The position numbers and the translations under genes were made by a program. 64,000 bases of DNA, taken from the NCBI GenBank assembly GCA_032881465.1, contig CP126168.1:1736001-1800000 (forward strand), read 5' to 3'. This document shows positions 1 to 64,000 of this stretch, in pieces. Origin of the DNA: Parvibaculaceae bacterium PLY_AMNH_Bact1. Its GTDB lineage: Bacteria; Pseudomonadota; Alphaproteobacteria; Parvibaculales; Parvibaculaceae. The notes beneath the pieces were generated by a model that was given only the letters and a program-made list of their open reading frames with translations, did no database searches and was not told the origin of the DNA. How positions within the stretch are numbered: position 1 is the first letter of the stretch; every line of letters begins with the position of its first letter.

Positions 1-390
1 GTCCATGTAGACGTCAGGCGCATGCAACAAGGTCCCGCCCTCCGCCATGGCGACAACAGCCAGTGCATTCTCCATGTTCTTAGCGGTAAGCGTGGTGCCT
101 TCCAGCGGATCAAGCGCAATGTCGACCTTTGGCCCGCCAGTGCCGACTTCCTCACCGATATAAAGCATCGGTGCCTCGTCGCGCTCTCCCTCGCCAATTA
201 CGATCGTGCCATCAATTGGCAGTGCATTCAGCTCCTGGCGCATGGCGTCGACCGCAGCCTGATCAGCTTCTTTTTCATCGCCCCGACCTGACAGCCTGGA
301 CGCGGCCACCGCTGCACGCTCAGTCACACGCGCGAGCTCAAGAGCCAGAGTACGGCTCAAACCCTGATTGGCGGCTTTTTTGGAAGTCAT
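1..390 (-). CDS. glpX: Class II fructose-1,6-bisphosphatase, N-terminal part (runs off the window)
   Basis: Cytosolic Mg/Mn-dependent hydrolysis of fructose-1,6-bisphosphate to fructose-6-phosphate in gluconeogenesis. Only the first 130 residues are present because the frame is open to base 1. Two family motifs are visible: [11 protein letters not shown] at residues 66-76 and the metal-binding DPLEGTT at residues 94-100, each intact. The ATG at 390 is preceded by GGGGATAAGA, a good ribosome binding site. The gene lies downstream of hom in the same orientation, separated by about 135 bases that hold a palindromic repeat and a hairpin, so it may have its own promoter. Identification is firm; activity cannot be judged from a third of the protein. 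Confidence 0.93.
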
Positions 391-434
391 TCTTATCCCC
401 GTTGGTTCACGTGTGTTTCTTGTGCCGACTTTTA

Positions 435-485
435 GAGCATTTTCAACCAAAGTTGCAGACTTTTGTGGTTCGAAAATGCGACAAA
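435..485. repeat. Dispersed palindromic intergenic repeat, copy 1
   Basis: A 51-base element that matches the one at 52075-52125 in 46 of 51 positions by hand alignment. It contains an inverted repeat (GCATTTTC at 437-444 against GAAAATGC at 472-479) with further pairing inside the arms. It sits between hom and glpX. Shorter or diverged relatives lie at 31953-31995 and 20651-20677. It looks like a small non-coding repeat family of the kind scattered through many alphaproteobacterial genomes; the family is not one I can name. Confidence 0.65.
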
Positions 486-499
486 AATGAGAGATTGAA

Positions 500-524
500 G
501 CGGTTCTCGATAACTTAGAACCGC
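500..524 (-). terminator. Hairpin directly after the hom stop codon
   Basis: Perfect 8-base arms GCGGTTCT and AGAACCGC enclose a 9-base loop, beginning one base after the hom stop. In the hom direction it is not followed immediately by a T run (the nearest is about 16 bases on), so it is a possible terminator or mRNA 3' end stabiliser, not a textbook intrinsic terminator. Confidence 0.4.
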
Positions 525-525
525 G

Positions 526-1827
526 CTATGAGCCTTGGATGCGGATCACAACCGGCGTGCTCACCACATCTGCATGTTCTGAAAGAAGCGCCAGTGCCCG
601 TTGCATCGTCGCCTCGCGGGTCTCATGGGTAATCAGGACCACCGGAAGCCATTCGCCATCTTGCCCGTGGTCAGCACGCTGGACAATCCGCTCAATGGAG
701 ACATCTGCCTCCGCAAGGGCCTTTGTCACTTCAGCCATGCTTCCGGCCCGGTCAGCGGCCTCTAGCCTTAAGTAGTACGCGCCTGAATAGTCGCCCATTT
801 CCACAGTTTCAGCAGGCTGGAGCTCCGATTGTGGAAGAATAAATGGCGGGAAAGCGATGCCGCGAGCAATATCCACAATGTCGGCCACCACTGCCGAAGC
901 AGTTGGCCCCTCTCCCGCGCCAGGGCCCGTCAGAACAACATTGCCGACATATCCCCCATCGACAGAAACCGCATTGGTGACCCCTGAAACACTCGCCAAT
1001 GGCGCGCTATGGGCCACCAGCGCCGGATGAACCCGCTGTTCGATGGCACCTTGTTCATTGCGCACAGCCGTGCCCAGAAGCTTGATCCGGTATCCAAACT
1101 CAGCAGCAAACTTGATATCAGCAGCAGATACCGCCTCAATGCCTTCCACATAGACTGAGGAAAAGTCGACTGCCGTACCAAAGGAAAGACTGGCGAGGAT
1201 CGCCAGCTTGTGGGCCGCATCAGTTCCCCCAACGTCAAAGCTAGGGTCTGCTTCGGCGTAACCAAGCTTCTGCGCATCGGCGAGCACATCGGCGAAGTCA
1301 GCCCCAGTTTCTTCCATTTCAGTCAGGATGTAGTTGCAAGTCCCGTTCAAAATCCCAGAAACCTGCGAAATCCGGTTTGCCAACAGGCCTTCCCTCATCG
1401 CCTTGATGATCGGAATGCCGCCCGCCACTGCCGCTTCGAAGTTAAGCGCGGCCTCACCTTTCTCCGCAAGTGCTGCCAGCGCAGCACCATGATGCGCCAC
1501 AAGAGCCTTGTTGGCTGTCACCACATGCTTGCCAGAAGAAAGAGCCGCCTCAACCGCGCTTTTCGCCGAACCGTCTGATCCACCGATCAGTTCGACAAAC
1601 ACGTCAATATCGGCGTTCTTCGCCATATCGACCGGATCGTCAAACCAGCTCGCCCCGGAAACATCAAAACCCCGGTCTTTGGACCTGTCACGGGCACAAA
1701 TGGCTGTAATAACAATCTCCCGGCCAGAGATCGCCGCCAGGCGGGGACCCTCAGCTTCCAATTGTTTGCCGACGCCACCGCCGACCGTGCCTAGTCCCGC
1801 CAGGCCAATTCGCAGCGGTGTTGTCAT
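526..1827 (-). CDS. hom: Homoserine dehydrogenase
   Basis: NAD(P)H-dependent reduction of aspartate semialdehyde to homoserine, the branch point to threonine and methionine. The protein is 433 residues, normal for the long bacterial form. The N-terminal Rossmann motif GLAGLGTVGGG is at residues 8-18, the family signature GILNGTCNYILTEM is near residue 160, and the last 80 or so residues (from YYLRLEAADRAGS) form an ACT domain, which in this family usually gives feedback control by threonine. It starts 3 bases after the alaC stop, so the two are almost surely co-transcribed; AlaC is a frequent neighbour of hom in alphaproteobacteria. metY at 11.3 kb acts later on the same branch. Confidence 0.96.
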   Translation of the reverse strand: MTTPLRIGLAGLGTVGGGVGKQLEAEGPRLAAISGREIVITAICARDRSKDRGFDVSGASWFDDPVDMAKNADIDVFVELIGGSDGSAKSAVEAALSSGKHVVTANKALVAHHGAALAALAEKGEAALNFEAAVAGGIPIIKAMREGLLANRISQVSGILNGTCNYILTEMEETGADFADVLADAQKLGYAEADPSFDVGGTDAAHKLAILASLSFGTAVDFSSVYVEGIEAVSAADIKFAAEFGYRIKLLGTAVRNEQGAIEQRVHPALVAHSAPLASVSGVTNAVSVDGGYVGNVVLTGPGAGEGPTASAVVADIVDIARGIAFPPFILPQSELQPAETVEMGDYSGAYYLRLEAADRAGSMAEVTKALAEADVSIERIVQRADHGQDGEWLPVVLITHETREATMQRALALLSEHADVVSTPVVIRIQGS

Positions 1828-1830
1828 TTT

Positions 1831-3081
1831 TTACGCTTTCTGCCCCGGATACTGCACCACGGTGCCCCCTGAAGGGTCATAGTCCGCGAGGATTTTGTCT
1901 GCATTTTCCAGGAATTTTTTCACATTCCGCGCCGCCTGACGGATGCGTTGTTCGTTTTCAACCAGCCCGATACGCACATGCCCATCGCCATATTCGCCAA
2001 AGCCTATTCCTGCTGCCACGGCGATGTCAGCATGCTCCAGCAACAACATCGAGAAAGCCAACGAGCCCAAATGCTTGAATTTTTCCGGGATCGGGGCCCA
2101 GGCAAACATGCCCGCTTTCGGTGTTGGAATTTCCCATCCAGCACGTCCCATACTGTCAATCAGGATATCCCGGCGGGTTTTGTAGGTCTCGCGGATTTCC
2201 TCAATGCAGTCCGTCGGACCATTAAGCGCCGCGGCCGCCGCAACCTGGATCGGCGTGAAAGCCCCATAGTCCAGATAGGACTTTACACGAGCAAGCGCGC
2301 CAATAAGGCGCTCATTACCAACTGCAAATCCCATACGCCAGCCAGGCATCGCAAAAGTCTTGGACAGCGACGTAAACTCAACCGCCAGATCCATAGCGCC
2401 CGGTACTTGCAGCAATGATGGCGGCGGATTGCCGTCAAAATAGATTTCCGCGTAGGCAAGGTCTGAGATCAGGAACAGCTCATGCTCCTTTGCGATCTTC
2501 ACGACCTCCTTGTAGAACTCGAGGTCTGCGACGTAACCCGTTGGATTTGCAGGATAATTGATCACCAGCGCGGAGGGTGCAGGAACCGAATGCTTGAGAG
2601 CGCGATGCAGTGTCCGCAGATATTCCTCACCCGGCTCAACACCACCCAACAAGTGCCGAACGACGCCACCGGAGATGATGAATCCGAAGGCATGAATTGG
2701 ATATGTCGGATTTGGAACCAGGATCACGTCACCCGGCGCTGAGATCGCCTGCGCAAGGTTTGCAAGCCCCTCTTTGGAGCCCAGTGTCGCGATGACCTGC
2801 GTCTCCGGATCGAGTTTCACTCCGAACCGGCGTTCGTAGTAGCCAGCTTGTGCTTTGCGAAGCCCCGGAATGCCTCTGGAGGCAGAATAGCGATGGGTCC
2901 GCGGGTCTTGCACCGTCTCAATCAGCTTATCGACAATGTGCTGAGGGGTCGGCATATCGGGATTACCCATGCCGAAATCGATAATGTCGCGCCCTTCCGC
3001 GCGCGCCTTCGCTTTCAGGCGGTTGACCACCTCCAAAACGTAAGGGGGCAAGCGTTTGATACGATGAAATTCCTCAGTCAT
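1831..3081 (-). CDS. alaC: AlaC-type class I/II aminotransferase
   Basis: PLP-dependent aminotransferase of fold type I, 416 residues. The PLP lysine is K241 in SLSKTFAMPGWRMGF, and D207 with Y210 (SDLAYAEIYFDG) make the usual pyridine and phenol contacts. The N-terminus (RIKRLPPYVLEVVNRLK, then DIIDFGMGNPD) resembles AlaC, the glutamate-pyruvate aminotransferase, more than aspartate aminotransferase. The alternative is an LL-diaminopimelate-type or broad-range alanine aminotransferase; substrate is inferred. The gene precedes hom by 3 bases. Its ATG at 3081 is preceded by GGAGTCCTTTGAG, an acceptable ribosome site. Confidence 0.85.
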   Translation of the reverse strand: MTEEFHRIKRLPPYVLEVVNRLKAKARAEGRDIIDFGMGNPDMPTPQHIVDKLIETVQDPRTHRYSASRGIPGLRKAQAGYYERRFGVKLDPETQVIATLGSKEGLANLAQAISAPGDVILVPNPTYPIHAFGFIISGGVVRHLLGGVEPGEEYLRTLHRALKHSVPAPSALVINYPANPTGYVADLEFYKEVVKIAKEHELFLISDLAYAEIYFDGNPPPSLLQVPGAMDLAVEFTSLSKTFAMPGWRMGFAVGNERLIGALARVKSYLDYGAFTPIQVAAAAALNGPTDCIEEIRETYKTRRDILIDSMGRAGWEIPTPKAGMFAWAPIPEKFKHLGSLAFSMLLLEHADIAVAAGIGFGEYGDGHVRIGLVENEQRIRQAARNVKKFLENADKILADYDPSGGTVVQYPGQKA

Positions 3082-3271
3082 CTCAAAGGACTCCGGCTAA
3101 AACAGCCTCAAGTTGCAGGCGAAAGCACCATCGGGCGCTCTTATACCGCCAAAAACCGGGTCGGACCACGGGTTTCCGAGCCCCGGACAAGCCTTAGGCT
3201 GAATAATAAGAAGAAACGAAATAAACGGGCGAAAAAGGCCAAAGAATGGCCAATTTCATGAGCTTGAGCGC

Positions 3272-4768
3272 CTATTCAATGAATATTTCGGCGCGGCGGT
3301 TTCCCGCTTCACCCGCAGGCATGGATTCGTAGTAGACGGGAACCGCGTCCCCTTTCGCCTCGACAACCACACGTGAGGGATCGAGCCCCGCTCGAATGAG
3401 CTCATTTGCGACCGCATTCGCTCGTTTCATGGACACATTGAAGTTCGCAAGAAGATGATCGCCTACCCCAAGGTCTCCTGTCCGACTGGACGCATGCCCA
3501 ACGACCCGCACAATGCCGTTATATGCCGCAGCGCTTGCAGCGGCGGCGGCAATCTTCTGCCGGTCCTCAGCGTTAAGTCCCGTCGAACCATGGGCAAAAC
3601 TCACCACATAGGGGGGTATATTGCCGGGTCCACCCTGGTTCGCATAGGCGGTTCCATTAGGAGCAGACTGTGCAGGAGCAAGTGAAGCACCCGGCCCAAC
3701 AGGTCCCAGACCTCTCAAAGCATCCAGATTGACCTCCACCGGGTCTTCCGGGTCGGCAGAACCCGTCGGAGCCCCTGCGGCACCATAGCGAGAAGAAACA
3801 ATTGGCCCGGCTGCTTCCAGCGCTTCCTGCGTCAAAGCAGGCGCTGAAGATGCTTCGAACGTACTACTTGAGCGAGGAACAGTGGTCGCAGCAGCAGCAA
3901 CGGACGGTGTTGCGCGCGGTGTTGGTACAACCGCAGCTTGCGCCGCAGGCTCGGTCGTTTGAACCGGCACAGGTGGGCGTTCGCGGTAATTCGGCGTGGC
4001 AGACGATGCCACATTCGCCTGAGGTGTCGAGGTCACACGGGCAGTATCAGGCACCGCTGGTACGGCCGGGCGACGGTTCGTCTGGGCTGGTTGAGCTGGC
4101 GCAGGCGCAACGGGTGTCGCTGCAGCCACTGGCTCCGGAGCGGCAGCAACAGGAGCTGACGCCTGAGGCGCCGGCACAGATACAGGTTCGGTCACAACGG
4201 GCGCCGTAACAGCGGCCTGGGTCGCGCGTTCAACGACCTGTTCAGCAGCGCTCTCGGCGGAAGCCAAAGAGGACCGTCCACCCCGTGCGGGTTCAGGAAT
4301 GACCCCCACATTGGATGAAGCAGCTGCAGCAGCGGGTGAAGGCGCCGTTAGGGTTGCTGTTGGTAGAGGCGCAGGGCTTGAAGTCGGTGCGGCACTTCTA
4401 GGCGCCGGAGCAGGTGCTCCTGTCCCCCCACGCAAAATTTCGTCGCTATATCGCGCCCGCTCCCGGTCGGCAGCCAAACCATCAACCGCTTCTTGCACCT
4501 CAGTCGCAGAGCTTCGCGCAGGCACTTCACCTGGAACATCAGCTAACTCGGGAAAGTCTTTTTCAGTGTTGGGGTCTGCCGCTGCGGCCTCAGCATCATC
4601 GCCATAAATGAGACCAGGACGTGCCCAATCAGGAGCCGTCGAACAGGCCGCAAGGCCGGTAACCAGCAACACTGTGCCCAGAACGTTACCAAACCGCTTC
4701 GTCGCTCGCTCAACGATCCCTGGTGTAGCAGACGAACATGCTTCGCTTGGTTGGCGTTCACTTGTCAT
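3272..4768 (-). CDS. OmpA-family lipoprotein with long Ala/Pro-rich linker
   Basis: Predicted outer-membrane-anchored peptidoglycan-binding protein, 498 residues from the ATG at 4768. A hydrophobic stretch ends in the lipobox LAAC, with the lipidated cysteine at about residue 42. A long Ala/Pro/Ser/Thr-rich low-complexity segment follows, then an OmpA C-terminal domain in roughly the last 110 residues (VGHASSRTGD, MKRANAVANELI, NRRAEIFIE). Upstream in-frame starts exist at 4789 (ATG) and 4819 (GTG), and even the chosen start leaves a long n-region, so the true start is uncertain. The linker is long enough to span periplasm. It is divergent from the EamA gene. The exact role (Pal-like tether or porin-associated) is not resolved. 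Confidence 0.8.
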   Translation of the reverse strand: MTSERQPSEACSSATPGIVERATKRFGNVLGTVLLVTGLAACSTAPDWARPGLIYGDDAEAAAADPNTEKDFPELADVPGEVPARSSATEVQEAVDGLAADRERARYSDEILRGGTGAPAPAPRSAAPTSSPAPLPTATLTAPSPAAAAASSNVGVIPEPARGGRSSLASAESAAEQVVERATQAAVTAPVVTEPVSVPAPQASAPVAAAPEPVAAATPVAPAPAQPAQTNRRPAVPAVPDTARVTSTPQANVASSATPNYRERPPVPVQTTEPAAQAAVVPTPRATPSVAAAATTVPRSSSTFEASSAPALTQEALEAAGPIVSSRYGAAGAPTGSADPEDPVEVNLDALRGLGPVGPGASLAPAQSAPNGTAYANQGGPGNIPPYVVSFAHGSTGLNAEDRQKIAAAAASAAAYNGIVRVVGHASSRTGDLGVGDHLLANFNVSMKRANAVANELIRAGLDPSRVVVEAKGDAVPVYYESMPAGEAGNRRAEIFIE

Positions 4769-5014
4769 ATTGACCCCGCACACTTGACCATTCATTGGCC
4801 AGACCCCTTTTTGGCACACCTCAGCGGCTCTCGCTGAGGCTCACAGATTTTCTGGTCCCTACCCTATAGGATATTCGGCGCAAACGTAACCAGACCAAAT
4901 AGCAACAATGCAAAGTTTCTAGCCGCTCTCCCCGGACGAAAAGGCCCCAAACGCCGTTACCGTGCAATCCCATTTGCTGTTTCTACGAATAGGCAGCTGG
5001 TCCCTTCGACCTTT

Positions 5015-5878
5015 ATGGTCCGCACCATGGAAACCGACATTAGCCTCGCCCTGATCGGCCTGGTCCTTCTTACAGCCCTTATGCATGCAAGCTGGAACGC
5101 CATGGTGCGTGCTGGCGAGGACAGGCTTAACTCGCTGGCTCTGATGACTGGCGCCTGCGGTCTGTTCGCTCTGCCCGTATTGCCGTTCCTACCGTTCCCC
5201 ACTCTGGAAACCTGGGCGATATTAGGCGTCACCCTTGTCCTCCACACGGGTTACAAGCTGTTTCTCGTGCGCGCTTACACTTTTGGGGATTTAGGACACG
5301 TCTACCCCATTGCGCGTGGCACCGCACCGCTGCTCGTTGCACTGGGAGCCTACCTGATCATAGGCGAAACAGTGTCCCTTTATGCGGTAGCAGGCCTGAT
5401 CCTGGTAACAGGCGGCATCATGAGCCTAGCCTGGCAAAGACGCGGCGGCTCATCTGACGAGCGCAAAGCGACATTCTACGCGTTGGGCACTGCCGCCTTT
5501 ATTGCCAGCTACACGATGATGGACGGCATTGGCGGACGTGTCGCTCAAACCCCAATGACGTATGTGTTTTGGTTGTTTCTGCTCGACGGGCTCATATTTT
5601 TCTCGATCGGGCTTTACCGACGCGGCTGGCGGTCAATACGAGCGACCAATTCCATCGGCGTCATCGCATTCGGTGGTGCCGCTCTTCAAATGATCGCTTA
5701 TGCATTGGTTATCTGGGCCATGAGCGTTGCGCCTCTGGGCCTGATATCGGCACTGCGGGAGACAAGCGTCATCTTCGCTGCCTTGCTCTCAGCCTACATC
5801 CTCAAAGAACCCGTCGGGCGCATTGGCATCGCCGCCGCAATCATCGTCGCAGTTGGGGTCATTCTCATCCGGTTTTAA
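5015..5878 (+). CDS. EamA/DMT-superfamily transporter
   Basis: Inner-membrane protein of up to 287 residues with about ten hydrophobic segments arranged as two EamA halves, as expected for drug/metabolite transporters. HASWNAMVRAGEDR near the start and LGHVYPIARGTAPL in the first half are typical of the family. Substrate is unknown; the family includes exporters of amino acids, metabolites and polyamines. An in-frame ATG five codons in (5027) is an equally plausible start, and neither has a clear ribosome site. The stop is 3 bases before the end of the convergent SDR gene. Confidence 0.85.
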   Translation: MVRTMETDISLALIGLVLLTALMHASWNAMVRAGEDRLNSLALMTGACGLFALPVLPFLPFPTLETWAILGVTLVLHTGYKLFLVRAYTFGDLGHVYPIARGTAPLLVALGAYLIIGETVSLYAVAGLILVTGGIMSLAWQRRGGSSDERKATFYALGTAAFIASYTMMDGIGGRVAQTPMTYVFWLFLLDGLIFFSIGLYRRGWRSIRATNSIGVIAFGGAALQMIAYALVIWAMSVAPLGLISALRETSVIFAALLSAYILKEPVGRIGIAAAIIVAVGVILIRF

Positions 5879-5881
5879 CGG

Positions 5882-6685
5882 TTAGTAGGTCCGCGTGATC
5901 TCCAAGGCTTTCAGTGAAGCTTCAATGTCTTTCATGCGCGGTTGCATGTCATCCAGCAGGTGAGCCTGGGTTGGAATGTAGAAGAGATCTAAATCCATTC
6001 CCTTAAGCGCAACCTCTGCACAGCGCTCTGCCGTGATGACCTCGAGCTCCGGCGGCGCCATGGACGGGTCTGGCAGACTGCGCGCGACAAGCGGCGTGTA
6101 AACGGCACCAGGTAAAAGTACATGAAGGTCGAGAAGACCTGCCTTCTCCTGCTCAATCCGCAGCCATTCCATTGCCACCAGTAGCGCATGTTTGGTCGCG
6201 CCGTAGAACGTCATCTTGCCTGCACTGACCGCCGTCGGTACGCTTAAGGAGTTCTCCGACGCGGTTACCATCAGTCTACCCCGCTTACCATCAGCTTCCA
6301 GGTGACGCGCATAGGCTTGTGCGATTTTCGGTCCGGCAAAAAAGTTGATCTCAAAGAGCTTCGTCATGGCATCGGTTGCATCAAACGGCTCTTTGGCAAG
6401 ACTGCTGCGATGCCCTATGCCCGCATTGGAGAAGATCAGGTCCAGATGCCCAGCTGTCTCATATGCCTGATCGACAAGCTTCGCCGCGGCGGTAGGGTCG
6501 CTAAGGTCACAGACCATCGCTGTTGCGCCCTCACCGATACTTGCAACAGTTTCGTTGACACCGTCCGCATCCACATCTGCACAAATGACGTTCGCGCCAC
6601 GCTTTGACAAAGCGATTGCTGTTGCCTCGCCAATACCAGACGCAGCGCCTGTTATCAGAACGCTCTTGCCTTGATAGTCGATCAT
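5882..6685 (-). CDS. Short-chain dehydrogenase/reductase
   Basis: NAD(P)-dependent SDR oxidoreductase, 267 residues. The cofactor motif TGAASGIG is near residues 12-19, NAG lies in SNAGIGHRSS, the catalytic serine in TASENS and the YxxxK pair in YGATKHAL. The start at 6685 is chosen because GGGGGAGG lies just upstream; a longer reading would translate that ribosome site as protein. Asp in CADVDADG after strand 2 suggests a preference for NAD(H), as in classical SDRs. Substrate cannot be deduced. Upstream on the same strand is the decayed GNAT/argC remnant. Confidence 0.88.
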   Translation of the reverse strand: MIDYQGKSVLITGAASGIGEATAIALSKRGANVICADVDADGVNETVASIGEGATAMVCDLSDPTAAAKLVDQAYETAGHLDLIFSNAGIGHRSSLAKEPFDATDAMTKLFEINFFAGPKIAQAYARHLEADGKRGRLMVTASENSLSVPTAVSAGKMTFYGATKHALLVAMEWLRIEQEKAGLLDLHVLLPGAVYTPLVARSLPDPSMAPPELEVITAERCAEVALKGMDLDLFYIPTQAHLLDDMQPRMKDIEASLKALEITRTY

Positions 6686-6702
6686 GCCTCGGCCTCCCCC
6701 GC

Positions 6703-6832
6703 TCACCTTATTCGTGAGCATTGTGTATCTGATATAAATCCAGTTACTTCATCAATGCCGAGCACCAAATTTGTGCTCTGTCCGGCCGCGCCTGAAGCGC
6801 CTTTCCCCAGATTGTCGAGAAGCGCGACACCT
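6703..6832 (-). pseudogene. C-terminal fragment of a second argC copy
   Basis: Read on the minus strand from about 6832, the frame gives VALLDNLGKGASGAAG then QSTNLVLGIDEVTG, which matches the end of the intact ArgC at 7101-8069 in 24 of 30 residues, also counted by hand. The frame then continues for about 14 residues to a TGA at 6703. No upstream part of ArgC is present: immediately before the match the sequence becomes a GNAT-like N-terminus in another frame. It is a relic of a duplicated or second argC gene, too short to work. Confidence 0.75.
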
Positions 6833-7031
6833 TCGATCCGTCTGGAAGTATGATGGGCCCCGCCTGAGCTGTCGGATCGTCAAGTTTAGACACAAATGAT
6901 ATCGCGTCCTTTGAGATCGCAGCCGTCTGCTCTTGTGCAGCCTCTGGGCGCAAATTATCTGGCGACCAACCTCTACCAAGAGCAGAAAGATAGGCAGGAA
7001 TATGATCAATGGTTGGCTTGAGTAACTTCAT
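6833..7031 (-). pseudogene. N-terminal fragment of a GNAT acetyltransferase
   Basis: The open frame starting at 7031 encodes MKLLKPTIDHIPAYLSALG followed by RGWSPDNLR and GPIILPDGSKV, which resembles the first 60 or so residues of a GNAT family protein. Then the frame runs into the argC fragment in a different reading frame and stops at 6744, giving a chimeric 95-codon frame. The acetyl-CoA binding core (the R/QxxGxG/A segment) is missing, so no activity is expected. The join lies near 6830. GNAT assignment is from pattern memory only and is moderately sure. Confidence 0.55.
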
Positions 7032-7100
7032 TGTATCCGTTCAACCGAAAAAGCAAGAATGGCTCAGAGTTTCTTTTCAACAGGCTCCCCCTTTTGTTGT

Positions 7101-8069
7101 CTAAGCATCCGGCACCAAACCTTCAGCTTCATCAAGCCCGAGCACCAGGTTCATGCTCTGCACAGCAGCACCTGAGGCACCTTTGCCCAGATTGTCGAGT
7201 TGCGCCACAAGCCGAACCTGCTCAGTCTCTTCGTTTCCAAAGACAAAGAGTTTCATCTCATTCGTGTGGTTGAGGCCCTCAGGATCAATATTCGCAATGC
7301 CAGCGGTTTCTTCTGCATCTGCAACCGACACAAACCGCTCACCTGCATAATGCTCGCTGAGCACATCCCAAATTTGATCCGGCGTGGCATCCGATGCCAA
7401 AGACCAGAGCTGCACCGGCACTTCCACCAGCATGCCCTGCCGGTAGCGGCCAACAGCCGGTGAAAAGAGTGGTTTATGATTCAACCCGCCATAGACTTGC
7501 ATCTCGGGCACATGTTTATGCGCGAGGGTCAAACCATAGAGTCGAAAAGGCTGCTCGGAGGTCGCAGGGGCCTGTGGGTCTTCATACTCTGCAATCATAC
7601 CCTTGCCGCCACCGCTATAGCCTGAGATGGCATTAATCGTCAGCGGAAAGTCCTTGGGCAAGATGCCAGCGTCGACCAATGGCCGCACAAGTGCAATCGT
7701 TCCTGTCGGATAACAGCCCGGATTACTGATCCGTTTGGAGCTGGCAACTGCTGTCCGGTGGTCCCTGGTCATCTCCGGGAAGCCATAGGTCCATCCATCG
7801 GCTACCCGAAACGCCGTTGAGCCGTCGATCACAACAGTGTCTGGATTGTCGATGACTGAAACAGCTTCAATGGCTGCTTCATCAGGCAGACACAGAAAGA
7901 CGATGTCTGCTGCATTCAGGAGACGCTTCCGCTCGTCTGCATCCTTCCGCTTCGCCGGATCGATCTGCAACAACTCTATGTCGCGCCGTCCCACAATCCG
8001 GTCCCGTATCAGAAGGCCTGTTGTTCCCGCTTCACCGTCAATGAATACCCGTTTCATGTTCTTCACCAT
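7101..8069 (-). CDS. argC: N-acetyl-gamma-glutamyl-phosphate reductase, type 2
   Basis: NADPH-dependent reduction of N-acetylglutamyl-phosphate to the semialdehyde, third step of arginine synthesis. At 322 residues it belongs to the shorter type 2 ArgC group. FIDGEAGTTGL is the N-terminal nucleotide motif, and the active-site cysteine lies in SNPGCYPTGT near residue 120. An in-frame ATG four codons later (8057) is an equally good start. It follows rplM-rpsI, with a strong terminator between, an order common in alphaproteobacteria. A diverged fragment of its 3' end is found 270 bases further downstream. Confidence 0.95.
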   Translation of the reverse strand: MVKNMKRVFIDGEAGTTGLLIRDRIVGRRDIELLQIDPAKRKDADERKRLLNAADIVFLCLPDEAAIEAVSVIDNPDTVVIDGSTAFRVADGWTYGFPEMTRDHRTAVASSKRISNPGCYPTGTIALVRPLVDAGILPKDFPLTINAISGYSGGGKGMIAEYEDPQAPATSEQPFRLYGLTLAHKHVPEMQVYGGLNHKPLFSPAVGRYRQGMLVEVPVQLWSLASDATPDQIWDVLSEHYAGERFVSVADAEETAGIANIDPEGLNHTNEMKLFVFGNEETEQVRLVAQLDNLGKGASGAAVQSMNLVLGLDEAEGLVPDA

Positions 8070-8094
8070 TCAACTCTGCTTTTTGCACCATAAC

Positions 8095-8126
8095 AAAAAA
8101 AGGGGCGCCTCGCTGGCGCCCCTTTT
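8095..8126 (-). terminator. Intrinsic terminator after rpsI
   Basis: A 10-base GC-rich stem (AGGGGCGCC and GGCGCCCCT) around a 5-base loop is followed, in the rpsI direction, by a run of seven T. It lies about 22 bases past the rpsI stop and before argC, so argC probably has its own promoter or relies on read-through. Confidence 0.85.
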
Positions 8127-8147
8127 GAACTCTGAACCCAAACAAGA

Positions 8148-8627
8148 TCAACGTTTGGAGAACTGGAAGCTCCGGCGCGCTTTCGCAAGGCCATATTTTT
8201 TACGTTCCACAACGCGGCTGTCGCGTGTGAGAAAGCCACCACTCTTCAGAACACCGCGCAGCGCAGGTTCGTAATAAGTGAGTGCCTTCGAGATACCGTG
8301 ACGCACGGCTCCAGCTTGACCGGAAAGGCCACCGCCAGAAACACTGCAAACGATATCGAACTGGTTTTCGCGGCCAGCTGCAACGAGCGGCTGACGCAAA
8401 ACCATACGCAGCACAGGGCGTGCGAAGTAAACTTCGATGTCACGGTCATTGATCGTGATACGACCAGCACCAGGCTTGATCCAGACACGAGCAACAGCGT
8501 CCTTACGCTTTCCTGTTGCATATGACCGGCCCTGCGCGTCAATCTTTGGCTCACGAGGAGCAGGCGCTTCTTCAGCTGGGGCGACCACGTCTTTCAGGTC
8601 TTCCAGCGTGCGTGCTTCTTCAGACAT
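8148..8627 (-). CDS. rpsI: 30S ribosomal protein S9
   Basis: Small-subunit protein whose C-terminal tail reaches the P-site tRNA. At 159 residues it has the N-terminal extension typical of alphaproteobacterial S9. The conserved core is visible: [33 protein letters not shown] and the terminal [16 protein letters not shown]. Its ATG shares one base with the rplM stop codon (TAATG), so the two are translationally coupled, the normal arrangement for the L13-S9 pair. Confidence 0.98.
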
Positions 8628-9091
8628 TACGCACTCCTCACATTCTTAGAATTCATGGCGCCAACATCGAGCTTCTCTGGCTTCTGCGCTTCATGCGGGT
8701 GATCCGTACCAGCATAGATGTGCAGGTTAGACATCTGCTTGCGAGAGAGAGGTCCACCAGGCAGCATCCGCTGCACAGCAAGCTCAACCACACGGGTTGG
8801 GAATTTGCCGCTCAGGATCTTCTCCGGAGTGGTTTCCTTGATCCCGCCAGGGTGACCGGTGTGACGGAAGTATTTCTTGTCCGTCAGTTTCTTGCCGGTC
8901 ATAGCGATCTTCTCGGCATTCACGACGATGACATTGTCACCGCAGTCCATGTGAGGCGTGAAAGTCGGCAGATGCTTGCCACGAAGGCGCATCGCGATGA
9001 TTGACGCCAGACGACCAACAACGAGGCCCTCCGCATCGATCACGATCCATTTCTTCTCAATGTCTGCGGCTTTTGCAGAATAGGTTTTCAT
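8627..9091 (-). CDS. rplM: 50S ribosomal protein L13
   Basis: Large-subunit assembly protein, 154 residues, about the family length. Recognisable parts are [42 protein letters not shown] and [20 protein letters not shown]. It begins the rplM-rpsI operon. The upstream 180 bases hold a short hairpin at 9144-9163 that may be part of the leader. In E. coli and Bacillus this operon is under feedback control, but no specific site can be shown here. Confidence 0.98.
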
Positions 9092-9143
9092 GTGATCTCA
9101 ATCTCGACCCCTTTTGGGAGGTCTTGACCCTTTAAATACGAGA

Positions 9144-9163
9144 AGGCACCCATCATGGGTGCC
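9144..9163 (-). promoter_or_regulatory. Hairpin in the rplM leader
   Basis: The sequence GGCACCCAT and its inverted copy ATGGGTGCC face each other about one base apart, forming a nearly continuous 20-base palindrome 52 bases before the rplM ATG. It could be a leader hairpin, a terminator of the upstream thioesterase gene (no T run follows) or a protein site. Position in front of a ribosomal protein operon suggests control of rplM, but this is inference. Confidence 0.35.
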
Positions 9164-9273
9164 TGTTGGCGCGAGTTTTAGGGGAGCTCAATGCCCAAGT
9201 CAAACGGTTAAGTGGCGAAAAAGTGGAATAAATACAGCCGCTTAAAATGACGGTATCTATATACCTCAAATTT

Positions 9274-9720
9274 TCATCGATCTGGAGGAATGGAATAAGT
9301 AGAGGTCACATGAGCCACCGGGTCCTCCTCCTCACCCTCATTGAAGAGTGTCACCTCCCCCACAGCGAGCCTTTTGCCCAGTTTCAATAGCCTGCCCACT
9401 GCCAATAGGTCCTGAAGCCCCGGTTTCCGCAAGAAATTGATGTTGAGGTTGGTCGTTACCGCGAGTGCGACAGGCCCAATATGAGCCAGAATGACCGCAT
9501 ACATGGCGTGATCAGCCAGCGCCATCATGGTGGGCCCCGAAACCGTCCCCCCAGGGCGCAAGTTGACCTCAGACACCTTCCGGCGGATCAGAACCCGTCC
9601 TGGGGCGATCTCTTCCACCAAGGTCTCGTCCCCGGAAGCCCCCAAAGCCTGCGGAAATGCGTGAACAAAAAATTCCCGCAACTCCGCCACACTCATCACA
9701 GGTTCCAGACCGCTAGCCAT
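9274..9720 (-). CDS. PaaI-family hotdog thioesterase
   Basis: Predicted acyl-CoA thioesterase of 148 residues with a single hotdog domain. RPGGTVSGPTMMALADHAMY carries the helix region that holds the catalytic acid in this family, followed by NLNINFLRKPG. It lies upstream of rplM on the same strand, a conserved neighbour in alphaproteobacteria, and is divergent from an enoyl-CoA hydratase gene at 9920, which fits a role in acyl-CoA turnover. The natural substrate is unknown. Confidence 0.88.
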   Translation of the reverse strand: MASGLEPVMSVAELREFFVHAFPQALGASGDETLVEEIAPGRVLIRRKVSEVNLRPGGTVSGPTMMALADHAMYAVILAHIGPVALAVTTNLNINFLRKPGLQDLLAVGRLLKLGKRLAVGEVTLFNEGEEEDPVAHVTSTYSIPPDR

Positions 9721-9919
9721 TTTCTGCTCCTATGTTTTGGTCCGGACATTAAGGGCTGAACGAACCAGCCGCAAATGACTGTCGACGATTGAAGACGTTT
9801 CAGCCAAGCATCGTTTTAGTCGTTTGTCAGAACGCTCCCAGGAATGCGATGACGCCGCAAATTGAAGCCTGACGGAATCCCTTCTGCGCGATAACATTAG
9901 GAAAACCCAGGAGGGACGC

Positions 9920-10735
9920 ATGTCGGAAATTGCAGTAGTAGCGAAAGAGGAAGTCCTCCTGCGGGACGATTGCGAAGGCGTCACGACGCTGACACTCAAC
10001 CGTCCAAAGCAGCGCAATTCACTGTCGGAAGCTCTGATGGCCGCACTGACCTCGGAAATGACCGCTAATGCGGAGGACCCGTCTGTTCGCGTCGTTGTCC
10101 TTGCCGCCAATGGCCCTGTCTTCAGTGCAGGACATGACCTGAAAGAGTTGACAGCCGCCAGACAGAAGGAGGACCGTGGACGCAGCTACTACCAGGACAT
10201 CATGAAGCGCTGCTCCACCATGATGCTCTCCATCCTGCAGAACCCCAAACCGGTTATTGCAAAAGTTCAGGGAACGGCGACCGCTGCCGGGTGCCAACTG
10301 GTCGCCACCTGTGACCTGGCATTTGCCGCCGACGACGCACATTTTGCAACGCCGGGCGTGAACATCGGCCTCTTCTGCTCAACCCCCATGGTCGCCCTCT
10401 CCCGCAATGTGAGCCGCAAGCACGCGATGGAAATGCTTCTAAGCGGTGACATGGTGGATGCAGCCCACGCGGCTGAGATCGGATTGATCAATCGCGCCAT
10501 ATCATCAGAGACTCTGGACGCCGAAGTATCTGAGCTCGCAAGCAAGATCGCCTCCAAATCATCCATGACTGTGTCGATTGGCAAACGCGCCTTCTATGAC
10601 CAGTTAGAACTCGGCATCACGGATGCATATGCCTACACAAGCGAAGTCATGGTGAAAAACATGCTGACCCACGATGCCGAAGAAGGGGTCAACGCCTTCA
10701 TCGAAAAACGCGACCCAACCTGGGAAGACCGGTAA
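9920..10735 (+). CDS. Enoyl-CoA hydratase/isomerase family protein
   Basis: Crotonase-fold protein of 271 residues. [13 protein letters not shown] and AGHDLKEL form the first oxyanion-hole segment, and [19 protein letters not shown] the second. The usual first catalytic glutamate position reads ATAAGCQLV, without the acidic residue of classical hydratases, so the reaction may not be 2-trans-enoyl-CoA hydration; many mammalian ECHDC3-like relatives share this. GGAGGGACGC precedes the ATG. The CoA-binding protein gene follows after 7 bases, so they probably form one transcript. Confidence 0.85.
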
Positions 10736-10742
10736 CACACCC

Positions 10743-11174
10743 ATGACCGCTTTGGACTACAGCCCGTCACACCTCACACAAATTCTTCGCGAAACAAAAA
10801 CAATTGCGCTGGTCGGCGCAAGCGATAAGGAACACAGAGCCAGCTATAACGTCATGAAATATATGCTAGCCAAAGGCTACAACGTCATCCCAGTCAGCCC
10901 ACGCCTTGCAGGAAAGGAACTACTGGGACAACAAGCCGTCGCTTCTCTTGCCGAAATTCCACACCCGGTCGACATGGTAGATATTTTCAGGAACTCAGAA
11001 GATGCAGGTGGTGTGACCGACGAAGCCATTTCAATAGGAGCAAAAACCGTTTGGATGCAGCTGGAAATCATAAACGAAGCTGCCGCACGGCGAGCAGAAG
11101 CAGCCGGATTGACCGTGATCATGGACCGCTGCCCAAAGATTGAATATGAGCGCCTCTCTATAGAGGACAAATGA
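10743..11174 (+). CDS. CoA-binding (YccU-type) protein
   Basis: Small Rossmann-fold CoA-binding domain protein, 143 residues from the ATG at 10743, which lies 7 bases after the enoyl-CoA hydratase stop; an open extension upstream inside that gene is not credible. [16 protein letters not shown] is the nucleotide-binding loop, and VSPRLAG, VDMVDIF and WMQLEI are family hallmarks. Function in the family is poorly defined; binding of CoA or acyl-CoA is expected from the fold. It lies just upstream of metY. Confidence 0.88.
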
Positions 11175-11211
11175 GCGAACCGACGACCTTCACCAAGACC
11201 TTCTAAAATCA

Positions 11212-11250
11212 GTGCGCCCAATGTGCTTATAAATAGGGCGCCCCCACACA
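11212..11250 (+). promoter_or_regulatory. Hairpin with possible pseudoknot before metY
   Basis: GCGCCC (11214-11219) pairs with GGGCGC (11236-11241) across a 16-base loop, and TGTG in the loop could pair with CACA just after the stem, which would give an H-type pseudoknot ending 19 bases before the metY start. Sulfur-metabolism genes in alphaproteobacteria often carry small SAM-sensing pseudoknots, but the bases here do not match the SAM-II or SAM/SAH consensus I know. TATAAAT in the loop might instead be a promoter -10 box. Confidence 0.25.
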
Positions 11251-11268
11251 AACAAACAGGGATACAAA

Positions 11269-12543
11269 ATGAGCGACTACGGTTTTGACACATTGGCCAT
11301 TCATGCAGGGGCGGCGCCAGACCCAACAACGGGCGCACGCACGACGCCAATCTATCAGACGACATCCTTTGTCTTTGATGACACAGACCATGCTGCCAGC
11401 CTTTTTGATCTGCAGGCCTTCGGCAACATCTACACCCGCATCACCAACCCGACGACGGCGGTTCTGGAAGAACGTGTCGCTACCCTCGAAGGAGGCGTTG
11501 CTGCCCTTGCGACTGCATCCGGCCACGCAGCCCAGCTGATTGCCTTCCACACGCTGATGCAGCCCGGCGATCATTTTGTGGCGGCTCGCCAACTTTATGG
11601 TGGCTCCATCACCCAGTTTGGCGTCTCCTTCCAAAAGTTTGACTGGCATGTCGACTGGGCTGACGTGACGGACCCGGCATCCATCAAAGCCGCCATTGGC
11701 CCCAAGACCAAAGCCGTGTTTATTGAAAGCATTGCAAACCCAGGTGGTCTGGTAACCGACATTGCGGCAATTGCAGACATTGCCCATGAAGCCGGCATTC
11801 CACTTATCGTCGACAACACATTGGCCTCCCCCTATCTCTGCAAACCATTGTCGCATGGCGCAGACATTGTGCTTCACTCAGCCACCAAGTTTCTTGGTGG
11901 CCACGGCAACTCCATGGGCGGCATTATCGTAGATGGCGGCAAGTTCGACTGGTCGGCGTCAGATAAATACCCCTCTCTCTCCCAGCCCAATGACGGCTAT
12001 CACGGGATGAAACTTCACGAGACCTTCGGAGAAATCGCATTCGCGATTGCCTGCCGCGTCATCGGCCTGCGGGATCTGGGCCCGGCTATCTCGCCAACAA
12101 ACGCATTCATGATCATCACAGGCATTGAGACCCTGCACTTGCGCATGCCCCGCCATTGCGAGAACGCACTCAAGGTTGCCGAATACCTGAAAGCCCATGA
12201 GGCGGTCAGCTGGGTGTCCTATGCAGGCCTTGCAGATGATCCAAGCCACGATCTGATGAAAAAATATTCGCCAAAGGGTGCGGGCAGCGTGTTCACCTTC
12301 GGTGTCAAAGGCGGTTATGACGCTGGCGTTAAACTGGCGAACAATGTGAACCTGCTGAGCTTGCTCGCCAATGTGGGCGATACGCGGAGCCTCATTATCC
12401 ACCCATCATCGACAACGCACCGGCAATTGACCGAAGAACAGCAGAAAGCAGCAGGCGCCGGACCGGACGTTGTGCGTCTTTCAGTGGGTCTGGAAGATGC
12501 AGCGGACATCATTGCCGATCTCGATCAGGCCCTGTCAGCCTAA
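11269..12543 (+). CDS. metY: O-acetylhomoserine aminocarboxypropyltransferase (sulfhydrylase)
   Basis: PLP enzyme that makes homocysteine from O-acetylhomoserine and sulfide, the direct sulfhydrylation route to methionine. The protein is 424 residues, the length of MetY and longer than cystathionine synthases. The PLP lysine is K207 in HSATKFLGGHGNSMGG; YTRITNPTTAVLEERVATLEGG and VDNTLASPYLCKPLSHGAD are class signatures. AGGGATACAAA precedes the ATG. Substrate preference between O-acetyl and O-succinylhomoserine is not certain, but length and sequence favour O-acetylhomoserine. It works downstream of hom (526-1827). Confidence 0.93.
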   Translation: MSDYGFDTLAIHAGAAPDPTTGARTTPIYQTTSFVFDDTDHAASLFDLQAFGNIYTRITNPTTAVLEERVATLEGGVAALATASGHAAQLIAFHTLMQPGDHFVAARQLYGGSITQFGVSFQKFDWHVDWADVTDPASIKAAIGPKTKAVFIESIANPGGLVTDIAAIADIAHEAGIPLIVDNTLASPYLCKPLSHGADIVLHSATKFLGGHGNSMGGIIVDGGKFDWSASDKYPSLSQPNDGYHGMKLHETFGEIAFAIACRVIGLRDLGPAISPTNAFMIITGIETLHLRMPRHCENALKVAEYLKAHEAVSWVSYAGLADDPSHDLMKKYSPKGAGSVFTFGVKGGYDAGVKLANNVNLLSLLANVGDTRSLIIHPSSTTHRQLTEEQQKAAGAGPDVVRLSVGLEDAADIIADLDQALSA

Positions 12544-12577
12544 TCGTGTCCGCTTAAGAAACAAGCGACGAGCCGCG

Positions 12578-13642
12578 TCAACGCGTGGCTCGTCCGATGG
12601 TCTGAAGATGGAAAAGAGCGACGCTCAACAGCAGCACTGCACCTGCCTGATGAAGCAGTGCAACCTCAACCCGAGTGACCGTCAGGATTGTCGCGATCCC
12701 GAGAAACACCTGAGCGAGCAATGCCGCAAGCAACCAGTGGCCCGTCTTTTGGATTGCCGGCTCCGCGTGGTTGAGATTCCAATAATGCCAGCCGACAAGC
12801 ACCAGCAGTGCGTAGGCAAACATCCGATGATTGAACTGTACAGTCCGAACATCATCAAAGGCACTCGCCCAGATTGAATCGAGCGGATAAAGGTGCCTGG
12901 GAATAAAGGCCCCGTCCATCAGCGGCCATGTATTGAAGATGAAGCCGGCATTCAGGCCAGCAACAAAAGCACCAAGAATGACCTGGATGAAAATCGCAAT
13001 GACGACGATGGCCGCCCCCAATTCAATCCCTTTAAAACTGATGGGTTTCGGCAATTCGCAGCGCCAAAGAGCGGTAACAAACCAGAACATGTAGCCATAG
13101 ACAAAGAAAGCAAGGCTGAGATGTGCGGCAAGTCGGTACTGGCTCACGTCAACCCGCTCGGTCAGTCCGCTCATCACCATGTACCAGCCAAGCGCCCCCT
13201 GCAGACCACCAAGCACAAACATCGCAGCAAGATGCGGCAGCAATGGTCGCTCTATCCGTTTGGTGAAATAGAAATAAACAAAGGGCACAAGGAACGCGAG
13301 CCCAACCAGCCGTCCTAAGAGCCGATGCCCCCATTCCCACCAATAGATGGTCTTGAACTCATCCAGGCTCATGCCCCGGTTGATCCGGATGTACTCTGGG
13401 ATCTGCTTGTACTTCTCGAATTCTTCTTCCCAGACTTCCTGGCTGAGAGGAGGAATAGCGCCGGTCACTGGCTTCCACTCGGTGATCGAGAGTCCGCTGT
13501 CGGTAAGCCGCGTCGCGCCGCCAACAACGACCATGCCTGCCACCAGGCCACAGATCACGAACAGCCAAATGGCAATCGAACGCCGGGCGGCGACCTGCCG
13601 GTCCGTTGTTTCTGCTGAAGTCTGAATATCTGTCGCTGTCAT
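12578..13642 (-). CDS. ctaA: Heme A synthase
   Basis: Inner-membrane COX15/CtaA protein that oxidises the C8 methyl of heme O to give heme A for aa3-type cytochrome oxidase. From the ATG at 13642 it has 354 residues and eight predicted membrane helices. GGATRLTDSGLSITEWKPV and YWWEWGHRLLGR are signature segments, the latter bearing a heme-ligand histidine; NHRMFAYALL and LLHQAGAVLLL carry further conserved histidines. An in-frame ATG at 13687 would add 15 unlikely residues. It implies an aa3 oxidase elsewhere. Convergent with metY and divergent from DUF2842. Confidence 0.94.
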   Translation of the reverse strand: MTATDIQTSAETTDRQVAARRSIAIWLFVICGLVAGMVVVGGATRLTDSGLSITEWKPVTGAIPPLSQEVWEEEFEKYKQIPEYIRINRGMSLDEFKTIYWWEWGHRLLGRLVGLAFLVPFVYFYFTKRIERPLLPHLAAMFVLGGLQGALGWYMVMSGLTERVDVSQYRLAAHLSLAFFVYGYMFWFVTALWRCELPKPISFKGIELGAAIVVIAIFIQVILGAFVAGLNAGFIFNTWPLMDGAFIPRHLYPLDSIWASAFDDVRTVQFNHRMFAYALLVLVGWHYWNLNHAEPAIQKTGHWLLAALLAQVFLGIATILTVTRVEVALLHQAGAVLLLSVALFHLQTIGRATR

Positions 13643-13771
13643 AATCCAATGACATAGCGCGGGCGCCGCTTTCCAACAAGTCAGCAAGACACCTTAAGCC
13701 GACGCGACTTCTCGCCACACCTTGGCGAGCGCAGCTGAATGCCGTAGGAAGATCATAAATGGAGAGCCAAA

Positions 13772-14014
13772 ATGGATAGTGAGCCCTACAAAACGCCCTT
13801 TTTGCCGATCGGAGTTCGCAAACTACTGGGAACAGTCATCATTCTGGTGGGTTTGACGGCCTATACGCTCGCTGCCGTTTGGGTGGCAGTCGATGTCCTA
13901 CCAGAGCACTGGGCGGTCCAGCTCATTTTTTATCCGATCGCTGGCATCGCCTGGGCATTCCCCGTCAAACCGCTCATTGACTGGATGCAACGCCCCGACA
14001 AACTGACCAACTGA
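13772..14014 (+). CDS. DUF2842 small membrane protein
   Basis: An 80-residue protein with two predicted membrane helices (LGTVIILVGLTAYTLAAVW and LIFYPIAGIAWAFPV), matching the DUF2842 family found next to ctaA in alphaproteobacteria. Function is unknown. GGAGAGCC lies before the ATG. The last codons KLTN and the stop TGA are formed by the first and second copies of an 8-base tandem repeat that continues for another 80 bases, so repeat length does not change the protein unless fewer than two copies remain. Confidence 0.82.
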   Translation: MDSEPYKTPFLPIGVRKLLGTVIILVGLTAYTLAAVWVAVDVLPEHWAVQLIFYPIAGIAWAFPVKPLIDWMQRPDKLTN

Positions 14015-14096
14015 CCAACTGACCAACTGACCAACTGACCAACTGACCAACTGACCAACTGACCAACTGACCAACTGACCAACTGACCAACTGACC
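14001..14096. repeat. Perfect tandem array, 12 copies of AACTGACC
   Basis: Twelve identical 8-base units run without error from inside the last codons of the DUF2842 gene to just short of a small convergent frame. Because 8 is not a multiple of 3, each forward frame meets a TGA within 24 bases, while the reverse strand (GGTCAGTT) is open in all frames. The lack of any mismatch points to recent slippage expansion. Confidence 0.98.
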
Positions 14097-14098
14097 CT

Positions 14099-14191
14099 TC
14101 AGTCGAAGCGACCGAATGTCATTTTGTTGAGAATCGCCATAACAGCGATGAAAGCGACAATGGCGTAAATTGCAGTCATTGGATGTTCCAT
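14099..14191 (-). CDS. Possible 30-residue single-span membrane protein
   Basis: A short frame starting ATGGAACATCC encodes MEHPMTAIYAIVAF, then IAVMAILNKMTFGRFD, which is one hydrophobic helix with a polar start and a basic end, like many small membrane proteins of respiratory complexes. It is convergent with DUF2842 and its stop lies 3 bases from the tandem repeat. An internal ATG at 14179 is an alternative start. No good ribosome site is seen, and I cannot name a family, so this is a candidate only. Confidence 0.4.
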   Translation of the reverse strand: MEHPMTAIYAIVAFIAVMAILNKMTFGRFD

Positions 14192-14301
14192 TCAGTAAAT
14201 TTCGTCTGCCCGCTTCGGGCGTGGCCGGACAATGCCTCACCGGTTCTTTTCTGTCTAGCCACCTCTATCCAGGCATCTTGGTAACCAACAGGGGCAAATC
14301 G

Positions 14302-14345
14302 AAAAAGCCGCCTCCCCAAATACGAAAATGGAAGAGACGGCTTTC
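14302..14345 (-). terminator. Terminator of tRNA-Pro
   Basis: Arms AAAGCCGCCTC and GAGACGGCTTT pair with one bulged position around a loop of about 18 bases, and in the tRNA direction the second arm runs into TTTTT. It begins 6 bases past the CCA end of the tRNA, the expected place for an intrinsic terminator. Confidence 0.75.
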
Positions 14346-14350
14346 TACAT

Positions 14351-14427
14351 TGGTCGGAGCGGCGGGATTTGAACCCACGACCCCTTGTCCCCCAGACAAG
14401 TGCGCTACCGGGCTGCGCTACGCTCCG
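14351..14427 (-). tRNA. tRNA-Pro (anticodon GGG)
   Basis: A 77-base cloverleaf on the minus strand. The acceptor arm CGGAGCG pairs with CGCTCCG, the anticodon stem CTTGT/ACAAG encloses the loop CTGGGGG giving anticodon GGG, and the T arm contains GGTTCAAATCC. The CCA end is encoded. It reads CCC and CCU proline codons. Confidence 0.97.
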
Positions 14428-14537
14428 TCATTTCTTCAAAGGCAATGGAGGGTGGTCCTCAGAAGGAGCGGCACTATAGAGCCGCCCTCTTCACCAATCA
14501 ACGGGCCACGCCGTCGAAAAATGTGTTTTCCAGAGAA

Positions 14538-15029
14538 CTATTCGCTAGACGACTCTTCCTCGTCGACGTCCGCGTCCAGATCAGCTTTCAAAGCTTCAAG
14601 ACGGCGCGCAATACCTGACAATATCGACTTAGCGGTTCGGTCAAGGCCGTATTCTTGGCCCTCAGTTTCGGACGTCTCATCACCCCCCCGCTCGACGACG
14701 GTCCTGGCTATACCAGCGACGGAATCATCATTCGCAGCCCGGCCCGTCTCCATAACAAACCGCACACCCTGATCACGGAAGACCTTTTGAACACCTTTGA
14801 TTGTGTATCCATCCTTGTAGAGCAGCGCACGCACGCCCCGCAGAAGATCCACATCTTCGGGGCGATAATATCGACGACCGCCGCCGCGCTTCAGAGGCTT
14901 GATCTGCGCAAACTTACTTTCCCAAAAACGCAAAACGTGTTGAGGCACATCCAGCTCCGCCGCAACTTCGCTGATCGTCCGAAAGGCATCGGGCGATTTT
15001 CGCGGGCTTGTTGTCTCAATCACGGTCAT
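14538..15029 (-). CDS. MerR-family regulator next to ihfA
   Basis: DNA-binding protein of 163 residues. A MerR-type winged helix occupies about residues 15-85 ([20 protein letters not shown], then [18 protein letters not shown]). The C-terminal half is acidic and without the cysteines of metal-sensing MerR members, ending in [10 protein letters not shown]. This is the MerR gene that follows ihfA in many alphaproteobacteria; its target is not established. It ends 110 bases before tRNA-Pro and is 48 bases downstream of ihfA, so co-transcription is likely. Confidence 0.9.
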
Positions 15030-15077
15030 TTTAAATGATTGCGCTTTTTCTTGGAGATAGGGGTCAATCTGCCTTTC

Positions 15078-15449
15078 CTAATCGGCAGCTTGATCGGCCG
15101 ACCCAGTTGAGCTGACTCCTGAAAGGCTCGCACCTGCAGCCTTTGCGACGGTCAGCGCTTTGTTGATCTGCTCTTTCAAAACATGGCTTGGACGAAATAC
15201 GAGCACGCGACGCGGTTTGATGGGCACCTCTTCACCGGTTTTTGGATTCCTGCCCATCCGGCCACCTTTTTGGCGAACAGAAAAAGACCCAAAAGAAGAA
15301 AGCTTTACAGTCTCGCCCTCAGACAGACTGTCACCAATAGCGGTCAGCACAGATTCAACAAGATCCGCTGACTCGTTCCGTGACAAGCCGACTTCCTGAT
15401 AGACCGCTTCGCTCAAATGAGCGCGCGTAATTGTTTGCCCCATGACCAT
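15078..15449 (-). CDS. ihfA: Integration host factor subunit alpha
   Basis: HU/IHF-family DNA-bending protein, 123 residues, somewhat longer than the usual 99-105 because of an Ala/Ser-rich C-terminal tail. [27 protein letters not shown] and [17 protein letters not shown] contain the beta-arm and the DNA-intercalating proline context. The beta partner is not in this window. It lies between fabH and a MerR gene as in related genomes. An upstream TTGACG followed 17 bases later by TACCTT is a weak promoter candidate. Confidence 0.95.
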
Positions 15450-15564
15450 CCTCTCGCGTTGTCACAAAAGGTAGGCCAGCGGAATTATCCCGTCAATATC
15501 AATGAGATGGGGGGAACTTCTTACTTAGAATGTTGTGTCGAATTTGACGCGTTTAGGAAAAACG

Positions 15565-16542
15565 CTACCAACGAACTAGGGCCGAACCCCATGTGAAACC
15601 ACCGCCCATTGCCTCTAGCAAGACCAGATCGCCCCGTTTGATACGACCATCAGCAACAGCCACGCTTAAAGCGAGGGGAACTGAAGCAGCAGAGGTGTTT
15701 CCATGCTCCCCCACAGTCATCACCACCTTTTCCGGTGGCAGGCCGATTCGCTTCGCCGTCCCATCCAAAATGCGTTTATTCGCCTGGTGCGGTACAAACC
15801 AATCAATATCGTCAATGGTCAGGTTAGTGGCTTCCAAAGCCTCATTGATTACATCTGCAATATTCACCACTGCATGTCTAAACACGTCTCGCCCAACCAT
15901 CCGGACATGACCGGTAGTCTGAGTCGAGGATGGACCTCCATCAACGTAGAGCTTCTCCTTGTGCCGACCATCACTATGAAGATGCGCGGTCAGGACACCG
16001 CGGTCCTCAATAGTCCCCTTACCTTCCTGCGCTTGGAGGACAACAGCCCCCGCCCCATCGCCAAAGAGGACGCAGGTTGTGCGGTCTTCAAAGTCAAGCA
16101 ACCTGGAAAAAGTCTCAGCACCAATCACCAGCGCATTCTTGAACTGCCCGGCCTTGAGGAAGTTGTCAGCCGTTGACAGGCCAAAGACAAAGCCCGAACA
16201 AACCGCCTGCAGATCGAACGCCGCCCCATGATGAATTCCAAGCTCAGCTTGAACCGTCGTCGAGGTTGCAGGAAACGTATTGTCCGGCGTCGTCGTCGCC
16301 ATCACGATCAGATCAATGTCCTGAGCATCAACACCAGCATGCGCTAGTGCTGCCTTGGCAGCTGCGAGTGCCAAATCAGATGTCTTCTCACCATCTTCCG
16401 CCATATGGCGCTGACGAATACCAGAGCGCTCAACGATCCATTCGTCGCTGGTATCAACGATTTTGGACAAATCATCGTTTGTGACGATTTTTTTGGGAAG
16501 ATAAGAACCAACGCCTGTAATCACGCTTCTTGGCACACTCAC
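15565..16542 (-). CDS. fabH: Beta-ketoacyl-ACP synthase III
   Basis: Starts type II fatty acid synthesis by condensing acetyl-CoA with malonyl-ACP. The protein is 325 residues. The catalytic cysteine is C115 in [12 protein letters not shown]; the histidine is in [11 protein letters not shown] and the asparagine in [11 protein letters not shown]. Its ATG overlaps the plsX stop by 4 bases (ATGA), indicating translational coupling. Confidence 0.97.
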
Positions 16543-17603
16543 GACGCAACAACCTCACCCTGACCTGCTTCTACCCGATCGCTCCACTCAGCGATCACAT
16601 CAAGATCTGCAGCAATTTTTGAAACCAGGTCCGCAGACGACACATCAACAGCCAGGTCAATGGCTGACGCAATACCCGCTTCGTTTGCGCCACCATGACT
16701 CTTCACCACCAGGCCATTCAGACCCATAAACAATCCACCATTGTGAACATTGGGATCGAGCCGATCGCGCAGCATGTTGAAAGCCGTTTGGGCCAGAAGA
16801 TATCCCAGCTTACTGAAAATCGACTTGGACATAGATTCACGCAGATAGGTACTGATCAGACGCGCCGTACCTTCAGCGGTCTTCAATGCAACATTGCCAG
16901 TAAAGCCATCGGTCACAACAACATCCACTGTCCCTTTGGCAATATCGTCGCCTTCAATAAATCCATGAAAATGAATGGGCAGATTAGCCTCGCGAAGCAT
17001 CTGAGCAGCGGCTTTAACCGATTCCGTCCCCTTCATCTCTTCTTCGCCGATATTCAACAAACCAACACTGGGTTTGTCGCGTCCAAACAGGACACGGGCA
17101 TAGGCTTCACCCATTACCGCAAATTGGACCATCTGTTTTTCATCCGGGCCGATCGTTGCACCGCAATCGAGCATCACACTCTCGCCGCGAATTGTGGGGA
17201 TAAGCGCCGCAAGGGCTGGCCGGTCAATGTGCGACATGGTCTTGAGCAGAACCTTCGACATCGCCATCAGGGCGCCAGTATTGCCCGCGGACATGGCTGC
17301 CTGCGCATCGCCCTGCTTTACCGCATCAATCGCGCGCCACATGCTGCTGGTTTTGCGCCCGCGCCGAAGAGCCTGACTCGGCTTATCGTCCATCGAGATA
17401 GCGACGTCTGTATGAACAACCGTGCTGACGTCAGCCAGCCGCGGTTCTTTGTCGAGTTCAGCCTGGATCTTTGCTTCATCACCAAAAATCAGAAAACGGA
17501 CTTCCGGGTGCCGCACACGGGCAATCTCTGCCCCGGGGATCACCACAGACGGGCCGATATCTCCGCCCATCCCGTCAAGTGCAATTGTTAGGTCACGCGC
17601 CAA
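16539..17603 (-). CDS. plsX: Phosphate acyltransferase PlsX
   Basis: Converts acyl-ACP to acyl-phosphate for the PlsY route of phosphatidic acid synthesis; a peripheral inner-membrane enzyme. At 354 residues it is of normal length. [18 protein letters not shown] at the N-terminus, [10 protein letters not shown] and [17 protein letters not shown] are conserved family segments. rpmF, which precedes plsX in many bacteria, is not present in the 139 bases upstream; DUF177 comes next instead, as usual in this class. Confidence 0.97.
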
Positions 17604-17742
17604 ATCTTGGTTTTCCCAATTCTTGGTTTCGATTGCCCAGTCTTTGGTCCATCAACCCCAGGCGGTCAGACAATACCCAGTCTCCCCACTGAAACAACAG
17701 TTAATAGGTAGGGGATCATTCGCCGTAGCGCCAGTATGGGCG

Positions 17743-18285
17743 TTAGTCTTGTGTTTTCAGATTTTTCAGTATTTCAAATGGGTTAGGCTTCTTTTCTGAC
17801 CTACTCTCTAACGACTCAGCCACAGCAAGCTCAGCGCCATCAGCCCGTGGATAGGGATCAAGCACGAGTGCGAGCTGTTCAGCAACCGCCTCCCCCAAAT
17901 CGATGCCCTCGGGAGGCAATGGATCAGGTGGCTCCTCTGCGAGCGGATCGACAGCCACCTCCATAGCACGCCGACCCGAAACATCTTCCGGAAGGTAAAG
18001 AAGTGTGAAGTCCGCATTCAACTTTGCGGGGACCGGGTCCAGAGTAACGATGCAAGACTGGGCCAAGTCTGCATTAAACGTCCCGACAACCTTGAGCCCC
18101 TTTTTGCGCCAGGGCTCTATTATTAGGCGTGCATTGAGCTCTTCCAAGGCGAGCAAGCCAAACCGTTCTGCAAGCAGCGACCGCGCTTCGGCACCCGCTT
18201 CCAGGGTTATTTCAAGACCATCGTCTGAGACGTCTTCGCGGGCCACAACATAAGTAAAGCCCGGAAGCCCTCCTTCGCCGGTCAA
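17743..18285 (-). CDS. DUF177 (YceD-type) protein
   Basis: A 180-residue member of the DUF177/YceD family. The core GTFNADLAQSCIVTLDPVPAK is the segment that in other bacteria precedes the 23S rRNA-related function proposed for YceD; here the family is linked to plsX and not to rpmF. It overlaps the CBP3 chaperone gene by 4 bases. In plants and E. coli YceD is tied to 23S rRNA accumulation, but a role here is inference. Confidence 0.85.
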   Translation of the reverse strand: MTGEGGLPGFTYVVAREDVSDDGLEITLEAGAEARSLLAERFGLLALEELNARLIIEPWRKKGLKVVGTFNADLAQSCIVTLDPVPAKLNADFTLLYLPEDVSGRRAMEVAVDPLAEEPPDPLPPEGIDLGEAVAEQLALVLDPYPRADGAELAVAESLESRSEKKPNPFEILKNLKTQD

Positions 18286-18848
18286 GGCCGGACCTCAACA
18301 GCTAGGATCCCCTCGGGCGCTGCGGGAAACTGGACGCGCCCGCCGGCAAAAACGTCCAAGTCTGTCCCCTTTAGCACAGCTCTCACGCTCTGCAGATAGG
18401 CCGCAAGCGCCTCCAACCGTTCCGGGGCCACCTCTGCTTCGCGAAAGACATTTCGTTTCAGCGCGGCGGTAAGTGCCTCATCTGTTCCGGCCTGAAAAGC
18501 ATCGTCATAAGCGCCCAAACGCCCGTAAAACGCTCGTGCCATCGTCTTCACCTTCTTACCGACCGACAGGTCACCGACGCCGATTTCGCGGAGAGCCTGG
18601 TCCATGTCGTCGAACATGACATCAAACAGCTTTTGACTGAGTTCTTTGGCTGGTGCCCCTATCTCGCTTAAACGCTCAATCACCACGACCATGTGGAGAA
18701 CAATCATGTCAAAACGACCGTCCAACGTGTCTGGGACACCAACATTCAAGTAAAATTGGGGGGATCTGGCCTGATCGACCAAATTTCGGTAGAGAAGAAA
18801 AGAGCTATCATCCGCAGACGAAGCCCTAAACCAGCTTTTCCAAAACAT
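18282..18848 (-). CDS. CBP3-type ubiquinol-cytochrome c chaperone
   Basis: A 188-residue protein with the CBP3/UQCC1 domain over most of its length (LYRNLVDQARSPQFYLNVGVPDT, then FDMIVLHMVVVIERL and ALREIGVGDLSVGKKVK). In mitochondria this family helps cytochrome b assembly; in alphaproteobacteria it is presumed to assist bc1 complex formation. It is the first gene of a run (CBP3, DUF177, plsX, fabH) and is divergent from bamE. Confidence 0.9.
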   Translation of the reverse strand: MFWKSWFRASSADDSSFLLYRNLVDQARSPQFYLNVGVPDTLDGRFDMIVLHMVVVIERLSEIGAPAKELSQKLFDVMFDDMDQALREIGVGDLSVGKKVKTMARAFYGRLGAYDDAFQAGTDEALTAALKRNVFREAEVAPERLEALAAYLQSVRAVLKGTDLDVFAGGRVQFPAAPEGILAVEVRP

Positions 18849-18971
18849 GTTCTTTCTTTCTCTCTTCCACCAAATCGGCAGGAAAGCTTGAATCTAGACG
18901 CCGTAACAGGTACGTCAACAGGGGACTTGCGCAACCCCTGAACCCGTTTCAGGAGCAATAAAGGTATTTCG

Positions 18972-19454
18972 ATGAGACAGCGTTTAGCCGCTCTGCTGGC
19001 CCCCTTCAAGTCAGCAATCTTTGCCTCAATTATTGGTGCAACCGCTCTCGCAGGATGCAGCACCGAAATTGATGAACGAGGTTATATTTTCGATCAAGAG
19101 GATTTCGATCGGATCAAGCCGGGCCTTACGAGTGAGGCTGAGGTCACCGAGATCCTGGGCAGCCCTTCAACAATAGCAACCGTCGAAGGCAAGACTTGGT
19201 TCTATATTTCCTCAACCTTTGAAAAGCTGATGTTCTATACCCCTGAAGAAGTCGATCGGAAGGTCGTCGCCATCTATTTCGACGACACAAAAACTGTCGA
19301 AGACGTTGGGTATTATGGCCTGGAAGACGGGATGATCATCGATTTCCGGACCCGCAAAACACCGACTCGTGGCAAGGAACTGACCGTTCTTGGTCAGATA
19401 TTTGGCAATCTGGGTCGCTTCAACCAAAACGCGCCGGCTCAGCCTGGCCGCTAA
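18972..19454 (+). CDS. bamE: Outer membrane assembly lipoprotein BamE
   Basis: Lipoprotein of the BAM complex that helps fold outer-membrane beta-barrels. The 160-residue protein has a signal peptide ending in the lipobox ALAGC (cysteine about residue 28), then the SmpA/OmlA domain with FDRIKPGLTSEAEVTEILGSPS and WFYIS. AGGAGCAATAAAGG lies ahead of the ATG. Divergent from the CBP3 gene, an arrangement common in alphaproteobacteria. A C-terminal tail (about 30 residues) extends past the domain. Confidence 0.93.
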   Translation: MRQRLAALLAPFKSAIFASIIGATALAGCSTEIDERGYIFDQEDFDRIKPGLTSEAEVTEILGSPSTIATVEGKTWFYISSTFEKLMFYTPEEVDRKVVAIYFDDTKTVEDVGYYGLEDGMIIDFRTRKTPTRGKELTVLGQIFGNLGRFNQNAPAQPGR

Positions 19455-19558
19455 CATTCGTATTTAAACCACCAGATCCCGCAGCACGGGAAACATTTCA
19501 AACCTGGATCTAAGGCGCGCACCGTCTTAGCTGACCAACCAACTGAGAATAGAGATTA

Positions 19559-20632
19559 ATGTCTACAAAACTGAAACCTGGCGTCCAAACTGGTGCCGAC
19601 TACATCGCCCTCGTCGAGGCCTGCAAATCAGGTGGTTACGCTCTGCCAGCGGTGAACGTGGTCAATACGCAGTCAATCAACGCGGTTTTGGAAGCAGCTT
19701 CAAAAGCCAATTCAGACATCATCATCCAATTGTCGGGTGGTGGCGCGCAATTCTATGCCGGTAAGGGGATCAAGGATGGCGAGAAAGCTAAGGTCCTCGG
19801 CGCAATCTCAGCCGCAGAACATGTACACCGCGTAGCAGAAGCGTATGGCGTTTGTGCGGTCCTTCACACAGACCATGCAAACCGGGCGCTGATCCCGTGG
19901 GTCGACGCTATGATCGATGCCGGTGAAGAAAGCTTCAAAGCGACTGGAAAACCCCTCTTCAGCTCACATATGCTCGACCTTTCCGAAGAAAGCCTCGAAG
20001 ACAATCTTGCTGAGTGCGAACGTCTGTTGAAGCGTCTTGCACCAATCGGCATGAGCCTTGAGATTGAGCTGGGGGTCACCGGCGGCGAAGAAGACGGCGT
20101 CGGCAAAGACCTTGATGAAGTCGACAATGACAAGCTCTACACCCAGCCAGATGAGGTGCTGAGTGCCTACCGTCGCCTCGCCCCGCTTGGTCATTTCTCC
20201 GTCGCGGCAGCATTTGGGAACGTTCACGGCGTCTACAAGCCAGGGAACGTCAAACTGCGCCCCGAAATACTGAAAGCATCACAAGAAGCCGTCTCGGCGG
20301 CAGAAAACACCGGAAACGACCATCCGCTTCATTTTGTGTTCCATGGCGGGTCTGGATCAGAAAAATCAAAGATCACAGAAGCTGTCGGCTATGGCGTATT
20401 CAAGATGAACATTGATACGGACACGCAGTTTGCTTTCTCAGAACGCGTCGGCCAATACGTGGAAGATAACGCCAAAGCGTTTAAGTACCAGATCGACCCG
20501 GACACAGACGAGCCCTACAAAAAGAAATACGACCCGCGCGCCTGGCTTCGTAAGGGCGAAGAAGGCATCGTCGATCGCCTGCTCATCGCTTGTGATGACT
20601 TGGGCTCCACAGGTAAGTCACTGGCTAAATAG
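19559..20632 (+). CDS. fba: Class II fructose-bisphosphate aldolase
   Basis: Zinc-dependent cleavage of fructose-1,6-bisphosphate to the two triose phosphates. The 357-residue length and the segments VLHTDHANRALIPWVDAMID and SSHMLDLSEE, with zinc-ligand histidines, place it in the class IIA group related to E. coli FbaA; FGNVHGVYKPGNVKL and FVFHGGSGS are further signatures. It shares the pathway with glpX at the start of the window but is not linked to it. A strong bidirectional terminator follows. Confidence 0.95.
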   Translation: MSTKLKPGVQTGADYIALVEACKSGGYALPAVNVVNTQSINAVLEAASKANSDIIIQLSGGGAQFYAGKGIKDGEKAKVLGAISAAEHVHRVAEAYGVCAVLHTDHANRALIPWVDAMIDAGEESFKATGKPLFSSHMLDLSEESLEDNLAECERLLKRLAPIGMSLEIELGVTGGEEDGVGKDLDEVDNDKLYTQPDEVLSAYRRLAPLGHFSVAAAFGNVHGVYKPGNVKLRPEILKASQEAVSAAENTGNDHPLHFVFHGGSGSEKSKITEAVGYGVFKMNIDTDTQFAFSERVGQYVEDNAKAFKYQIDPDTDEPYKKKYDPRAWLRKGEEGIVDRLLIACDDLGSTGKSLAK

Positions 20633-20650
20633 CAAGCGGCAGGGGCCGGA

Positions 20651-20677
20651 ACATTTTCCTCGAAAATGCGGCAAAAA
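20651..20677. repeat. Short relative of the dispersed palindromic repeat
   Basis: CATTTTCCTCGAAAATG is a perfect 7-base inverted repeat, and the stretch CGAAAATGCGGCAAAAA differs from copy 1 (467-489 region) by one base. It looks like the element with its centre removed. It lies just after the fba stop, in front of the terminator. Confidence 0.4.
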
Positions 20678-20680
20678 CAC

Positions 20681-20720
20681 AAAAACCCCGCGAGGATCGC
20701 TCCTCGCGGGGTTTCTTTTG
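20681..20720. terminator. Bidirectional terminator between fba and hppA
   Basis: An 11-base stem CCCCGCGAGGA / TCCTCGCGGGG with a 4-base loop is flanked by AAAAA on the left and TTTCTTTT on the right, so it can stop transcription from fba on the plus strand and from hppA on the minus strand. Confidence 0.93.
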
Positions 20721-20735
20721 TCTTCTTACTATGTG

Positions 20736-22852
20736 TCAGTGAGCAAGGATCGCGAGCAGCAGCAGAGCCACAATGTTCGTGATCTTGATCATTGGGTTCA
20801 CAGCAGGACCCGCAGTGTCCTTATAAGGATCACCAACGGTGTCGCCGGTCACAGCTGCTTTGTTTCTCTTGGAACCTTTTTGCCACCATGATTACCATCT
20901 TCGATGTACTTCTTGGCATTGTCCCAAGCACCACCACCAGCAGTCATGGACAGAGCCACAAAGAGACCCGTGATAATCACACCGAGCAACATCGCACCAA
21001 GTGCCGAGAATGCAGCTGATTTGTCAGCCACAGCCAGCACGATGAAGTAAAGCGCCACTGGTGATAGAACCGGAAGCAAAGACGGAACAACCATCTCTTT
21101 GATCGCAGCCTTCGTCAAAAGGTCAACCGCTGCACCATAATCTGGCTTCTCGGTGCCCTGCATAATGCCTGGCTTCTCTTTGAACTGACGACGTACTTCC
21201 TCAACGATCGCACCGGCGGCACGGCCAACAGCCATCATGCCCATGGAGCCAAAGAGGTACGGCAGCAACCCACCGATAAAGAGACCAACCACAACGTACG
21301 GGTTGGACAGTGAGAAGTCCGCGACAACACCTGCGAAATATGGGTACTGCTCAGGGTTGGCGGCAAACACCGTCAAGTCCTGCGTATACGCAGCAAAGAG
21401 CACGAGTGCCCCAAGACCAGCAGAACCAATAGCATAACCTTTGGTCACAGCCTTGGTCGTGTTGCCCACAGCATCCAGAGCATCCGTTGTTTTACGAACG
21501 TCCTCAGGAAGCTCTGCCATTTCCGCGATACCACCCGCATTGTCGGTCACAGGACCAAACGCATCGAGTGCGACCACCATACCAGCGAGCGCCAGCATCG
21601 TTGTCACCGCAATGGCAATGCCGAAGAGACCGGCCAGCGAGTAAGTCACAATGATACCCACCACGATCACGATCGCTGGCAGAGCTGTTGCTTCCATCGA
21701 AACAGCCAGCCCCTGGATAACGTTGGTGCCGTGTCCTGTTTCAGATGCAGCAGCCACTGACTTCACAGGACGGTAGTTCGTGCCGGTGTAGTACTCAGTG
21801 ATCCAGATGATCAGGCCCGTTATGAGCAGACCGCTCACACCACACAGGAACAGATCCTGGCCGGTGAATGTTTGCTCCGCAACCGTGAGTTCCGTAGCGA
21901 AACCAACAAGGCGTTCTGTCACGTAGTAGAGAGCCCCAAGAGACAGCACTGCAGAAGCGACGAAGCCTTTGTAAAGCGCGCCCATGATGGACTGGCTTGC
22001 CCCAAGGCGAACAAAGAACGTCCCGATGATGGAGGTAATGATGCACGAACCGCCGATTGCCAGAGGATAGACCATCATGTTCACGGCATTCTCGCCAGCG
22101 AAGAAGATCGACGCCAAAACCATTGTTGCCACAATCGTCACAGCATAGGTCTCAAACAAGTCAGCGGCCATGCCGGCACAGTCGCCAACATTATCGCCCA
22201 CATTATCAGCAATGGTTGCTGGGTTCCGCGGATCATCTTCCGGGATACCAGCCTCAACTTTACCAACCAGGTCACCCCCAACGTCAGCACCCTTTGTAAA
22301 GATACCGCCGCCAAGACGCGCAAAGATGGAAATGAGGGAAGCACCAAAGCCCAATGCAACGAGGGCATCAATGACCGTCCGCGATCCAGCTTCCAGGCCC
22401 ATCTGCCCTGTGAGAATGCCGAAATAAACCGCAACAGCCAAAAGAGCCAAACCAGCAACCAACATGCCGGTCACAGCACCTGACTTAAACGCGATCGCCA
22501 GACCACCAGCCAAGCTCTCGCTTGCCGCCTGGGTCGTTCGAACGTTCGCTCGCACTGACACAAGCATGCCAATATAGCCAGCAGCGCCAGACAGAATGGC
22601 GCCAATGGCAAAGCCAATAGCCACGGTCATGCCCAGCAGCCACCAGACTGCGACGAAGATGACAACACCCACATATCCAATTGTACGGTATTGACGATTT
22701 AGGTAGGCGCTAGCCCCCTCTTGGATCGCTGACGCGATCTCTTGCATCCGCGCGTTACCCGCGTCGGCTGCCATCACTGAACGCGATGCCCAGATACCGT
22801 ACAAAACGGCCAAGGCTCCACACCCAATGATTGCCCACAAAGACGTGCTCAT
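20736..22852 (-). CDS. hppA: K+-independent membrane proton-pumping pyrophosphatase (frameshift near the C-terminus)
   Basis: Polytopic inner-membrane enzyme that couples PPi hydrolysis to proton export. The frame from 22852 is intact for 667 residues and shows the catalytic [19 protein letters not shown] and [19 protein letters not shown] segments. [10 protein letters not shown] has lysine where K+-dependent enzymes have alanine, so it should not need potassium. That frame stops at 20849, but the expected ending ([39 protein letters not shown]) follows in another frame to a TGA at 20736. Adding one base in the T run at 20877-20881 restores a normal protein of about 705 residues. It may be a sequencing error or a real truncation losing the last membrane helix. 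Confidence 0.92.
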
Positions 22853-23081
22853 AGTTTTTCCTTATCCCTTTATAGGATTGAACTTCTGATATGAGACAAG
22901 GGTTCCCCAGCCACCTCCTAGCCGGGTGCCCCCTCCCCTAAGATGGGCAGAAGAGTGCCAAACCTTCCCCATGGGCGCAACAGTGCGAGCTAGGAATTTT
23001 TCTTTGAATGGCAAGGGGTTAGGAAGAGCCCACGTGATATCCGCTCCTGGATCAGATGACGCAGGGACAACTGACCGCGAA

Positions 23082-24290
23082 TCACACGATCGAGGAACGC
23101 CGCTCATGAAGCACAAACCAGAGCAAAAGAAGGAGAGCCGCGCCGACAAACGGAAAGAGCGCATAATTCACGGCATTCCAACCAAACCCATTGAGCAGTC
23201 CACCAGACCCAAATGATGCAATCGCCACCACGACAAACACCATCAAATCATTGGCCGCCTGGGCCTTGCTCATCTCTGCAGCGCTATAGCATTCGGTGAG
23301 AAGCGTCGTTGCCCCAACAAACGTAAAGTTCCACCCCAGCCCAAGTAGGATCAGCGCCACGACAAAACGTTCAAGTTCCAGACCGCCAAGCGCCACAAAG
23401 CCGCACCCTGCAAGTAACAGCAAGCCAGTTCCGATGATGCGCGTCACACCAAAACGAGCAATCAAGTTGCCGGTAAAGAAGCTCGGGGCGAACATAGAAA
23501 AAATGTGCCACTGAATAACGAAGGCAGCATCCTTGACGTTCAGGCCACACCCGATCATAGCAATAGGTGTTGCGGTCATCACGAGCGTCATAATCCCGTA
23601 CCCGACCATGCCACAGGCCACCGCGATGATGGCCTTCTGTTGGGCAAAAATCTCTCGCAACGGCCGCCCACTGTTCGACTGATCGCCCGTGCTGAGCTTC
23701 GGAATCGTCAGAAATGACATCACAACGAAAGCAATAAGGCTGAGAATAACGCAGGTCGCATACCCGCCAACAAAGGGGACTGGTCCCAACCAATCACTTG
23801 ATAGGGCCACCAGTTGCGCCCCGACAAACGCTGCAGCAACGCCGCCTGCCATTACCCAGGAAATCGCCCGCGGACGAAATTCTTCGCTCGCTGTATCGGC
23901 AGCTGCAAACCGGTAATATCCAGCGAAAGCCTGATAGATCCCGCAAATGAAGAGCGCCATACAAAACAGCGGGAAGGAATTCCCAAACAGCGCAGTCATT
24001 GCCAGCGATGCGCCGAACACTCCCGCTGCTGTCCCCAGCATAAACCCACGTCTGCGGCTCGTTCGCTGCATGAAAAGCGAAGCGGGCACCGTCGAGAGTG
24101 CCGTCCCGACAACCATGGCGCTGATCGGCAATGTCGCGTAAGCCGGGTCTGGTGACAGATAGACACCCGCTAGGCCACTCAGCGTAATCAGAACCGCCAT
24201 ATTGGAGCCGTAAAGCGCCTGCCCACCTGACAGAAGAAAAGTGTTTCGCTTCGCAAGACTGTCGTTCTGAGAAAGATGCATTTGAGACAT
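23082..24290 (-). CDS. Major facilitator superfamily transporter
   Basis: Inner-membrane protein of 402 residues with about twelve hydrophobic segments and the MFS loop between helices 2 and 3 (FMQRTSRRRGFMLG). GWNFTFVGATTLLTECYSAAEM in the second half is typical of a bacterial MFS group often annotated as YbfB/YfkF-like or riboflavin/drug export. Substrate cannot be told. It stands alone between hppA and thiL on the same strand, with 230 bases between it and the hppA start. Confidence 0.85.
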   Translation of the reverse strand: MSQMHLSQNDSLAKRNTFLLSGGQALYGSNMAVLITLSGLAGVYLSPDPAYATLPISAMVVGTALSTVPASLFMQRTSRRRGFMLGTAAGVFGASLAMTALFGNSFPLFCMALFICGIYQAFAGYYRFAAADTASEEFRPRAISWVMAGGVAAAFVGAQLVALSSDWLGPVPFVGGYATCVILSLIAFVVMSFLTIPKLSTGDQSNSGRPLREIFAQQKAIIAVACGMVGYGIMTLVMTATPIAMIGCGLNVKDAAFVIQWHIFSMFAPSFFTGNLIARFGVTRIIGTGLLLLAGCGFVALGGLELERFVVALILLGLGWNFTFVGATTLLTECYSAAEMSKAQAANDLMVFVVVAIASFGSGGLLNGFGWNAVNYALFPFVGAALLLLLWFVLHERRSSIV

Positions 24291-24411
24291 ATGCTGACGC
24301 TAGGACATGGCCCCACAATCACCAAGGTCAAAACGCCCCGCAATCCGGCCAATTCGAACGGAGGTATCCAGCGGTGCTTTGCAACGGACCGTTTGAAACC
24401 TCTAAGCGCGG

Positions 24412-25410
24412 CTAAAAATGAGTGAACCCAGCGTGGGCGACATCAACTGCCTGCCCCGCTTCATCTAAAACCACCACGGCCTGCTCGCTGGCCAGATGGC
24501 CAATGCGGGTAACCTGAACCTCTGCCTGCCGGGCTTTGTTCTGAATGGCTGTCCGCTGTGCTCGCGGGGCGGCAAAAAGGATCTGGTAATCATCACCGCC
24601 GCCAAACGCCAACCGCCAATTATCTTCAGTGGAGGCTAAGCACTTTGAGAATGCCTCAGAGAGGGGAATCGCTGATCGATCAATACGAGCACCGACGTGA
24701 GAAACTGCGCACAAGTGCTCCAGATCACCCAACAGCCCATCGGACACATCAAGGGCACCCGAAGCAATCCCACACAACTCACTCCCAAATGCGACCGGAG
24801 GTTGGGGGATACGGTATCGGTTGATCAGATAGTCGCGATCTTTCTCCCCAACCACATCCTCACACTGCCCTTGCGCGACCAAGAGACCGAGAGCTGCGTC
24901 GCCAACAGTTCCCGTGATCCACAGATCATCGCCAACCGCAGCGCCCGCTCGCGTCACCATCTGACCAGACGGCACCTCACCGATGGCCGTGAGTGAAAAG
25001 ACGGATGGACCTTCGACCTTGATCGTGTCGCCGCCCCACAACCTGATCCCAAACTCAGCCTGATCCGCTTTGAGACCGGCGGCAAAGGCTTGCATCCAGT
25101 CGAGCGAACCATAACCAGACCATGCGCAAGACAGGAGATATCCGCGAGGAGTAGCACCCTTTGCCGCCAGGTCAGAAAGGTTCACCCGCAGGAGCTTCTT
25201 GGCAACGGTGTCCGCTGGGTCACCGGGAAGGTAGTGACGCCCTTCGGCGATAGCATCTTTGGTAAGAACGAGATCATAACCAGTGCGCGGATTGAAAACC
25301 GCGGCATCGTCCTGAAGTCCCAAGCCCTCAGGTCCAGCCAGCGGTTCAAACAAGTGCTCAATCAGCGAAAATTCGTTGGGCACCGCATTTGCGTCGCCGC
25401 CCTGTCCCAT
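24412..25410 (-). CDS. thiL: Thiamine-monophosphate kinase
   Basis: ATP-dependent phosphorylation of thiamine phosphate to the active cofactor thiamine diphosphate. The start at 25410 is one base after the nusB stop (TGATATG) and gives 332 residues; a longer reading would extend into nusB. DDAAVF, LVLTKDAIAEGRHYLP, LLRVNLSDLAAKGA and LDVSDGLLGDLEHL are the AIR-synthase-like nucleotide and metal-binding segments. Last gene of the glyA-nrdR-rib-nusB cluster. Confidence 0.93.
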   Translation of the reverse strand: MGQGGDANAVPNEFSLIEHLFEPLAGPEGLGLQDDAAVFNPRTGYDLVLTKDAIAEGRHYLPGDPADTVAKKLLRVNLSDLAAKGATPRGYLLSCAWSGYGSLDWMQAFAAGLKADQAEFGIRLWGGDTIKVEGPSVFSLTAIGEVPSGQMVTRAGAAVGDDLWITGTVGDAALGLLVAQGQCEDVVGEKDRDYLINRYRIPQPPVAFGSELCGIASGALDVSDGLLGDLEHLCAVSHVGARIDRSAIPLSEAFSKCLASTEDNWRLAFGGGDDYQILFAAPRAQRTAIQNKARQAEVQVTRIGHLASEQAVVVLDEAGQAVDVAHAGFTHF

Positions 25411-25411
25411 A

Positions 25412-25903
25412 TCAGACGCTCGCTTGCCCAAACTCCTGTGGCCGAATTGCCCGCGCAACCCGGTCAAGGACAGCGTTTACCACCTTGGGCTCCTCATTCT
25501 CGAAGAAGGCTTTGGCAATATCGAGATATTCAGTGATCACGACCTTCGCCGGAACATCCTTGTTCCGCTGCAGCTCGTAGCACCCGGCTCTCAAAGTCGC
25601 CCGAAGCGTGCTGTCGAGCCTGGCCAGGACCCAGCCGTCCGCCAGTGCATCATTGATCCGAACGTCGATTGCTTTTTGCTCTCGGACGACACCGCGAACC
25701 ACATCGTCAAAATGTGCCTCCTCGGCTTCGTGATAGAGCTCTCCTTCCACTTCCCGGCCAAACCGGTGATGGACAAACTCTTCAATCACGTCTTCCAGAT
25801 CTGTCTGCGCCACATCCATCTGATAGAGCGCCTGTACGGCAGCAAGCCGTGCTGCACTGCGGCCCGCTCTATGAGAAGCTTTACCAGACTTGGAAGTCGA
25901 CAT
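25412..25903 (-). CDS. nusB: Transcription antitermination factor NusB
   Basis: All-helical RNA-binding protein that with NusE (S10) forms the rRNA antitermination complex. At 163 residues it is a little long, with a basic start (KASHRAGRSAARLAAVQALYQM) and the typical VVITEYLDIAKAFFENEEPKVVNAVLD near the end. It follows ribH by 7 bases, an order found across proteobacteria. Confidence 0.95.
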   Translation of the reverse strand: MSTSKSGKASHRAGRSAARLAAVQALYQMDVAQTDLEDVIEEFVHHRFGREVEGELYHEAEEAHFDDVVRGVVREQKAIDVRINDALADGWVLARLDSTLRATLRAGCYELQRNKDVPAKVVITEYLDIAKAFFENEEPKVVNAVLDRVARAIRPQEFGQASV

Positions 25904-25910
25904 TCTGAGT

Positions 25911-26369
25911 TTACGCTCCTGCGCCGTATCGCTGTTTCAATGCCGCCATTGCTAGCGCCGCAGCCGCCGCACCGCCACCTTTATTTTTGTCTGAGACATT
26001 GGCTCGTGCCCAGGCCTGATCATTGTTTTCAACGGTCTGAATGCCGTTTCCGAGAGCGATCTTGTCATCGATGGTCAAATCCATCAGCGCACGCGCAGAT
26101 TCATTCGATACAATGTCGTAGTGCGTCGTTTCGCCTCGGATCACCACACCAAGGGTGACGTAGCCGTCATAGGCTTTATCGAGACCACCAGCCCGGCAGG
26201 CATCAGACGCAACCTTCACCGCCGCAGGAATCTCAAGCACACCGGGCACCGAAACCCGTTCATAGGTGCCACCTTGCGCCTCAATCTCGGCAATTGCGCC
26301 ACGAGCCAACTCATCAGCCAGGTCGTCATAGAACCGTGCCTCAACGATCAGAATATGCTCACCTGACAT
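25911..26369 (-). CDS. ribH: 6,7-dimethyl-8-ribityllumazine synthase
   Basis: Condenses ribityl-aminouracil with dihydroxybutanone phosphate, the penultimate step to riboflavin. The 152-residue protein has [13 protein letters not shown] (substrate pocket), [27 protein letters not shown] and [12 protein letters not shown]. Its ATG shares a base with the stop codon of the upstream ribB gene. The C-terminus is Gly/Ala-rich ([14 protein letters not shown]). Confidence 0.96.
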
Positions 26370-27505
26370 CAGACAGTTTCCGTATCTTTGGCGGTGACCG
26401 TGGTGCCATCAACCGACCGTTGTTCAACCACACGAAGGCCGTATCCTTCAAGCCCGACAATCTGGCGCGGTGTATCTGACATCAAAATCATGTCATGCAC
26501 ACCAAGGTCGAGCAGGATCTGCGCGCCCACCCCATATTCACGGAGACGCCGCGGCCCCTGCTCTTCTGACTCGCCTTTATGAAGCAGCATGTCAGAGACA
26601 ACCGTCGCAGTCGTATCGCGAATGAGCACAATGACACCGCGCCCTTCTTTTGCGATCGTTCGCATCGAGTCTTCAATGAGACTATTACGCCCACCTTTGG
26701 CCCCAAGCATGTCATCAAACACATTAATCGCATGCATCCGCACCAGAACTGGTTCAGACGTCGTGAGGTCACCCATCGTCAGCGCAATATGCTCAGCATA
26801 TTCAGCGGTGTTGAGGTAGACATTCAGATTGAATGTCCCGCCATACTCACTTTCGATCTCTGTCTCAATCGCTCTGTGAATAAGATTGTCGTGGCGACGG
26901 CGATAGGCGATGAGATCTGCAATCGTCGCGATCTTCAACCCATGAAGCTGTGCAAACTGAACGAGATCCGGCAGACGCGCCATGGTCCCATCATCATTCA
27001 TGATTTCGCAGATAACACCGGCTGGATAAAGACCCGCGAGACGGGAAATATCGACAGCTGCTTCTGTATGGCCTGCCCGGACAAGCACCCCGCCGTCACG
27101 GGCGACAAGTGGAAACACGTGGCCGGGTGAAACAATATCTGTCGCACCCTTTGTGGGGTCAATCGCAACAGCAATCGTATGCGCTCGGTCGTGGGCGGAA
27201 ATCCCAGTAGTGATCCCTTCCCGCGCTTCAATCGACACCGTAAACGCCGTTTGATGCCGCGATTGATTGTTGGATGACATCAGTTCCAGATTGAGCTGCT
27301 TCGCCCGGTCAGAATTCATGGAAAGGCAGATCAATCCACGACCATATTTCGCCATGAAGTTGACGGTTTCCGGCGTTGCCATCTGTGCCGGAATAACAAG
27401 GTCGCCCTCATTCTCTCGGTCCTCTGCATCAACAAGAACAAACATCTTGCCGTTGCGCGCATCTTCAATCACTTCTTCAATAGGCGATAGGAATTCTTTG
27501 TACAC
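26369..27505 (-). CDS. ribB: 3,4-dihydroxy-2-butanone-4-phosphate synthase with degenerate GTP cyclohydrolase II domain
   Basis: The N-terminal 205 or so residues form the RibB domain: [15 protein letters not shown] with the metal-binding glutamate, [18 protein letters not shown] and [13 protein letters not shown]. The C-terminal half aligns with RibA, but where GTP cyclohydrolase II has its three zinc cysteines it reads [19 protein letters not shown], with no cysteine. It should therefore supply only dihydroxybutanone phosphate; a separate RibA is expected elsewhere. RibBX-type proteins of this layout are known in proteobacteria. It lies between ribE and ribH. Confidence 0.93.
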
Positions 27506-27510
27506 GGGTC

Positions 27511-28110
27511 TTAGTCCTTTTGTGTCAGGCGCGCGACATAGCGGGCCAGCACGTCTATTTCAAGGTTGATCTTATCGCCAACCTTTGCACGGCCCCAGGT
27601 CGTGACTTCCTGGGTATGCGGAATAATGTTAACGCCGAAGGTGTCACCCTCAACCTCATTCACAGTCAATGAGGTCCCGGACAGGGTGACCGAGCCTTTC
27701 GGCGCGATGAAATATTTTTGGTTAGTCGGGATACGAAAGGTAAATCGTTTGGAGTCGCCTTCTTCCCGGATGTCAGTGATTTCAGCCACGCAGTCCACAT
27801 GGCCGCTCACGATATGACCTCCGAGCTCATCACCAACCTTCAGCGCACGTTCCAGATTTATTGTGCGACCTTCTGTCCAATCGGCAAGCGATGTACAATC
27901 GAGCGTCTCCTTGGATGCATCCACAGCAAACCAGTTGCTATTGTTCATCGTCCCTTTTTCGACAACCGTCAGACAGCAGCCATCACACATAATCGATGCA
28001 CCCAGCGCAATGGTCGCCGGATCGTAAGCCGTCTCGATCACGTAACGCGTGTCGCCCTTCTGCTCGATCGTACTGATCTTGCCGATGTCTGTGACAATTC
28101 CCGTGAACAT
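27511..28110 (-). CDS. ribE: Riboflavin synthase alpha chain
   Basis: Dismutation of two lumazines to riboflavin plus ribityl-aminouracil. The protein is 199 residues with two lumazine-binding repeats beginning MFTGIVTDIG and, in the second, GHIVSGHVDCVAEI. MCDGCCLTV and SLTVNEVEGDTFGVNIIPHT are conserved. It lies 5 bases after ribD and 5 bases before ribB, all in one operon. Confidence 0.96.
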   Translation of the reverse strand: MFTGIVTDIGKISTIEQKGDTRYVIETAYDPATIALGASIMCDGCCLTVVEKGTMNNSNWFAVDASKETLDCTSLADWTEGRTINLERALKVGDELGGHIVSGHVDCVAEITDIREEGDSKRFTFRIPTNQKYFIAPKGSVTLSGTSLTVNEVEGDTFGVNIIPHTQEVTTWGRAKVGDKINLEIDVLARYVARLTQKD

Positions 28111-28115
28111 TGCCC

Positions 28116-29228
28116 CTACCTCTTCACACTAAAGCTTTGCAGCGTATCTTCGCCGAGCGACAGAACCTCTAGCAACTCGAAGCCTGGTGCTTCATCGACG
28201 GTATCAATACCCAAACCAGCCAACGCCGGGTATCCGTCGCCACCGATAATCTTCGGCGCTTGAAACCAATCGAGCCGGTCAACCAGGTCCGCACGCATAA
28301 GCGAGGACACCAGGCGTGACCCACCTTCAACCATCAACCGCGTGATTCCTCGTTCACCGAGCAATGACAGTGCAACCGACATATCCATCGTGCCATCAGG
28401 ACCGGCAGGAACATCAAGAAGTACAACGCCGCAATCTTCGAAAGCCTGGCGCCGCGCAGTGTCGCCATCAGGAAGTGTCAAAATCCAAACCGGAACATCG
28501 CGCGCTGAGCGAACCAACTTCGAGGTTAGCGGAAGCCTCAACCGACCATCAGCAACGATGCGACGGGGCGAGCGGTCCCCCAGGCCAGGAAGGCGACAAG
28601 TGAGATCAGGATCGTCCACAATTGCTGTTGCACTGCCGACCATGATCGCATCCGTACGCGCTCGCATCAGATGCGCACGGTTTCGCGCACGCTCGCCTGT
28701 AATCCATTGGCTGTGACCAGAATGCGTTGCGGTCCGTCCATCTAGAGAACTTGCAAGTTTGACACTGACCATCGGACGCCCGGAACTCACCCTGGTCAAA
28801 AATCCTTCGTTGACGCGTGCAGCCTCTGCCGCCAGCACACCATCGACAACCTCAATACCCGCATCGACAAGCATCGCATACCCGGAACCCGCAACCCGTG
28901 GGTCAGGGTCTCTAAATGCGCCGACAACACGGGAAACCCCGGCATCAATGAGCGCTTGTGCACATGGGGGCGTTTTGCCTGTATGAGCACAAGGCTCCAG
29001 TGTGACGTAGGCCGTCGCACCTTTTGCAGCCTCTCCAGCACGGGCTATAGCTTCGGCTTCTGCGTGAGGTCGGCCGGATGGTTGCGTCCACCCTCGACCG
29101 ACAATAATCCCAGTTAGCTCATCAACGATAATGCACCCAACCGCTGGGTTAGGCGCGACGCGACCCAAGCCACGTTCAGCCAGGCCCAGCGCAATACGCA
29201 TCATCCGCTCATCAAAAGCCGCCGTCAC
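28116..29228 (-). CDS. ribD: Bifunctional diaminohydroxyphosphoribosylaminopyrimidine deaminase/reductase
   Basis: Second and third steps of riboflavin synthesis. The N-terminal deaminase domain (about residues 1-150) has HAEAEAIARAG and VTLEPCAHTGKTPPC, with the zinc ligands His and two Cys. The C-terminal reductase domain contains VKLASSLDGRTATHSGHS and LMVEGGSRLVSSLM. The 370-residue length is typical. It is 54 bases after nrdR. Confidence 0.96.
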   Translation of the reverse strand: MTAAFDERMMRIALGLAERGLGRVAPNPAVGCIIVDELTGIIVGRGWTQPSGRPHAEAEAIARAGEAAKGATAYVTLEPCAHTGKTPPCAQALIDAGVSRVVGAFRDPDPRVAGSGYAMLVDAGIEVVDGVLAAEAARVNEGFLTRVSSGRPMVSVKLASSLDGRTATHSGHSQWITGERARNRAHLMRARTDAIMVGSATAIVDDPDLTCRLPGLGDRSPRRIVADGRLRLPLTSKLVRSARDVPVWILTLPDGDTARRQAFEDCGVVLLDVPAGPDGTMDMSVALSLLGERGITRLMVEGGSRLVSSLMRADLVDRLDWFQAPKIIGGDGYPALAGLGIDTVDEAPGFELLEVLSLGEDTLQSFSVKR

Positions 29229-29282
29229 AGGACCACTCCCTGCAGCGTATCAATAGGGCTGACAAAACTGCTGAAACTGCCC

Positions 29283-29747
29283 TCAGTCGTCTTCGCCGGG
29301 CCCGGAGAGTTCACCAAGCACATCTTCAAAGTCCTTGGCTTCCCGGAAGTTCTTATAGACTGAGGCAAAACGCACATAAGCAATATCATCCAACGAGCGG
29401 AGCCCTTCCATAATCAGCTCGCCCACGACTTGAGACGGAATCTCAGGTTCGCCCATACTCTCAAGGCGCCTGACAATACCGCTTACCATACGCTCGATGC
29501 GCTCAGCCTCAACCGGGCGTTTGCGCATAGCAACTTGCACGGAGCGCATGAGTTTATCTCGGTCAAATGGCACCCTGCGACCGCTGGATTTGACGATGGT
29601 GAGTTCTCGAAGCTGGATGCGTTCAAACGTGGTAAAACGACCACCACAACCAGGACAAAAACGCCTCCGCCGGATCGCCGTATTGTCCTCAGTGGGACGG
29701 GAATCTTTCACCTGGGTGTCTTCGTTTCCGCAATATGGGCACCGCAT
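29283..29747 (-). CDS. nrdR: Transcriptional repressor NrdR
   Basis: Represses ribonucleotide reductase genes in response to ATP/dATP. The 154-residue protein has an N-terminal zinc ribbon ([15 protein letters not shown], then FCPGCGGRF) and an ATP-cone domain from [16 protein letters not shown] onward, the standard layout. It sits between glyA and ribD as in most alphaproteobacteria. The C-terminus is acidic. Confidence 0.96.
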
Positions 29748-29812
29748 GCTGCCTCAAACTCCCCTATTCGGCCAAAGCCGGTTGAAACCTCTCGAAGCTC
29801 TGCTGAGTTCGA

Positions 29813-31126
29813 TTATGCGTCACCATAAATTGGAAAACGACTGCAGAGTGCATCAACCTCAGCTCGCACCGCTGCCTCAGTCTCTGCGTTTCCATCCGCA
29901 CCATTTGCAACCAGTCCGTCAAGCACCCGAGCAATTAGTTCACCCACTAGGCGGAACTCAGCTGCGCCAAACCCTCGGGTCGTGCCAGCAGGTGTGCCCA
30001 AGCGAACCCCTGAGGTGATCGCCGGTTTCTCCGGATCAAATGGGATACCATTTTTGTTACAGGTAATGTTTGCACGCTCAAGGCTTGCTTCAGCGACATT
30101 CCCTGTCTGCCCTTTCGGCCGCAGATCAACCAGCATCAGATGCGTATCGGTCCCCCCTGAAACAATATCCAGTCCGTTTTCGACCAGGGTCCCAGCAAGC
30201 ATTCGGGCGTTTTCAACAATCTGGCCAGCGTAAGATTTGAAGCCTGGACGCAGAGCCTCACCAAACGCCACAGCCTTGCCAGCGATGACATGCATTAGCG
30301 GACCACCCTGAATACCAGGGAAGATGGCTGAATTGAACTTCTTGCCCAATTCTTCATTGTTGGAAAGAATCATGCCACCCCGTGGACCGCGCAGCGTCTT
30401 ATGAGTTGTGGTTGTCACAACGTCTGCATATGGCAGGGGGCTCGGATGGACACCGCCTGCAACCAGACCCGCAAAGTGGGCCATATCCACCATCAGATAG
30501 GCGCCCACACTATCCGCAATCCGACGAAATGCAGCAAAATCAATGATACGTGGATAGGCTGACCCACCGGCGATGATGAGCTGCGGCTTGTGCTCTTTGG
30601 CCAGGCTTTCAACTTCATCCATGTCGATCAGATGGTCTTGGCTCCGCACACCATATTGAACCGCGTTGAACCACTTGCCTGACTGATTAGGTTTCGCGCC
30701 GTGTGTCAGGTGACCACCTGCTGCAAGGCTCATACCCAGGATCGTATCTCCGGGCTTAATCATGCCCATCAGTGCGCCCTGGTTTGCCTGACTGCCAGAA
30801 TTCGGCTGGACGTTCACGTACGCACAATTGAAAAGCTGCTTCGCACGCTCAATCGCAAGCTCTTCAGCTACATCAACAAACTCGCACCCACCGTAATAGC
30901 GGCGCCCTGGATAGCCTTCGGCATATTTGTTGGTCAGAACGGAACCTTGGGCCTCAAGTACAGCTTTGGAGACAATGTTCTCCGAAGCAATCAGCTCAAT
31001 CTGGCTTTGCTGTCGGCCTAGCTCACGCTCAATTGCGCCGAATATCTCAGGATCACTGTCTTCCAATGACCGACTAAAGAACTGCGAAGATGGAGTATCC
31101 ATGCTTGAAGGGCTGGAGACGGCCAT
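29813..31126 (-). CDS. glyA: Serine hydroxymethyltransferase
   Basis: PLP enzyme that interconverts serine and glycine with tetrahydrofolate, the main source of one-carbon units. At 437 residues it is of normal length. The PLP lysine lies in [18 protein letters not shown] near residue 240; [18 protein letters not shown] and [19 protein letters not shown] are signatures. It heads the eight-gene cluster ending with thiL. An in-frame ATG 8 codons in is possible, but the first is preceded by a purine-rich AAAAAGG sequence. Confidence 0.97.
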
Positions 31127-31526
31127 ATCTGAAACCTTTTTCTGAAACTGTCACTGGAGGACGAACCCAGGGGGCAAACAGGTGGGCCGGGACCAGAGTC
31201 AGATTGCGTTTATGTAAGGCGCGCTAGTTACCACATATAGTCAGCTTGCGCCAACGTCGCACAACCTGAGACCCCTCAAAAAAAATTACGCGAACACTCA
31301 GTCCAGCAGGCAGGCATTCCACGCTTATTTCATCCCCAATAGGAAAACCAAGCTTTCTGCTCGGTTAATACCAAAGGTCATCAAACATATGGGCGTTTTA
31401 CAAAAAACATCGTGATCACTTTTCAAATAGTTCGAAGAAATACTTGATTAATCTTGCGCCCTTTGCGATACACCAAACAAGTATTGGTTCATTGATATCT
31501 GGTTTAGATTCTTGTCGGATTCCAAG
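31127..31526. other. Divergent intergenic region between glyA and mucR
   Basis: Four hundred bases without a gene. The part near mucR (31260-31526) is AT-rich with many TA steps, as is common at MucR-controlled promoters. On the glyA side, TTGTGC and CTATAT about 18 bases apart near 31220-31255 are a weak promoter candidate. Two GANTC sites (31507-31511 and 31518-31522), the CcrM methylation target, lie just before the mucR ATG. I see no riboswitch, tRNA or stable hairpin. Confidence 0.5.
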
Positions 31527-31955
31527 ATGCCGAGTGATCGTGACGATCCCCCTTCGCCTGCAACACTTCAGTTTGCATCAGAAATTGTTGCTGCCTATGT
31601 CAGCAACAACTCTCTCGCAGTGGATGAGTTGCCGGACATGATCCGCACCGTACATGGTGTGCTTGCCGCATTGGGAGATGAGGCCGGAACTGCTCTGACA
31701 CAGCAAGGACCAGCTGTTTCAATCGACGAGTCAGTGACAGACGAATACTTGATCTGCTTGGAAGACGGAAAGAAGCTGAAAATGCTGAAGCGGTACCTGA
31801 GATCCAGGTACGGCCTGTCACCTGAAGAATACCGTGCAAAATGGGGTCTTCCCGCCGACTATCCGATGGTCGCGCCCAATTATGCGGCACAGCGCTCGAA
31901 GCTTGCAAAGAAGATAGGCCTCGGACAAAACAGTGCGCCGCGCAAGCGAGACTGA
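31527..31955 (+). CDS. MucR/Ros-family regulator lacking histidine zinc ligands
   Basis: DNA-binding regulator of 142 residues from the ATG at 31527 (a TTG at 31512 is less likely). The helical N-terminus (FASEIVAAYVSNNSL) is the oligomerisation part of MucR; the C-terminal half is the Ros domain: YLICLEDGKKLKMLKR, YGLSPEEYRAKWGLPADYP and VAPNYAAQRSKLAKKIGLG. In MucR/Ros the zinc is held by Cys, Cys or Asp and two His; here C77 and D80 remain, but the two His positions are Y90 and Y95. Related zinc-free Ros proteins that still bind DNA are known from Mesorhizobium. Such proteins silence AT-rich promoters. Confidence 0.88.
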   Translation: MPSDRDDPPSPATLQFASEIVAAYVSNNSLAVDELPDMIRTVHGVLAALGDEAGTALTQQGPAVSIDESVTDEYLICLEDGKKLKMLKRYLRSRYGLSPEEYRAKWGLPADYPMVAPNYAAQRSKLAKKIGLGQNSAPRKRD

Positions 31956-31995
31956 AGCGTTTCCAGTGAAAGTTGCAGACTTTTCATGTTGCTGC
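31953..31995. repeat. Diverged copy of the dispersed palindromic repeat
   Basis: AAAGTTGCAGACTTTT is identical to the centre of copy 1 (434-485 region), while the flanks differ. GTGAAAG and CTTTTCA give partial inverted pairing. It directly follows the mucR stop codon. Confidence 0.45.
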
Positions 31996-32020
31996 ACCAG
32001 AACCGCTCAATTCCCGGATC

Positions 32021-32347
32021 TCAAACAATCCACCCTTTGCCATCGTTTCCTGACCTTGGAGCTGGCGTTGACCGCTCCTTCTCGTCAGCTTTTTGATTCA
32101 TGACATAGTGCAACTTGTTGAGGGCCACACGCTCAAGTTCTGCCTGTGGCAATTTTGCTGGCCCAACAATCGACACCTCCGTTCCAGTGGCGCTGTCGAT
32201 CGCCGACACTTTCATGCTGTCGCCAACCGGGTAGAGCTCGAAATACACTTCGCGCGATTCATCGCCACGGCCGACAGGCCGTGTTCCCGGACGATCAGAC
32301 TCCGGAATCTTACGCCGCACGCCTGATCTTGCGCCGGGTCCACACAT
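32021..32347 (-). CDS. DUF6898 small protein
   Basis: A protein of up to 108 residues with a conserved core [20 protein letters not shown] followed by [20 protein letters not shown], which I recognise as DUF6898, a small family of unknown function found in alphaproteobacteria. The start is uncertain: ATG at 32347 and GTG at 32320 both lie inside the 3' end of hemA, which it follows in the same direction, so translation is probably coupled to hemA. The C-terminus is polar and basic. Confidence 0.7.
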
Positions 32348-33521
32348 CGTCAAGTGCGTGTACCAGGCTCTCCATCATTTCGTCTGTATGAAGAGGACAT
32401 GGTGTAAACCGAAGCCGTTCTGTTCCGCGCGGCACCGTCGGGTAATTGATCGGCTGTACGTAGATGTTGTGATCGCTCAACAGATCATCAGCCACTTGCT
32501 TGCAGAGCACAGGGTCCTTGACCATTACAGGCACAATATGGCTTTCGCACATCATGACAGGGAGACCGGCGTCAAGAAGCATCTTGCGGAGAGTTTTGGC
32601 CCGTTCCTGATGTACTTCCCGTTCTACGTTACTCGCTTTCAAGTGACGGACACTCGCAAGTATCCCGGCAACAAGAACCGGCGACAGTGACGTCGAGAAG
32701 ATGAACCCTGGAGCATAGGACCGGACAACATCCACAACCGCTTCGCTAGCAGCAATGTACCCGCCCATCACACCAAATCCTTTGGCAAGCGTTCCTTCAA
32801 TAATATCGACTTTGTCGAGAACACCATCCCGCTCAGCAATGCCACCACCCCGTGGTCCATAAAGACCAACGGCATGAACCTCATCGAGATAGGTCAGCGC
32901 ACCATATTTGTGGGCAAGGTCACAGATCTCACCGATAGGTGCGATGTCCCCATCCATCGAATAAACAGACTCAAACGCAACGATCTTCGGCTGCTCCAGC
33001 GGAACCGATTGTAACAATTCTTCCAGATGTTCGAGATCATTGTGGCGCCAAACCCTTTTGGGCCCGCCGCTGCGCCGAATACCCTCAATCATGGACGCAT
33101 GATTGAGTTCATCAGAAATCGTCAGGCAGTCCCCGAACACACGCGCCAAAGTGCTTAGCGTCGCGTCATTGGCGATATATCCCGAAGTAAAGAGCAGTGC
33201 AGACTCTTTCTGATGCAGGTCTGCGATCTCATTCTCAAGCTCGACGTGATAATGCGTCGTGCCAGAGATATTGCGCGTTCCTCCGGAACCTGCACCAACC
33301 AGATCAACAGCTTCATGCATCGCCGCTGTCACAAGTTCGTTTTGCCCCATGCCCAGATAGTCATTTGAGCACCAAACAACGATCTCTTTTTCGCCTTCCG
33401 GCGCATGAAATGTTGCGCGCGGAAAACTGCCGCGATGGCGGACGATATCGGCAAAAACCCGGTATCGACCTTCGTTTCGCAGAGAGGTCAATGCTTCCGA
33501 CAGTTTGCCTTCATAGTCCAT
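32310..33521 (-). CDS. hemA: 5-aminolevulinate synthase
   Basis: PLP-dependent condensation of glycine and succinyl-CoA, first step of heme synthesis by the C4 pathway that marks alphaproteobacteria. From the ATG at 33521 the protein has 403 residues, the family length; an upstream in-frame ATG (33554) would add 11 residues. The PLP lysine is in [15 protein letters not shown], and [24 protein letters not shown] and [15 protein letters not shown] are typical. An imperfect palindrome at 33548-33589 stands just upstream. hemB lies at 41.3 kb. Confidence 0.97.
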
Positions 33522-33547
33522 CGTCAATTCCACTTCTAGTTGACCCC

Positions 33548-33589
33548 AAACCAATATACCACCATAGGAAGAGTGGTGGTTTATGGTTT
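33548..33589. promoter_or_regulatory. Imperfect palindrome upstream of hemA
   Basis: ATACCACCA and TGGTGGTTTAT face each other across a 9-base loop with one mismatch, and after a single bulge the outer bases AAACC and GGTTT also pair, giving arms of about 16 bases. It ends 27 bases before the hemA ATG. No T run follows in the hemA direction, so it is more likely an operator or leader hairpin than a terminator. It does not match the FNR box or Irr element I know. Confidence 0.5.
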
Positions 33590-33705
33590 ACAGTTCGTTA
33601 ACGCGTTCCAGCACTCCCAGTATCCAAGGAAATCTGCAGATTTCCATCGCCAGCGCCACTCGCGAATTGTCGCAGAAAATACAAACAAATACTAGAACCA
33701 GTGGT

Positions 33706-34482
33706 TTACCGCCAAACACCTCGCTCGTCCAAAACAGATTTAAGCACTTCAGGGCGGTCTGTCATCAGCCCGTCTACGCCAAGGTCGAGCAATCGTCTCA
33801 TTTCTTGCGGCTCATCAATCGTCCACACATGCACCTGAAGGCCGTGCGCATGAGCGTGTTCGATCAAACGACGATCAACCAGACGGATACCAAACTGGTG
33901 TGTCGGGATCTGCAGGCACCCTTGAACAAAATTTCCCCATAGACCCGAAAACGGCCCCGAGAGACTCGAAAAACGCATTCTAGCCGTCCCCGCCGGCCCA
34001 AGCCCTGTACACAGACGCGGACCCAAAAGCCCCCTGATGCCCACTGTCCGCTTGTCTGAAAATGAGGTCACACAGACACGGTCGAGGGCATTTGCATCGT
34101 TGAGCACCTTTGCCAGGGGTTCAGCAGCATTGTCCTGCTTCGGGTCGATATTGAACCTCGCCTCGGGCCAACTCGAAAGAAGGTCAGCGAGCAGAGGGAT
34201 GGGCTCCCGCCCATCTACGCGCGCTTGAGCAACCTGAGCATAGTCCATTTCGGCAATACGACCGGCCATATCTGTGACCCGGTCGAGTTCCTCGTCATGG
34301 AAGGCCAGCAGCACACCGTCGCGTGTCGCATGAACATCTGTTTCCAGATACCGATATCCAAGATCGATCGCGTGCTGGAACGCGGGCAACGTATTTTCAG
34401 GATGCGCACTGGTCCCACCCCGATGTGCAAAAGCCAGGACGCCATCAGTTTCTAGATAGGGAAATTTCGCAGGTCGGGACAT
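33706..34482 (-). CDS. Glycerophosphodiester phosphodiesterase
   Basis: Hydrolyses glycerophosphodiesters to glycerol-3-phosphate and an alcohol. From the ATG at 34482, preceded by CGGAGGAATAG, it has 258 residues. FAHRGGTSAHPENTLPAF holds the two catalytic histidine/metal-site motifs (HR and the ENT glutamate), and LETDVHATRDGVLLAFHDEELDR the second. No signal peptide is seen, so it is a cytosolic form, which fits phospholipid turnover. It lies upstream of hemA and downstream of the L,D-transpeptidase. Confidence 0.93.
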   Translation of the reverse strand: MSRPAKFPYLETDGVLAFAHRGGTSAHPENTLPAFQHAIDLGYRYLETDVHATRDGVLLAFHDEELDRVTDMAGRIAEMDYAQVAQARVDGREPIPLLADLLSSWPEARFNIDPKQDNAAEPLAKVLNDANALDRVCVTSFSDKRTVGIRGLLGPRLCTGLGPAGTARMRFSSLSGPFSGLWGNFVQGCLQIPTHQFGIRLVDRRLIEHAHAHGLQVHVWTIDEPQEMRRLLDLGVDGLMTDRPEVLKSVLDERGVWR

Positions 34483-34551
34483 TCTATTCCTCCGCTCCGA
34501 ACTCAACCTAGTTCATCCGAAGCAGAATAAAAGCCCCTGAAAAAATAGAGC

Positions 34552-35865
34552 CTACCTGGTGAGAGACGAGGTCCGGACCCGTCGATCGATATCGTAGACA
34601 TCGTCCCGGAAATTCACCACACCGCTGTCATCTACCCAGGCGGTGAGATACAGCAGATAAACCGGGACTGTCGCCGCCAACCGAACGTCGCGGCGGTTTC
34701 GCTGATTGACCACGTCGTCGATACGAGCCCGATCCCAACCTTCGGTTTCGCTGAGCAGCCATTCCGTCAAGTCGTGCACGTCTTCAACACGAACACAGCC
34801 TGAGCTATAGGTCCGCGCTGTACGCCCAAACAGGCTCTTTGACGGTGTATCATGAAGATAGACCGCATATGGGTTGTTAAAATGGATCTTCACCGTGCCC
34901 AGAGAGTTCCTGGGACTTGGGTCCTGGCGCAGGCGCACATCACGAGCACTGGTGCGGTGCCAGTTGACAGACCGCGCGCTGACTTCACGGCCACCGCGAT
35001 AAACCCGTATTCCCAATCGCTCGAAATAGGCTGGGTTGCGACGTGCCTTCGGAATCAGATCCTTCTCGGCAATGCTGCGAGGCACGTGCCAATAGGGATT
35101 GAACGCGAGGAAGGTAATCTCACTGGTGATTTCAGGCGTTTGCCGATCTTCTTTGCCGACAATAACGCGTCGGCGTAAATCGACCCGACCATCGGTAACG
35201 GCCTCTACTTCTTGCCCCGCAATGTTCACAAATACATAGCGACGCCCGAGCGACTCAGACACTTCGTTCAAACGCTGAAGATTGATCGCCAGCTGTTTGA
35301 TCCGCTTCGACACGGGCACATTCATTGTGTCGATTGTTCGAGGACCAATCACGCCATCAGGCGTGAGACCATGCCGACTTTGGAACCGGCGAGTACCCTC
35401 ATAGACATGTTCGTCATAGACCGCTGGATCGCCGCCTGAAATCGCGAGGTCTCCGGTAGCTACCAAACGCTCACGGATAAGCGGCACACGGTCATCTCGG
35501 TCGCCTAGTTCGATTTTCTCACCCCGCGGGATCGACTTCCAACCACCCCACTCCTGGATCTGCTCGTACATGGACATGGCGCGCAGCACCGGCCAGAAGC
35601 CAGCATCCCCAAGCGTCGGAACACTTGAGAGCGAGGTAGGCGTATCTGGGATGAGCGCTTCAGAACTTGGATTCCACGGATCAACCCACTGCTGTTCCCA
35701 CGGATTGAACGCATCATCTGCCAACGCAGGAGAAGCAAGGAAGATCACAATGCCGACAAACACGGCGCTCGCAGCCACGATCAGATAGTCGAAAGATATC
35801 TTTGCGACATGTGTCACAGTGCTGCCCCCGCGGCCTGTCTCGAATTTACGTCTGTTAGCGTTCAT
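34552..35865 (-). CDS. L,D-transpeptidase with peptidoglycan-binding domain
   Basis: Periplasmic YcbB-type enzyme that crosslinks or anchors to peptidoglycan. The ATG at 35865 gives 437 residues with a basic start and one hydrophobic segment (FDYLIVAASAVFVGIVIFLA) ending near ASPALA, a signal peptide or anchor. A peptidoglycan-binding domain (YEGTRRFQSRHGLTPDGVIG) precedes the YkuD catalytic domain, where HDTPSK and YSSGCVRVED carry the catalytic His and Cys. An upstream ATG at 36024 would overlap the divergent DUF1295 gene and is rejected. The LdtR-type regulator at 36831 lies two genes away, suggesting control. Confidence 0.93.
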   Translation of the reverse strand: MNANRRKFETGRGGSTVTHVAKISFDYLIVAASAVFVGIVIFLASPALADDAFNPWEQQWVDPWNPSSEALIPDTPTSLSSVPTLGDAGFWPVLRAMSMYEQIQEWGGWKSIPRGEKIELGDRDDRVPLIRERLVATGDLAISGGDPAVYDEHVYEGTRRFQSRHGLTPDGVIGPRTIDTMNVPVSKRIKQLAINLQRLNEVSESLGRRYVFVNIAGQEVEAVTDGRVDLRRRVIVGKEDRQTPEITSEITFLAFNPYWHVPRSIAEKDLIPKARRNPAYFERLGIRVYRGGREVSARSVNWHRTSARDVRLRQDPSPRNSLGTVKIHFNNPYAVYLHDTPSKSLFGRTARTYSSGCVRVEDVHDLTEWLLSETEGWDRARIDDVVNQRNRRDVRLAATVPVYLLYLTAWVDDSGVVNFRDDVYDIDRRVRTSSLTR

Positions 35866-36017
35866 TTTCGGCACACCAGAGTCAAAGCACAAATAGGGTA
35901 AATTGCCTCTTTGAGACAGTTTTTGGTTGTTCGGCAACAGTTTGCCATGATGAACGCAAATTAGAGGCCATGTTTCACCCATCAAAAGCCCCCAAAATAA
36001 AAGGGTAAGTCCAGTAT

Positions 36018-36812
36018 ATGTCACAAATACTGATAATAAATTTAGCCGTTATTGCAGTCAGCCTGTTCGCCCTCTGGTGTGTGAGTATCAGGATTCGCGA
36101 TGCGAGTATCATCGACATCTTCTGGGGACCGGGGTTTGGCATTGTCGCGCTTACAACCTTTGTCCTTACCGAAGCACCCGGCCCCTCTGGGCTCCTTCTC
36201 ACAGCTTTTGCTTGTCTCTGGTCCATTCGTCTGGGGACACACCTCGCTGGACGGTGGCTCACCCACGGTCGGAAAGAAGATGCCCGCTACATCGCCATGC
36301 GCAAGAAAGCAGGCCCTTCTTTCGGCAGGCGTTCCCTCATCACAGTTTACGGTCTCCAAGGCGCACTTATGTGGCTGGTTTCAATGCCACTCCAGGTTGG
36401 CATTGCCCAAAGTGCCGGGGCAACGTTCGGGTTTTTCACAGCGCTCGGCTGCGTCATTTTTACAGTTGGTTTCGTGACGGAGGCATTGGCGGATGCACAA
36501 TTGAGAGACTTCAAAGCAAACCCTGCCAACGAAGGTAAGATCATGTCATCGGGTCTTTGGTCTTGGAGCAGGCACCCAAACTATTTCGGCAATGCCTGTC
36601 TCTGGTGGGGTTTCTTTCTCATCGCAGCAGATGCACCCCACGGCCTCTTCACTATCCTAAGCCCACTCCTCATGACTTTCCTGCTTCTACGCGTGTCAGG
36701 CGTTGCTCTGTTGGAACGTCGTATGGCGCGAGCCAAACCCGAATACGAGAACTACCAGCAGTCCGTAAACGCATTTGTGCCGCTCCCACCTTCATGGAAA
36801 CGGCACAAATAA
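36018..36812 (+). CDS. DUF1295 membrane protein (steroid-5-alpha-reductase-like)
   Basis: A 264-residue integral membrane protein with about seven hydrophobic segments. The C-terminal part GLWSWSRHPNYFGNACLWWG with LERRMARAKPEYENYQQSVN is the signature of DUF1295, related to steroid 5-alpha-reductase and isoprenylcysteine methyltransferase folds. The natural substrate is unknown. It is divergent from the L,D-transpeptidase gene and convergent with the MarR gene. Confidence 0.87.
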   Translation: MSQILIINLAVIAVSLFALWCVSIRIRDASIIDIFWGPGFGIVALTTFVLTEAPGPSGLLLTAFACLWSIRLGTHLAGRWLTHGRKEDARYIAMRKKAGPSFGRRSLITVYGLQGALMWLVSMPLQVGIAQSAGATFGFFTALGCVIFTVGFVTEALADAQLRDFKANPANEGKIMSSGLWSWSRHPNYFGNACLWWGFFLIAADAPHGLFTILSPLLMTFLLLRVSGVALLERRMARAKPEYENYQQSVNAFVPLPPSWKRHK

Positions 36813-36830
36813 ATTCGTCACTGATCCAGT

Positions 36831-37343
36831 TTAGAGGCGGAAACGGATCTGATCAGTCCAGAAGCGTTCGAGCTTATTCAATGTCTTGTTGATCACCTGA
36901 AGCTCTTCCTGGCTCACATCACCAACTTCAGAAATGGTGTCGATGTGCCGGTTGTAGAGCGTGTCGATCGTGTCACAGATTTCCCGGCCCTTCTGGGTCA
37001 AGCGAACACGGACAGACCGTCGGTCCATCTCTGAACGCTGATGGTTGATGTAACCCGCTTCCACAAGTTTCTTCAGATTGTAGGAAACATTCGATCCGAG
37101 ATAGTGACCGCGTGAGCGCAGCTCGCCGGCAGTCATCTCCTGATCCCCAATGTTGAACAAAAGCAGCGCCTGCACGCTGTTGATTTCGACATTGCCACTA
37201 CGATCAAGTTCATCCTTGATTACGTCGAGCAAACGACGGTGAAGCCGCTCAACAAATGTCAGCGCCGTCAGATAAGCCTCACGCGCTTCCGGGGAAGCAC
37301 TCCTTGGCTCACTTGTTTCTGCTTCTTCAATCATCGCACTCAT
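36831..37343 (-). CDS. ldtR: LdtR-type MarR-family regulator
   Basis: Winged-helix regulator of 170 residues. The helical start YLTALTFVERLHRRLLDVIKD, then SVQALLLFNIGDQEMTAGEL and GSNVSYNLKKLVEAGYINHQ and RRSVRVRLTQKG, match the alphaproteobacterial LdtR proteins, which in Liberibacter and Sinorhizobium control the L,D-transpeptidase gene ldtP. An L,D-transpeptidase gene lies at 34552-35865, supporting the assignment. Recognition is by pattern and context, so the symbol is likely but not proven. Confidence 0.8.
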   Translation of the reverse strand: MSAMIEEAETSEPRSASPEAREAYLTALTFVERLHRRLLDVIKDELDRSGNVEINSVQALLLFNIGDQEMTAGELRSRGHYLGSNVSYNLKKLVEAGYINHQRSEMDRRSVRVRLTQKGREICDTIDTLYNRHIDTISEVGDVSQEELQVINKTLNKLERFWTDQIRFRL

Positions 37344-37406
37344 GGAACAAACCTCTACAAATCCGCTCTCGCAGCAAACTCAAACTCTGATCGCCGCAAA
37401 CCCATA

Positions 37407-37428
37407 AACGCCACACTACCCGTGGCGT
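37407..37428 (-). terminator. Hairpin between the globin and ldtR
   Basis: ACGCCAC and GTGGCGT form a perfect 7-base stem with a 7-base loop, 68 bases past the globin stop on the minus strand. A short GTTTATGGGTTT stretch follows in that direction, too weak for a confident terminator. It could also lie in the ldtR promoter region. Confidence 0.4.
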
Positions 37429-37495
37429 CCTAATGGTCGCTTAATCAGAACCTCAAATTTGGCCTAAATTTGGGGATGTTTTCCGTACAGATCGA

Positions 37496-37915
37496 TCATT
37501 CTGCTGCTTGACCGTAGGCAGCGCCTATCATTGTGTCGGAAAGGATTTGGTAAGTATGTTTCCAAGCAGAGTCGACATCTGGGGTATAGGCGTCACCAAG
37601 CCCCTGCTCCAGCGTCCACAACAGAGCCGCACCAACCTTGTCGTAATGCTCGGGCTTGACGCCATAGGCGACATGCCCCTGGCCGAGCTTCTGCACCACA
37701 GGCACCAGAGAGTTCAGATCATTGAGACCAGCCACGGCGATAGTCAGTGTCTTCATGAGCTTTCGCCCCTGCTCTTCCATATCGCCCGAAAAAAGAGGCT
37801 TTACCTCAGGTGCAGTTTCAAACAGGCGGCCATAGAAGAGTTCTGCAGCTTTATCCGCAATAGGTTTAACGGCTTCAAAAGAGCCTTGAACTAGTCCGAT
37901 TTCGGCTGGGGTCAT
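37496..37915 (-). CDS. Single-domain bacterial haemoglobin (flavohaemoglobin-type globin)
   Basis: Heme protein of 139 residues with one globin domain of the Vgb/Hmp type. The B10 tyrosine lies in ELFYGRLFETAPEVKPLF and the proximal F8 histidine in LGQGHVAYGVKPEHYDKVG. There is no FAD/NAD reductase domain, so an external reductase would be needed for NO dioxygenation. Other roles are O2 storage or sensing. It is a single gene between mmsB and ldtR. Confidence 0.9.
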   Translation of the reverse strand: MTPAEIGLVQGSFEAVKPIADKAAELFYGRLFETAPEVKPLFSGDMEEQGRKLMKTLTIAVAGLNDLNSLVPVVQKLGQGHVAYGVKPEHYDKVGAALLWTLEQGLGDAYTPDVDSAWKHTYQILSDTMIGAAYGQAAE

Positions 37916-38005
37916 TTTCTTTTCCTCGCGTTATGCGAGCAAAAGTCTAACCACTACACCCTAAGTCCTAGTTAAGGCCGCCCAACAAGGTCAGTCGCGA
38001 TGGAT

Positions 38006-38896
38006 CTAAAGATCACCCTTCAGCATTTTGATGATGCCAGAAAAATCAACCTGCTCATGGCCACTGGATTCCATGAGGCTGTAAAGAGCTGCCGCCTGCG
38101 CCCCGAGCGGCGTTGCCGCTTTCGCACTTTGGGCGGCTTCCTGCGCCAAACGCAGATCTTTCAACATCATGCCCGCAGTAAAGCCCGCCTGATAATCCCG
38201 GTTCGCCGGTGAACTGGGCACTGGCCCAGGCACAGGACAATAGGAAGTCATCGACCAGCACTGACCCGACGCAGTCGAAGAAATGTCGAACAAAGTCTGG
38301 CCGTCCAGCCCAAGCTTTTCCGCCAAGACGAAGGCCTCAGAAACACCGATCATCGAAATGCCCAACAGCATATTGTTGCAGACCTTAGCGACCTGACCAT
38401 TACCTGCCGCGCCTGCGTGGAAAATATTCTGGCCCATAATGTCGAGATAGGGCTTGGCTGCAGCAAAGGCGGCTTCCTCGCCACCGGCCATGAAGGTCAG
38501 CGTCCCAGCTTCCGCGCCGCCGACACCGCCGGATACGGGCGCGTCGATCATCTTCATACCTGCTGTTTGCGCTTCGACAATCACCGCGCGTGCTGTCGTC
38601 ACGTCGATTGTCGAGGAATCGATGAACAATGTTCCCTTGTCAGCAGTCGCAAGAAGTCCCTGTTCGCCAAGATACACAGAAGAGACATGAGCGCCTGCCG
38701 GCAGCATAGTGACAACGGCATCAACACCGCGGGCAACATCAGAAGCTGAACCTGAAGCAGACGCGCCAGCATCCGTGGCCTTTTTGACAGCGTCGGAAGA
38801 CAGATCAAAAACCGTCAACTCATGCCCGGCCTTGATAAGGTTCTGCGCCATCGGCCCGCCCATATTGCCAAGCCCGATAAATCCAATCTTCGCCAT
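38006..38896 (-). CDS. mmsB: 3-hydroxyisobutyrate dehydrogenase
   Basis: NAD-dependent oxidation of 3-hydroxyisobutyrate to methylmalonate semialdehyde in valine breakdown. The 296-residue protein begins with IGFIGLGNMGGPMAQNL, the beta-hydroxyacid dehydrogenase motif; DAPVSGGVGGAEAGTLTFM and the lysine segment NGQVAKVCNNMLLG are catalytic/substrate segments. It is the third gene of an operon with the 3-hydroxyisobutyryl-CoA hydrolase and acyl-CoA dehydrogenase. mmsA is not in the window. Confidence 0.94.
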   Translation of the reverse strand: MAKIGFIGLGNMGGPMAQNLIKAGHELTVFDLSSDAVKKATDAGASASGSASDVARGVDAVVTMLPAGAHVSSVYLGEQGLLATADKGTLFIDSSTIDVTTARAVIVEAQTAGMKMIDAPVSGGVGGAEAGTLTFMAGGEEAAFAAAKPYLDIMGQNIFHAGAAGNGQVAKVCNNMLLGISMIGVSEAFVLAEKLGLDGQTLFDISSTASGQCWSMTSYCPVPGPVPSSPANRDYQAGFTAGMMLKDLRLAQEAAQSAKAATPLGAQAAALYSLMESSGHEQVDFSGIIKMLKGDL

Positions 38897-38918
38897 CTCT
38901 TGCCTCCCGAAAAATAAC

Positions 38919-39959
38919 TCAGTCGAACGTCAGCTCATTCTCACCAAGTGACGCGAAGTAACCCGCCACCTGCGCGTCTGTAACCGCGTCTAACGACGCA
39001 GGCTGCCAGTTTGGCGCCTGATCCTTGTCAATCACCACAGCTCGCACCCCTTCATAGAAGTCCGGCGCTGCCATAAACCTGTTGGTCAATCGAAATTCGA
39101 GCGACATGCAGTCTTCAAAATCAAGCGCCGCGCCTGCACGGATCTGGCCGTATGCCACGCATGTTGACAGAGGTGACTTGGATCGAATGGTTTCAGCCGT
39201 TTTTGTCGCCCACTCGCCACCGTCCGCGTCTAACCGTTGAAGAATGGCGTCCACACTATCAGCGCTAAAGGCAGCATCAATCTGACCTTGTAATTCTGCA
39301 AGCGGCGCAGCATCTGTCGCTTGTGCTTCTGCAGCTATCGCAGCAGCCACAGCTTCACCCTCGACAAGCCGAGCGAGAAGAGCATCGTGCCTATCTGCCG
39401 GCACGAAAGCATCTGCGATCCCGGCATAAACAGCATCCGCAACTTTCAGGCGTGCGCCCGTCAGGCCTAGATACATGCCGACTTTCCCTGGGCAACGCGG
39501 CAGAAAATAGGTGCCGCCGACATCAGGAAACAAACCAATCCCGGTTTCTGGCATAGCGAACGTAAGACGCTCTGAAGCAACGCGATGGCTACCATTGACC
39601 GACACACCGACGCCGCCGCCCATATTGATCCCGCTCATGAGAGCCACATAGGGTTTTGGATAGCGTTTGATATAGCGGTTGAGACGATACTCATCGCGGT
39701 AAAAATTGATCACCTCAGGCGAACCAGCTTTCCCCTGATCATGAAGCACCCGAATGTCACCACCAGCGCAAAAGGCCTTCTCGCCGGCTGCCTGAATGAC
39801 GACAGCAGAAATCGCACCGTTTTCTGCCCATTGCTCAAGCTGGGGATGAAGCTGCTTCACCATATTATAGGTGAGCGCGTTCAGCACTTTTGGACGATTA
39901 AGGGTAACCAGACCAATCGGCCCGCGTTGCTCAAATAGAATTTCCGGCTCGTCGCTCAT
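38919..39959 (-). CDS. 3-hydroxyisobutyryl-CoA hydrolase
   Basis: Crotonase-fold thioesterase that releases 3-hydroxyisobutyrate from its CoA ester. At 346 residues it is the length of HIBCH and longer than enoyl-CoA hydratases. AGGDIRVLHDQG and INMGGGVGVSVNGSHRVA line the oxyanion hole, and PETGIGLFPDVGGTYFLPR is the HIBCH signature with catalytic glutamate. The position between isobutyryl-CoA dehydrogenase and mmsB, 8 bases after the former, confirms the valine pathway. Confidence 0.94.
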   Translation of the reverse strand: MSDEPEILFEQRGPIGLVTLNRPKVLNALTYNMVKQLHPQLEQWAENGAISAVVIQAAGEKAFCAGGDIRVLHDQGKAGSPEVINFYRDEYRLNRYIKRYPKPYVALMSGINMGGGVGVSVNGSHRVASERLTFAMPETGIGLFPDVGGTYFLPRCPGKVGMYLGLTGARLKVADAVYAGIADAFVPADRHDALLARLVEGEAVAAAIAAEAQATDAAPLAELQGQIDAAFSADSVDAILQRLDADGGEWATKTAETIRSKSPLSTCVAYGQIRAGAALDFEDCMSLEFRLTNRFMAAPDFYEGVRAVVIDKDQAPNWQPASLDAVTDAQVAGYFASLGENELTFD

Positions 39960-39967
39960 TTGGGTCT

Positions 39968-41107
39968 TCAGTCTTTCAACATCTCGCGCGCAATGATGAC
40001 GCGCATAATTTCATTGGTCCCTTCGAGGATTTGATGCACGCGCACATCCCGCAGATGCCGTTCCAACGGGTAGTCTTTTAGGTAGCCGTATCCGCCATGG
40101 ATCTGCAGCGCCTCATTGACGACACGGAATCCCGTGTCGGTCGCGAACCGTTTTGCCATCGCCGCCTGCATGGTTGCATCAGGAGCCTTAGCATCCACCT
40201 TCACGGCTGCTTGATAGAGCAGCAGGCGCGCAGCCTCCAGTTCCGTCGCCATGTCAGCCAATTTGAACTGCAACGCCTGAAAGTCTGCAAGCGGTCGACC
40301 AAATTGTTTGCGTTCCTGCATATAGGCTTTCGCGGTCTCAAGGGCTGTTTGCGCCGTACCAAGCGAGCAAGCGCCAATGTTCAAGCGTCCACCATCAAGC
40401 CCCATCATCGCAATTTTAAAGCCCTGGCCTTCTTCGCCAATCAGGTTCTGGGCGGGAACACGGGCATCTTCAAAAATTACGGCGGCTGTTGGCTGGCTGT
40501 TCCAACCCATTTTTCTCTCAGTCGCGCCAAAAGAGAGACCAGGCGTGCCTTTCTCTACGACCAGACAGGACACGCCTTTCGGCCCTTCTCCGCCGGTGCG
40601 CACCATGCAGACATACACATCTGAAGTGCCGCTTCCGGATATGAAAGCTTTTGAACCATTCAGCACATAATGATCGCCATCTCGTTCTGCTTTGGTCCGA
40701 AGCGACGCTGCATCCGATCCAGATCCTGGTTCGGTCAGGCAGTAAGACGCTATCTTGTTCATGCTCGTGAGGTCTGGCAACCACTTAGAGCGCTGCTCAT
40801 CGGACCCGAAGCGGTCAATCATCCAGGACGCCATGTTGTGGATCGACATATAGGCGGCTGTGGATGTGCACCCAGCAGACAAGGCTTCAAAGATCAGCGC
40901 CGCATCAAGGCGGGTGAGTGCTGACCCCCCCACATCTTCACGCACATAAATCCCTGCAAAGCCAAGGGCAGCGGCTTTCCGCATGGTCTCAACCGGGAAG
41001 ATCGCGTCCCGGTCCCATTCAGCGGCGAAGGGAGCCAACTCGTCCTGGGCAAACCCCCGCGCAACGTCCTGAAACGCCTGCTGCTCCTCTGACAAATCAA
41101 ACTGCAT
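39968..41107 (-). CDS. Acyl-CoA dehydrogenase, probably isobutyryl-CoA
   Basis: FAD flavoenzyme giving methacrylyl-CoA from isobutyryl-CoA. The ATG at 41107, preceded by GGGAGGTGG, gives 379 residues; an upstream reading to 41188 is not supported. [19 protein letters not shown] and [19 protein letters not shown] are FAD/substrate segments; the catalytic glutamate is in [11 protein letters not shown], as in ACAD8. The operon context, not sequence alone, favours isobutyryl-CoA over other short branched acyl-CoAs. Confidence 0.92.
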
Positions 41108-41288
41108 AACGCCACCTCCCGCTTGGATACGTATTGAGCGTACGCATCTCGTTCCGTGGGTGATAAAAGCCCGGTAATCCCCTGTCAAACAAGCCTTTTC
41201 TCACAAAGCGGACCCTACGGAATGTTGCCAGCCTGCCCCCCAGCCGATATGACAGAACCAGCATAATAAGAAATGAGAGCCTGAGCCC

Positions 41289-42284
41289 GTGCCCACAAAT
41301 CCAACATTTCCGAGCACTCGAATGCGCCGCAACCGTCATAGCGATTGGTCGAGGCGCCTCGTGTCAGAAAACAAGCTCAGCATAGATGATCTGATCTGGC
41401 CGCTCTTTGTTTTTGAGGGGTCCGGCAGAGAAGCCGTCTCGACAATGCCGGGTGTTGATCGGCTCTCGATAGACGAAGTAGTAAAATCAGCGGAAGCAGC
41501 AGCAGAGATTGGCATCCCTGTCATCGCGCTCTTCCCCTATACAGATTCAGAAGGCCGCACGCCGGGTGGTGAACTGGCAATGGACCCGGACAATCTGGTT
41601 TGCCGCACGGTCCGCGCCATCAAACAGGCCGTTCCAAACATTGGCGTTCTCTGTGATGTGGCCCTCGATCCCTATACCAGCCACGGCCATGACGGCGTTA
41701 TGGACGGCGAGGTGATCCTCAATGACGAGACGGTTGAAATCCTCGTGAAGCAATCCCTGGTGCAGGTGGAGGCCGGCTGCGACATCATCGCGCCGTCTGA
41801 CATGATGGACGGACGGGTTGCCGCGATCCGCAATGGTCTGGAGGCAGCCGGGCACACCAACACCCAAATCATGGCTTATGCCGCAAAATATGCGTCAGCC
41901 TTTTACGGCCCCTTCCGCGATGCCATAGGCTCAACAGGTGCCCTGAAAGGCGACAAACGGACCTACCAGATGGACCCGGCCAATACGGATGAAGCGCTCC
42001 GCGAAGTGGCTCTCGACATCGCAGAAGGCGCTGACTTTGTCATGGTCAAACCCGGCATGCCTTATCTCGACATCGTCACCCGCGTGAAGCAGGAATTTGG
42101 CGTGCCGACCTTTGCCTATCAAGTGTCAGGTGAATATTCGATGCTCGCTGGCAGCATAGAGCGTGGCTGGCTCGACCGGGACAGGGTGATCCTAGAAGCC
42201 TTGACCGCCTTCAAGCGCGCTGGCGCCGACGGCGTCCTCACCTACTTCGCGATGGATACGGCAAAGCTGCTGACAGAGAAGTAA
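41289..42284 (+). CDS. hemB: Delta-aminolevulinic acid dehydratase (porphobilinogen synthase)
   Basis: Condenses two 5-aminolevulinates to porphobilinogen, next after HemA. The GTG at 41289 gives 331 residues; ATG at 41322 is a shorter alternative. Active-site lysines are in MAYAAKYASAFYGPFRDA and FVMVKPGMPYLD. CDVALDPYTSHGHDG has Asp and Ala where zinc-dependent enzymes have cysteines, so it should be of the Mg/K-dependent kind usual in alphaproteobacteria. It is divergent from the valine operon. Confidence 0.96.
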   Translation: MPTNPTFPSTRMRRNRHSDWSRRLVSENKLSIDDLIWPLFVFEGSGREAVSTMPGVDRLSIDEVVKSAEAAAEIGIPVIALFPYTDSEGRTPGGELAMDPDNLVCRTVRAIKQAVPNIGVLCDVALDPYTSHGHDGVMDGEVILNDETVEILVKQSLVQVEAGCDIIAPSDMMDGRVAAIRNGLEAAGHTNTQIMAYAAKYASAFYGPFRDAIGSTGALKGDKRTYQMDPANTDEALREVALDIAEGADFVMVKPGMPYLDIVTRVKQEFGVPTFAYQVSGEYSMLAGSIERGWLDRDRVILEALTAFKRAGADGVLTYFAMDTAKLLTEK

Positions 42285-42300
42285 ATCGCTGACGGATACG

Positions 42301-43173
42301 CTATGTGCGCTTCAACCGCGCAATCAGGCTAGACGTGTCCCACCGATTGCCGCCCATCTCCTGCACGTCTGCATAGAACTGGTCGACGAGCGCCGCAACT
42401 GGGAGCTGTGAACCATTGCGACGGGCTTCTTCCAGACAAATCGCCAAATCCTTGCGCATCCAATCAACCGCAAACCCGTGCTCAAATTCACCCGCGATCA
42501 TTGTCTCAAAACGGTTTTCCATCTGCCAGGATTGCGCAGCCCCTTTAGAAATCACCTCAATCACGGCCGCCGCATCAAGACCGGCGTTCTCAGCAAACTG
42601 AATGCCTTCGGAAAGACTTTGCACCAGACCCGCGATACAAATCTGATTGACCATCTTGGTGAGCTGCCCGGCGCCAGCAGGCCCCATCAACCGGACAGAC
42701 TTTGAAAAACAGTCAATCAATGGTTCTGCCTTTTGAAAAACGGCTTCCTCACCGCCGACCATAACCGTCAGAGCGCCATTCTGCGCCCCGGCCTGACCAC
42801 CAGAGACCGGCGCATCAAGAACACCTATTCCCTGGCCTCCTCCAATTTCAGCAAGCTCTCGGGCTACGCCGGCAGAAGCTGTCGTGTGATCCACAAAAAC
42901 AGCGCCGGAACTCATTCCGGCAAACACTCCAGTTTCGCCGATCGTCACGCCCCGCAAATCGTCATCATTGCCAACGCAGGCAAACACAAAATCAGCGCCC
43001 TTGGCTGCTTCTGCCGGCGTGGGGGCCATAGTGCCCCCATGCTGGGCAACCCATTTTTCTGCCGTTGCGCTCGTCCGGTTGAACACCGTCACAGCGTGAC
43101 CCATTTGACTTAAGTGGCCCGCCATCGGGTAGCCCATCACGCCAAGTCCAATAAATGCGACTGATTTGTCCAC
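42301..43173 (-). CDS. NAD(P)-dependent beta-hydroxyacid dehydrogenase family protein
   Basis: Paralogue of mmsB, about 290 residues from a GTG at 43173 (VDKSVAFIGLGVMGYPM); an ATG at 43242 would add 23 residues of unlikely sequence and a GTG lies at 43179, so the start is unsettled. DHTTASAGVARELAE, DAPVSGGQAGAQNGALTVMV and QLTKMVNQICIAG are family segments. It could be a 2-hydroxy-3-oxopropionate reductase, 3-hydroxyisobutyrate dehydrogenase or another related enzyme. It lies alone, convergent with hemB. Confidence 0.85.
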   Translation of the reverse strand: MDKSVAFIGLGVMGYPMAGHLSQMGHAVTVFNRTSATAEKWVAQHGGTMAPTPAEAAKGADFVFACVGNDDDLRGVTIGETGVFAGMSSGAVFVDHTTASAGVARELAEIGGGQGIGVLDAPVSGGQAGAQNGALTVMVGGEEAVFQKAEPLIDCFSKSVRLMGPAGAGQLTKMVNQICIAGLVQSLSEGIQFAENAGLDAAAVIEVISKGAAQSWQMENRFETMIAGEFEHGFAVDWMRKDLAICLEEARRNGSQLPVAALVDQFYADVQEMGGNRWDTSSLIARLKRT

Positions 43174-43274
43174 GCCCACTGTTTTTGCCCTTATTCTGGT
43201 AGCTGGACCCCTTTTGTAGCGGACACGCCCCCCATAACGCAAAAAGCCCCCAATTTAGAGAGATCAACGGAAAC

Positions 43275-45680
43275 ATGAGCACAGCATTGAAAATCGGGAA
43301 ATGGGCAGGAATTGTTTTGTTGGCGGTAGTCGCCGTAGTCAGCCTCCTTCTTATGGACCGCTATGGTGCCGCCCGCCAATCAGTTGATGCCCATGACGGC
43401 AGTTTTCAGCTTGCTGGTCTCACTGCCCCTGTTGAAATCATCCGAGATCCAAACAGTGTGCCCCATATTTTTGGCACCAGTGAGGAAGATGTCGCTTTTG
43501 GCCTCGGTGTGACCCATGCGCAAGATCGCCTCTGGCAAATGGAGCTTTTCCGCCGTGTTGGCCAGGGACGCCTGGCTGAACTCCTCGGCAGCTTCGCCCT
43601 GCCCGCTGATCGATATCTCCGTACTCTCGATTTATATGGCCAAGCTCAAGCAACGGTGCCCGCACTCGCTCCCGAAACCCAAACAATGTTGGCCGCATAC
43701 GCAGCTGGCGTGAACTCCTATTTGGCGCAACGCAAAATCCCACTGCCGCCGGAATTCCTCTTCATGGCCCATTCCCCTGAGCCCTGGGAGCCAGCAGACT
43801 CTGTCGTCATGATCAAACTTCTGGCGCTTGGCCTCTCTGGCAATGCGACACGAGAACTCTCACGAGCGCGGCTGGCGGAAGTGCTGACGACGGACCAACT
43901 GGCAGCCTTCTTCCCACCCTATCCGGGAGACGGTCCGGTCGCCCTGCCCGATCTGGCAACCCTGTATGCGGATACACCAATCCGAGAGGCTGCCGCCGCA
44001 ATCCCCGACATCGGCCCCAAAGGCGCATCCAACAATTGGGTTGTGGATGGGCGCTACACGGCAAGTGGCAAGCCCCTGCTTGCGAATGACCCACACCTCG
44101 GCATGCTCGCCCCATCGATCTGGTATCTCGCCCATCTCGCCTACCCGGACCGCAATGTCGTCGGTGGCACAATAGCGGGCGTTCCAAGCGTCGTTCTCGG
44201 GCGAAACGACCACATCGCCTGGGGGTATACAAATACCGGCCCCGACACGCAGGATCTCTATGTCGAAAAGCTGAACCCGGACAATGCAAACGAGTATCTG
44301 ACACCTGATGGATACCAGCCATTCGAAGAGCGGACAGAAATCATAAAAGTGCGCTTCGGCAAGGATGAGACTTTCACGGTCCGTTCAACCAGAAATGGCC
44401 CGGTCCTCCCGTCTGATTTTTTTGGTGCCGACGAACTCATCGAAGAAGGTCATGTCCTAGCTCTCTCCTGGACCGCGTTTGCAAGTCCAGACCTCACAAT
44501 TGAGGCAGGCCATAACATTACCAAAGCCCAGAATTTCGAAGAGTTCCGAGATGCCCTGCGCTCGTACGTGGCCCCCATGCAGAACATGGTATTCGCAAAT
44601 GTCGACGGCGAAATTGGCTTTATCGCACCGGCACAAATCCCTGTGCGCAATGAAGCCCATGAAACCCAAGGCCTTATTCCGACACCAGGCTGGAAGACAG
44701 AAAACAGTTGGATCGGAACGATCCCCTTCGAGGGTCTCCCACAAACGTTCAACCCGCCGAGTGGCAAAATCGTTACCGCAAATAACAAAATTGTCTCTGA
44801 TAGCTATCCCTATTCCATCACCAAACAATGGGATCTTCCCTACCGAGCCGTGCGTATTGAAGAATTGTTGGCCGCGTCCACCGATCACACGGTCGAGAGC
44901 TTCAACAAGATGTTGATGGACAATGGGTCAAGCTTCGCGGCGAAATTCTCACCAATGCTTCTCAGCTTGGCGACAGACACCGCTGAGACCGCCCCGGTGC
45001 GTGCGCGCCTTGCCACCTGGGATCACAGAATGGATGGAGACAAGGCAGAACCCATTCTCTTCCTCAGCTGGATGCGGGAGCTCACCCGTCTTGTTTATGC
45101 CGACGAGCTGCAGGAAGAATTCGCATCCCGCTGGCGGTTCCACCCCGTGTTCATGGAACAGGTCCTGACCGGTATTGAAGGTAAAGAAATATGGTGCGAC
45201 AACACCACAACGCTAGACGTGGAAGAAACCTGCGTCGATCTTGTCGATGAAGCGCTGACAAAGGCCCTTACTGATGCGAAGATAAGATTTGGCGATGATG
45301 TGAACGCCTGGCGGTGGGACGAAGCGCACCCTGTTGTAAATCGCCACATTCCCGGATCATTTCTACCGCTGTTGGGGGAAGCTTTGACGATTGCCCGTCC
45401 GTCATCGGGTGGCAATCACACCATCAATCGCGGACAACATTCTATCGGGTCCAGCAATCCATTTGATAACATCCACGCAGCTGGCTACCGCGCGGTCTAC
45501 GATCTCGCTGACCTTGATGCATCGCGCTACATGATTTCAACGGGCCAATCAGGCAACCCTTTTTCACCAGACTTTGATCACATGGCGACGAACTGGGCTG
45601 GAGGAGGAAGCATCACCATTGCAACAGACCGCGCCTCTATCGATGCCAAATCCCGGATGAAACTCTCACCCGCTTCCTGA
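43275..45680 (+). CDS. Penicillin acylase (Ntn-hydrolase) family protein
   Basis: Periplasmic hydrolase of 801 residues with an N-terminal hydrophobic segment (AGIVLLAVVAVVSLLLM). Family enzymes mature by self-cleavage into alpha and beta chains, the new beta N-terminus being serine; here S252 in GPKGASNNWVVDGR is the candidate nucleophile. YAAGVNSYL, NDPHLGM and NHTINRGQHS are conserved family segments. Members cleave acyl groups from penicillins, cephalosporins or acyl-homoserine lactones, so quorum quenching is one option; substrate is not predictable. It is convergent with the Exb operon, 3 bases from its last gene. Confidence 0.9.
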   Translation: MSTALKIGKWAGIVLLAVVAVVSLLLMDRYGAARQSVDAHDGSFQLAGLTAPVEIIRDPNSVPHIFGTSEEDVAFGLGVTHAQDRLWQMELFRRVGQGRLAELLGSFALPADRYLRTLDLYGQAQATVPALAPETQTMLAAYAAGVNSYLAQRKIPLPPEFLFMAHSPEPWEPADSVVMIKLLALGLSGNATRELSRARLAEVLTTDQLAAFFPPYPGDGPVALPDLATLYADTPIREAAAAIPDIGPKGASNNWVVDGRYTASGKPLLANDPHLGMLAPSIWYLAHLAYPDRNVVGGTIAGVPSVVLGRNDHIAWGYTNTGPDTQDLYVEKLNPDNANEYLTPDGYQPFEERTEIIKVRFGKDETFTVRSTRNGPVLPSDFFGADELIEEGHVLALSWTAFASPDLTIEAGHNITKAQNFEEFRDALRSYVAPMQNMVFANVDGEIGFIAPAQIPVRNEAHETQGLIPTPGWKTENSWIGTIPFEGLPQTFNPPSGKIVTANNKIVSDSYPYSITKQWDLPYRAVRIEELLAASTDHTVESFNKMLMDNGSSFAAKFSPMLLSLATDTAETAPVRARLATWDHRMDGDKAEPILFLSWMRELTRLVYADELQEEFASRWRFHPVFMEQVLTGIEGKEIWCDNTTTLDVEETCVDLVDEALTKALTDAKIRFGDDVNAWRWDEAHPVVNRHIPGSFLPLLGEALTIARPSSGGNHTINRGQHSIGSSNPFDNIHAAGYRAVYDLADLDASRYMISTGQSGNPFSPDFDHMATNWAGGGSITIATDRASIDAKSRMKLSPAS

Positions 45681-45683
45681 GGC

Positions 45684-46595
45684 TTAGCGGATGGAGCCTT
45701 CACCGGCAAGACGGTAAGACTTGCAGTGTGGAGACGAATTGCGCAAACACTGTGCGTAATAGAGGCGCAAGACCGACCCATCGAGGTTCATGTCATAACA
45801 ATCCTTGGTGCCATAGGAGATGATTTCTGATTGATGGCACCAGCGATTGCCTTCAATCCACCAACGGCCACTTCCGCGCTTCGAGCGGGTAGACGATCGT
45901 TCTTGGTGGTAGGTCTTATAGTGATAGTAGATCAGCTTCACGCGGCTGGTACCGTCCGCATTCAACTGGATCTCAACATTGGTTAGACGGTTGCCCCCCT
46001 GAATGTCCAGACGACCCATCTCAAGATAAAGCGTCTGACCGGTGAGCCGCGCACTGATCGCGTTTCCGGTAAGTGAATTGCCGGGACGGTTGCGGATCGT
46101 CTCTTCCAAATTACCGCCGCCGCCATAGTGATCATATCCAACAATCCCAGTCGATCCACCGGGAGTAGCAACCTCTTCTTCGCCACGCTGCTGCGTGGTC
46201 GCCGCTTCTTGTGGCTGTACATCTTCATTGCGCCGCGTTGGCAACTGATCGGTCACCTGAGGTTTGGGCTCTGGCTTCACCTCAGGTTTTGGTTCTGGCT
46301 TAGGTTCTGGCTCGGGCGTGGGCTCAGGCACCGGATCGATGTCCGCATCCGCGAAAGTCGGAGTTTGTTGATCCGACCCATCAATTTGGGCCGCAGCGTC
46401 ACCATTATTGTCCAGCCCAGCAGCTAGCTGGAAGGTCAAGGAATCGCCATCGCCAGGTCCTTCTGACCCAAATATTCCCCCACCTAATATAAAATAGACC
46501 ACCACAAGCAAATGAAGGCCAAGAGACCAAAGCAACACGGTTCGAAGACGTGGCGCTTCAAACCCAACCAGGTGGTCTGGTTCAGCAACACTCAT
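45684..46595 (-). CDS. TonB-like protein with unusual cysteine-containing C-terminal domain
   Basis: Predicted partner of the adjacent ExbB/ExbD genes, 303 residues. One N-terminal membrane helix (VLLWSLGLHLLVVVYFILGG, near residues 20-40) and a Pro/Glu/Lys-rich periplasmic segment (residues 88-115, repeats of PEPKPEPK) are as in TonB. The last 125 residues are not a TonB C-terminal domain: they hold four cysteines (253, 266, 283, 291), GSGRWWIEGNRWC and DCYDMNLDGSVLRLYY, and resemble the small lipocalin-like DUF995 type by eye. It overlaps the second ExbD gene by 4 bases. It may not contact TonB-dependent receptors; function unknown. Confidence 0.7.
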   Translation of the reverse strand: MSVAEPDHLVGFEAPRLRTVLLWSLGLHLLVVVYFILGGGIFGSEGPGDGDSLTFQLAAGLDNNGDAAAQIDGSDQQTPTFADADIDPVPEPTPEPEPKPEPKPEVKPEPKPQVTDQLPTRRNEDVQPQEAATTQQRGEEEVATPGGSTGIVGYDHYGGGGNLEETIRNRPGNSLTGNAISARLTGQTLYLEMGRLDIQGGNRLTNVEIQLNADGTSRVKLIYYHYKTYHQERSSTRSKRGSGRWWIEGNRWCHQSEIISYGTKDCYDMNLDGSVLRLYYAQCLRNSSPHCKSYRLAGEGSIR

Positions 46596-46996
46596 TCAGA
46601 TTGCTCCGTCACCAGGTTCACCTCACGCACACCGACGTTCCGTAGGCCCTCCATCAACTTAATCAACTCATGGGCAGGTGCATCCGCATCTGCCTTAATG
46701 GAGACGTCGTAGATACCTTGCTCATCCAGGAAATCACGCAGCGCATAGGCAGCAAGATCAGCGCCCATGACACGGTCGCCCAGGTAGACGAACCCATCTG
46801 CCTCGACATAAAGCACCAAATCTTCGGACGCCCGCTTATCATCCACCTGGCCCACGGGCAGATCGACTTCCACATCATCTGTTGGCTGCAACGTTCCTGC
46901 CAAAAGGAAAAAGATCAAGAGCAGGAAGACCACATTGATAAGCGGCACAACAGACTCATAAGGCCGACGCTGCGGCGGTTCATCAAATTCGATCAT
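46592..46996 (-). CDS. ExbD/TolR family protein, second copy
   Basis: Single-span inner-membrane protein of 134 residues. PLINVVFLLLIFFLLAGTLQ is the membrane helix, where the conserved Asp of ExbD (in PLIDVVFLLLIFF) is replaced by Asn. The periplasmic part ends in MEGLRNVGVREVNLVTEQ. Overlaps by 4 bases at both ends with neighbours, showing tight coupling. The proton-relay Asp is absent here, which suggests the partner copy carries proton transfer. Confidence 0.9.
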   Translation of the reverse strand: MIEFDEPPQRRPYESVVPLINVVFLLLIFFLLAGTLQPTDDVEVDLPVGQVDDKRASEDLVLYVEADGFVYLGDRVMGADLAAYALRDFLDEQGIYDVSIKADADAPAHELIKLMEGLRNVGVREVNLVTEQSE

Positions 46997-47400
46997 CGCC
47001 GCAAGCTCTCCACCCGGGACGTGCCAATAGACTGGGCACCACTATTGCGCGCGGCTTCAATTGCTGAAATTAGCGGCTGCACCGCTGAGCCATTTTCCGC
47101 CAGAATTGAAACAACAGCCTCAGGATCACCGCCGAGATTGTTGCGAATGCCCTCGCTCAATGCCTCTGACACAATCGGCTCGCCATCGAGGCGCAGACTT
47201 CCGTCTGTCAGCACCCAGACCTCAACCACATGGCGGTCCGTCTCCACCTCTTCTGGGTCTGGCGCCGGTGTCAGTACAGCAATCGATTGAGTCTGCAAAA
47301 AGGAACTCGCCAGCATAAAAAAGATCAAGAGCAGGAACACCACATCAATCAGCGGCGTTAAGCTCACGATCCTCTTTTTGTGAATTGCTTCATCAAACAT
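46993..47400 (-). CDS. ExbD/TolR family protein, first copy
   Basis: Inner-membrane protein of 135 residues. Its helix PLIDVVFLLLIFFMLASSFL keeps the Asp that acts as proton carrier in ExbD/TolR. It follows the ExbB gene by 12 bases and overlaps the second copy by 4. Two ExbD-type proteins in a row with one ExbB are seen in several TonB-type operons, where they may form mixed dimers. Confidence 0.93.
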   Translation of the reverse strand: MFDEAIHKKRIVSLTPLIDVVFLLLIFFMLASSFLQTQSIAVLTPAPDPEEVETDRHVVEVWVLTDGSLRLDGEPIVSEALSEGIRNNLGGDPEAVVSILAENGSAVQPLISAIEAARNSGAQSIGTSRVESLRR

Positions 47401-47412
47401 GGGCAGACCGCC

Positions 47413-48213
47413 TTAGGCTGATTTAAGAGCAGCGATCAACCTTGAGGACGCATCACGTAGCGTGAGACGCACCAGATCCACCCTGCTCTCCAAGAGGTTA
47501 AGCGACGCAATAGCGGGAATAGCGACTGCAAGACCAACCGCTGTTGTAAGAAGCGCCACCCAGATCCCTCCGGAAAGGATCGCCGGATCAACCTTGTTAC
47601 CCGCTAGCTGCAATTGCTGAAACGCGTTGATCATCCCAATCACGGTGCCCAGGAGACCAAGCAGAGGCGAGATGTTCCCGATCACTTCAAGCCACCGGAA
47701 ATAGCTCTGCAGTCCGCCCAACTCATTCCCACCAACGCGGGCGATCTCTTCTGCAGCACTCCCGCCATTCTGCGCGCCTTCAACACCTGCCAACAATGTG
47801 CGCGCCACCGGCGAGCGGGTTTTGCGCAGAATAGCGGCTGCCCCATCCCTATCGCCAGATTTGACTTTATCGATAACCGCATCAATGAACGCTCGGCGGG
47901 TCAAACCTGCGCGCCAGAATTGGAACACCTTGAGTAGAATAATCGCGAGAGACAGAACTGACAGGCAGAGCAAAATGACCACTATGGGGCCACCTTTATC
48001 CACCAGAGGAATAAGCTCCCAAATGCCGCCATCAGCCGCGGCGGCGGCAGCGTCAAGCCCGCTTAGTGCGTCTGCGCCCTCTGTCGCTATGCCCTCCGTT
48101 ATTGCATCAACAGCTGTGTCAACGTTGGCTTCTACATCCTCACTCACGACACTTTCCTCATCGGCCACCGGTATCACTCCCCAAATCAGCCCGATTGCAT
48201 CCGAGCCGAACAA
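47413..48213 (-). CDS. MotA/TolQ/ExbB proton channel family protein
   Basis: Inner-membrane channel subunit of 266 residues, three predicted membrane helices: ILLCLSVLSLAIILLKVF, then two near VIGNISPLLGLLGTVIGMINAF and LLTTAVGLAVAIPAIASLN. ISPLLGLLGTVIGMI is the family signature. An acidic Ala-rich segment of about 60 residues precedes helix 1. First gene of an operon of four with two ExbD and one TonB-like gene. An imperfect palindrome sits directly before its ATG, and a divergent MarR regulator lies 180 bases away. Confidence 0.93.
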   Translation of the reverse strand: MFGSDAIGLIWGVIPVADEESVVSEDVEANVDTAVDAITEGIATEGADALSGLDAAAAAADGGIWELIPLVDKGGPIVVILLCLSVLSLAIILLKVFQFWRAGLTRRAFIDAVIDKVKSGDRDGAAAILRKTRSPVARTLLAGVEGAQNGGSAAEEIARVGGNELGGLQSYFRWLEVIGNISPLLGLLGTVIGMINAFQQLQLAGNKVDPAILSGGIWVALLTTAVGLAVAIPAIASLNLLESRVDLVRLTLRDASSRLIAALKSA

Positions 48214-48214
48214 T

Positions 48215-48233
48215 TAGTAACGTAACTTTACTA
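48215..48233. promoter_or_regulatory. Palindromic putative operator before exbB
   Basis: TAGTAACGTAACTTTACTA is a 19-base palindrome with a single pair of mismatches (besides the centre), reading into the bases just before the exbB ATG. Its size fits a MarR dimer site, and a MarR gene is divergent from the operon. It does not match the iron-control or RirA boxes I know. Confidence 0.4.
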
Positions 48234-48396
48234 GAACACCGGAAAGGCAATTTGGTCAACCCGGATATCCGCAAACAGACAAATCAAATTAATCGGTGCA
48301 TTCGCTTCGACAAAAGACCAGAATCTCTCTACCAAACGACTCTAGCGCATCGGTTAGTGGCAAAAGAGCAGAAGAACAACAAACCTAAAGAGCTAG

Positions 48397-48873
48397 ATGG
48401 TTAATCAAGACACAGACCGCGACGAGCTAGATCCGTTCTACTTCATTGAATTGTTTTCAGAAGTGGGTGCGCTGCTTCAGCATAATTATGACAGCCGCAG
48501 CGGTCTTAGCCGAAACCAGACTCGCGTCATCGTAACACTGCTGAAGACAGATGGTCTGACACAGACCGAACTCGCCGACGCACTGGGCATACATAAAGTA
48601 TCCGCTGGCATCTACATCTCAGAACTTGAAGAGATAGGCCTGGTTGAGCGCAGACCACACCCTCAAGATGGTCGGGCCAAGTGCATTTTCCTGACCTCAG
48701 TTCTCCATGAACTAAGGAGCGGTGGTGAAGACATTGTCAAGGAGATGCACAAAGGTGTTATTGAGGGAATTGAGCCTGAGGAATATCTGCAGCTCCTCAG
48801 CTATATGCGTCTCATGCGCGACAACCTGAAAAAAATGACCCCCACGCCACCGCCAGAAAGAACACCAGATTAA
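48397..48873 (+). CDS. MarR-family transcriptional regulator
   Basis: Winged-helix regulator of 158 residues. SRNQTRVIVTLLKTDGLTQTE, ALGIHKVSAGIYISELEEIG and LVERRPHPQDGRAKCIFLT form helices and wing of the MarR DNA-binding domain. It carries a proline-rich C-terminus (TPTPPPERTPD). It is divergent from the Exb operon and convergent with the flavin reductase, so it may control either; no ligand is apparent. Confidence 0.88.
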   Translation: MVNQDTDRDELDPFYFIELFSEVGALLQHNYDSRSGLSRNQTRVIVTLLKTDGLTQTELADALGIHKVSAGIYISELEEIGLVERRPHPQDGRAKCIFLTSVLHELRSGGEDIVKEMHKGVIEGIEPEEYLQLLSYMRLMRDNLKKMTPTPPPERTPD

Positions 48874-49352
48874 ATGGCAAGTGCGCAATAGCCGCCGCGG
48901 TGATAAATCAGCGGTGTTTCTGCACTCGGTTGCTGAAAAGCTTTCACCCGGCCAACCATGATGATGTGATCGCCGGCATCATGACGGGCATGGACATCGC
49001 ATTCAAACGTCGCCAACGCTTCTGATAGGTAAGGACACCCATTCACACCCTTATCAACTGGAATGCCATCCAGATGCGGATGTCCGGATCGCGACAACCG
49101 ATTGGACAGCTCTTGCTGCGCCGCCGCGAGGATATTGATCGTAAAGCCCTCGCACTTCTCAAACGCTTCAAGCCGATCTGACCCCTTGTCGAGACACCAC
49201 AAAACCAGAGGTGGATCGAGTGAGACAGAGGAAAAGGAATTGACCGTAATCCCTATAGGAGCATCGTCCCCCACCTGAGTAGTCACAATGGCAACGCCTG
49301 TGGCGAATTCCCCAAGGGCATTGCGAAACGAGCGACTATCAAGGGTATTCAT
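48870..49352 (-). CDS. Flavin reductase-like domain protein
   Basis: FMN-binding split-barrel protein, 160 residues. FRNALGEFATGVAIVTT, GITVNSFSSVSLDPPLVLW and FTINILAAAQQELSNRLS are the flavin reductase signature and GDHIIMVGRV a conserved late segment. It would supply reduced flavin to an oxygenase or be a flavin-dependent NADH reductase. No oxygenase is next to it. It overlaps the MarR gene by 4 bases tail to tail. Confidence 0.9.
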   Translation of the reverse strand: MNTLDSRSFRNALGEFATGVAIVTTQVGDDAPIGITVNSFSSVSLDPPLVLWCLDKGSDRLEAFEKCEGFTINILAAAQQELSNRLSRSGHPHLDGIPVDKGVNGCPYLSEALATFECDVHARHDAGDHIIMVGRVKAFQQPSAETPLIYHRGGYCALAI

Positions 49353-49650
49353 CTGGTTTTCCGATGCAGTATTGATTTCTTAACAGACATTTCTGATTGG
49401 TGAAGGAAGTCACCTCAGCCCTTTTAGGCAAGCGTGAAAATTGGTGCAACCCACATTCCCGAAACCGGATTTGCATGAGGCTCGGCAATTTACCCCAATA
49501 GTTTAAGAAACGGGCCCGTGTGCCACGTTCCTTCAACACCATATTAACAATGCCTGAGCAAAATGACCCTGGAAAAGTGTTGGCCAGGATGGCTGCTACG
49601 TAATGGGCTTGTAGTGGCGCGACTGGATCACAGGTAAGGGCGGTCTCGCG
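49353..49650. other. Intergenic region upstream of motA
   Basis: About 298 bases between divergent flavin reductase and motA. It has no plausible gene: the overlapping minus-strand frame is a shadow of motA. I looked for flagellar sigma-28 and sigma-54 boxes and found nothing that fits spacing and sequence well. No strong hairpin was found. Confidence 0.5.
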
Positions 49651-50517
49651 ATGCAGCTGATTGTAGGTTCTATAGTAGTTTGTCTCTGCGTATTTGGCGG
49701 TTATGCCGCAATGGGCGGCAAGCTTGGCGTTCTGTGGCAGCCATTTGAATTTGTCATCATTCTGGGCGCCGCGATCGGCGCCTTCATTATTGGCAATCCC
49801 AGCAGTATTCTGAAGAGCATGGGCAGCATCTTTGGCACTTTGTTCAAAGGGTCCAAATACTCCAAGGAAGCATTCCTGGAGCTGCTTGGCCTGCAATTCA
49901 CGTTATTCAAGCTGGCTAAAGCAAAGGGCTCCCTCGCTCTTGAAGCCCATATCGAGGACCCACACGGGTCTGACATTTTCAACCAGTTCCCGATTTTTGC
50001 CGCCGATCACCATGCTGTGGAATTCATGTGCGACTACCTACGCATGATCACCTTGGGCACCGAGAATGCACATGAGCTCGAAGCCTTGATGGATGAAGAG
50101 CTTGAAACTCACCATCAGGAGCAAGAGCTGGCCGTCGGATCCATCCAGGCACTTGGGGATGGCACACCGGCCCTCGGAATTGTTGCCGCCGTGTTGGGTG
50201 TGATCAAAACCATGGGTTCGATCGATCAACCACCAGAAATTTTGGGTCACCTTATCGGGGGCGCGCTCGTTGGGACCTTCTTCGGAGTGTTTGTCGCCTA
50301 CGGTTTCTTCACACCTATGGCGACATTCCTGAAAGCTGCCTACGAAGCGGAAAGCAAATATTTCCTCTCCATGAAGGCAGGCCTCCTTGCACACATGAAT
50401 GGCTATGCGCCTGCTGTGTCAGTTGAGTTTGCGCGGAAAGCAGTCATGACGCCCTACCGACCCACTTTTGCAGAAGTCGAAGAGTCGACCGGCAACCTCT
50501 CTATACCCACAAGTTAA
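49651..50517 (+). CDS. motA: Flagellar motor stator protein MotA
   Basis: Proton-channel stator subunit, 288 residues. IVGSIVVCLCVFGGYAAMGG, VIILGAAIGAFIIG and LGIVAAVLGVIKTMG are membrane helices; the cytoplasmic loop EAHIEDPHGSDIF, the segment MRMI and the charged region that meets FliG are as in other alphaproteobacterial MotA. motB follows 13 bases after the stop. Other flagellar genes are not in the window, but motility is implied. Confidence 0.96.
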   Translation: MQLIVGSIVVCLCVFGGYAAMGGKLGVLWQPFEFVIILGAAIGAFIIGNPSSILKSMGSIFGTLFKGSKYSKEAFLELLGLQFTLFKLAKAKGSLALEAHIEDPHGSDIFNQFPIFAADHHAVEFMCDYLRMITLGTENAHELEALMDEELETHHQEQELAVGSIQALGDGTPALGIVAAVLGVIKTMGSIDQPPEILGHLIGGALVGTFFGVFVAYGFFTPMATFLKAAYEAESKYFLSMKAGLLAHMNGYAPAVSVEFARKAVMTPYRPTFAEVEESTGNLSIPTS

Positions 50518-50530
50518 GTTGTAGCCACCC

Positions 50531-51478
50531 ATGTCGATGAACGAACAACCCATCATCATCAAGAAGGTGAAGAAAGCGGCTCACGGCCACCACGGTGGCG
50601 CGTGGAAAATTGCCTACGCCGACTTCGTTACCGCGATGATGGCCTTTTTCTTGTTGATGTGGCTCCTCGCCATGACCACACCGGAACAAAAGCAGGGCCT
50701 CGCTGACTATTTTGCACCGGCCAGCGTCAGCCGCTCAACGTCAGGTGCTGGTGGTGTAATGGGGGGTACTGCGTTTGACGTGGACGGGTCCCGGATGTCG
50801 GGTTCCGCACCAAAAGTTATGATGTCAATTTCGACACCGGCAGCACCCAAAAGCCCGGAAACCGAAAACCAAAGAACGGCAACAACGTCTGATGGCAAGG
50901 ACTCGTCAAACGGCACCGACCCAGGAACCGCTGATTTTGAATCATCTGCGCTTGAGAAAGACCAGAATGCAGCCAATGACCAAAGTCAGTTCGCAAGTGC
51001 TGCTGCAAGCCTTCGACAGTCCATGCAGGACCTACCCGAACTCGCTGAACTGTCGCGGAACATCATTATCGAAGAGACGCCAGAAGGACTGCATATCCAG
51101 CTGACAGACCAGGATGGACGTTCCATGTTCCCGCCAGGACATGCGGAACCTTACGAACGCACCCGGCTCGTCCTAGAGCAGGTTGCAAAAGCCATTCAAC
51201 GATTGCCCAACCGCCTCGTCATTACCGGCCACACCGACGCCGCATCACTGGACGGAATCCCGGGATATTCCAACTGGGAGCTGACAGCTGATCGCGCGAA
51301 CGCAACACGGCGCATTTTGCAGATGAATGGCATTAAGTCAGACCAAATCTCAGAGGTCGCGGGCAAAGCAGATTCTGATCCGCTTTTCCCGGAAGATGTC
51401 TATCTGCCGGCAAACAGGCGCGTTGGCATTCTCCTATTGAACGAAGCTCCTGTTATTCCACCAGGTTTCGGACGTTGA
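50531..51478 (+). CDS. motB: Flagellar motor stator protein MotB
   Basis: Stator subunit that anchors the motor to peptidoglycan, 315 residues. The proton-binding Asp is D31 in YADFVTAMMAFFLLMWLL. A Ser/Thr-rich periplasmic linker is followed by the OmpA-like domain from about residue 170 (ITGHTDAASLDG, SADRANATRRIL-like segment, ANRRVGILLL). It is preceded by motA. Confidence 0.96.
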   Translation: MSMNEQPIIIKKVKKAAHGHHGGAWKIAYADFVTAMMAFFLLMWLLAMTTPEQKQGLADYFAPASVSRSTSGAGGVMGGTAFDVDGSRMSGSAPKVMMSISTPAAPKSPETENQRTATTSDGKDSSNGTDPGTADFESSALEKDQNAANDQSQFASAAASLRQSMQDLPELAELSRNIIIEETPEGLHIQLTDQDGRSMFPPGHAEPYERTRLVLEQVAKAIQRLPNRLVITGHTDAASLDGIPGYSNWELTADRANATRRILQMNGIKSDQISEVAGKADSDPLFPEDVYLPANRRVGILLLNEAPVIPPGFGR

Positions 51479-51550
51479 ACCACCTCTTGCGAAAACCGCC
51501 TCAACTCCCCAAATATCCCTGAGGGCCTTTATGGCATCAGGAGAAATTGA

Positions 51551-52075
51551 ATGGACGACGCCCAAGGAAATTCTCGGGGCAGCTTTCCGTCGAGTGACTT
51601 TTTTAGAGATAGCTTCAATGCGGCAAGGGCACCAAACCCGGTCGACAATCCCGAAGCCTTCAAAGGCTTACTGCGGTCGCGCATTCTTGCCTTCTTTGCG
51701 GACCTAGCAGCCATCACAGTCCTGTTCTTCGCAGCTTCCATCCTCTTCGGCATCCTTGGCATTCTAAGCCTCGGTGTCTTGTGGCCAGGATTTGGTCTGA
51801 TCATGCCTGTTCTGTTTTTTGCATACTTCACGATGACATTGGGTGGTGCGCGGTCAGCAACTCCTGGCATGCAGTGGCAGGGCATTGAAATGCGGACATG
51901 GGACGGGGTACGCCCCGGCTACGTTCAGGCATTTGTCCAGACACTGCTTTTCTACATTACCGCAACGCCACTCTTTGGCCTGTCGCTGGCTGTCGCACTA
52001 TTCAACAGAAGAAAACGCTGTCTTCATGACTTTTTCTCAGGATCGGTGTTTATCCGGACCAGCGCTGTACAATAG
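51551..52075 (+). CDS. RDD family membrane protein
   Basis: A 174-residue membrane protein with three or four hydrophobic segments, beginning with LRSRILAFFADLAAITVLFF, in which the Arg and Asp residues of the RDD pattern are found. TLGGARSATPGMQWQGIEMR and RRKRCLHDFFSGSVFI are conserved family parts. Function is unknown in this family; sodium transport has been suggested for some members. It is 72 bases downstream of motB but has no evident link with motility. A palindromic repeat follows its stop. Confidence 0.85.
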   Translation: MDDAQGNSRGSFPSSDFFRDSFNAARAPNPVDNPEAFKGLLRSRILAFFADLAAITVLFFAASILFGILGILSLGVLWPGFGLIMPVLFFAYFTMTLGGARSATPGMQWQGIEMRTWDGVRPGYVQAFVQTLLFYITATPLFGLSLAVALFNRRKRCLHDFFSGSVFIRTSAVQ

Positions 52076-52125
52076 AGCCTTTTCAACAAAAGTTGCTGAC
52101 TTTTGTGGTTCGAAAACGTGACAAA
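52075..52125. repeat. Dispersed palindromic intergenic repeat, copy 2
   Basis: Matches copy 1 at 435-485 in 46 of 51 positions, and keeps its inverted arms (CTTTTC-AAC against GTT-CGAAAAC). It begins on the last base of the RDD stop codon. A second hairpin-like pair, AGAGCGTTTTCTC and GAGAAAAGCTCT, follows at 52135-52175. Confidence 0.7.
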
Positions 52126-52275
52126 CGAAGGATCAGAGCGTTTTCTCTAGCTCGGCTGAAATGAGAAAAGCTCTGGATAAAATCCCGCGATCACAATCAT
52201 TCTGTGCGACGGCTTGCAAATTTGCGATATGATGCGTGTTCACGAAACGCGGCAACAACGGTCAAACACTCATCA

Positions 52276-54129
52276 ATGCAAGCACTTGCCCCCGAGACGT
52301 GGCAGATGTGGGTCACCTTTGGCGCCATCATTGCCGCGATCGTGCTCTATAGCACCGAGCGACTCACACTTGAGTTGACCTCCTTGCTTGTCATCGGGTT
52401 CTTCTTGGTGTTTTTCACACTGTTCCCCGTCATAGCCGTCGATGGCACAAACCTTCTGTCCAGCGCTCAGCTGCTTGCGGGCTTCGCCAATCCGGCACTC
52501 GTTGCAGTCTTGTCGCTCCTAGTCGTCGGCCAAGGTCTGTTTCACTCCGGCGCGATGGAAGCGCCCACCCAGTGGATAGCCTCCATTGGCGGCAGCAAAC
52601 CCAAAACCACCCTTATCGGCACGCTTTTCTTTGTCGCAGCGATCAGCGCGTTTTTGAACAACACACCTGTCGCCGTGATGTTCATTCCAGTCCTCGTGAC
52701 CCTTGCCGCGCAAATGCGCAAACAAGCAAGTCAGGTCATGATGCTGTTGAGCTTTGTCTGCATCCTCGGCGGCATGACAACCCTTATCGGGTCGTCAACG
52801 AACCTTCTTACCGCGGGGATTACAGCAAGTCTGGGGCTCGGCCAGATCGGCTTTTTTGATTTCACCATCCCCGGCCTCGTTATGGCGAGCGTTGGCATGG
52901 TGTACGTGCTTTTCGTCGCTCCTCGCATTTTACCAAAACGCGAAGGATTGACTGATGAACTCGGACATGGGTCGGGCAAACAATACATTGCGCAGATACA
53001 CCTCACATATAATCACCCGCTCGTCGGCGAGAGCGCCGTTGCAGGCATGTTTCCGTCACTGAAAGGAATGACTGTGCGGATGGTGATGCGCGGCGAACAT
53101 CCTATACTGCCACCTTTCGATGAGATCACGCTCCATCCGGGCGACACGCTCATTCTGGCGGCCACCCGGCAAAGTCTCACGGACGCGCTCAAATCAAGCT
53201 CCAACATTTTTCGCGGCATGCTGGAAGAAACCCTCCACGCCGACGATGGCGAAGAAGCGCCGGCTGGCTCTGGAAAAATCACGCTGGTTGAAGCCGTCGT
53301 TGCTCCTGGCTCTCGTATGATTGGCCGCAACATCGAACAGATCGGCTTTCGCCACGAAACCGGATGCATCGTCCTTGGCATTCAGCGCCGCAGCCGGATG
53401 ATCCGCGCGCGCATGAGCGACATACGCCTTGAGGATGGGGATGTCCTCCTGATCCTTGGCGAAGCTGGCGATGTCCAAGGCCTCCGGCTCAACCGAGACG
53501 TCATTCCTCTGGAATGGTCTGCGACCGAGATCCCGGATATTCGTCGTGCGTGGCGCGCGCGCATTATTTTCGGCGCGAGCATCCTCGCAGCCGTGACAGG
53601 CGTCGTACCCATTGAGGTAGCGGCTCTTGCAGGGGCTGCGGGCATGATCGCTTTCGATGTTCTCAATATCCGGCAAGCATCCCGCGCCGTTGATCGGCGG
53701 ATTTTCCTTCTGGTCGGAGCAGCACTCGCCATGGGTGCTTCCTTACAATTTACCGGGGGTGCGGGCTTCCTTGCCCATGCCGTTGTCACGGCCTTTCAGG
53801 GAGCCGGACCAGCCGTGGTCCTTTCTGCATTCTTCCTTCTGATTGCCATCATGACCAACATGTTGAGCAATAATGCGACCGCGGTGTTGTTCGTGCCTAT
53901 TGCCGCAGGAACAGCACAGGAACTCGGCATTGACCCCATGATCTTTATCTATGCAGTCATTTTCGCGGCGAATTGTTCTTTTGCAACACCGATGGGCTAT
54001 CAGACCAACCTGCTGGTGATGGGCCCAGGGCACTATCAGTTCCGCGACTTTTTGAATGTTGGCGGTCCCCTGATTATAATCCTCTGGATAACATTCTCGC
54101 TCTTTGCGCCATGGTATTATGGCCTCTGA
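52276..54129 (+). CDS. SLC13-type permease with TrkA-C domains
   Basis: Inner-membrane transporter of 617 residues from the ATG at 52276 (a GTG at 52204 adds 24 residues in frame, less likely). Two groups of membrane helices flank a central cytosolic part with two TrkA-C domains (around residues 230-430, for example EITLHPGDTLILAA and RLEDGDVLLILGEAGDV). FLNNTPVAVMFIPVLV and NNATAVLFVPIAAG are the paired SNT-like substrate/sodium motifs of this superfamily. Candidate substrates are sulfate, dicarboxylates or other anions; not decided by sequence. Confidence 0.87.
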   Translation: MQALAPETWQMWVTFGAIIAAIVLYSTERLTLELTSLLVIGFFLVFFTLFPVIAVDGTNLLSSAQLLAGFANPALVAVLSLLVVGQGLFHSGAMEAPTQWIASIGGSKPKTTLIGTLFFVAAISAFLNNTPVAVMFIPVLVTLAAQMRKQASQVMMLLSFVCILGGMTTLIGSSTNLLTAGITASLGLGQIGFFDFTIPGLVMASVGMVYVLFVAPRILPKREGLTDELGHGSGKQYIAQIHLTYNHPLVGESAVAGMFPSLKGMTVRMVMRGEHPILPPFDEITLHPGDTLILAATRQSLTDALKSSSNIFRGMLEETLHADDGEEAPAGSGKITLVEAVVAPGSRMIGRNIEQIGFRHETGCIVLGIQRRSRMIRARMSDIRLEDGDVLLILGEAGDVQGLRLNRDVIPLEWSATEIPDIRRAWRARIIFGASILAAVTGVVPIEVAALAGAAGMIAFDVLNIRQASRAVDRRIFLLVGAALAMGASLQFTGGAGFLAHAVVTAFQGAGPAVVLSAFFLLIAIMTNMLSNNATAVLFVPIAAGTAQELGIDPMIFIYAVIFAANCSFATPMGYQTNLLVMGPGHYQFRDFLNVGGPLIIILWITFSLFAPWYYGL

Positions 54130-54176
54130 AGCGCATGGACCAGAGGTAACGCACTTGCAGGACGGGCATTGATCAA

Positions 54177-54923
54177 GTGACGACACAGTTCGGATCAAAA
54201 TTTCCGCAATTCTATATTACGGCACCGTCCAAGTGCCCCTATCTCGACGGCTTTTACGAGAAGAAGGTGTTTACCCACTTGATGGGTGAAAATGCCGATC
54301 TGTTAAACAACGCCCTCACTCATGGCGGTTTCCGGCGCAGCCAGAATATCGCCTACCGACCGGCCTGCGACGATTGCTCCGCTTGCGTCTCGGTCAGGGT
54401 CCTCGTAGATCAGTTTGTAGAAACCAAATCCTTTAAACGCATCCGTAAGATCAATAATGATCTGGTCCGAACCACCGAAGCCCCGGTCGCAAGCGAAGAA
54501 CAGTTCAGCCTGCTGCGGGCCTATCTCGACGGTCGCCATGCAGAAGGTGGCATGTCTGATATGACCGCCCTCGACTATGCGTCCATGGTTGAAGACACGA
54601 CGGTCAACACCGGCATCTTTGAGTATCGAGAGCGCCAGGAACTGGGCAGCGAAACTCAGGGGAAGCTGACAGCTATTGCCCTAACGGACCGGCTCGAAGA
54701 CGGTCTGTCCATGGTCTATTCCTATTTTGATGCCGACCAGCCAAACCGAAGTCTTGGCACCTTTATGATTCTGGACCACATCACCCGCGCCCGACAGCTC
54801 GGGCTTCCTTACGTATATTTGGGCTATTGGGTCGCTGGGTCGCAGAAAATGGCCTACAAGGCCCGCTTCAAACCGCTGGAGGGGCTTCGTCCGGAAGGTT
54901 GGGAAGTCATCCCCGAAGACTAA
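54177..54923 (+). CDS. bpt: Aspartate/glutamate leucyltransferase
   Basis: Adds leucine from Leu-tRNA to N-terminal Asp or Glu of proteins, marking them for ClpS-ClpAP (N-degron pathway). The GTG at 54177 gives 248 residues. [19 protein letters not shown], the cluster [16 protein letters not shown] and [20 protein letters not shown] are Bpt/ATE family signatures. A clear ribosome site is lacking. Confidence 0.94.
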
Positions 54924-55089
54924 TGTCCAGTGTGATTTTAGGTCGCTAACCCCCTCCAAACACTGAAAAACCAGCTGTTCCGACCATTGCGTATGAAAGT
55001 ACGCTCCCTATACTGAGCCCAACTATTCAGCTGGTCGCCTTTATGTCGCCCGGCAAGGGGAAATACGTGGGTACCGGGAGTTACGAACC

Positions 55090-56160
55090 ATGAAGCGGCG
55101 TTCTTTTTTAGCAGGCGCAGGCATTGCCGCGACCGCAGCAACAACCATTGCAGCACCAGCAATCGCAAACAGTCCCCGGACACTGAAAATGGTCACCACC
55201 TGGCCAAAGAACTTCCCGGGTCTCGGCGTCTCTGCAGAACGCACGGCAAAGCGTATCAACGAGCTGACCAATGGTGAGCTCGACGTCAAAGTCTTCGCGG
55301 CTGGTGAACTGGTTCCCGCCCTAGAGGCTTTCGACACAGTCTCAAGCGGCGCAGCAGACATCTACAACGGGGCTGAGTATTACTGGCAAGGCAAGTCCGT
55401 TGCTTACAACTTCTTTACTGCAGTCCCCTTCGGCATGACGGCGAATGAGATCAATGCCTGGATTTATTGGGGTGGCGGACAAGCACTTTGGGACGAACTT
55501 GCCGCAGGCTTCAATATCAAACCCTTCATGAGCGCAAACACCGGCGTCCAGATGGGCGGTTGGTTCCGCAAAGAGATCAACACCCTTGAAGACTTCAAGG
55601 GCCTGAAAATCCGCATGCCGGGTTTGGGCGGCGAAGTCATGCGTCGCTTGGGCGCCGCCGCTGTCACCCTTCCCGGCAATGAAATCTATCAGGCACTACA
55701 AGCTGGCACCATTGACGCGACCGAATGGGTCGGCCCCTGGAATGACGTCGCTTTCGGCTTTCACCAGGTTGCTGACTATTATTACTGGCCGGGCTTTCAC
55801 GAACCAGGCTCGGCACTCGCGACAGGATTCAATCTGGAAGTGTGGAACTCCCTGACACCCTTCCAGCAACAGGCCATCCAGACAGCGTGCCAGGCAGAAA
55901 ACAATTATACCCTGGCCGAGTTCAACCATTTCAACGCCACATCCCTGCAAACCCTGGTGAGTGACCATGGCGTCAAACTTCGCCAGTTCACACCGGAAAT
56001 CATGGCAGGGATTAAAGAGCAGTCCGATATCGTGCTCGACGAAGCAGTGGGAACAGACGACATCACCAAACGGGTGTATGAGAGCTTCAAAGCATCGCTT
56101 GATGCCTCGCGGGAATGGACCAGAATCGCTGAACAGGCCTTCACGGAAGCGCGCGGCTAA
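55090..56160 (+). CDS. TRAP transporter substrate-binding protein, TakP-like
   Basis: Periplasmic binding protein of 356 residues for a tripartite ATP-independent transporter. The start MKRRSFLAGAGIAATAA looks like a twin-arginine signal with cleavage near AIANS. FKGLKIRMPGLGGEVMRRLG, ATEWVGPWNDVAFGF and YYWPGFHEPGSALATG match the TakP group, whose characterised member in Rhodobacter binds 2-oxo acids such as pyruvate. The ligand here is inferred from resemblance. First of three co-oriented genes with dctQ and dctM. Confidence 0.93.
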   Translation: MKRRSFLAGAGIAATAATTIAAPAIANSPRTLKMVTTWPKNFPGLGVSAERTAKRINELTNGELDVKVFAAGELVPALEAFDTVSSGAADIYNGAEYYWQGKSVAYNFFTAVPFGMTANEINAWIYWGGGQALWDELAAGFNIKPFMSANTGVQMGGWFRKEINTLEDFKGLKIRMPGLGGEVMRRLGAAAVTLPGNEIYQALQAGTIDATEWVGPWNDVAFGFHQVADYYYWPGFHEPGSALATGFNLEVWNSLTPFQQQAIQTACQAENNYTLAEFNHFNATSLQTLVSDHGVKLRQFTPEIMAGIKEQSDIVLDEAVGTDDITKRVYESFKASLDASREWTRIAEQAFTEARG

Positions 56161-56163
56161 ATC

Positions 56164-56712
56164 TTGGCAACACTCGTAAAATTTGCCGATTGGATAGATG
56201 CGTTCTCCAATCGCACAGGACGGATCATCGCCTGGGCGGCTCTGCTCATGGTTTTGATCCAGTTCACCGTTGTGATGATGCGATATGTTTTTGGTCTCTC
56301 CAGCGTCTGGATGCAGGAAAGCATCATTTATCTGCATGGCATCCTGTTCATGCTGGCAGCCGGCTACACGCTCTATTGCGATGGTCATGTCAGGGTCGAC
56401 ATTTTCTATAGGGAAGCGTCACCGAGATACAAAGCTACCATCGACCTGATCGGGACGATTGTGTTTCTTTGGCCGGTCGCCCTTCTCGTGATCTATGTGT
56501 CCTGGCCCTACGTCGCGAGCTCGTGGAGGGTTTTGGAAGGCTCAAGAGAAACCAGCGGCATCCCGGCAGTATTTCTATTGAAAACCATTATTCCGGTCTT
56601 TGCCGTGTTCATTATCCTGCAGGGCATCTCGACAACCATTCGCTCCATCCTAACCCTCACGGGTCATGCACCAGCGAAAGATGACGATAACAGCGCGTCT
56701 GAGGCGATTTAA
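56164..56712 (+). CDS. dctQ: TRAP transporter small permease
   Basis: Four-helix DctQ subunit, 182 residues, starting at TTG at 56164, 3 bases after the binding-protein stop. WAALLMVLIQFTVVMMRYVF and SVWMQESIIYLHGILFML contain the family's RY and WxQE features, with DGHVRVDIFYR after helix 2. The C-terminus is polar. It forms the membrane complex with the large permease, whose gene starts 3 bases on. Confidence 0.92.
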   Translation: MATLVKFADWIDAFSNRTGRIIAWAALLMVLIQFTVVMMRYVFGLSSVWMQESIIYLHGILFMLAAGYTLYCDGHVRVDIFYREASPRYKATIDLIGTIVFLWPVALLVIYVSWPYVASSWRVLEGSRETSGIPAVFLLKTIIPVFAVFIILQGISTTIRSILTLTGHAPAKDDDNSASEAI

Positions 56713-56715
56713 TTC

Positions 56716-58302
56716 ATGACCGCTGACCTTCTCGACATCCTTATGTTCGCTGTTGCCTGCATCGTTCTTCTGTCAGGCTTCCCTGTTGCCTTTACACTCG
56801 CCGGTGTTGCGCTGCTCTTTGCCCTTATCGGCATTGCGCTTGGCATTTTCGACTTCGGGTTTTTAGGCGCGCTCCCGTCTCGCATTTTTGGCACCATGAC
56901 AAATGAGACACTGATCGCCGTGCCCCTCTTTGTCTTCATGGGAACCATGCTGGAGCGCTCCAAGGTCGCTGAGGAACTCTTGGAAAGCATGGGCCAGCTG
57001 TTCGGCTCCATCAGAGGCGGGCTTGGATATTCCGTCTCAATCGTCGGCGCTCTTCTTGCGGCCTCGACTGGGATCGTCGGCGCCACAGTCGTCACCATGG
57101 GGCTCCTTTCCCTGCCAACCATGTTGCGGCGCGGCTATGACATTCCACTGGCAACAGGCAGCATCGCTGCAGCCGGGACCCTCGGCCAGATCATTCCACC
57201 TTCAATCGTTTTGGTGTTGCTTGGCGACGTGTTGTCGAACGCCTACCAGCAGGCTCAGACATCTCAGGGCCTTTTCGTCCTGGAAACCATGTCTGTGGGG
57301 GACCTCTTCGCAGGCGCACTCCTTCCAGGTTTTATGTTGGTCGGCCTCTATATCGCCTATCAGATCTTCCGCGCCGCGGTGCACCCTGCATCCAGCCCTG
57401 CCATGCCAGCAGTTGAAACGCTCAACCGCAGCGAACTCTACAAAAAGACCATCCGCGCACTGGTTCCACCAGTTCTGCTCATCCTTTCCGTCCTCGGCTC
57501 AATCCTGGGGGGCATCGCCACCCCCACAGAAGCCGCCGGTGTGGGCGCCATCGGCTCATTGCTCCTCGCAGGTTACCGACAAGATGGCGCTAAACGCGCC
57601 ATCATCATCGCGGCTGCAAGCCTCATCTCCATCCTCATCCTGACAAGTATCGTCGACCTCCGAGTAACCCGCACCGAAATTGGGACGGGCGAGCTCGTGG
57701 CGATTGGCATTGCGGGCCTTCTTTCCATCGGCATCGCCTGGGGCGTGGTCGTTAGTTGCCTAAGGCTTTTTGGCAGCGGCATCCTGGCAGACGTGGTCCA
57801 GTCTACGACCCGCACCAGTTCAATGGTCTTCGTGATTCTGATCGGAGCTGCCCTCTTCAGCCTTGTATTCAGAGGACTCGGCGGTGACGAAACGGTTCAG
57901 GAATTCCTACTCCATGACCCTGAGAGTTGGGCGACATGGGCTTTTGGACCATTAGCGCCCGTTGTCATTGTGATGGCGGTTATGTTCATCCTTGGCTTCT
58001 TCCTCGACTTCATCGAGATCACTTTTGTTGTGGTCCCCATTGTCGCGCCCATTCTACTTGTCATGGGATTTGACCCCATCTGGCTTGGGGTAATGATGGC
58101 GATCAACCTGCAGACGTCTTTCCTGACACCACCCTTTGGCTTTGCGCTTTTCTATCTTCGAGGCGTCGCTCCGGACGAGGTGCGTACCGCCCAAATTTAC
58201 CGCGGTGTTATTCCCTTTGTTTTCATTCAAATTCTGGCGCTCATCATCATTGCACGCTACCCGTCCATTGCGACCTGGTTGCCAGAAGTGATATTTGGAT
58301 GA
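56716..58302 (+). CDS. dctM: TRAP transporter large permease
   Basis: Secondary transport channel of 528 residues with many membrane helices; AASTGIVGATVVTMGLLSL and PPSIVLVLLGDVLSNAYQQA, and GFFLDFIEITFVVVPIVAP, are DctM signatures. It is about 90 residues longer than short DctM because of extra helices in the middle (around residues 290-340), which is common in the group paired with TakP-like proteins. It drives uptake with a sodium gradient in known cases. Confidence 0.93.
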   Translation: MTADLLDILMFAVACIVLLSGFPVAFTLAGVALLFALIGIALGIFDFGFLGALPSRIFGTMTNETLIAVPLFVFMGTMLERSKVAEELLESMGQLFGSIRGGLGYSVSIVGALLAASTGIVGATVVTMGLLSLPTMLRRGYDIPLATGSIAAAGTLGQIIPPSIVLVLLGDVLSNAYQQAQTSQGLFVLETMSVGDLFAGALLPGFMLVGLYIAYQIFRAAVHPASSPAMPAVETLNRSELYKKTIRALVPPVLLILSVLGSILGGIATPTEAAGVGAIGSLLLAGYRQDGAKRAIIIAAASLISILILTSIVDLRVTRTEIGTGELVAIGIAGLLSIGIAWGVVVSCLRLFGSGILADVVQSTTRTSSMVFVILIGAALFSLVFRGLGGDETVQEFLLHDPESWATWAFGPLAPVVIVMAVMFILGFFLDFIEITFVVVPIVAPILLVMGFDPIWLGVMMAINLQTSFLTPPFGFALFYLRGVAPDEVRTAQIYRGVIPFVFIQILALIIIARYPSIATWLPEVIFG

Positions 58303-58329
58303 CCCACATCACACTGTTAGGCTCAGTCC

Positions 58330-58827
58330 ATGCGTATACCTGATTTTCTCAAACCCGGCCGGGGTCTCGGCTCATTCTCACCTATGGGCCTTGTATTGGT
58401 TTTCGGCATTCTCACTATTGGCCTTGCCAGCGAGTACGGCCTCGTAAGTTTTGAAGAAGATCTGGAGCTGAAAGTCTCTGGGGAAGTAGGCGCCCAATCT
58501 GGTGACATCATCCCGCTCCAGGTGCAGGTACAACTCATCAACAACACAGACGCGGAGATTGCACTCACCGCCCCCACCCCCTGCAAAGTCTTCAAATGGG
58601 TTCTGGTGGATAGCCGCCGGGATTTCGTTCAGGCCAAGCTCGATGAAGTCTGCCCACAGGTGATGATGCAGGGAAGCCTGCCAGCGAACAGCAATACGAC
58701 TGAGGCTTTCGTCCTCAACATTGATGCGACGCGCCTGAGATCAGATACAAGCTACGAATTACGCGTAAGCTATTGGGGTACAATGGGCACCCTGCCCGTC
58801 GACTTCGTCTTCGACCTGCCGGGCTAA
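58330..58827 (+). CDS. Unknown membrane-anchored protein after the TRAP genes
   Basis: A 165-residue protein that I do not recognise. One hydrophobic helix (MGLVLVFGILTIGLASEYGL) near the start anchors a soluble part rich in beta-strand: IIPLQVQVQLINNTDAEIAL, CKVFKWVLVDSRRDFV and the pair of cysteines in TPCKVF and EVCPQ. NTDAEIAL is typical of immunoglobulin-like or BsuPI-like folds. It starts 27 bases after dctM and shares its direction, so it may belong to the TRAP operon, but a link is not shown. It is convergent with parC. Confidence 0.6.
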   Translation: MRIPDFLKPGRGLGSFSPMGLVLVFGILTIGLASEYGLVSFEEDLELKVSGEVGAQSGDIIPLQVQVQLINNTDAEIALTAPTPCKVFKWVLVDSRRDFVQAKLDEVCPQVMMQGSLPANSNTTEAFVLNIDATRLRSDTSYELRVSYWGTMGTLPVDFVFDLPG

Positions 58828-58884
58828 AGCACACGCGGCTGAGATTGTAATACTTCAGCACCCAAATGCGCGACAAACAAAGAC

Positions 58885-61134
58885 TTACTCGAACTTGTTG
58901 CCGAACTTCTCAGTCCTCGGGAAACCCTTAGGCGGTAGACGCCCGGCTTGAGCCCGCGTGCCCATCCAGTCTTTGAGCTCTGTCTTGGTAAAGCTCCGCG
59001 CCCGTCCAGAGCGATCAAAAATTGTCAGGCCTTCCTTCAGAGTGAAAGTCTTCACATCCGACAGGCCACCATCTTTGTATTTTTGCAGGCGCACGCCTTT
59101 GCCACGCCCCATCTCTGGCACATCGTCAATCTTGAAGAGCAGCAACTTTCTGTTCTCTCCAATCGTCGCAATATGGTCACCATCAACTACAGCACAGGCA
59201 CATGCTTCGTTGTCACCGGACACGTTGATGGTCTGCTTGCCAGGGCGGCGCAGTGCCACCACATCATCTTCAGGCACAATGAACCCATGGCCAGTGCGCG
59301 ACGCCACGATGAGTTTTCGTCCAGGCTTGTGGATGAAGAGCGCGACAATATCGTGCCCCTCTTCCAGATCGATGAAGAACCGAACGGGCTGACCATTGCC
59401 GCGCCCGCCCGGAAGACGGTCTGCGGGAATGGTGTAGAAACGACCATCGGTGGCAAACAACAACACCTTGTCGGTCGTCTCCGCATGGAACACAAAGCGC
59501 TCCCGGTCGCCTTCTTTGTATTTGAGGTCGCCGGTCTTCTCCATATGACCCTTCATGGAGCGTATCCAGCCCTTGTCTGAACAGACAATCGTGATTGGTT
59601 CCTTCTCGATCATCGCTTCAAGCGGCACATCTTCCAGAACAGGCGCATCGCCAAGCGTTGAACGACGGCGGCCAAGCTCTGTCTTGGGACCATATTCCTT
59701 CTTGAGTTCGCTGATCTCGCCAGAGATCACCTTCCACTGATCCGGATCGGATTTCAGCAGCGCTTTGATCTTCTTGCGCTCTGCATTCAGGTCCTTGTGT
59801 TCTTTCTTGATCTCAATTTCTTCGAGCTTGCGCAAAGCCCGCAGACGCATATTGAGGATCGCTTCGGCCTGATTGTCGGTGAGGTCAAAAGCCTTCATCA
59901 TGAACTGCTTAGGTTCATCTTCCTCACGAATAATCCGGATTACTTCATCCAGGTTGAGGTAAGCGATCAAATAGCCCGCCAGGATCTCCAGGCGGCGCTC
60001 AATCTTCTCAAGCCGGAATTTGCTGCGGCGAACCAGAACCTCTTTGCGGTGATCAAGCCACGCTTTCAACGCATCCCGCAGGTTCATCACACCTGGCACC
60101 TGACCGGCAGACAAAACATTGAGATTGAGCGGAATCCGCACTTCCAAATCACTGGCTTTAAAGAGCGACTCCATCAAATGTTCCGGATCAACATTCTTGC
60201 TTCTGGGAACCAGAACCAGGCGAATGTCTTCTGCAGACTCATCCCGCACATCGTCCAGAAGAGGTAGCTTCTTGGCGAGAAGCAGGTCTGCGATCCGCTC
60301 AATCAGCTTCGCTTTCTGAACCTGGTACGGAATTTCAGTGACGACAACCTGCCAGCTTCCCCGGGCACCCTCTTCTTTTTCCCACCGTGCCCGCAGGCGG
60401 AAGCCACCGCGTCCGGTCGCATAGGCTTCCTGGATCGCCTCCTTGCTTTCCACGATAATGCCGCCGGTCGGGAAGTCCGGACCGGGAACCATTTCCACCA
60501 TTTTCGCGGCGGTTGTGTTCGGGTGCTTAATTAGATGCAGGGCAGCCGTACAAAGCTCACCGACATTATGCGGTGGAATGCTGGTTGCCATGCCAACGGC
60601 AATACCATTCGCGCCGTTGGCCAACAGGTTCGGAAAGTTGCCTGGCAACACGACCGGTTCGCGCTCTTCCCCGTCATAGGTTTCACGGAAATCGACCGTA
60701 TCCTCGTCGATCCCGTCCAGCAGGCGCTGAGCGACCTCCGTCAGACGGGTTTCGGTGTAGCGCATGGCGGCAGCATTATCGCCGTCAATATTCCCGAAAT
60801 TGCCCTGTCCTTCGGCCAGCGGATAGCGCTGTGCAAATTCCTGGGACAGCCTGACAAGCGCATCATAGATGGCCTGATCCCCATGGGGGTGATAACGCCC
60901 CATCACATCACCAACGATACGCGCAGACTTCTTAAACCCGGAATTCGGGTCGAGCTTCAATTGCCGCATGGCATGGAGCAACCGCCGATGGACCGGCTTC
61001 AGACCGTCCCGCACGTCAGGCAATGCCCGGTGCATGATGGTTGAGAGCGCATAGGCAAGATAGCGCTCTTCCAGCGCCTCGCGCAGGTTTACTTCCTGAT
61101 CAGGGATATCGGGGGGCGGAGTGGCCTTTGTCAT
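58885..61134 (-). CDS. parC: DNA topoisomerase IV subunit A
   Basis: Type IIA topoisomerase subunit that decatenates daughter chromosomes with ParE. The 749-residue protein has the winged-helix start ([19 protein letters not shown]), the active-site Tyr126 in [12 protein letters not shown], and a C-terminal beta-propeller part from about residue 505. The GyrA box QRRGGKG is absent from the C-terminus, which supports ParC and not GyrA. It is followed by an open frame only on the other strand. Confidence 0.95.
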
Positions 61135-61278
61135 GCCTGATTTATAGCGAGATTCGGAGCGACTCCCAGCCGAAATCCACTCAAAAACAACAAAGAACCG
61201 CCATCACGGAGAGTTCACGCAGTGTGACGCTCTGAGATCACCACTCTGGCTATGCTTTCTCCGACATTGGAGAGAGAA

Positions 61279-62673
61279 ATGCCCCGATCAATACAACAGC
61301 GCCTGTCCCAAATCGCCATGGGTCTCACGGTAAGCCTTGCTCTCACGGCCCCCTGGGCGCTGACAAAAGCCAATGAACCAGATGACCCGCAGACCGCCAC
61401 CATGGCCGCGCAGCTGTTGTCGCAATCTCCGGTTCTGCGGCGGGTGTCCATTGAATGGTTGAGGGATGTTGGCGGCAAACCAGCCATCCCCGCGCTTATT
61501 CGCGGCCTAAGGTTCGCCCCAGATGAGCGAGAACTCATCATTGACGCGCTCGAGTCCCTTACGGAAGAGAAAGCGGGCGAGCGATGGCATGACTGGGTTC
61601 TCTGGCAGGAGGCTCACCCAGAGGTTCCGTCATTCGAGGGACACGATAGCTTCCTCACCACTCTCTTCACTGCAATCGATCCGAATTTCGTCAGTTTCGT
61701 CTATCCAGGCGTCAACCACAAAATCCGCCTGGAGGAGATTGTTTGGGGTGGCGTCTACAAAGATGGCATTCCGGCGCTCACGAACCCGGATCTGATCGAA
61801 GCAGCCGACGCAAACTATCTGACCGACGAAGAACTCGTGTTCGGGGTTTCCATCAATGGTGATGTGCGGGCCTACCCTCTACGGATTATGGACTGGCACG
61901 AAATGTTCAACGACGTCATCGGGGGCATCCCTGTTTCGCTCGCCTACTGCACGTTGTGTGCATCGGGCATTCTTTTCAACACAAGGCGACCAGACGGATC
62001 GAACTTCGTATTCGGCAGCTCCGGTTTTCTCTACCGGTCAAACAAGCTGATGTATGACCAGCAGACACAGTCTCTCTGGAACCAGTTCACCGGCAAGCCT
62101 GTCGTCGGGCGTCTCACAGACTCAGATATCGCGCTCAAGACATTGCCCGTTGCCATTACCAGCTGGGGAGACTGGAAAACCGACAATCCATCAACGAAAG
62201 TCTTGGGCATAGAGACCGGATATCGTCGTGACTACCGTCCAGGAAAACCCTATGGAGACTACTTCGACAGTGCCGATTTACTTTTTCCGGCACAGGTTGA
62301 ACGAACAGAACTGGATCCGAAAGACTATGTGTTCGCGCTCAGATCTTCCGGCGTTGATAAGGCCTGGCCTCTCACAAGCTTTGAAAACAGGCAGGTCATC
62401 AACGATGTCGCAGGCGCCCTTACACTCACTCTGATCGGTGACGCAAAGGTCCGTTCAGTGCGCGCTTACCGGACCGACGGAACCAATTTTGAGAAAACGG
62501 ACGATCCGCGACAAGTGGTCGCAAATGGAAAAACATGGGCCGTCACAGAGGAAGCCCTGATAAACGCTAACGGAAAGTCTTTTCCGCGCCTGCCCGGGCA
62601 CATCGCCTACTGGTTTGCTTGGTCAGGTTATCTCGGCGATAGTGGGGAGCTGGCAGACGTGTCGAAAGACTAG
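61279..62673 (+). CDS. DUF3179 domain protein
   Basis: Exported protein of 464 residues from the ATG at 61279, preceded by GGAGAGAG. A signal peptide (IAMGLTVSLALTAPWALTKA) is followed by a short HEAT-like helical part (LRRVSIEWLRDVGGKPAIPALI) and the DUF3179 domain with the conserved YPLRIMDWHEMFND and LAYCTLCASGILFNTRR. Members have unknown function; the Cys-x2-Cys in YCTLCASG may bind metal. It is followed 57 bases later by a globin gene, an arrangement that may hint at a redox or gas-related role (speculative). Confidence 0.85.
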   Translation: MPRSIQQRLSQIAMGLTVSLALTAPWALTKANEPDDPQTATMAAQLLSQSPVLRRVSIEWLRDVGGKPAIPALIRGLRFAPDERELIIDALESLTEEKAGERWHDWVLWQEAHPEVPSFEGHDSFLTTLFTAIDPNFVSFVYPGVNHKIRLEEIVWGGVYKDGIPALTNPDLIEAADANYLTDEELVFGVSINGDVRAYPLRIMDWHEMFNDVIGGIPVSLAYCTLCASGILFNTRRPDGSNFVFGSSGFLYRSNKLMYDQQTQSLWNQFTGKPVVGRLTDSDIALKTLPVAITSWGDWKTDNPSTKVLGIETGYRRDYRPGKPYGDYFDSADLLFPAQVERTELDPKDYVFALRSSGVDKAWPLTSFENRQVINDVAGALTLTLIGDAKVRSVRAYRTDGTNFEKTDDPRQVVANGKTWAVTEEALINANGKSFPRLPGHIAYWFAWSGYLGDSGELADVSKD

Positions 62674-62729
62674 CAATCACCTCTCTCACGTTGGCCAGAA
62701 TACGATGCAAGTTGGCCGGAGAGAGTCCC

Positions 62730-63140
62730 ATGAGTGCTGTTGAAACACCAAGTAACCCGATCGAAGACTGCCTGGAACGCATTGCAACCATCCATGGCGA
62801 TCCGACAGACCTTGTTTACAAAAGGCTGTTTTCCAAACATCCCGAAATGCGTGAATTGTTTCTGCTTGATCGCGATAACAGCGTGAAAGGCAACATGCTC
62901 GCGCAAGTAATTGAGTGTTTCCTCGATTTCACCGGTGACAAGCATTATGGGATCAGCCTGATCGCGACTGAGAAAATCAATCACGATCAGATCGGTGTCC
63001 CGCCGGAAACCTTCGAAACCTTCTTCATCACAGTCGTGGAAACGTTTCGGGAGATACTCGGTGAACAATGGACAGAACGCGACGAAAGAACGTGGAACAA
63101 TTTGATTACGGATTTAAGTAAGGCAGTGGCCCAACAATAG
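62730..63140 (+). CDS. Globin-like protein
   Basis: A 136-residue protein from the ATG at 62730, preceded by CCGGAGAGAG. VYKRLFSKHPEMRELF (B/C helix) and INHDQIGVPPETFETFFITV with REILGEQWTERDERTW (F to H helices) fit the globin pattern, with the histidine of INHD as the likely proximal heme ligand. It is more diverged than the globin at 37496, and the distal residues are unclear. Function could be gas binding or sensing; no reductase domain is fused. Confidence 0.75.
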   Translation: MSAVETPSNPIEDCLERIATIHGDPTDLVYKRLFSKHPEMRELFLLDRDNSVKGNMLAQVIECFLDFTGDKHYGISLIATEKINHDQIGVPPETFETFFITVVETFREILGEQWTERDERTWNNLITDLSKAVAQQ

Positions 63141-63359
63141 GCATGAGCCTAGTCCCAACGGTCTAGATTTTGGCCAAATAGGTCCGTTCCAAGATGACCG
63201 GAGTCGCAGTAAAATAAAGAGAAAGAGCGATTCTCGCCTTACAACCTGGCTTGGCGTGTAGGTGGATTTGCATAAAAAATCTTCGTTTTTGTTTATCGGC
63301 TGTAAAAAGTTTTCCGTTAACAATCGCTGAATACTTTAGGCGACTTATTGGGAAATGTT

Positions 63360-63905
63360 ATGTCATCGACTGATTACGACCTCAGTGTACTGACGGCCAT
63401 GTTTGTGGACGACAGTCCCTACATGCGCAAACTCATCCACGACCTTTTGATCTTGATGGGTATTGGGAAAGTCATCACCGCAAGTGACGGCGAAGCTGCC
63501 TTAAAACTCTACAAAGAACAGGTGCCAGACCTCCTCATTACCGATGCGAGCATGAAACCAATGGATGGGTACGAGCTGGTTCGGCGCATCCGAATGGACG
63601 CAGACAACCCCAATCCCTTTGTGCCAATCATCATGCTCTCAGGCCATGTGGAAATGACCAACATCGAAAAAGCGCGAGACCAGGGTGTAACAGAATACCT
63701 GGCGAAACCAGTATCGGCTCAAAGCCTGATGACTCGCGTTATTAGTGTCATTGAGCGACCAAGGCAGTTTGTAAAAGTGGGGCCCTATTTCGGCCCGGAT
63801 CGACGTCGCCACACAGACGACGTCTTTTTCGGCGACGACAAGCGAGGCGGCGCGGAAGATCGGACAGCGCAAAATTCAGATGATACGGACACCTGGGCAA
63901 TCTGA
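63360..63905 (+). CDS. Single-domain response regulator with charged tail
   Basis: Receiver-domain protein of 181 residues from the ATG at 63360. The acidic pair is D17/D18, the phospho-acceptor is D62 in LLITDASMKPMDG, and the lysine is in YLAKPVS. About 50 residues after the domain include GPYFGPDRRRHTDDVFFG and a D/E-rich end, with no DNA-binding or output domain. The GPDRRR tail is common in alphaproteobacterial stand-alone receivers linked to motility or stress signalling. A TTG at 63348 would add 4 residues. Confidence 0.88.
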   Translation: MSSTDYDLSVLTAMFVDDSPYMRKLIHDLLILMGIGKVITASDGEAALKLYKEQVPDLLITDASMKPMDGYELVRRIRMDADNPNPFVPIIMLSGHVEMTNIEKARDQGVTEYLAKPVSAQSLMTRVISVIERPRQFVKVGPYFGPDRRRHTDDVFFGDDKRGGAEDRTAQNSDDTDTWAI

Positions 63906-63960
63906 TTGACCATTCAAGATTGAAGCCGACCAAAAACGGACCTAAAGCGAGCGTAGACTT

Positions 63961-64000
63961 ATGACCACGGAAGCTGACAAGACGAACGAAGGACGCAAGC
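63961..64000 (+). CDS. Start of a further gene, cut off by the window end
   Basis: An ATG at 63961 opens a frame reading MTTEADKTNEGRK to the last base, 55 bases after the response regulator stop and in the same direction. It is charged and polar. Only 13 codons are visible, so neither identity nor even coding status is sure. Confidence 0.3.
   Translation, partial: MTTEADKTNEGRK

Follow-up and report, generated by a model that had tools for sequence, protein, structure and literature searches.

We identified in the window, a 64,000-nucleotide stretch of the genome of Parvibaculaceae bacterium PLY_AMNH_Bact1, a four-gene operon on the minus strand (positions 45684-48213) that encodes an ExbB protein, an ExbD with the channel Asp (ExbD1), a second ExbD with Asn at that site (ExbD2) and a TonB-like protein (Table 1). 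The operon is a real and conserved variant of the Ton cassette in which the head of TonB has been exchanged. We consider it reasonably likely that its products work as a trans-envelope transducer of the Ton/Tol type, driven by protons and regulated by MarR, and that the exchanged head acts on a partner that is not a TonB-dependent receptor. A preliminary description of this DNA had proposed it as a candidate for an undescribed system; the operon is conserved, its transducer lacks a recognizable TonB C-terminal domain (TonB_C), and we recognized no account of it in the open-licence literature.

Table 1. Features of the operon and its surroundings, in window coordinates
Feature	Position	Strand	Length or evidence
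TonB-like transducer	45684..46595	-	303 aa
ExbD2, Asn21 (codon 46934-46936) replacing the channel Asp	46592..46996	-	Pfam ExbD, 73.5 bits
ExbD1, channel Asp = residue 19 (codon 47344-47346)	46993..47400	-	Pfam ExbD, 71.1 bits
ExbB	47413..48168 from a possible GTG; open frame reaches TTG 48213	-	Pfam MotA_ExbB, 93.6 bits
TonB-like protein: transmembrane helix, residues 20-38, Ser24 and His28	46482..46538	-	
TonB-like protein: D-box-like strand LTFQLAA, residues 53-59	46419..46439	-	
TonB-like protein: Pro/Glu/Lys linker, residues 84-140	46176..46346	-	14 Pro, 10 Glu, 4 Lys
TonB-like protein: C-terminal head domain, residues 164-303, four Cys	45687..46106	-	Profile comparisons
Candidate MarR operator, inverted repeat	48212..48235	.	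Core TAGTAA-N7-TTACTA at 48215-48233
Divergent MarR-family regulator, candidate for the operon	48397..48873	+	Pfam MarR_2, 47.8 bits

Organization of the operon and its motor proteins

Gene frames and Pfam matches bear out both the presence of the operon at this place and its ExbB-ExbD-ExbD-TonB-like order. The genes had been described as overlapping by 4 bases throughout; this holds for two of the three junctions (ExbD1/ExbD2 and ExbD2/TonB-like), whereas ExbB and ExbD1 are separated by a 12-base gap. ExbB may start at the GTG at 48168 rather than at the TTG at 48213, the frame of one relative (L070) beginning with VADE... at this point.

All three motor proteins scored well above the Pfam cut-offs (ExbB, 93.6 bits against 22.9; ExbD1 and ExbD2, 71.1 and 73.5 bits against 25.4). 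Aligned with its E. coli counterpart, ExbB has some 40 additional residues at the N-terminus and retains the equivalents of Ser34, Thr148, Thr181 and Pro190. In E. coli ExbB, Trp38 contacts His20 of TonB; the position holds Leu here, and this substitution counts against our preferred reading. Alignment with E. coli ExbD confirmed the Asn that had been noticed in the second ExbD at the position of the proton-channel Asp and placed the Asp of ExbD1 at the same site. The two residues were distributed in this way between ExbD1 and ExbD2 in every one of 33 family rows (29 genomes).

An Asp/Asn ExbD cassette shared with canonical TonB systems

The Asn-type ExbD2, taken at first for a peculiarity of this system, proved to be nothing of the kind. 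A profile of Asn-type ExbD2 proteins (A10) was searched against 289 genomes of the class and 24 loci outside the head-exchanged group (L178-L201) were read. The second ExbD carried Asn in all 24, which were best matches of an Asn-type profile, so that this count is in part the product of selection; the same does not apply to the neighboring Asp copy, present upstream in 23 of the loci (the remaining one lies at a contig end), or to the canonical TonB that came next in 22 of them. The same genome holds a second such operon near 2.584 Mb, where a heme-transporter-like ATPase (identified by eye), ExbB, ExbD(Asp), ExbD(Asn) and a canonical TonB stand together, and a receptor plug domain lies at 2.5917 Mb. 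The recurrence of this ExbB-ExbD(Asp)-ExbD(Asn)-TonB cassette, also within the genome under study, makes the operon look like a cassette in which the TonB head was exchanged. On the ExbD2 tree, the head-exchanged group required two changes against a mean of 19.8 after shuffling; support for the tree was weak, with one long orphan branch inside the group and a single change in only 18% of the bootstrap trees.

A duplicated exbD has been noted in the heme cluster of Ruegeria TM1040, and the portion of that report available to us makes no mention of the Asn of the second ExbD (PMC5225302). Many alphaproteobacterial operons encode an Asp and an Asn ExbD side by side, though the E. coli ExbD mutant D25N is named as inactive in the accessible part of a separate report (PMC11658791). 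If the two ExbD proteins pair in one motor, these would be natural single-site motors and would bear on the number of protonatable sites that a motor needs. One locus (L190) has a fused ExbD1-ExbD2 frame that might have passed for a natural fusion proving the mixed pair. Inspected by eye, the end of its ExbD1 runs on in another frame; we therefore interpreted the fusion as a frame slip and set it aside.

A TonB-type N-terminus on the fourth protein

The N-terminal helix and Pro/Glu/Lys linker that had been likened to those of TonB are both present in the fourth protein, as an SxxxH helix, a D-box-like strand and a Pro-rich stretch. Pfam returned only a sub-threshold match to the TonB_N polyproline family (21.1 bits against a cut-off of 33) and the NCBIfam model tolA_full matched weakly over residues 20-140 (24.3 bits against 59.45). 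Ser24 and His28 of the helix reproduce the Ser16-xxx-His20 spacing of TonB. Passages of the literature describe Ser16 and His20 of E. coli TonB as touching ExbB (PMC12215075) and the D-box strand that follows the helix as binding the ExbD pair (PMC10907165).

Among 46 head-bearing proteins, all related, some nearly identical and the window's own copy included, the helix His was found in 43 (SxxxH in 39, AxxxH in 4), as compared with [SA]xxxH in 36 of 230 helices from other mechanical open reading frames. The exceptions were two short proteins (L067 and L077) and L128, which has the head without the helix His and counts against our preferred reading. A six-residue D-box-like pattern followed the helix in 32 of the 46, where shuffled segments predicted 12.3, and in 30 of these 32 it lay, by eye, at the strand in question. 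The strand carried F[QE]L[AS] in 33 of the 46. Coupling of the N-terminus to a proton motor is thus well supported by these sequence features.

A four-cysteine head without detectable similarity to TonB_C

The C-terminal part of the protein contains the motif WWIEGN from residue 245 and cysteines at positions 253, 266, 283 and 291, and the four cysteines were invariant in all 30 rows of the head alignment. In Pfam searches at E up to 1, neither the whole protein nor the C-terminal rows matched TonB_C, and the TolA family was likewise absent from the whole protein and the 30 rows. Compared with a profile of 16 TonB_C domains, the head reached 1.5% (hhalign), and further TonB_C comparisons gave 2.4% and 3.0%. 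Furthermore, neither of the two places that match TonB_C in genome G000 falls at the gene for the TonB-like protein. The TonB match that was to speak against an exchanged head thus appeared neither in Pfam nor in the profile-profile comparisons (1.5-3.0%), and at the level of sequence we rejected a TonB_C domain in disguise.

The head had been called a novel domain, which holds only in part, as it can be linked to DUF995 (PF06191) through intermediates. Neither the 30 head rows nor nine distant relatives matched DUF995 at the gathering score. Because DUF995 itself rose above gathering in two of 142 genomes of the class and in one of nine of one order (at the same place), the DUF995 profile (A7), built from Pfam DUF995 alone, holds three rows only. 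Compared directly with these three Pfam-confirmed domains, the head reached 9%, and it enters the DUF995-like set only via intermediates. The intermediates are eight distant membrane-anchored proteins from families f42, f4, f54 and f99 (profile A8), retrieved with head profiles. The A8 profile matched the three DUF995 domains at 94% (E 1e-7) and the head at 99.1% (E 5e-19), a value that is not independent, since six of the A8 rows had been retrieved with profile A1 and two with A4; the A1 E-values of the six (9e-16 to 2.6e-9) lend them independent support. Values of 97% and 99% obtained with profile A5 are not independent either, all ten of its rows other than L082 having been retrieved with A4. 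By eye, stretches resembling the head also occurred in short proteins whose start looks like a signal sequence and at the C-terminal ends of kinase-like proteins, three of which (L130-L132) end in head-related domains. Such matches point to the head as a member of an extracytoplasmic set of beta domains, linked to DUF995 only through these intermediates.

The better AF2 model, a weak one made from 5 alignment rows (pLDDT 61.7, pTM 0.55; pLDDT 44.3 in an earlier model), consists mostly of beta strands, and we assign no fold on its basis. Foldseek gave no match to the model at E 0.001 (best E 0.087), and the best VIA-align result (Z 6.4 over 60 residues) fell among lipocalins mixed with other beta proteins. 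Neither a single-sequence search nor profile A8 found solved relatives. Profile A4 returned nine weak rows among solved structures, six of them designed beta-trefoil/Symfoil proteins; the best reached an E-value of 0.0012, though none of its single stretches passed, and we made no use of these rows.

Conservation of the operon and loci without the motor

A single-sequence search of 61 genomes (37 of the window's own family and 24 other members of the class) detected the TonB-like protein in 36 of the 37 family genomes, the 35 others sharing 37-96% identity with it, and gave two marginal matches among the 24 outsiders. Such wide presence in the family indicates that the operon is not a product of chance. 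The titles of four named relatives read Rhodobiaceae or alphaproteobacterium. Genes for ExbD1 and ExbD2 adjoined that of the TonB-like protein in 33 of 34 flanked loci (29 of 30 genomes, with 4 places counted twice). Six protein-bearing family genomes lie outside this set (G010, G020, G031, G007, G019 and G011), and coordinates place an ExbD pair beside the gene in G010 and G020. In a wider search of 385 sampled genomes of the class, with up to 10 candidates scored per genome, the head profile matched in 16. The operon occurs outside the family in three genomes of f126 (G161, G264 and G347) and in one of f167 (G381, on a contig that breaks off in ExbB). Of these four ExbD2 proteins, three have Asn and that of G347 has Ser. 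No relative was encoded by any of the 57 viral-contig stretches that matched a pattern, and plasmids yielded no match to the head or to a DUF995 protein.

Three family genomes (G017, G031 and G007) keep the TonB-like gene with no exbB-exbD1-exbD2 match at the site. The gene stands there between MarR and a 3-hydroxyisobutyrate dehydrogenase-like gene, an interval that also includes an acylase gene in G007, and all three genomes carry ExbD proteins elsewhere. The segments after the helix in G031 (INVTIF) and G007 (LEVTLV) resemble canonical D-boxes. That of G017 (locus L018) reads MKYQRAA, with an Arg and no adjacent ExbBD, which may reflect decay rather than use. In G089 a related motor adjoins a gene that by eye resembles HemB, and the head protein is encoded elsewhere.

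A MarR gene and a conserved inverted repeat

Probable regulation of the operon by its own MarR protein is suggested by the inverted repeat between the two divergent units. A MarR match lies next to the operon, or to what is left of it, in all 16 other family loci compared. We read 17 family loci for the repeat (the window, L037-L040, L068 and L070-L080). All of them, the three motor-less loci included, have the core [AC]GTAA-N7-TTAC[TG] in the interval that separates the divergent MarR gene from the operon, mostly inside TTT...AAA flanks. We tested the candidate operator only after noticing it; its exact 12-base version occurs once in the 64 kb of the window, where base composition predicts 0.0018 occurrences of this motif, itself chosen after being seen. 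The core was not found in three of three f126 loci, where no MarR match was found either, nor in locus L206 of G089, the genome with the related motor; the latter counts against our preferred reading. The MarR protein might instead serve the neighboring flavin-reductase-like gene.

Proposed mechanism and alternative readings

To our knowledge, two devices with such an architecture are well described, Ton and Tol. We propose that ExbB would form a ring with ExbD1 and ExbD2 as a mixed pair in its pore, giving each motor one proton-carrying Asp. As in TonB, the helix with His28 would dock on ExbB and the D-box-like strand on the ExbD pair, both features being present in the protein. The Pro-rich linker would bridge the periplasm, and the four-Cys beta head would bind a partner located at the outer membrane or close to it, which is probably no TonB-dependent receptor. 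MarR probably represses the operon by binding the conserved repeat and lifts this repression in response to a small molecule or to stress. The TonB-like protein would be the conserved output of the system; in the three genomes where the dedicated motor is absent, other ExbBD or TolQR proteins may have replaced it. Somewhat more doubtfully, the system could be a third kind of transducer beside Ton and Tol: MarR-regulated, with a DUF995-like four-Cys head acting on a non-receptor envelope partner, and powered by a mixed-ExbD, single-Asp motor, which would also run many alphaproteobacterial TonB systems.

The operon could also be the Ton motor for general use in the cell. The TonB-like protein would then be a divergent TonB that continues to serve TonB-dependent receptors by means of a different head, which could bind TonB boxes in some unrelated manner. 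Some genomes invite this reading. The three ExbD places of G022 are one in a Tol cluster and the pair of this operon, while its canonical TonB stands apart, next to an XRE-type regulator, so that this motor may also drive an ordinary TonB. G000 has five Plug and two TonB_C places, one of the latter (L205) without an ExbB or ExbD match in the 8 kb read, and G347 and G161 gave no TonB_C match (the heme-type TonB of G161 runs off the contig). We nonetheless regard this reading as unlikely: TonB_C was matched in all 37 family genomes (36 above the cut-off), the head has no detectable similarity to it, and relatives of the head occur, by eye, in short signal-start proteins and kinase-like C-termini. 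As the head differs, the target that the TonB-like protein pulls on is probably not one of the usual nutrient receptors.

A TolA-like envelope-integrity device, that is, a second Tol system with lipoproteins or peptidoglycan close to the outer membrane as its targets, would share the architecture of TolQRA and account for the weak tolA_full match. That match covers the helix and linker rather than the TolA C-terminus, and a TolQ-TolR-TolA-TolB-like cluster (by eye) already exists elsewhere in the genome, making a second Tol device quite improbable. Still less credence is due to the head as a sensor for a periplasmic ligand, in the manner that related kinase-like C-termini may follow, which would use the motor for gating or reporting instead of pulling a partner. 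MarR control, which is typical of ligand-responsive genes, and the head-related ends of L130-L132 would fit a sensor, but the cytoplasmic side has no output domain and the Pro-rich linker recurs, as in the force-transmitting TonB and TolA. A force-transmitting transducer with a non-receptor partner thus remains the reading we prefer.

Comparison with known systems

With TonB-ExbB-ExbD the operon shares the ExbB and ExbD genes, the single N-terminal SxxxH helix, the D-box-like strand and the Pro-rich linker. It departs from that system in the lack of TonB_C by sequence, the Asp-less second ExbD and the repeat beside a MarR gene. The alphaproteobacterial ExbB-ExbD(D)-ExbD(N)-TonB cassette has the same gene order and the same Asp/Asn ExbD pair, yet its fourth gene is a canonical TonB whereas here the head is exchanged. 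TolQ-TolR-TolA likewise combines a motor with a long periplasmic transducer bearing an SxxxH helix; the Tol-like cluster of this genome is, however, separate, and the TonB-like protein has no Pfam match to the TolA C-terminus. An operon that is conserved and regulated yet bears a different head would show recruitment of the motor for another envelope task. DUF995 resembles the head in being extracytoplasmic and in a similar G-x-T ... G-x-W ... C ... C pattern, and differs from it in the lack of a Pfam match, the low direct comparison (9%) and the extra Cys pair of the head. Tandem exbD genes are also found in Xanthomonas, where the accessible text of one report gives tonB-exbB-exbD1-exbD2 and names a TonB (PMC3551730); compared by gene content rather than by the ExbD2 residue, the two operons share the tandem exbD and differ in gene order.

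Related operons and neighboring genes

The source genome carries a second ExbB-ExbD operon, adjoined by a gene for a heme-transporter-like ATPase, and also a separate canonical TonB gene, around which no ExbB or ExbD matches were found within the 8 kb examined (see table). Two other genomes (G022 and G024) have the canonical TonB arranged as at this separate locus. The ExbD copy with Asn at the channel site was found again in all 24 loci examined outside the head-swapped group, which had been picked with a profile of the Asn-type ExbD2.

Features related to the operon or adjoining it
Feature	Location	Remarks
Canonical TonB gene	L205:3402-4127 (source genome, about 685.4-686.1 kb)	XRE-type regulator adjoins
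Second ExbB-ExbD(Asp)-ExbD(Asn) operon, ending in a canonical TonB	G000:C1:2583791-2586000 (L005, L069)	Source genome
Penicillin-amidase/PvdQ-like acylase gene	window 43275-45680
MotA-like and MotB-like genes	window 49651-51478	Near operon
Second head copy	L077:8569-9258	Genome G028; separate protein, signal-like start

Only 3 bases separate the end of the acylase gene from the TonB-like gene, and a match to the acylase gene adjoins the operon in 7 of the 16 other family loci (L037-L040, L070, L071, L079). MotB was also matched in three loci of f126, another family carrying the operon.

The head in other proteins

The second copy of the four-cysteine head in G028 is encoded directly downstream of the TonB-like gene and is without the transmembrane helix His. 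Three other families have membrane-anchored head proteins (L061-L066) whose linkers are long and rich in Pro or Glu; the six stretches examined all lacked ExbB and ExbD matches. The head profile also matched the C-termini of proteins that, by eye, resemble kinases (L130, L131 and L132).
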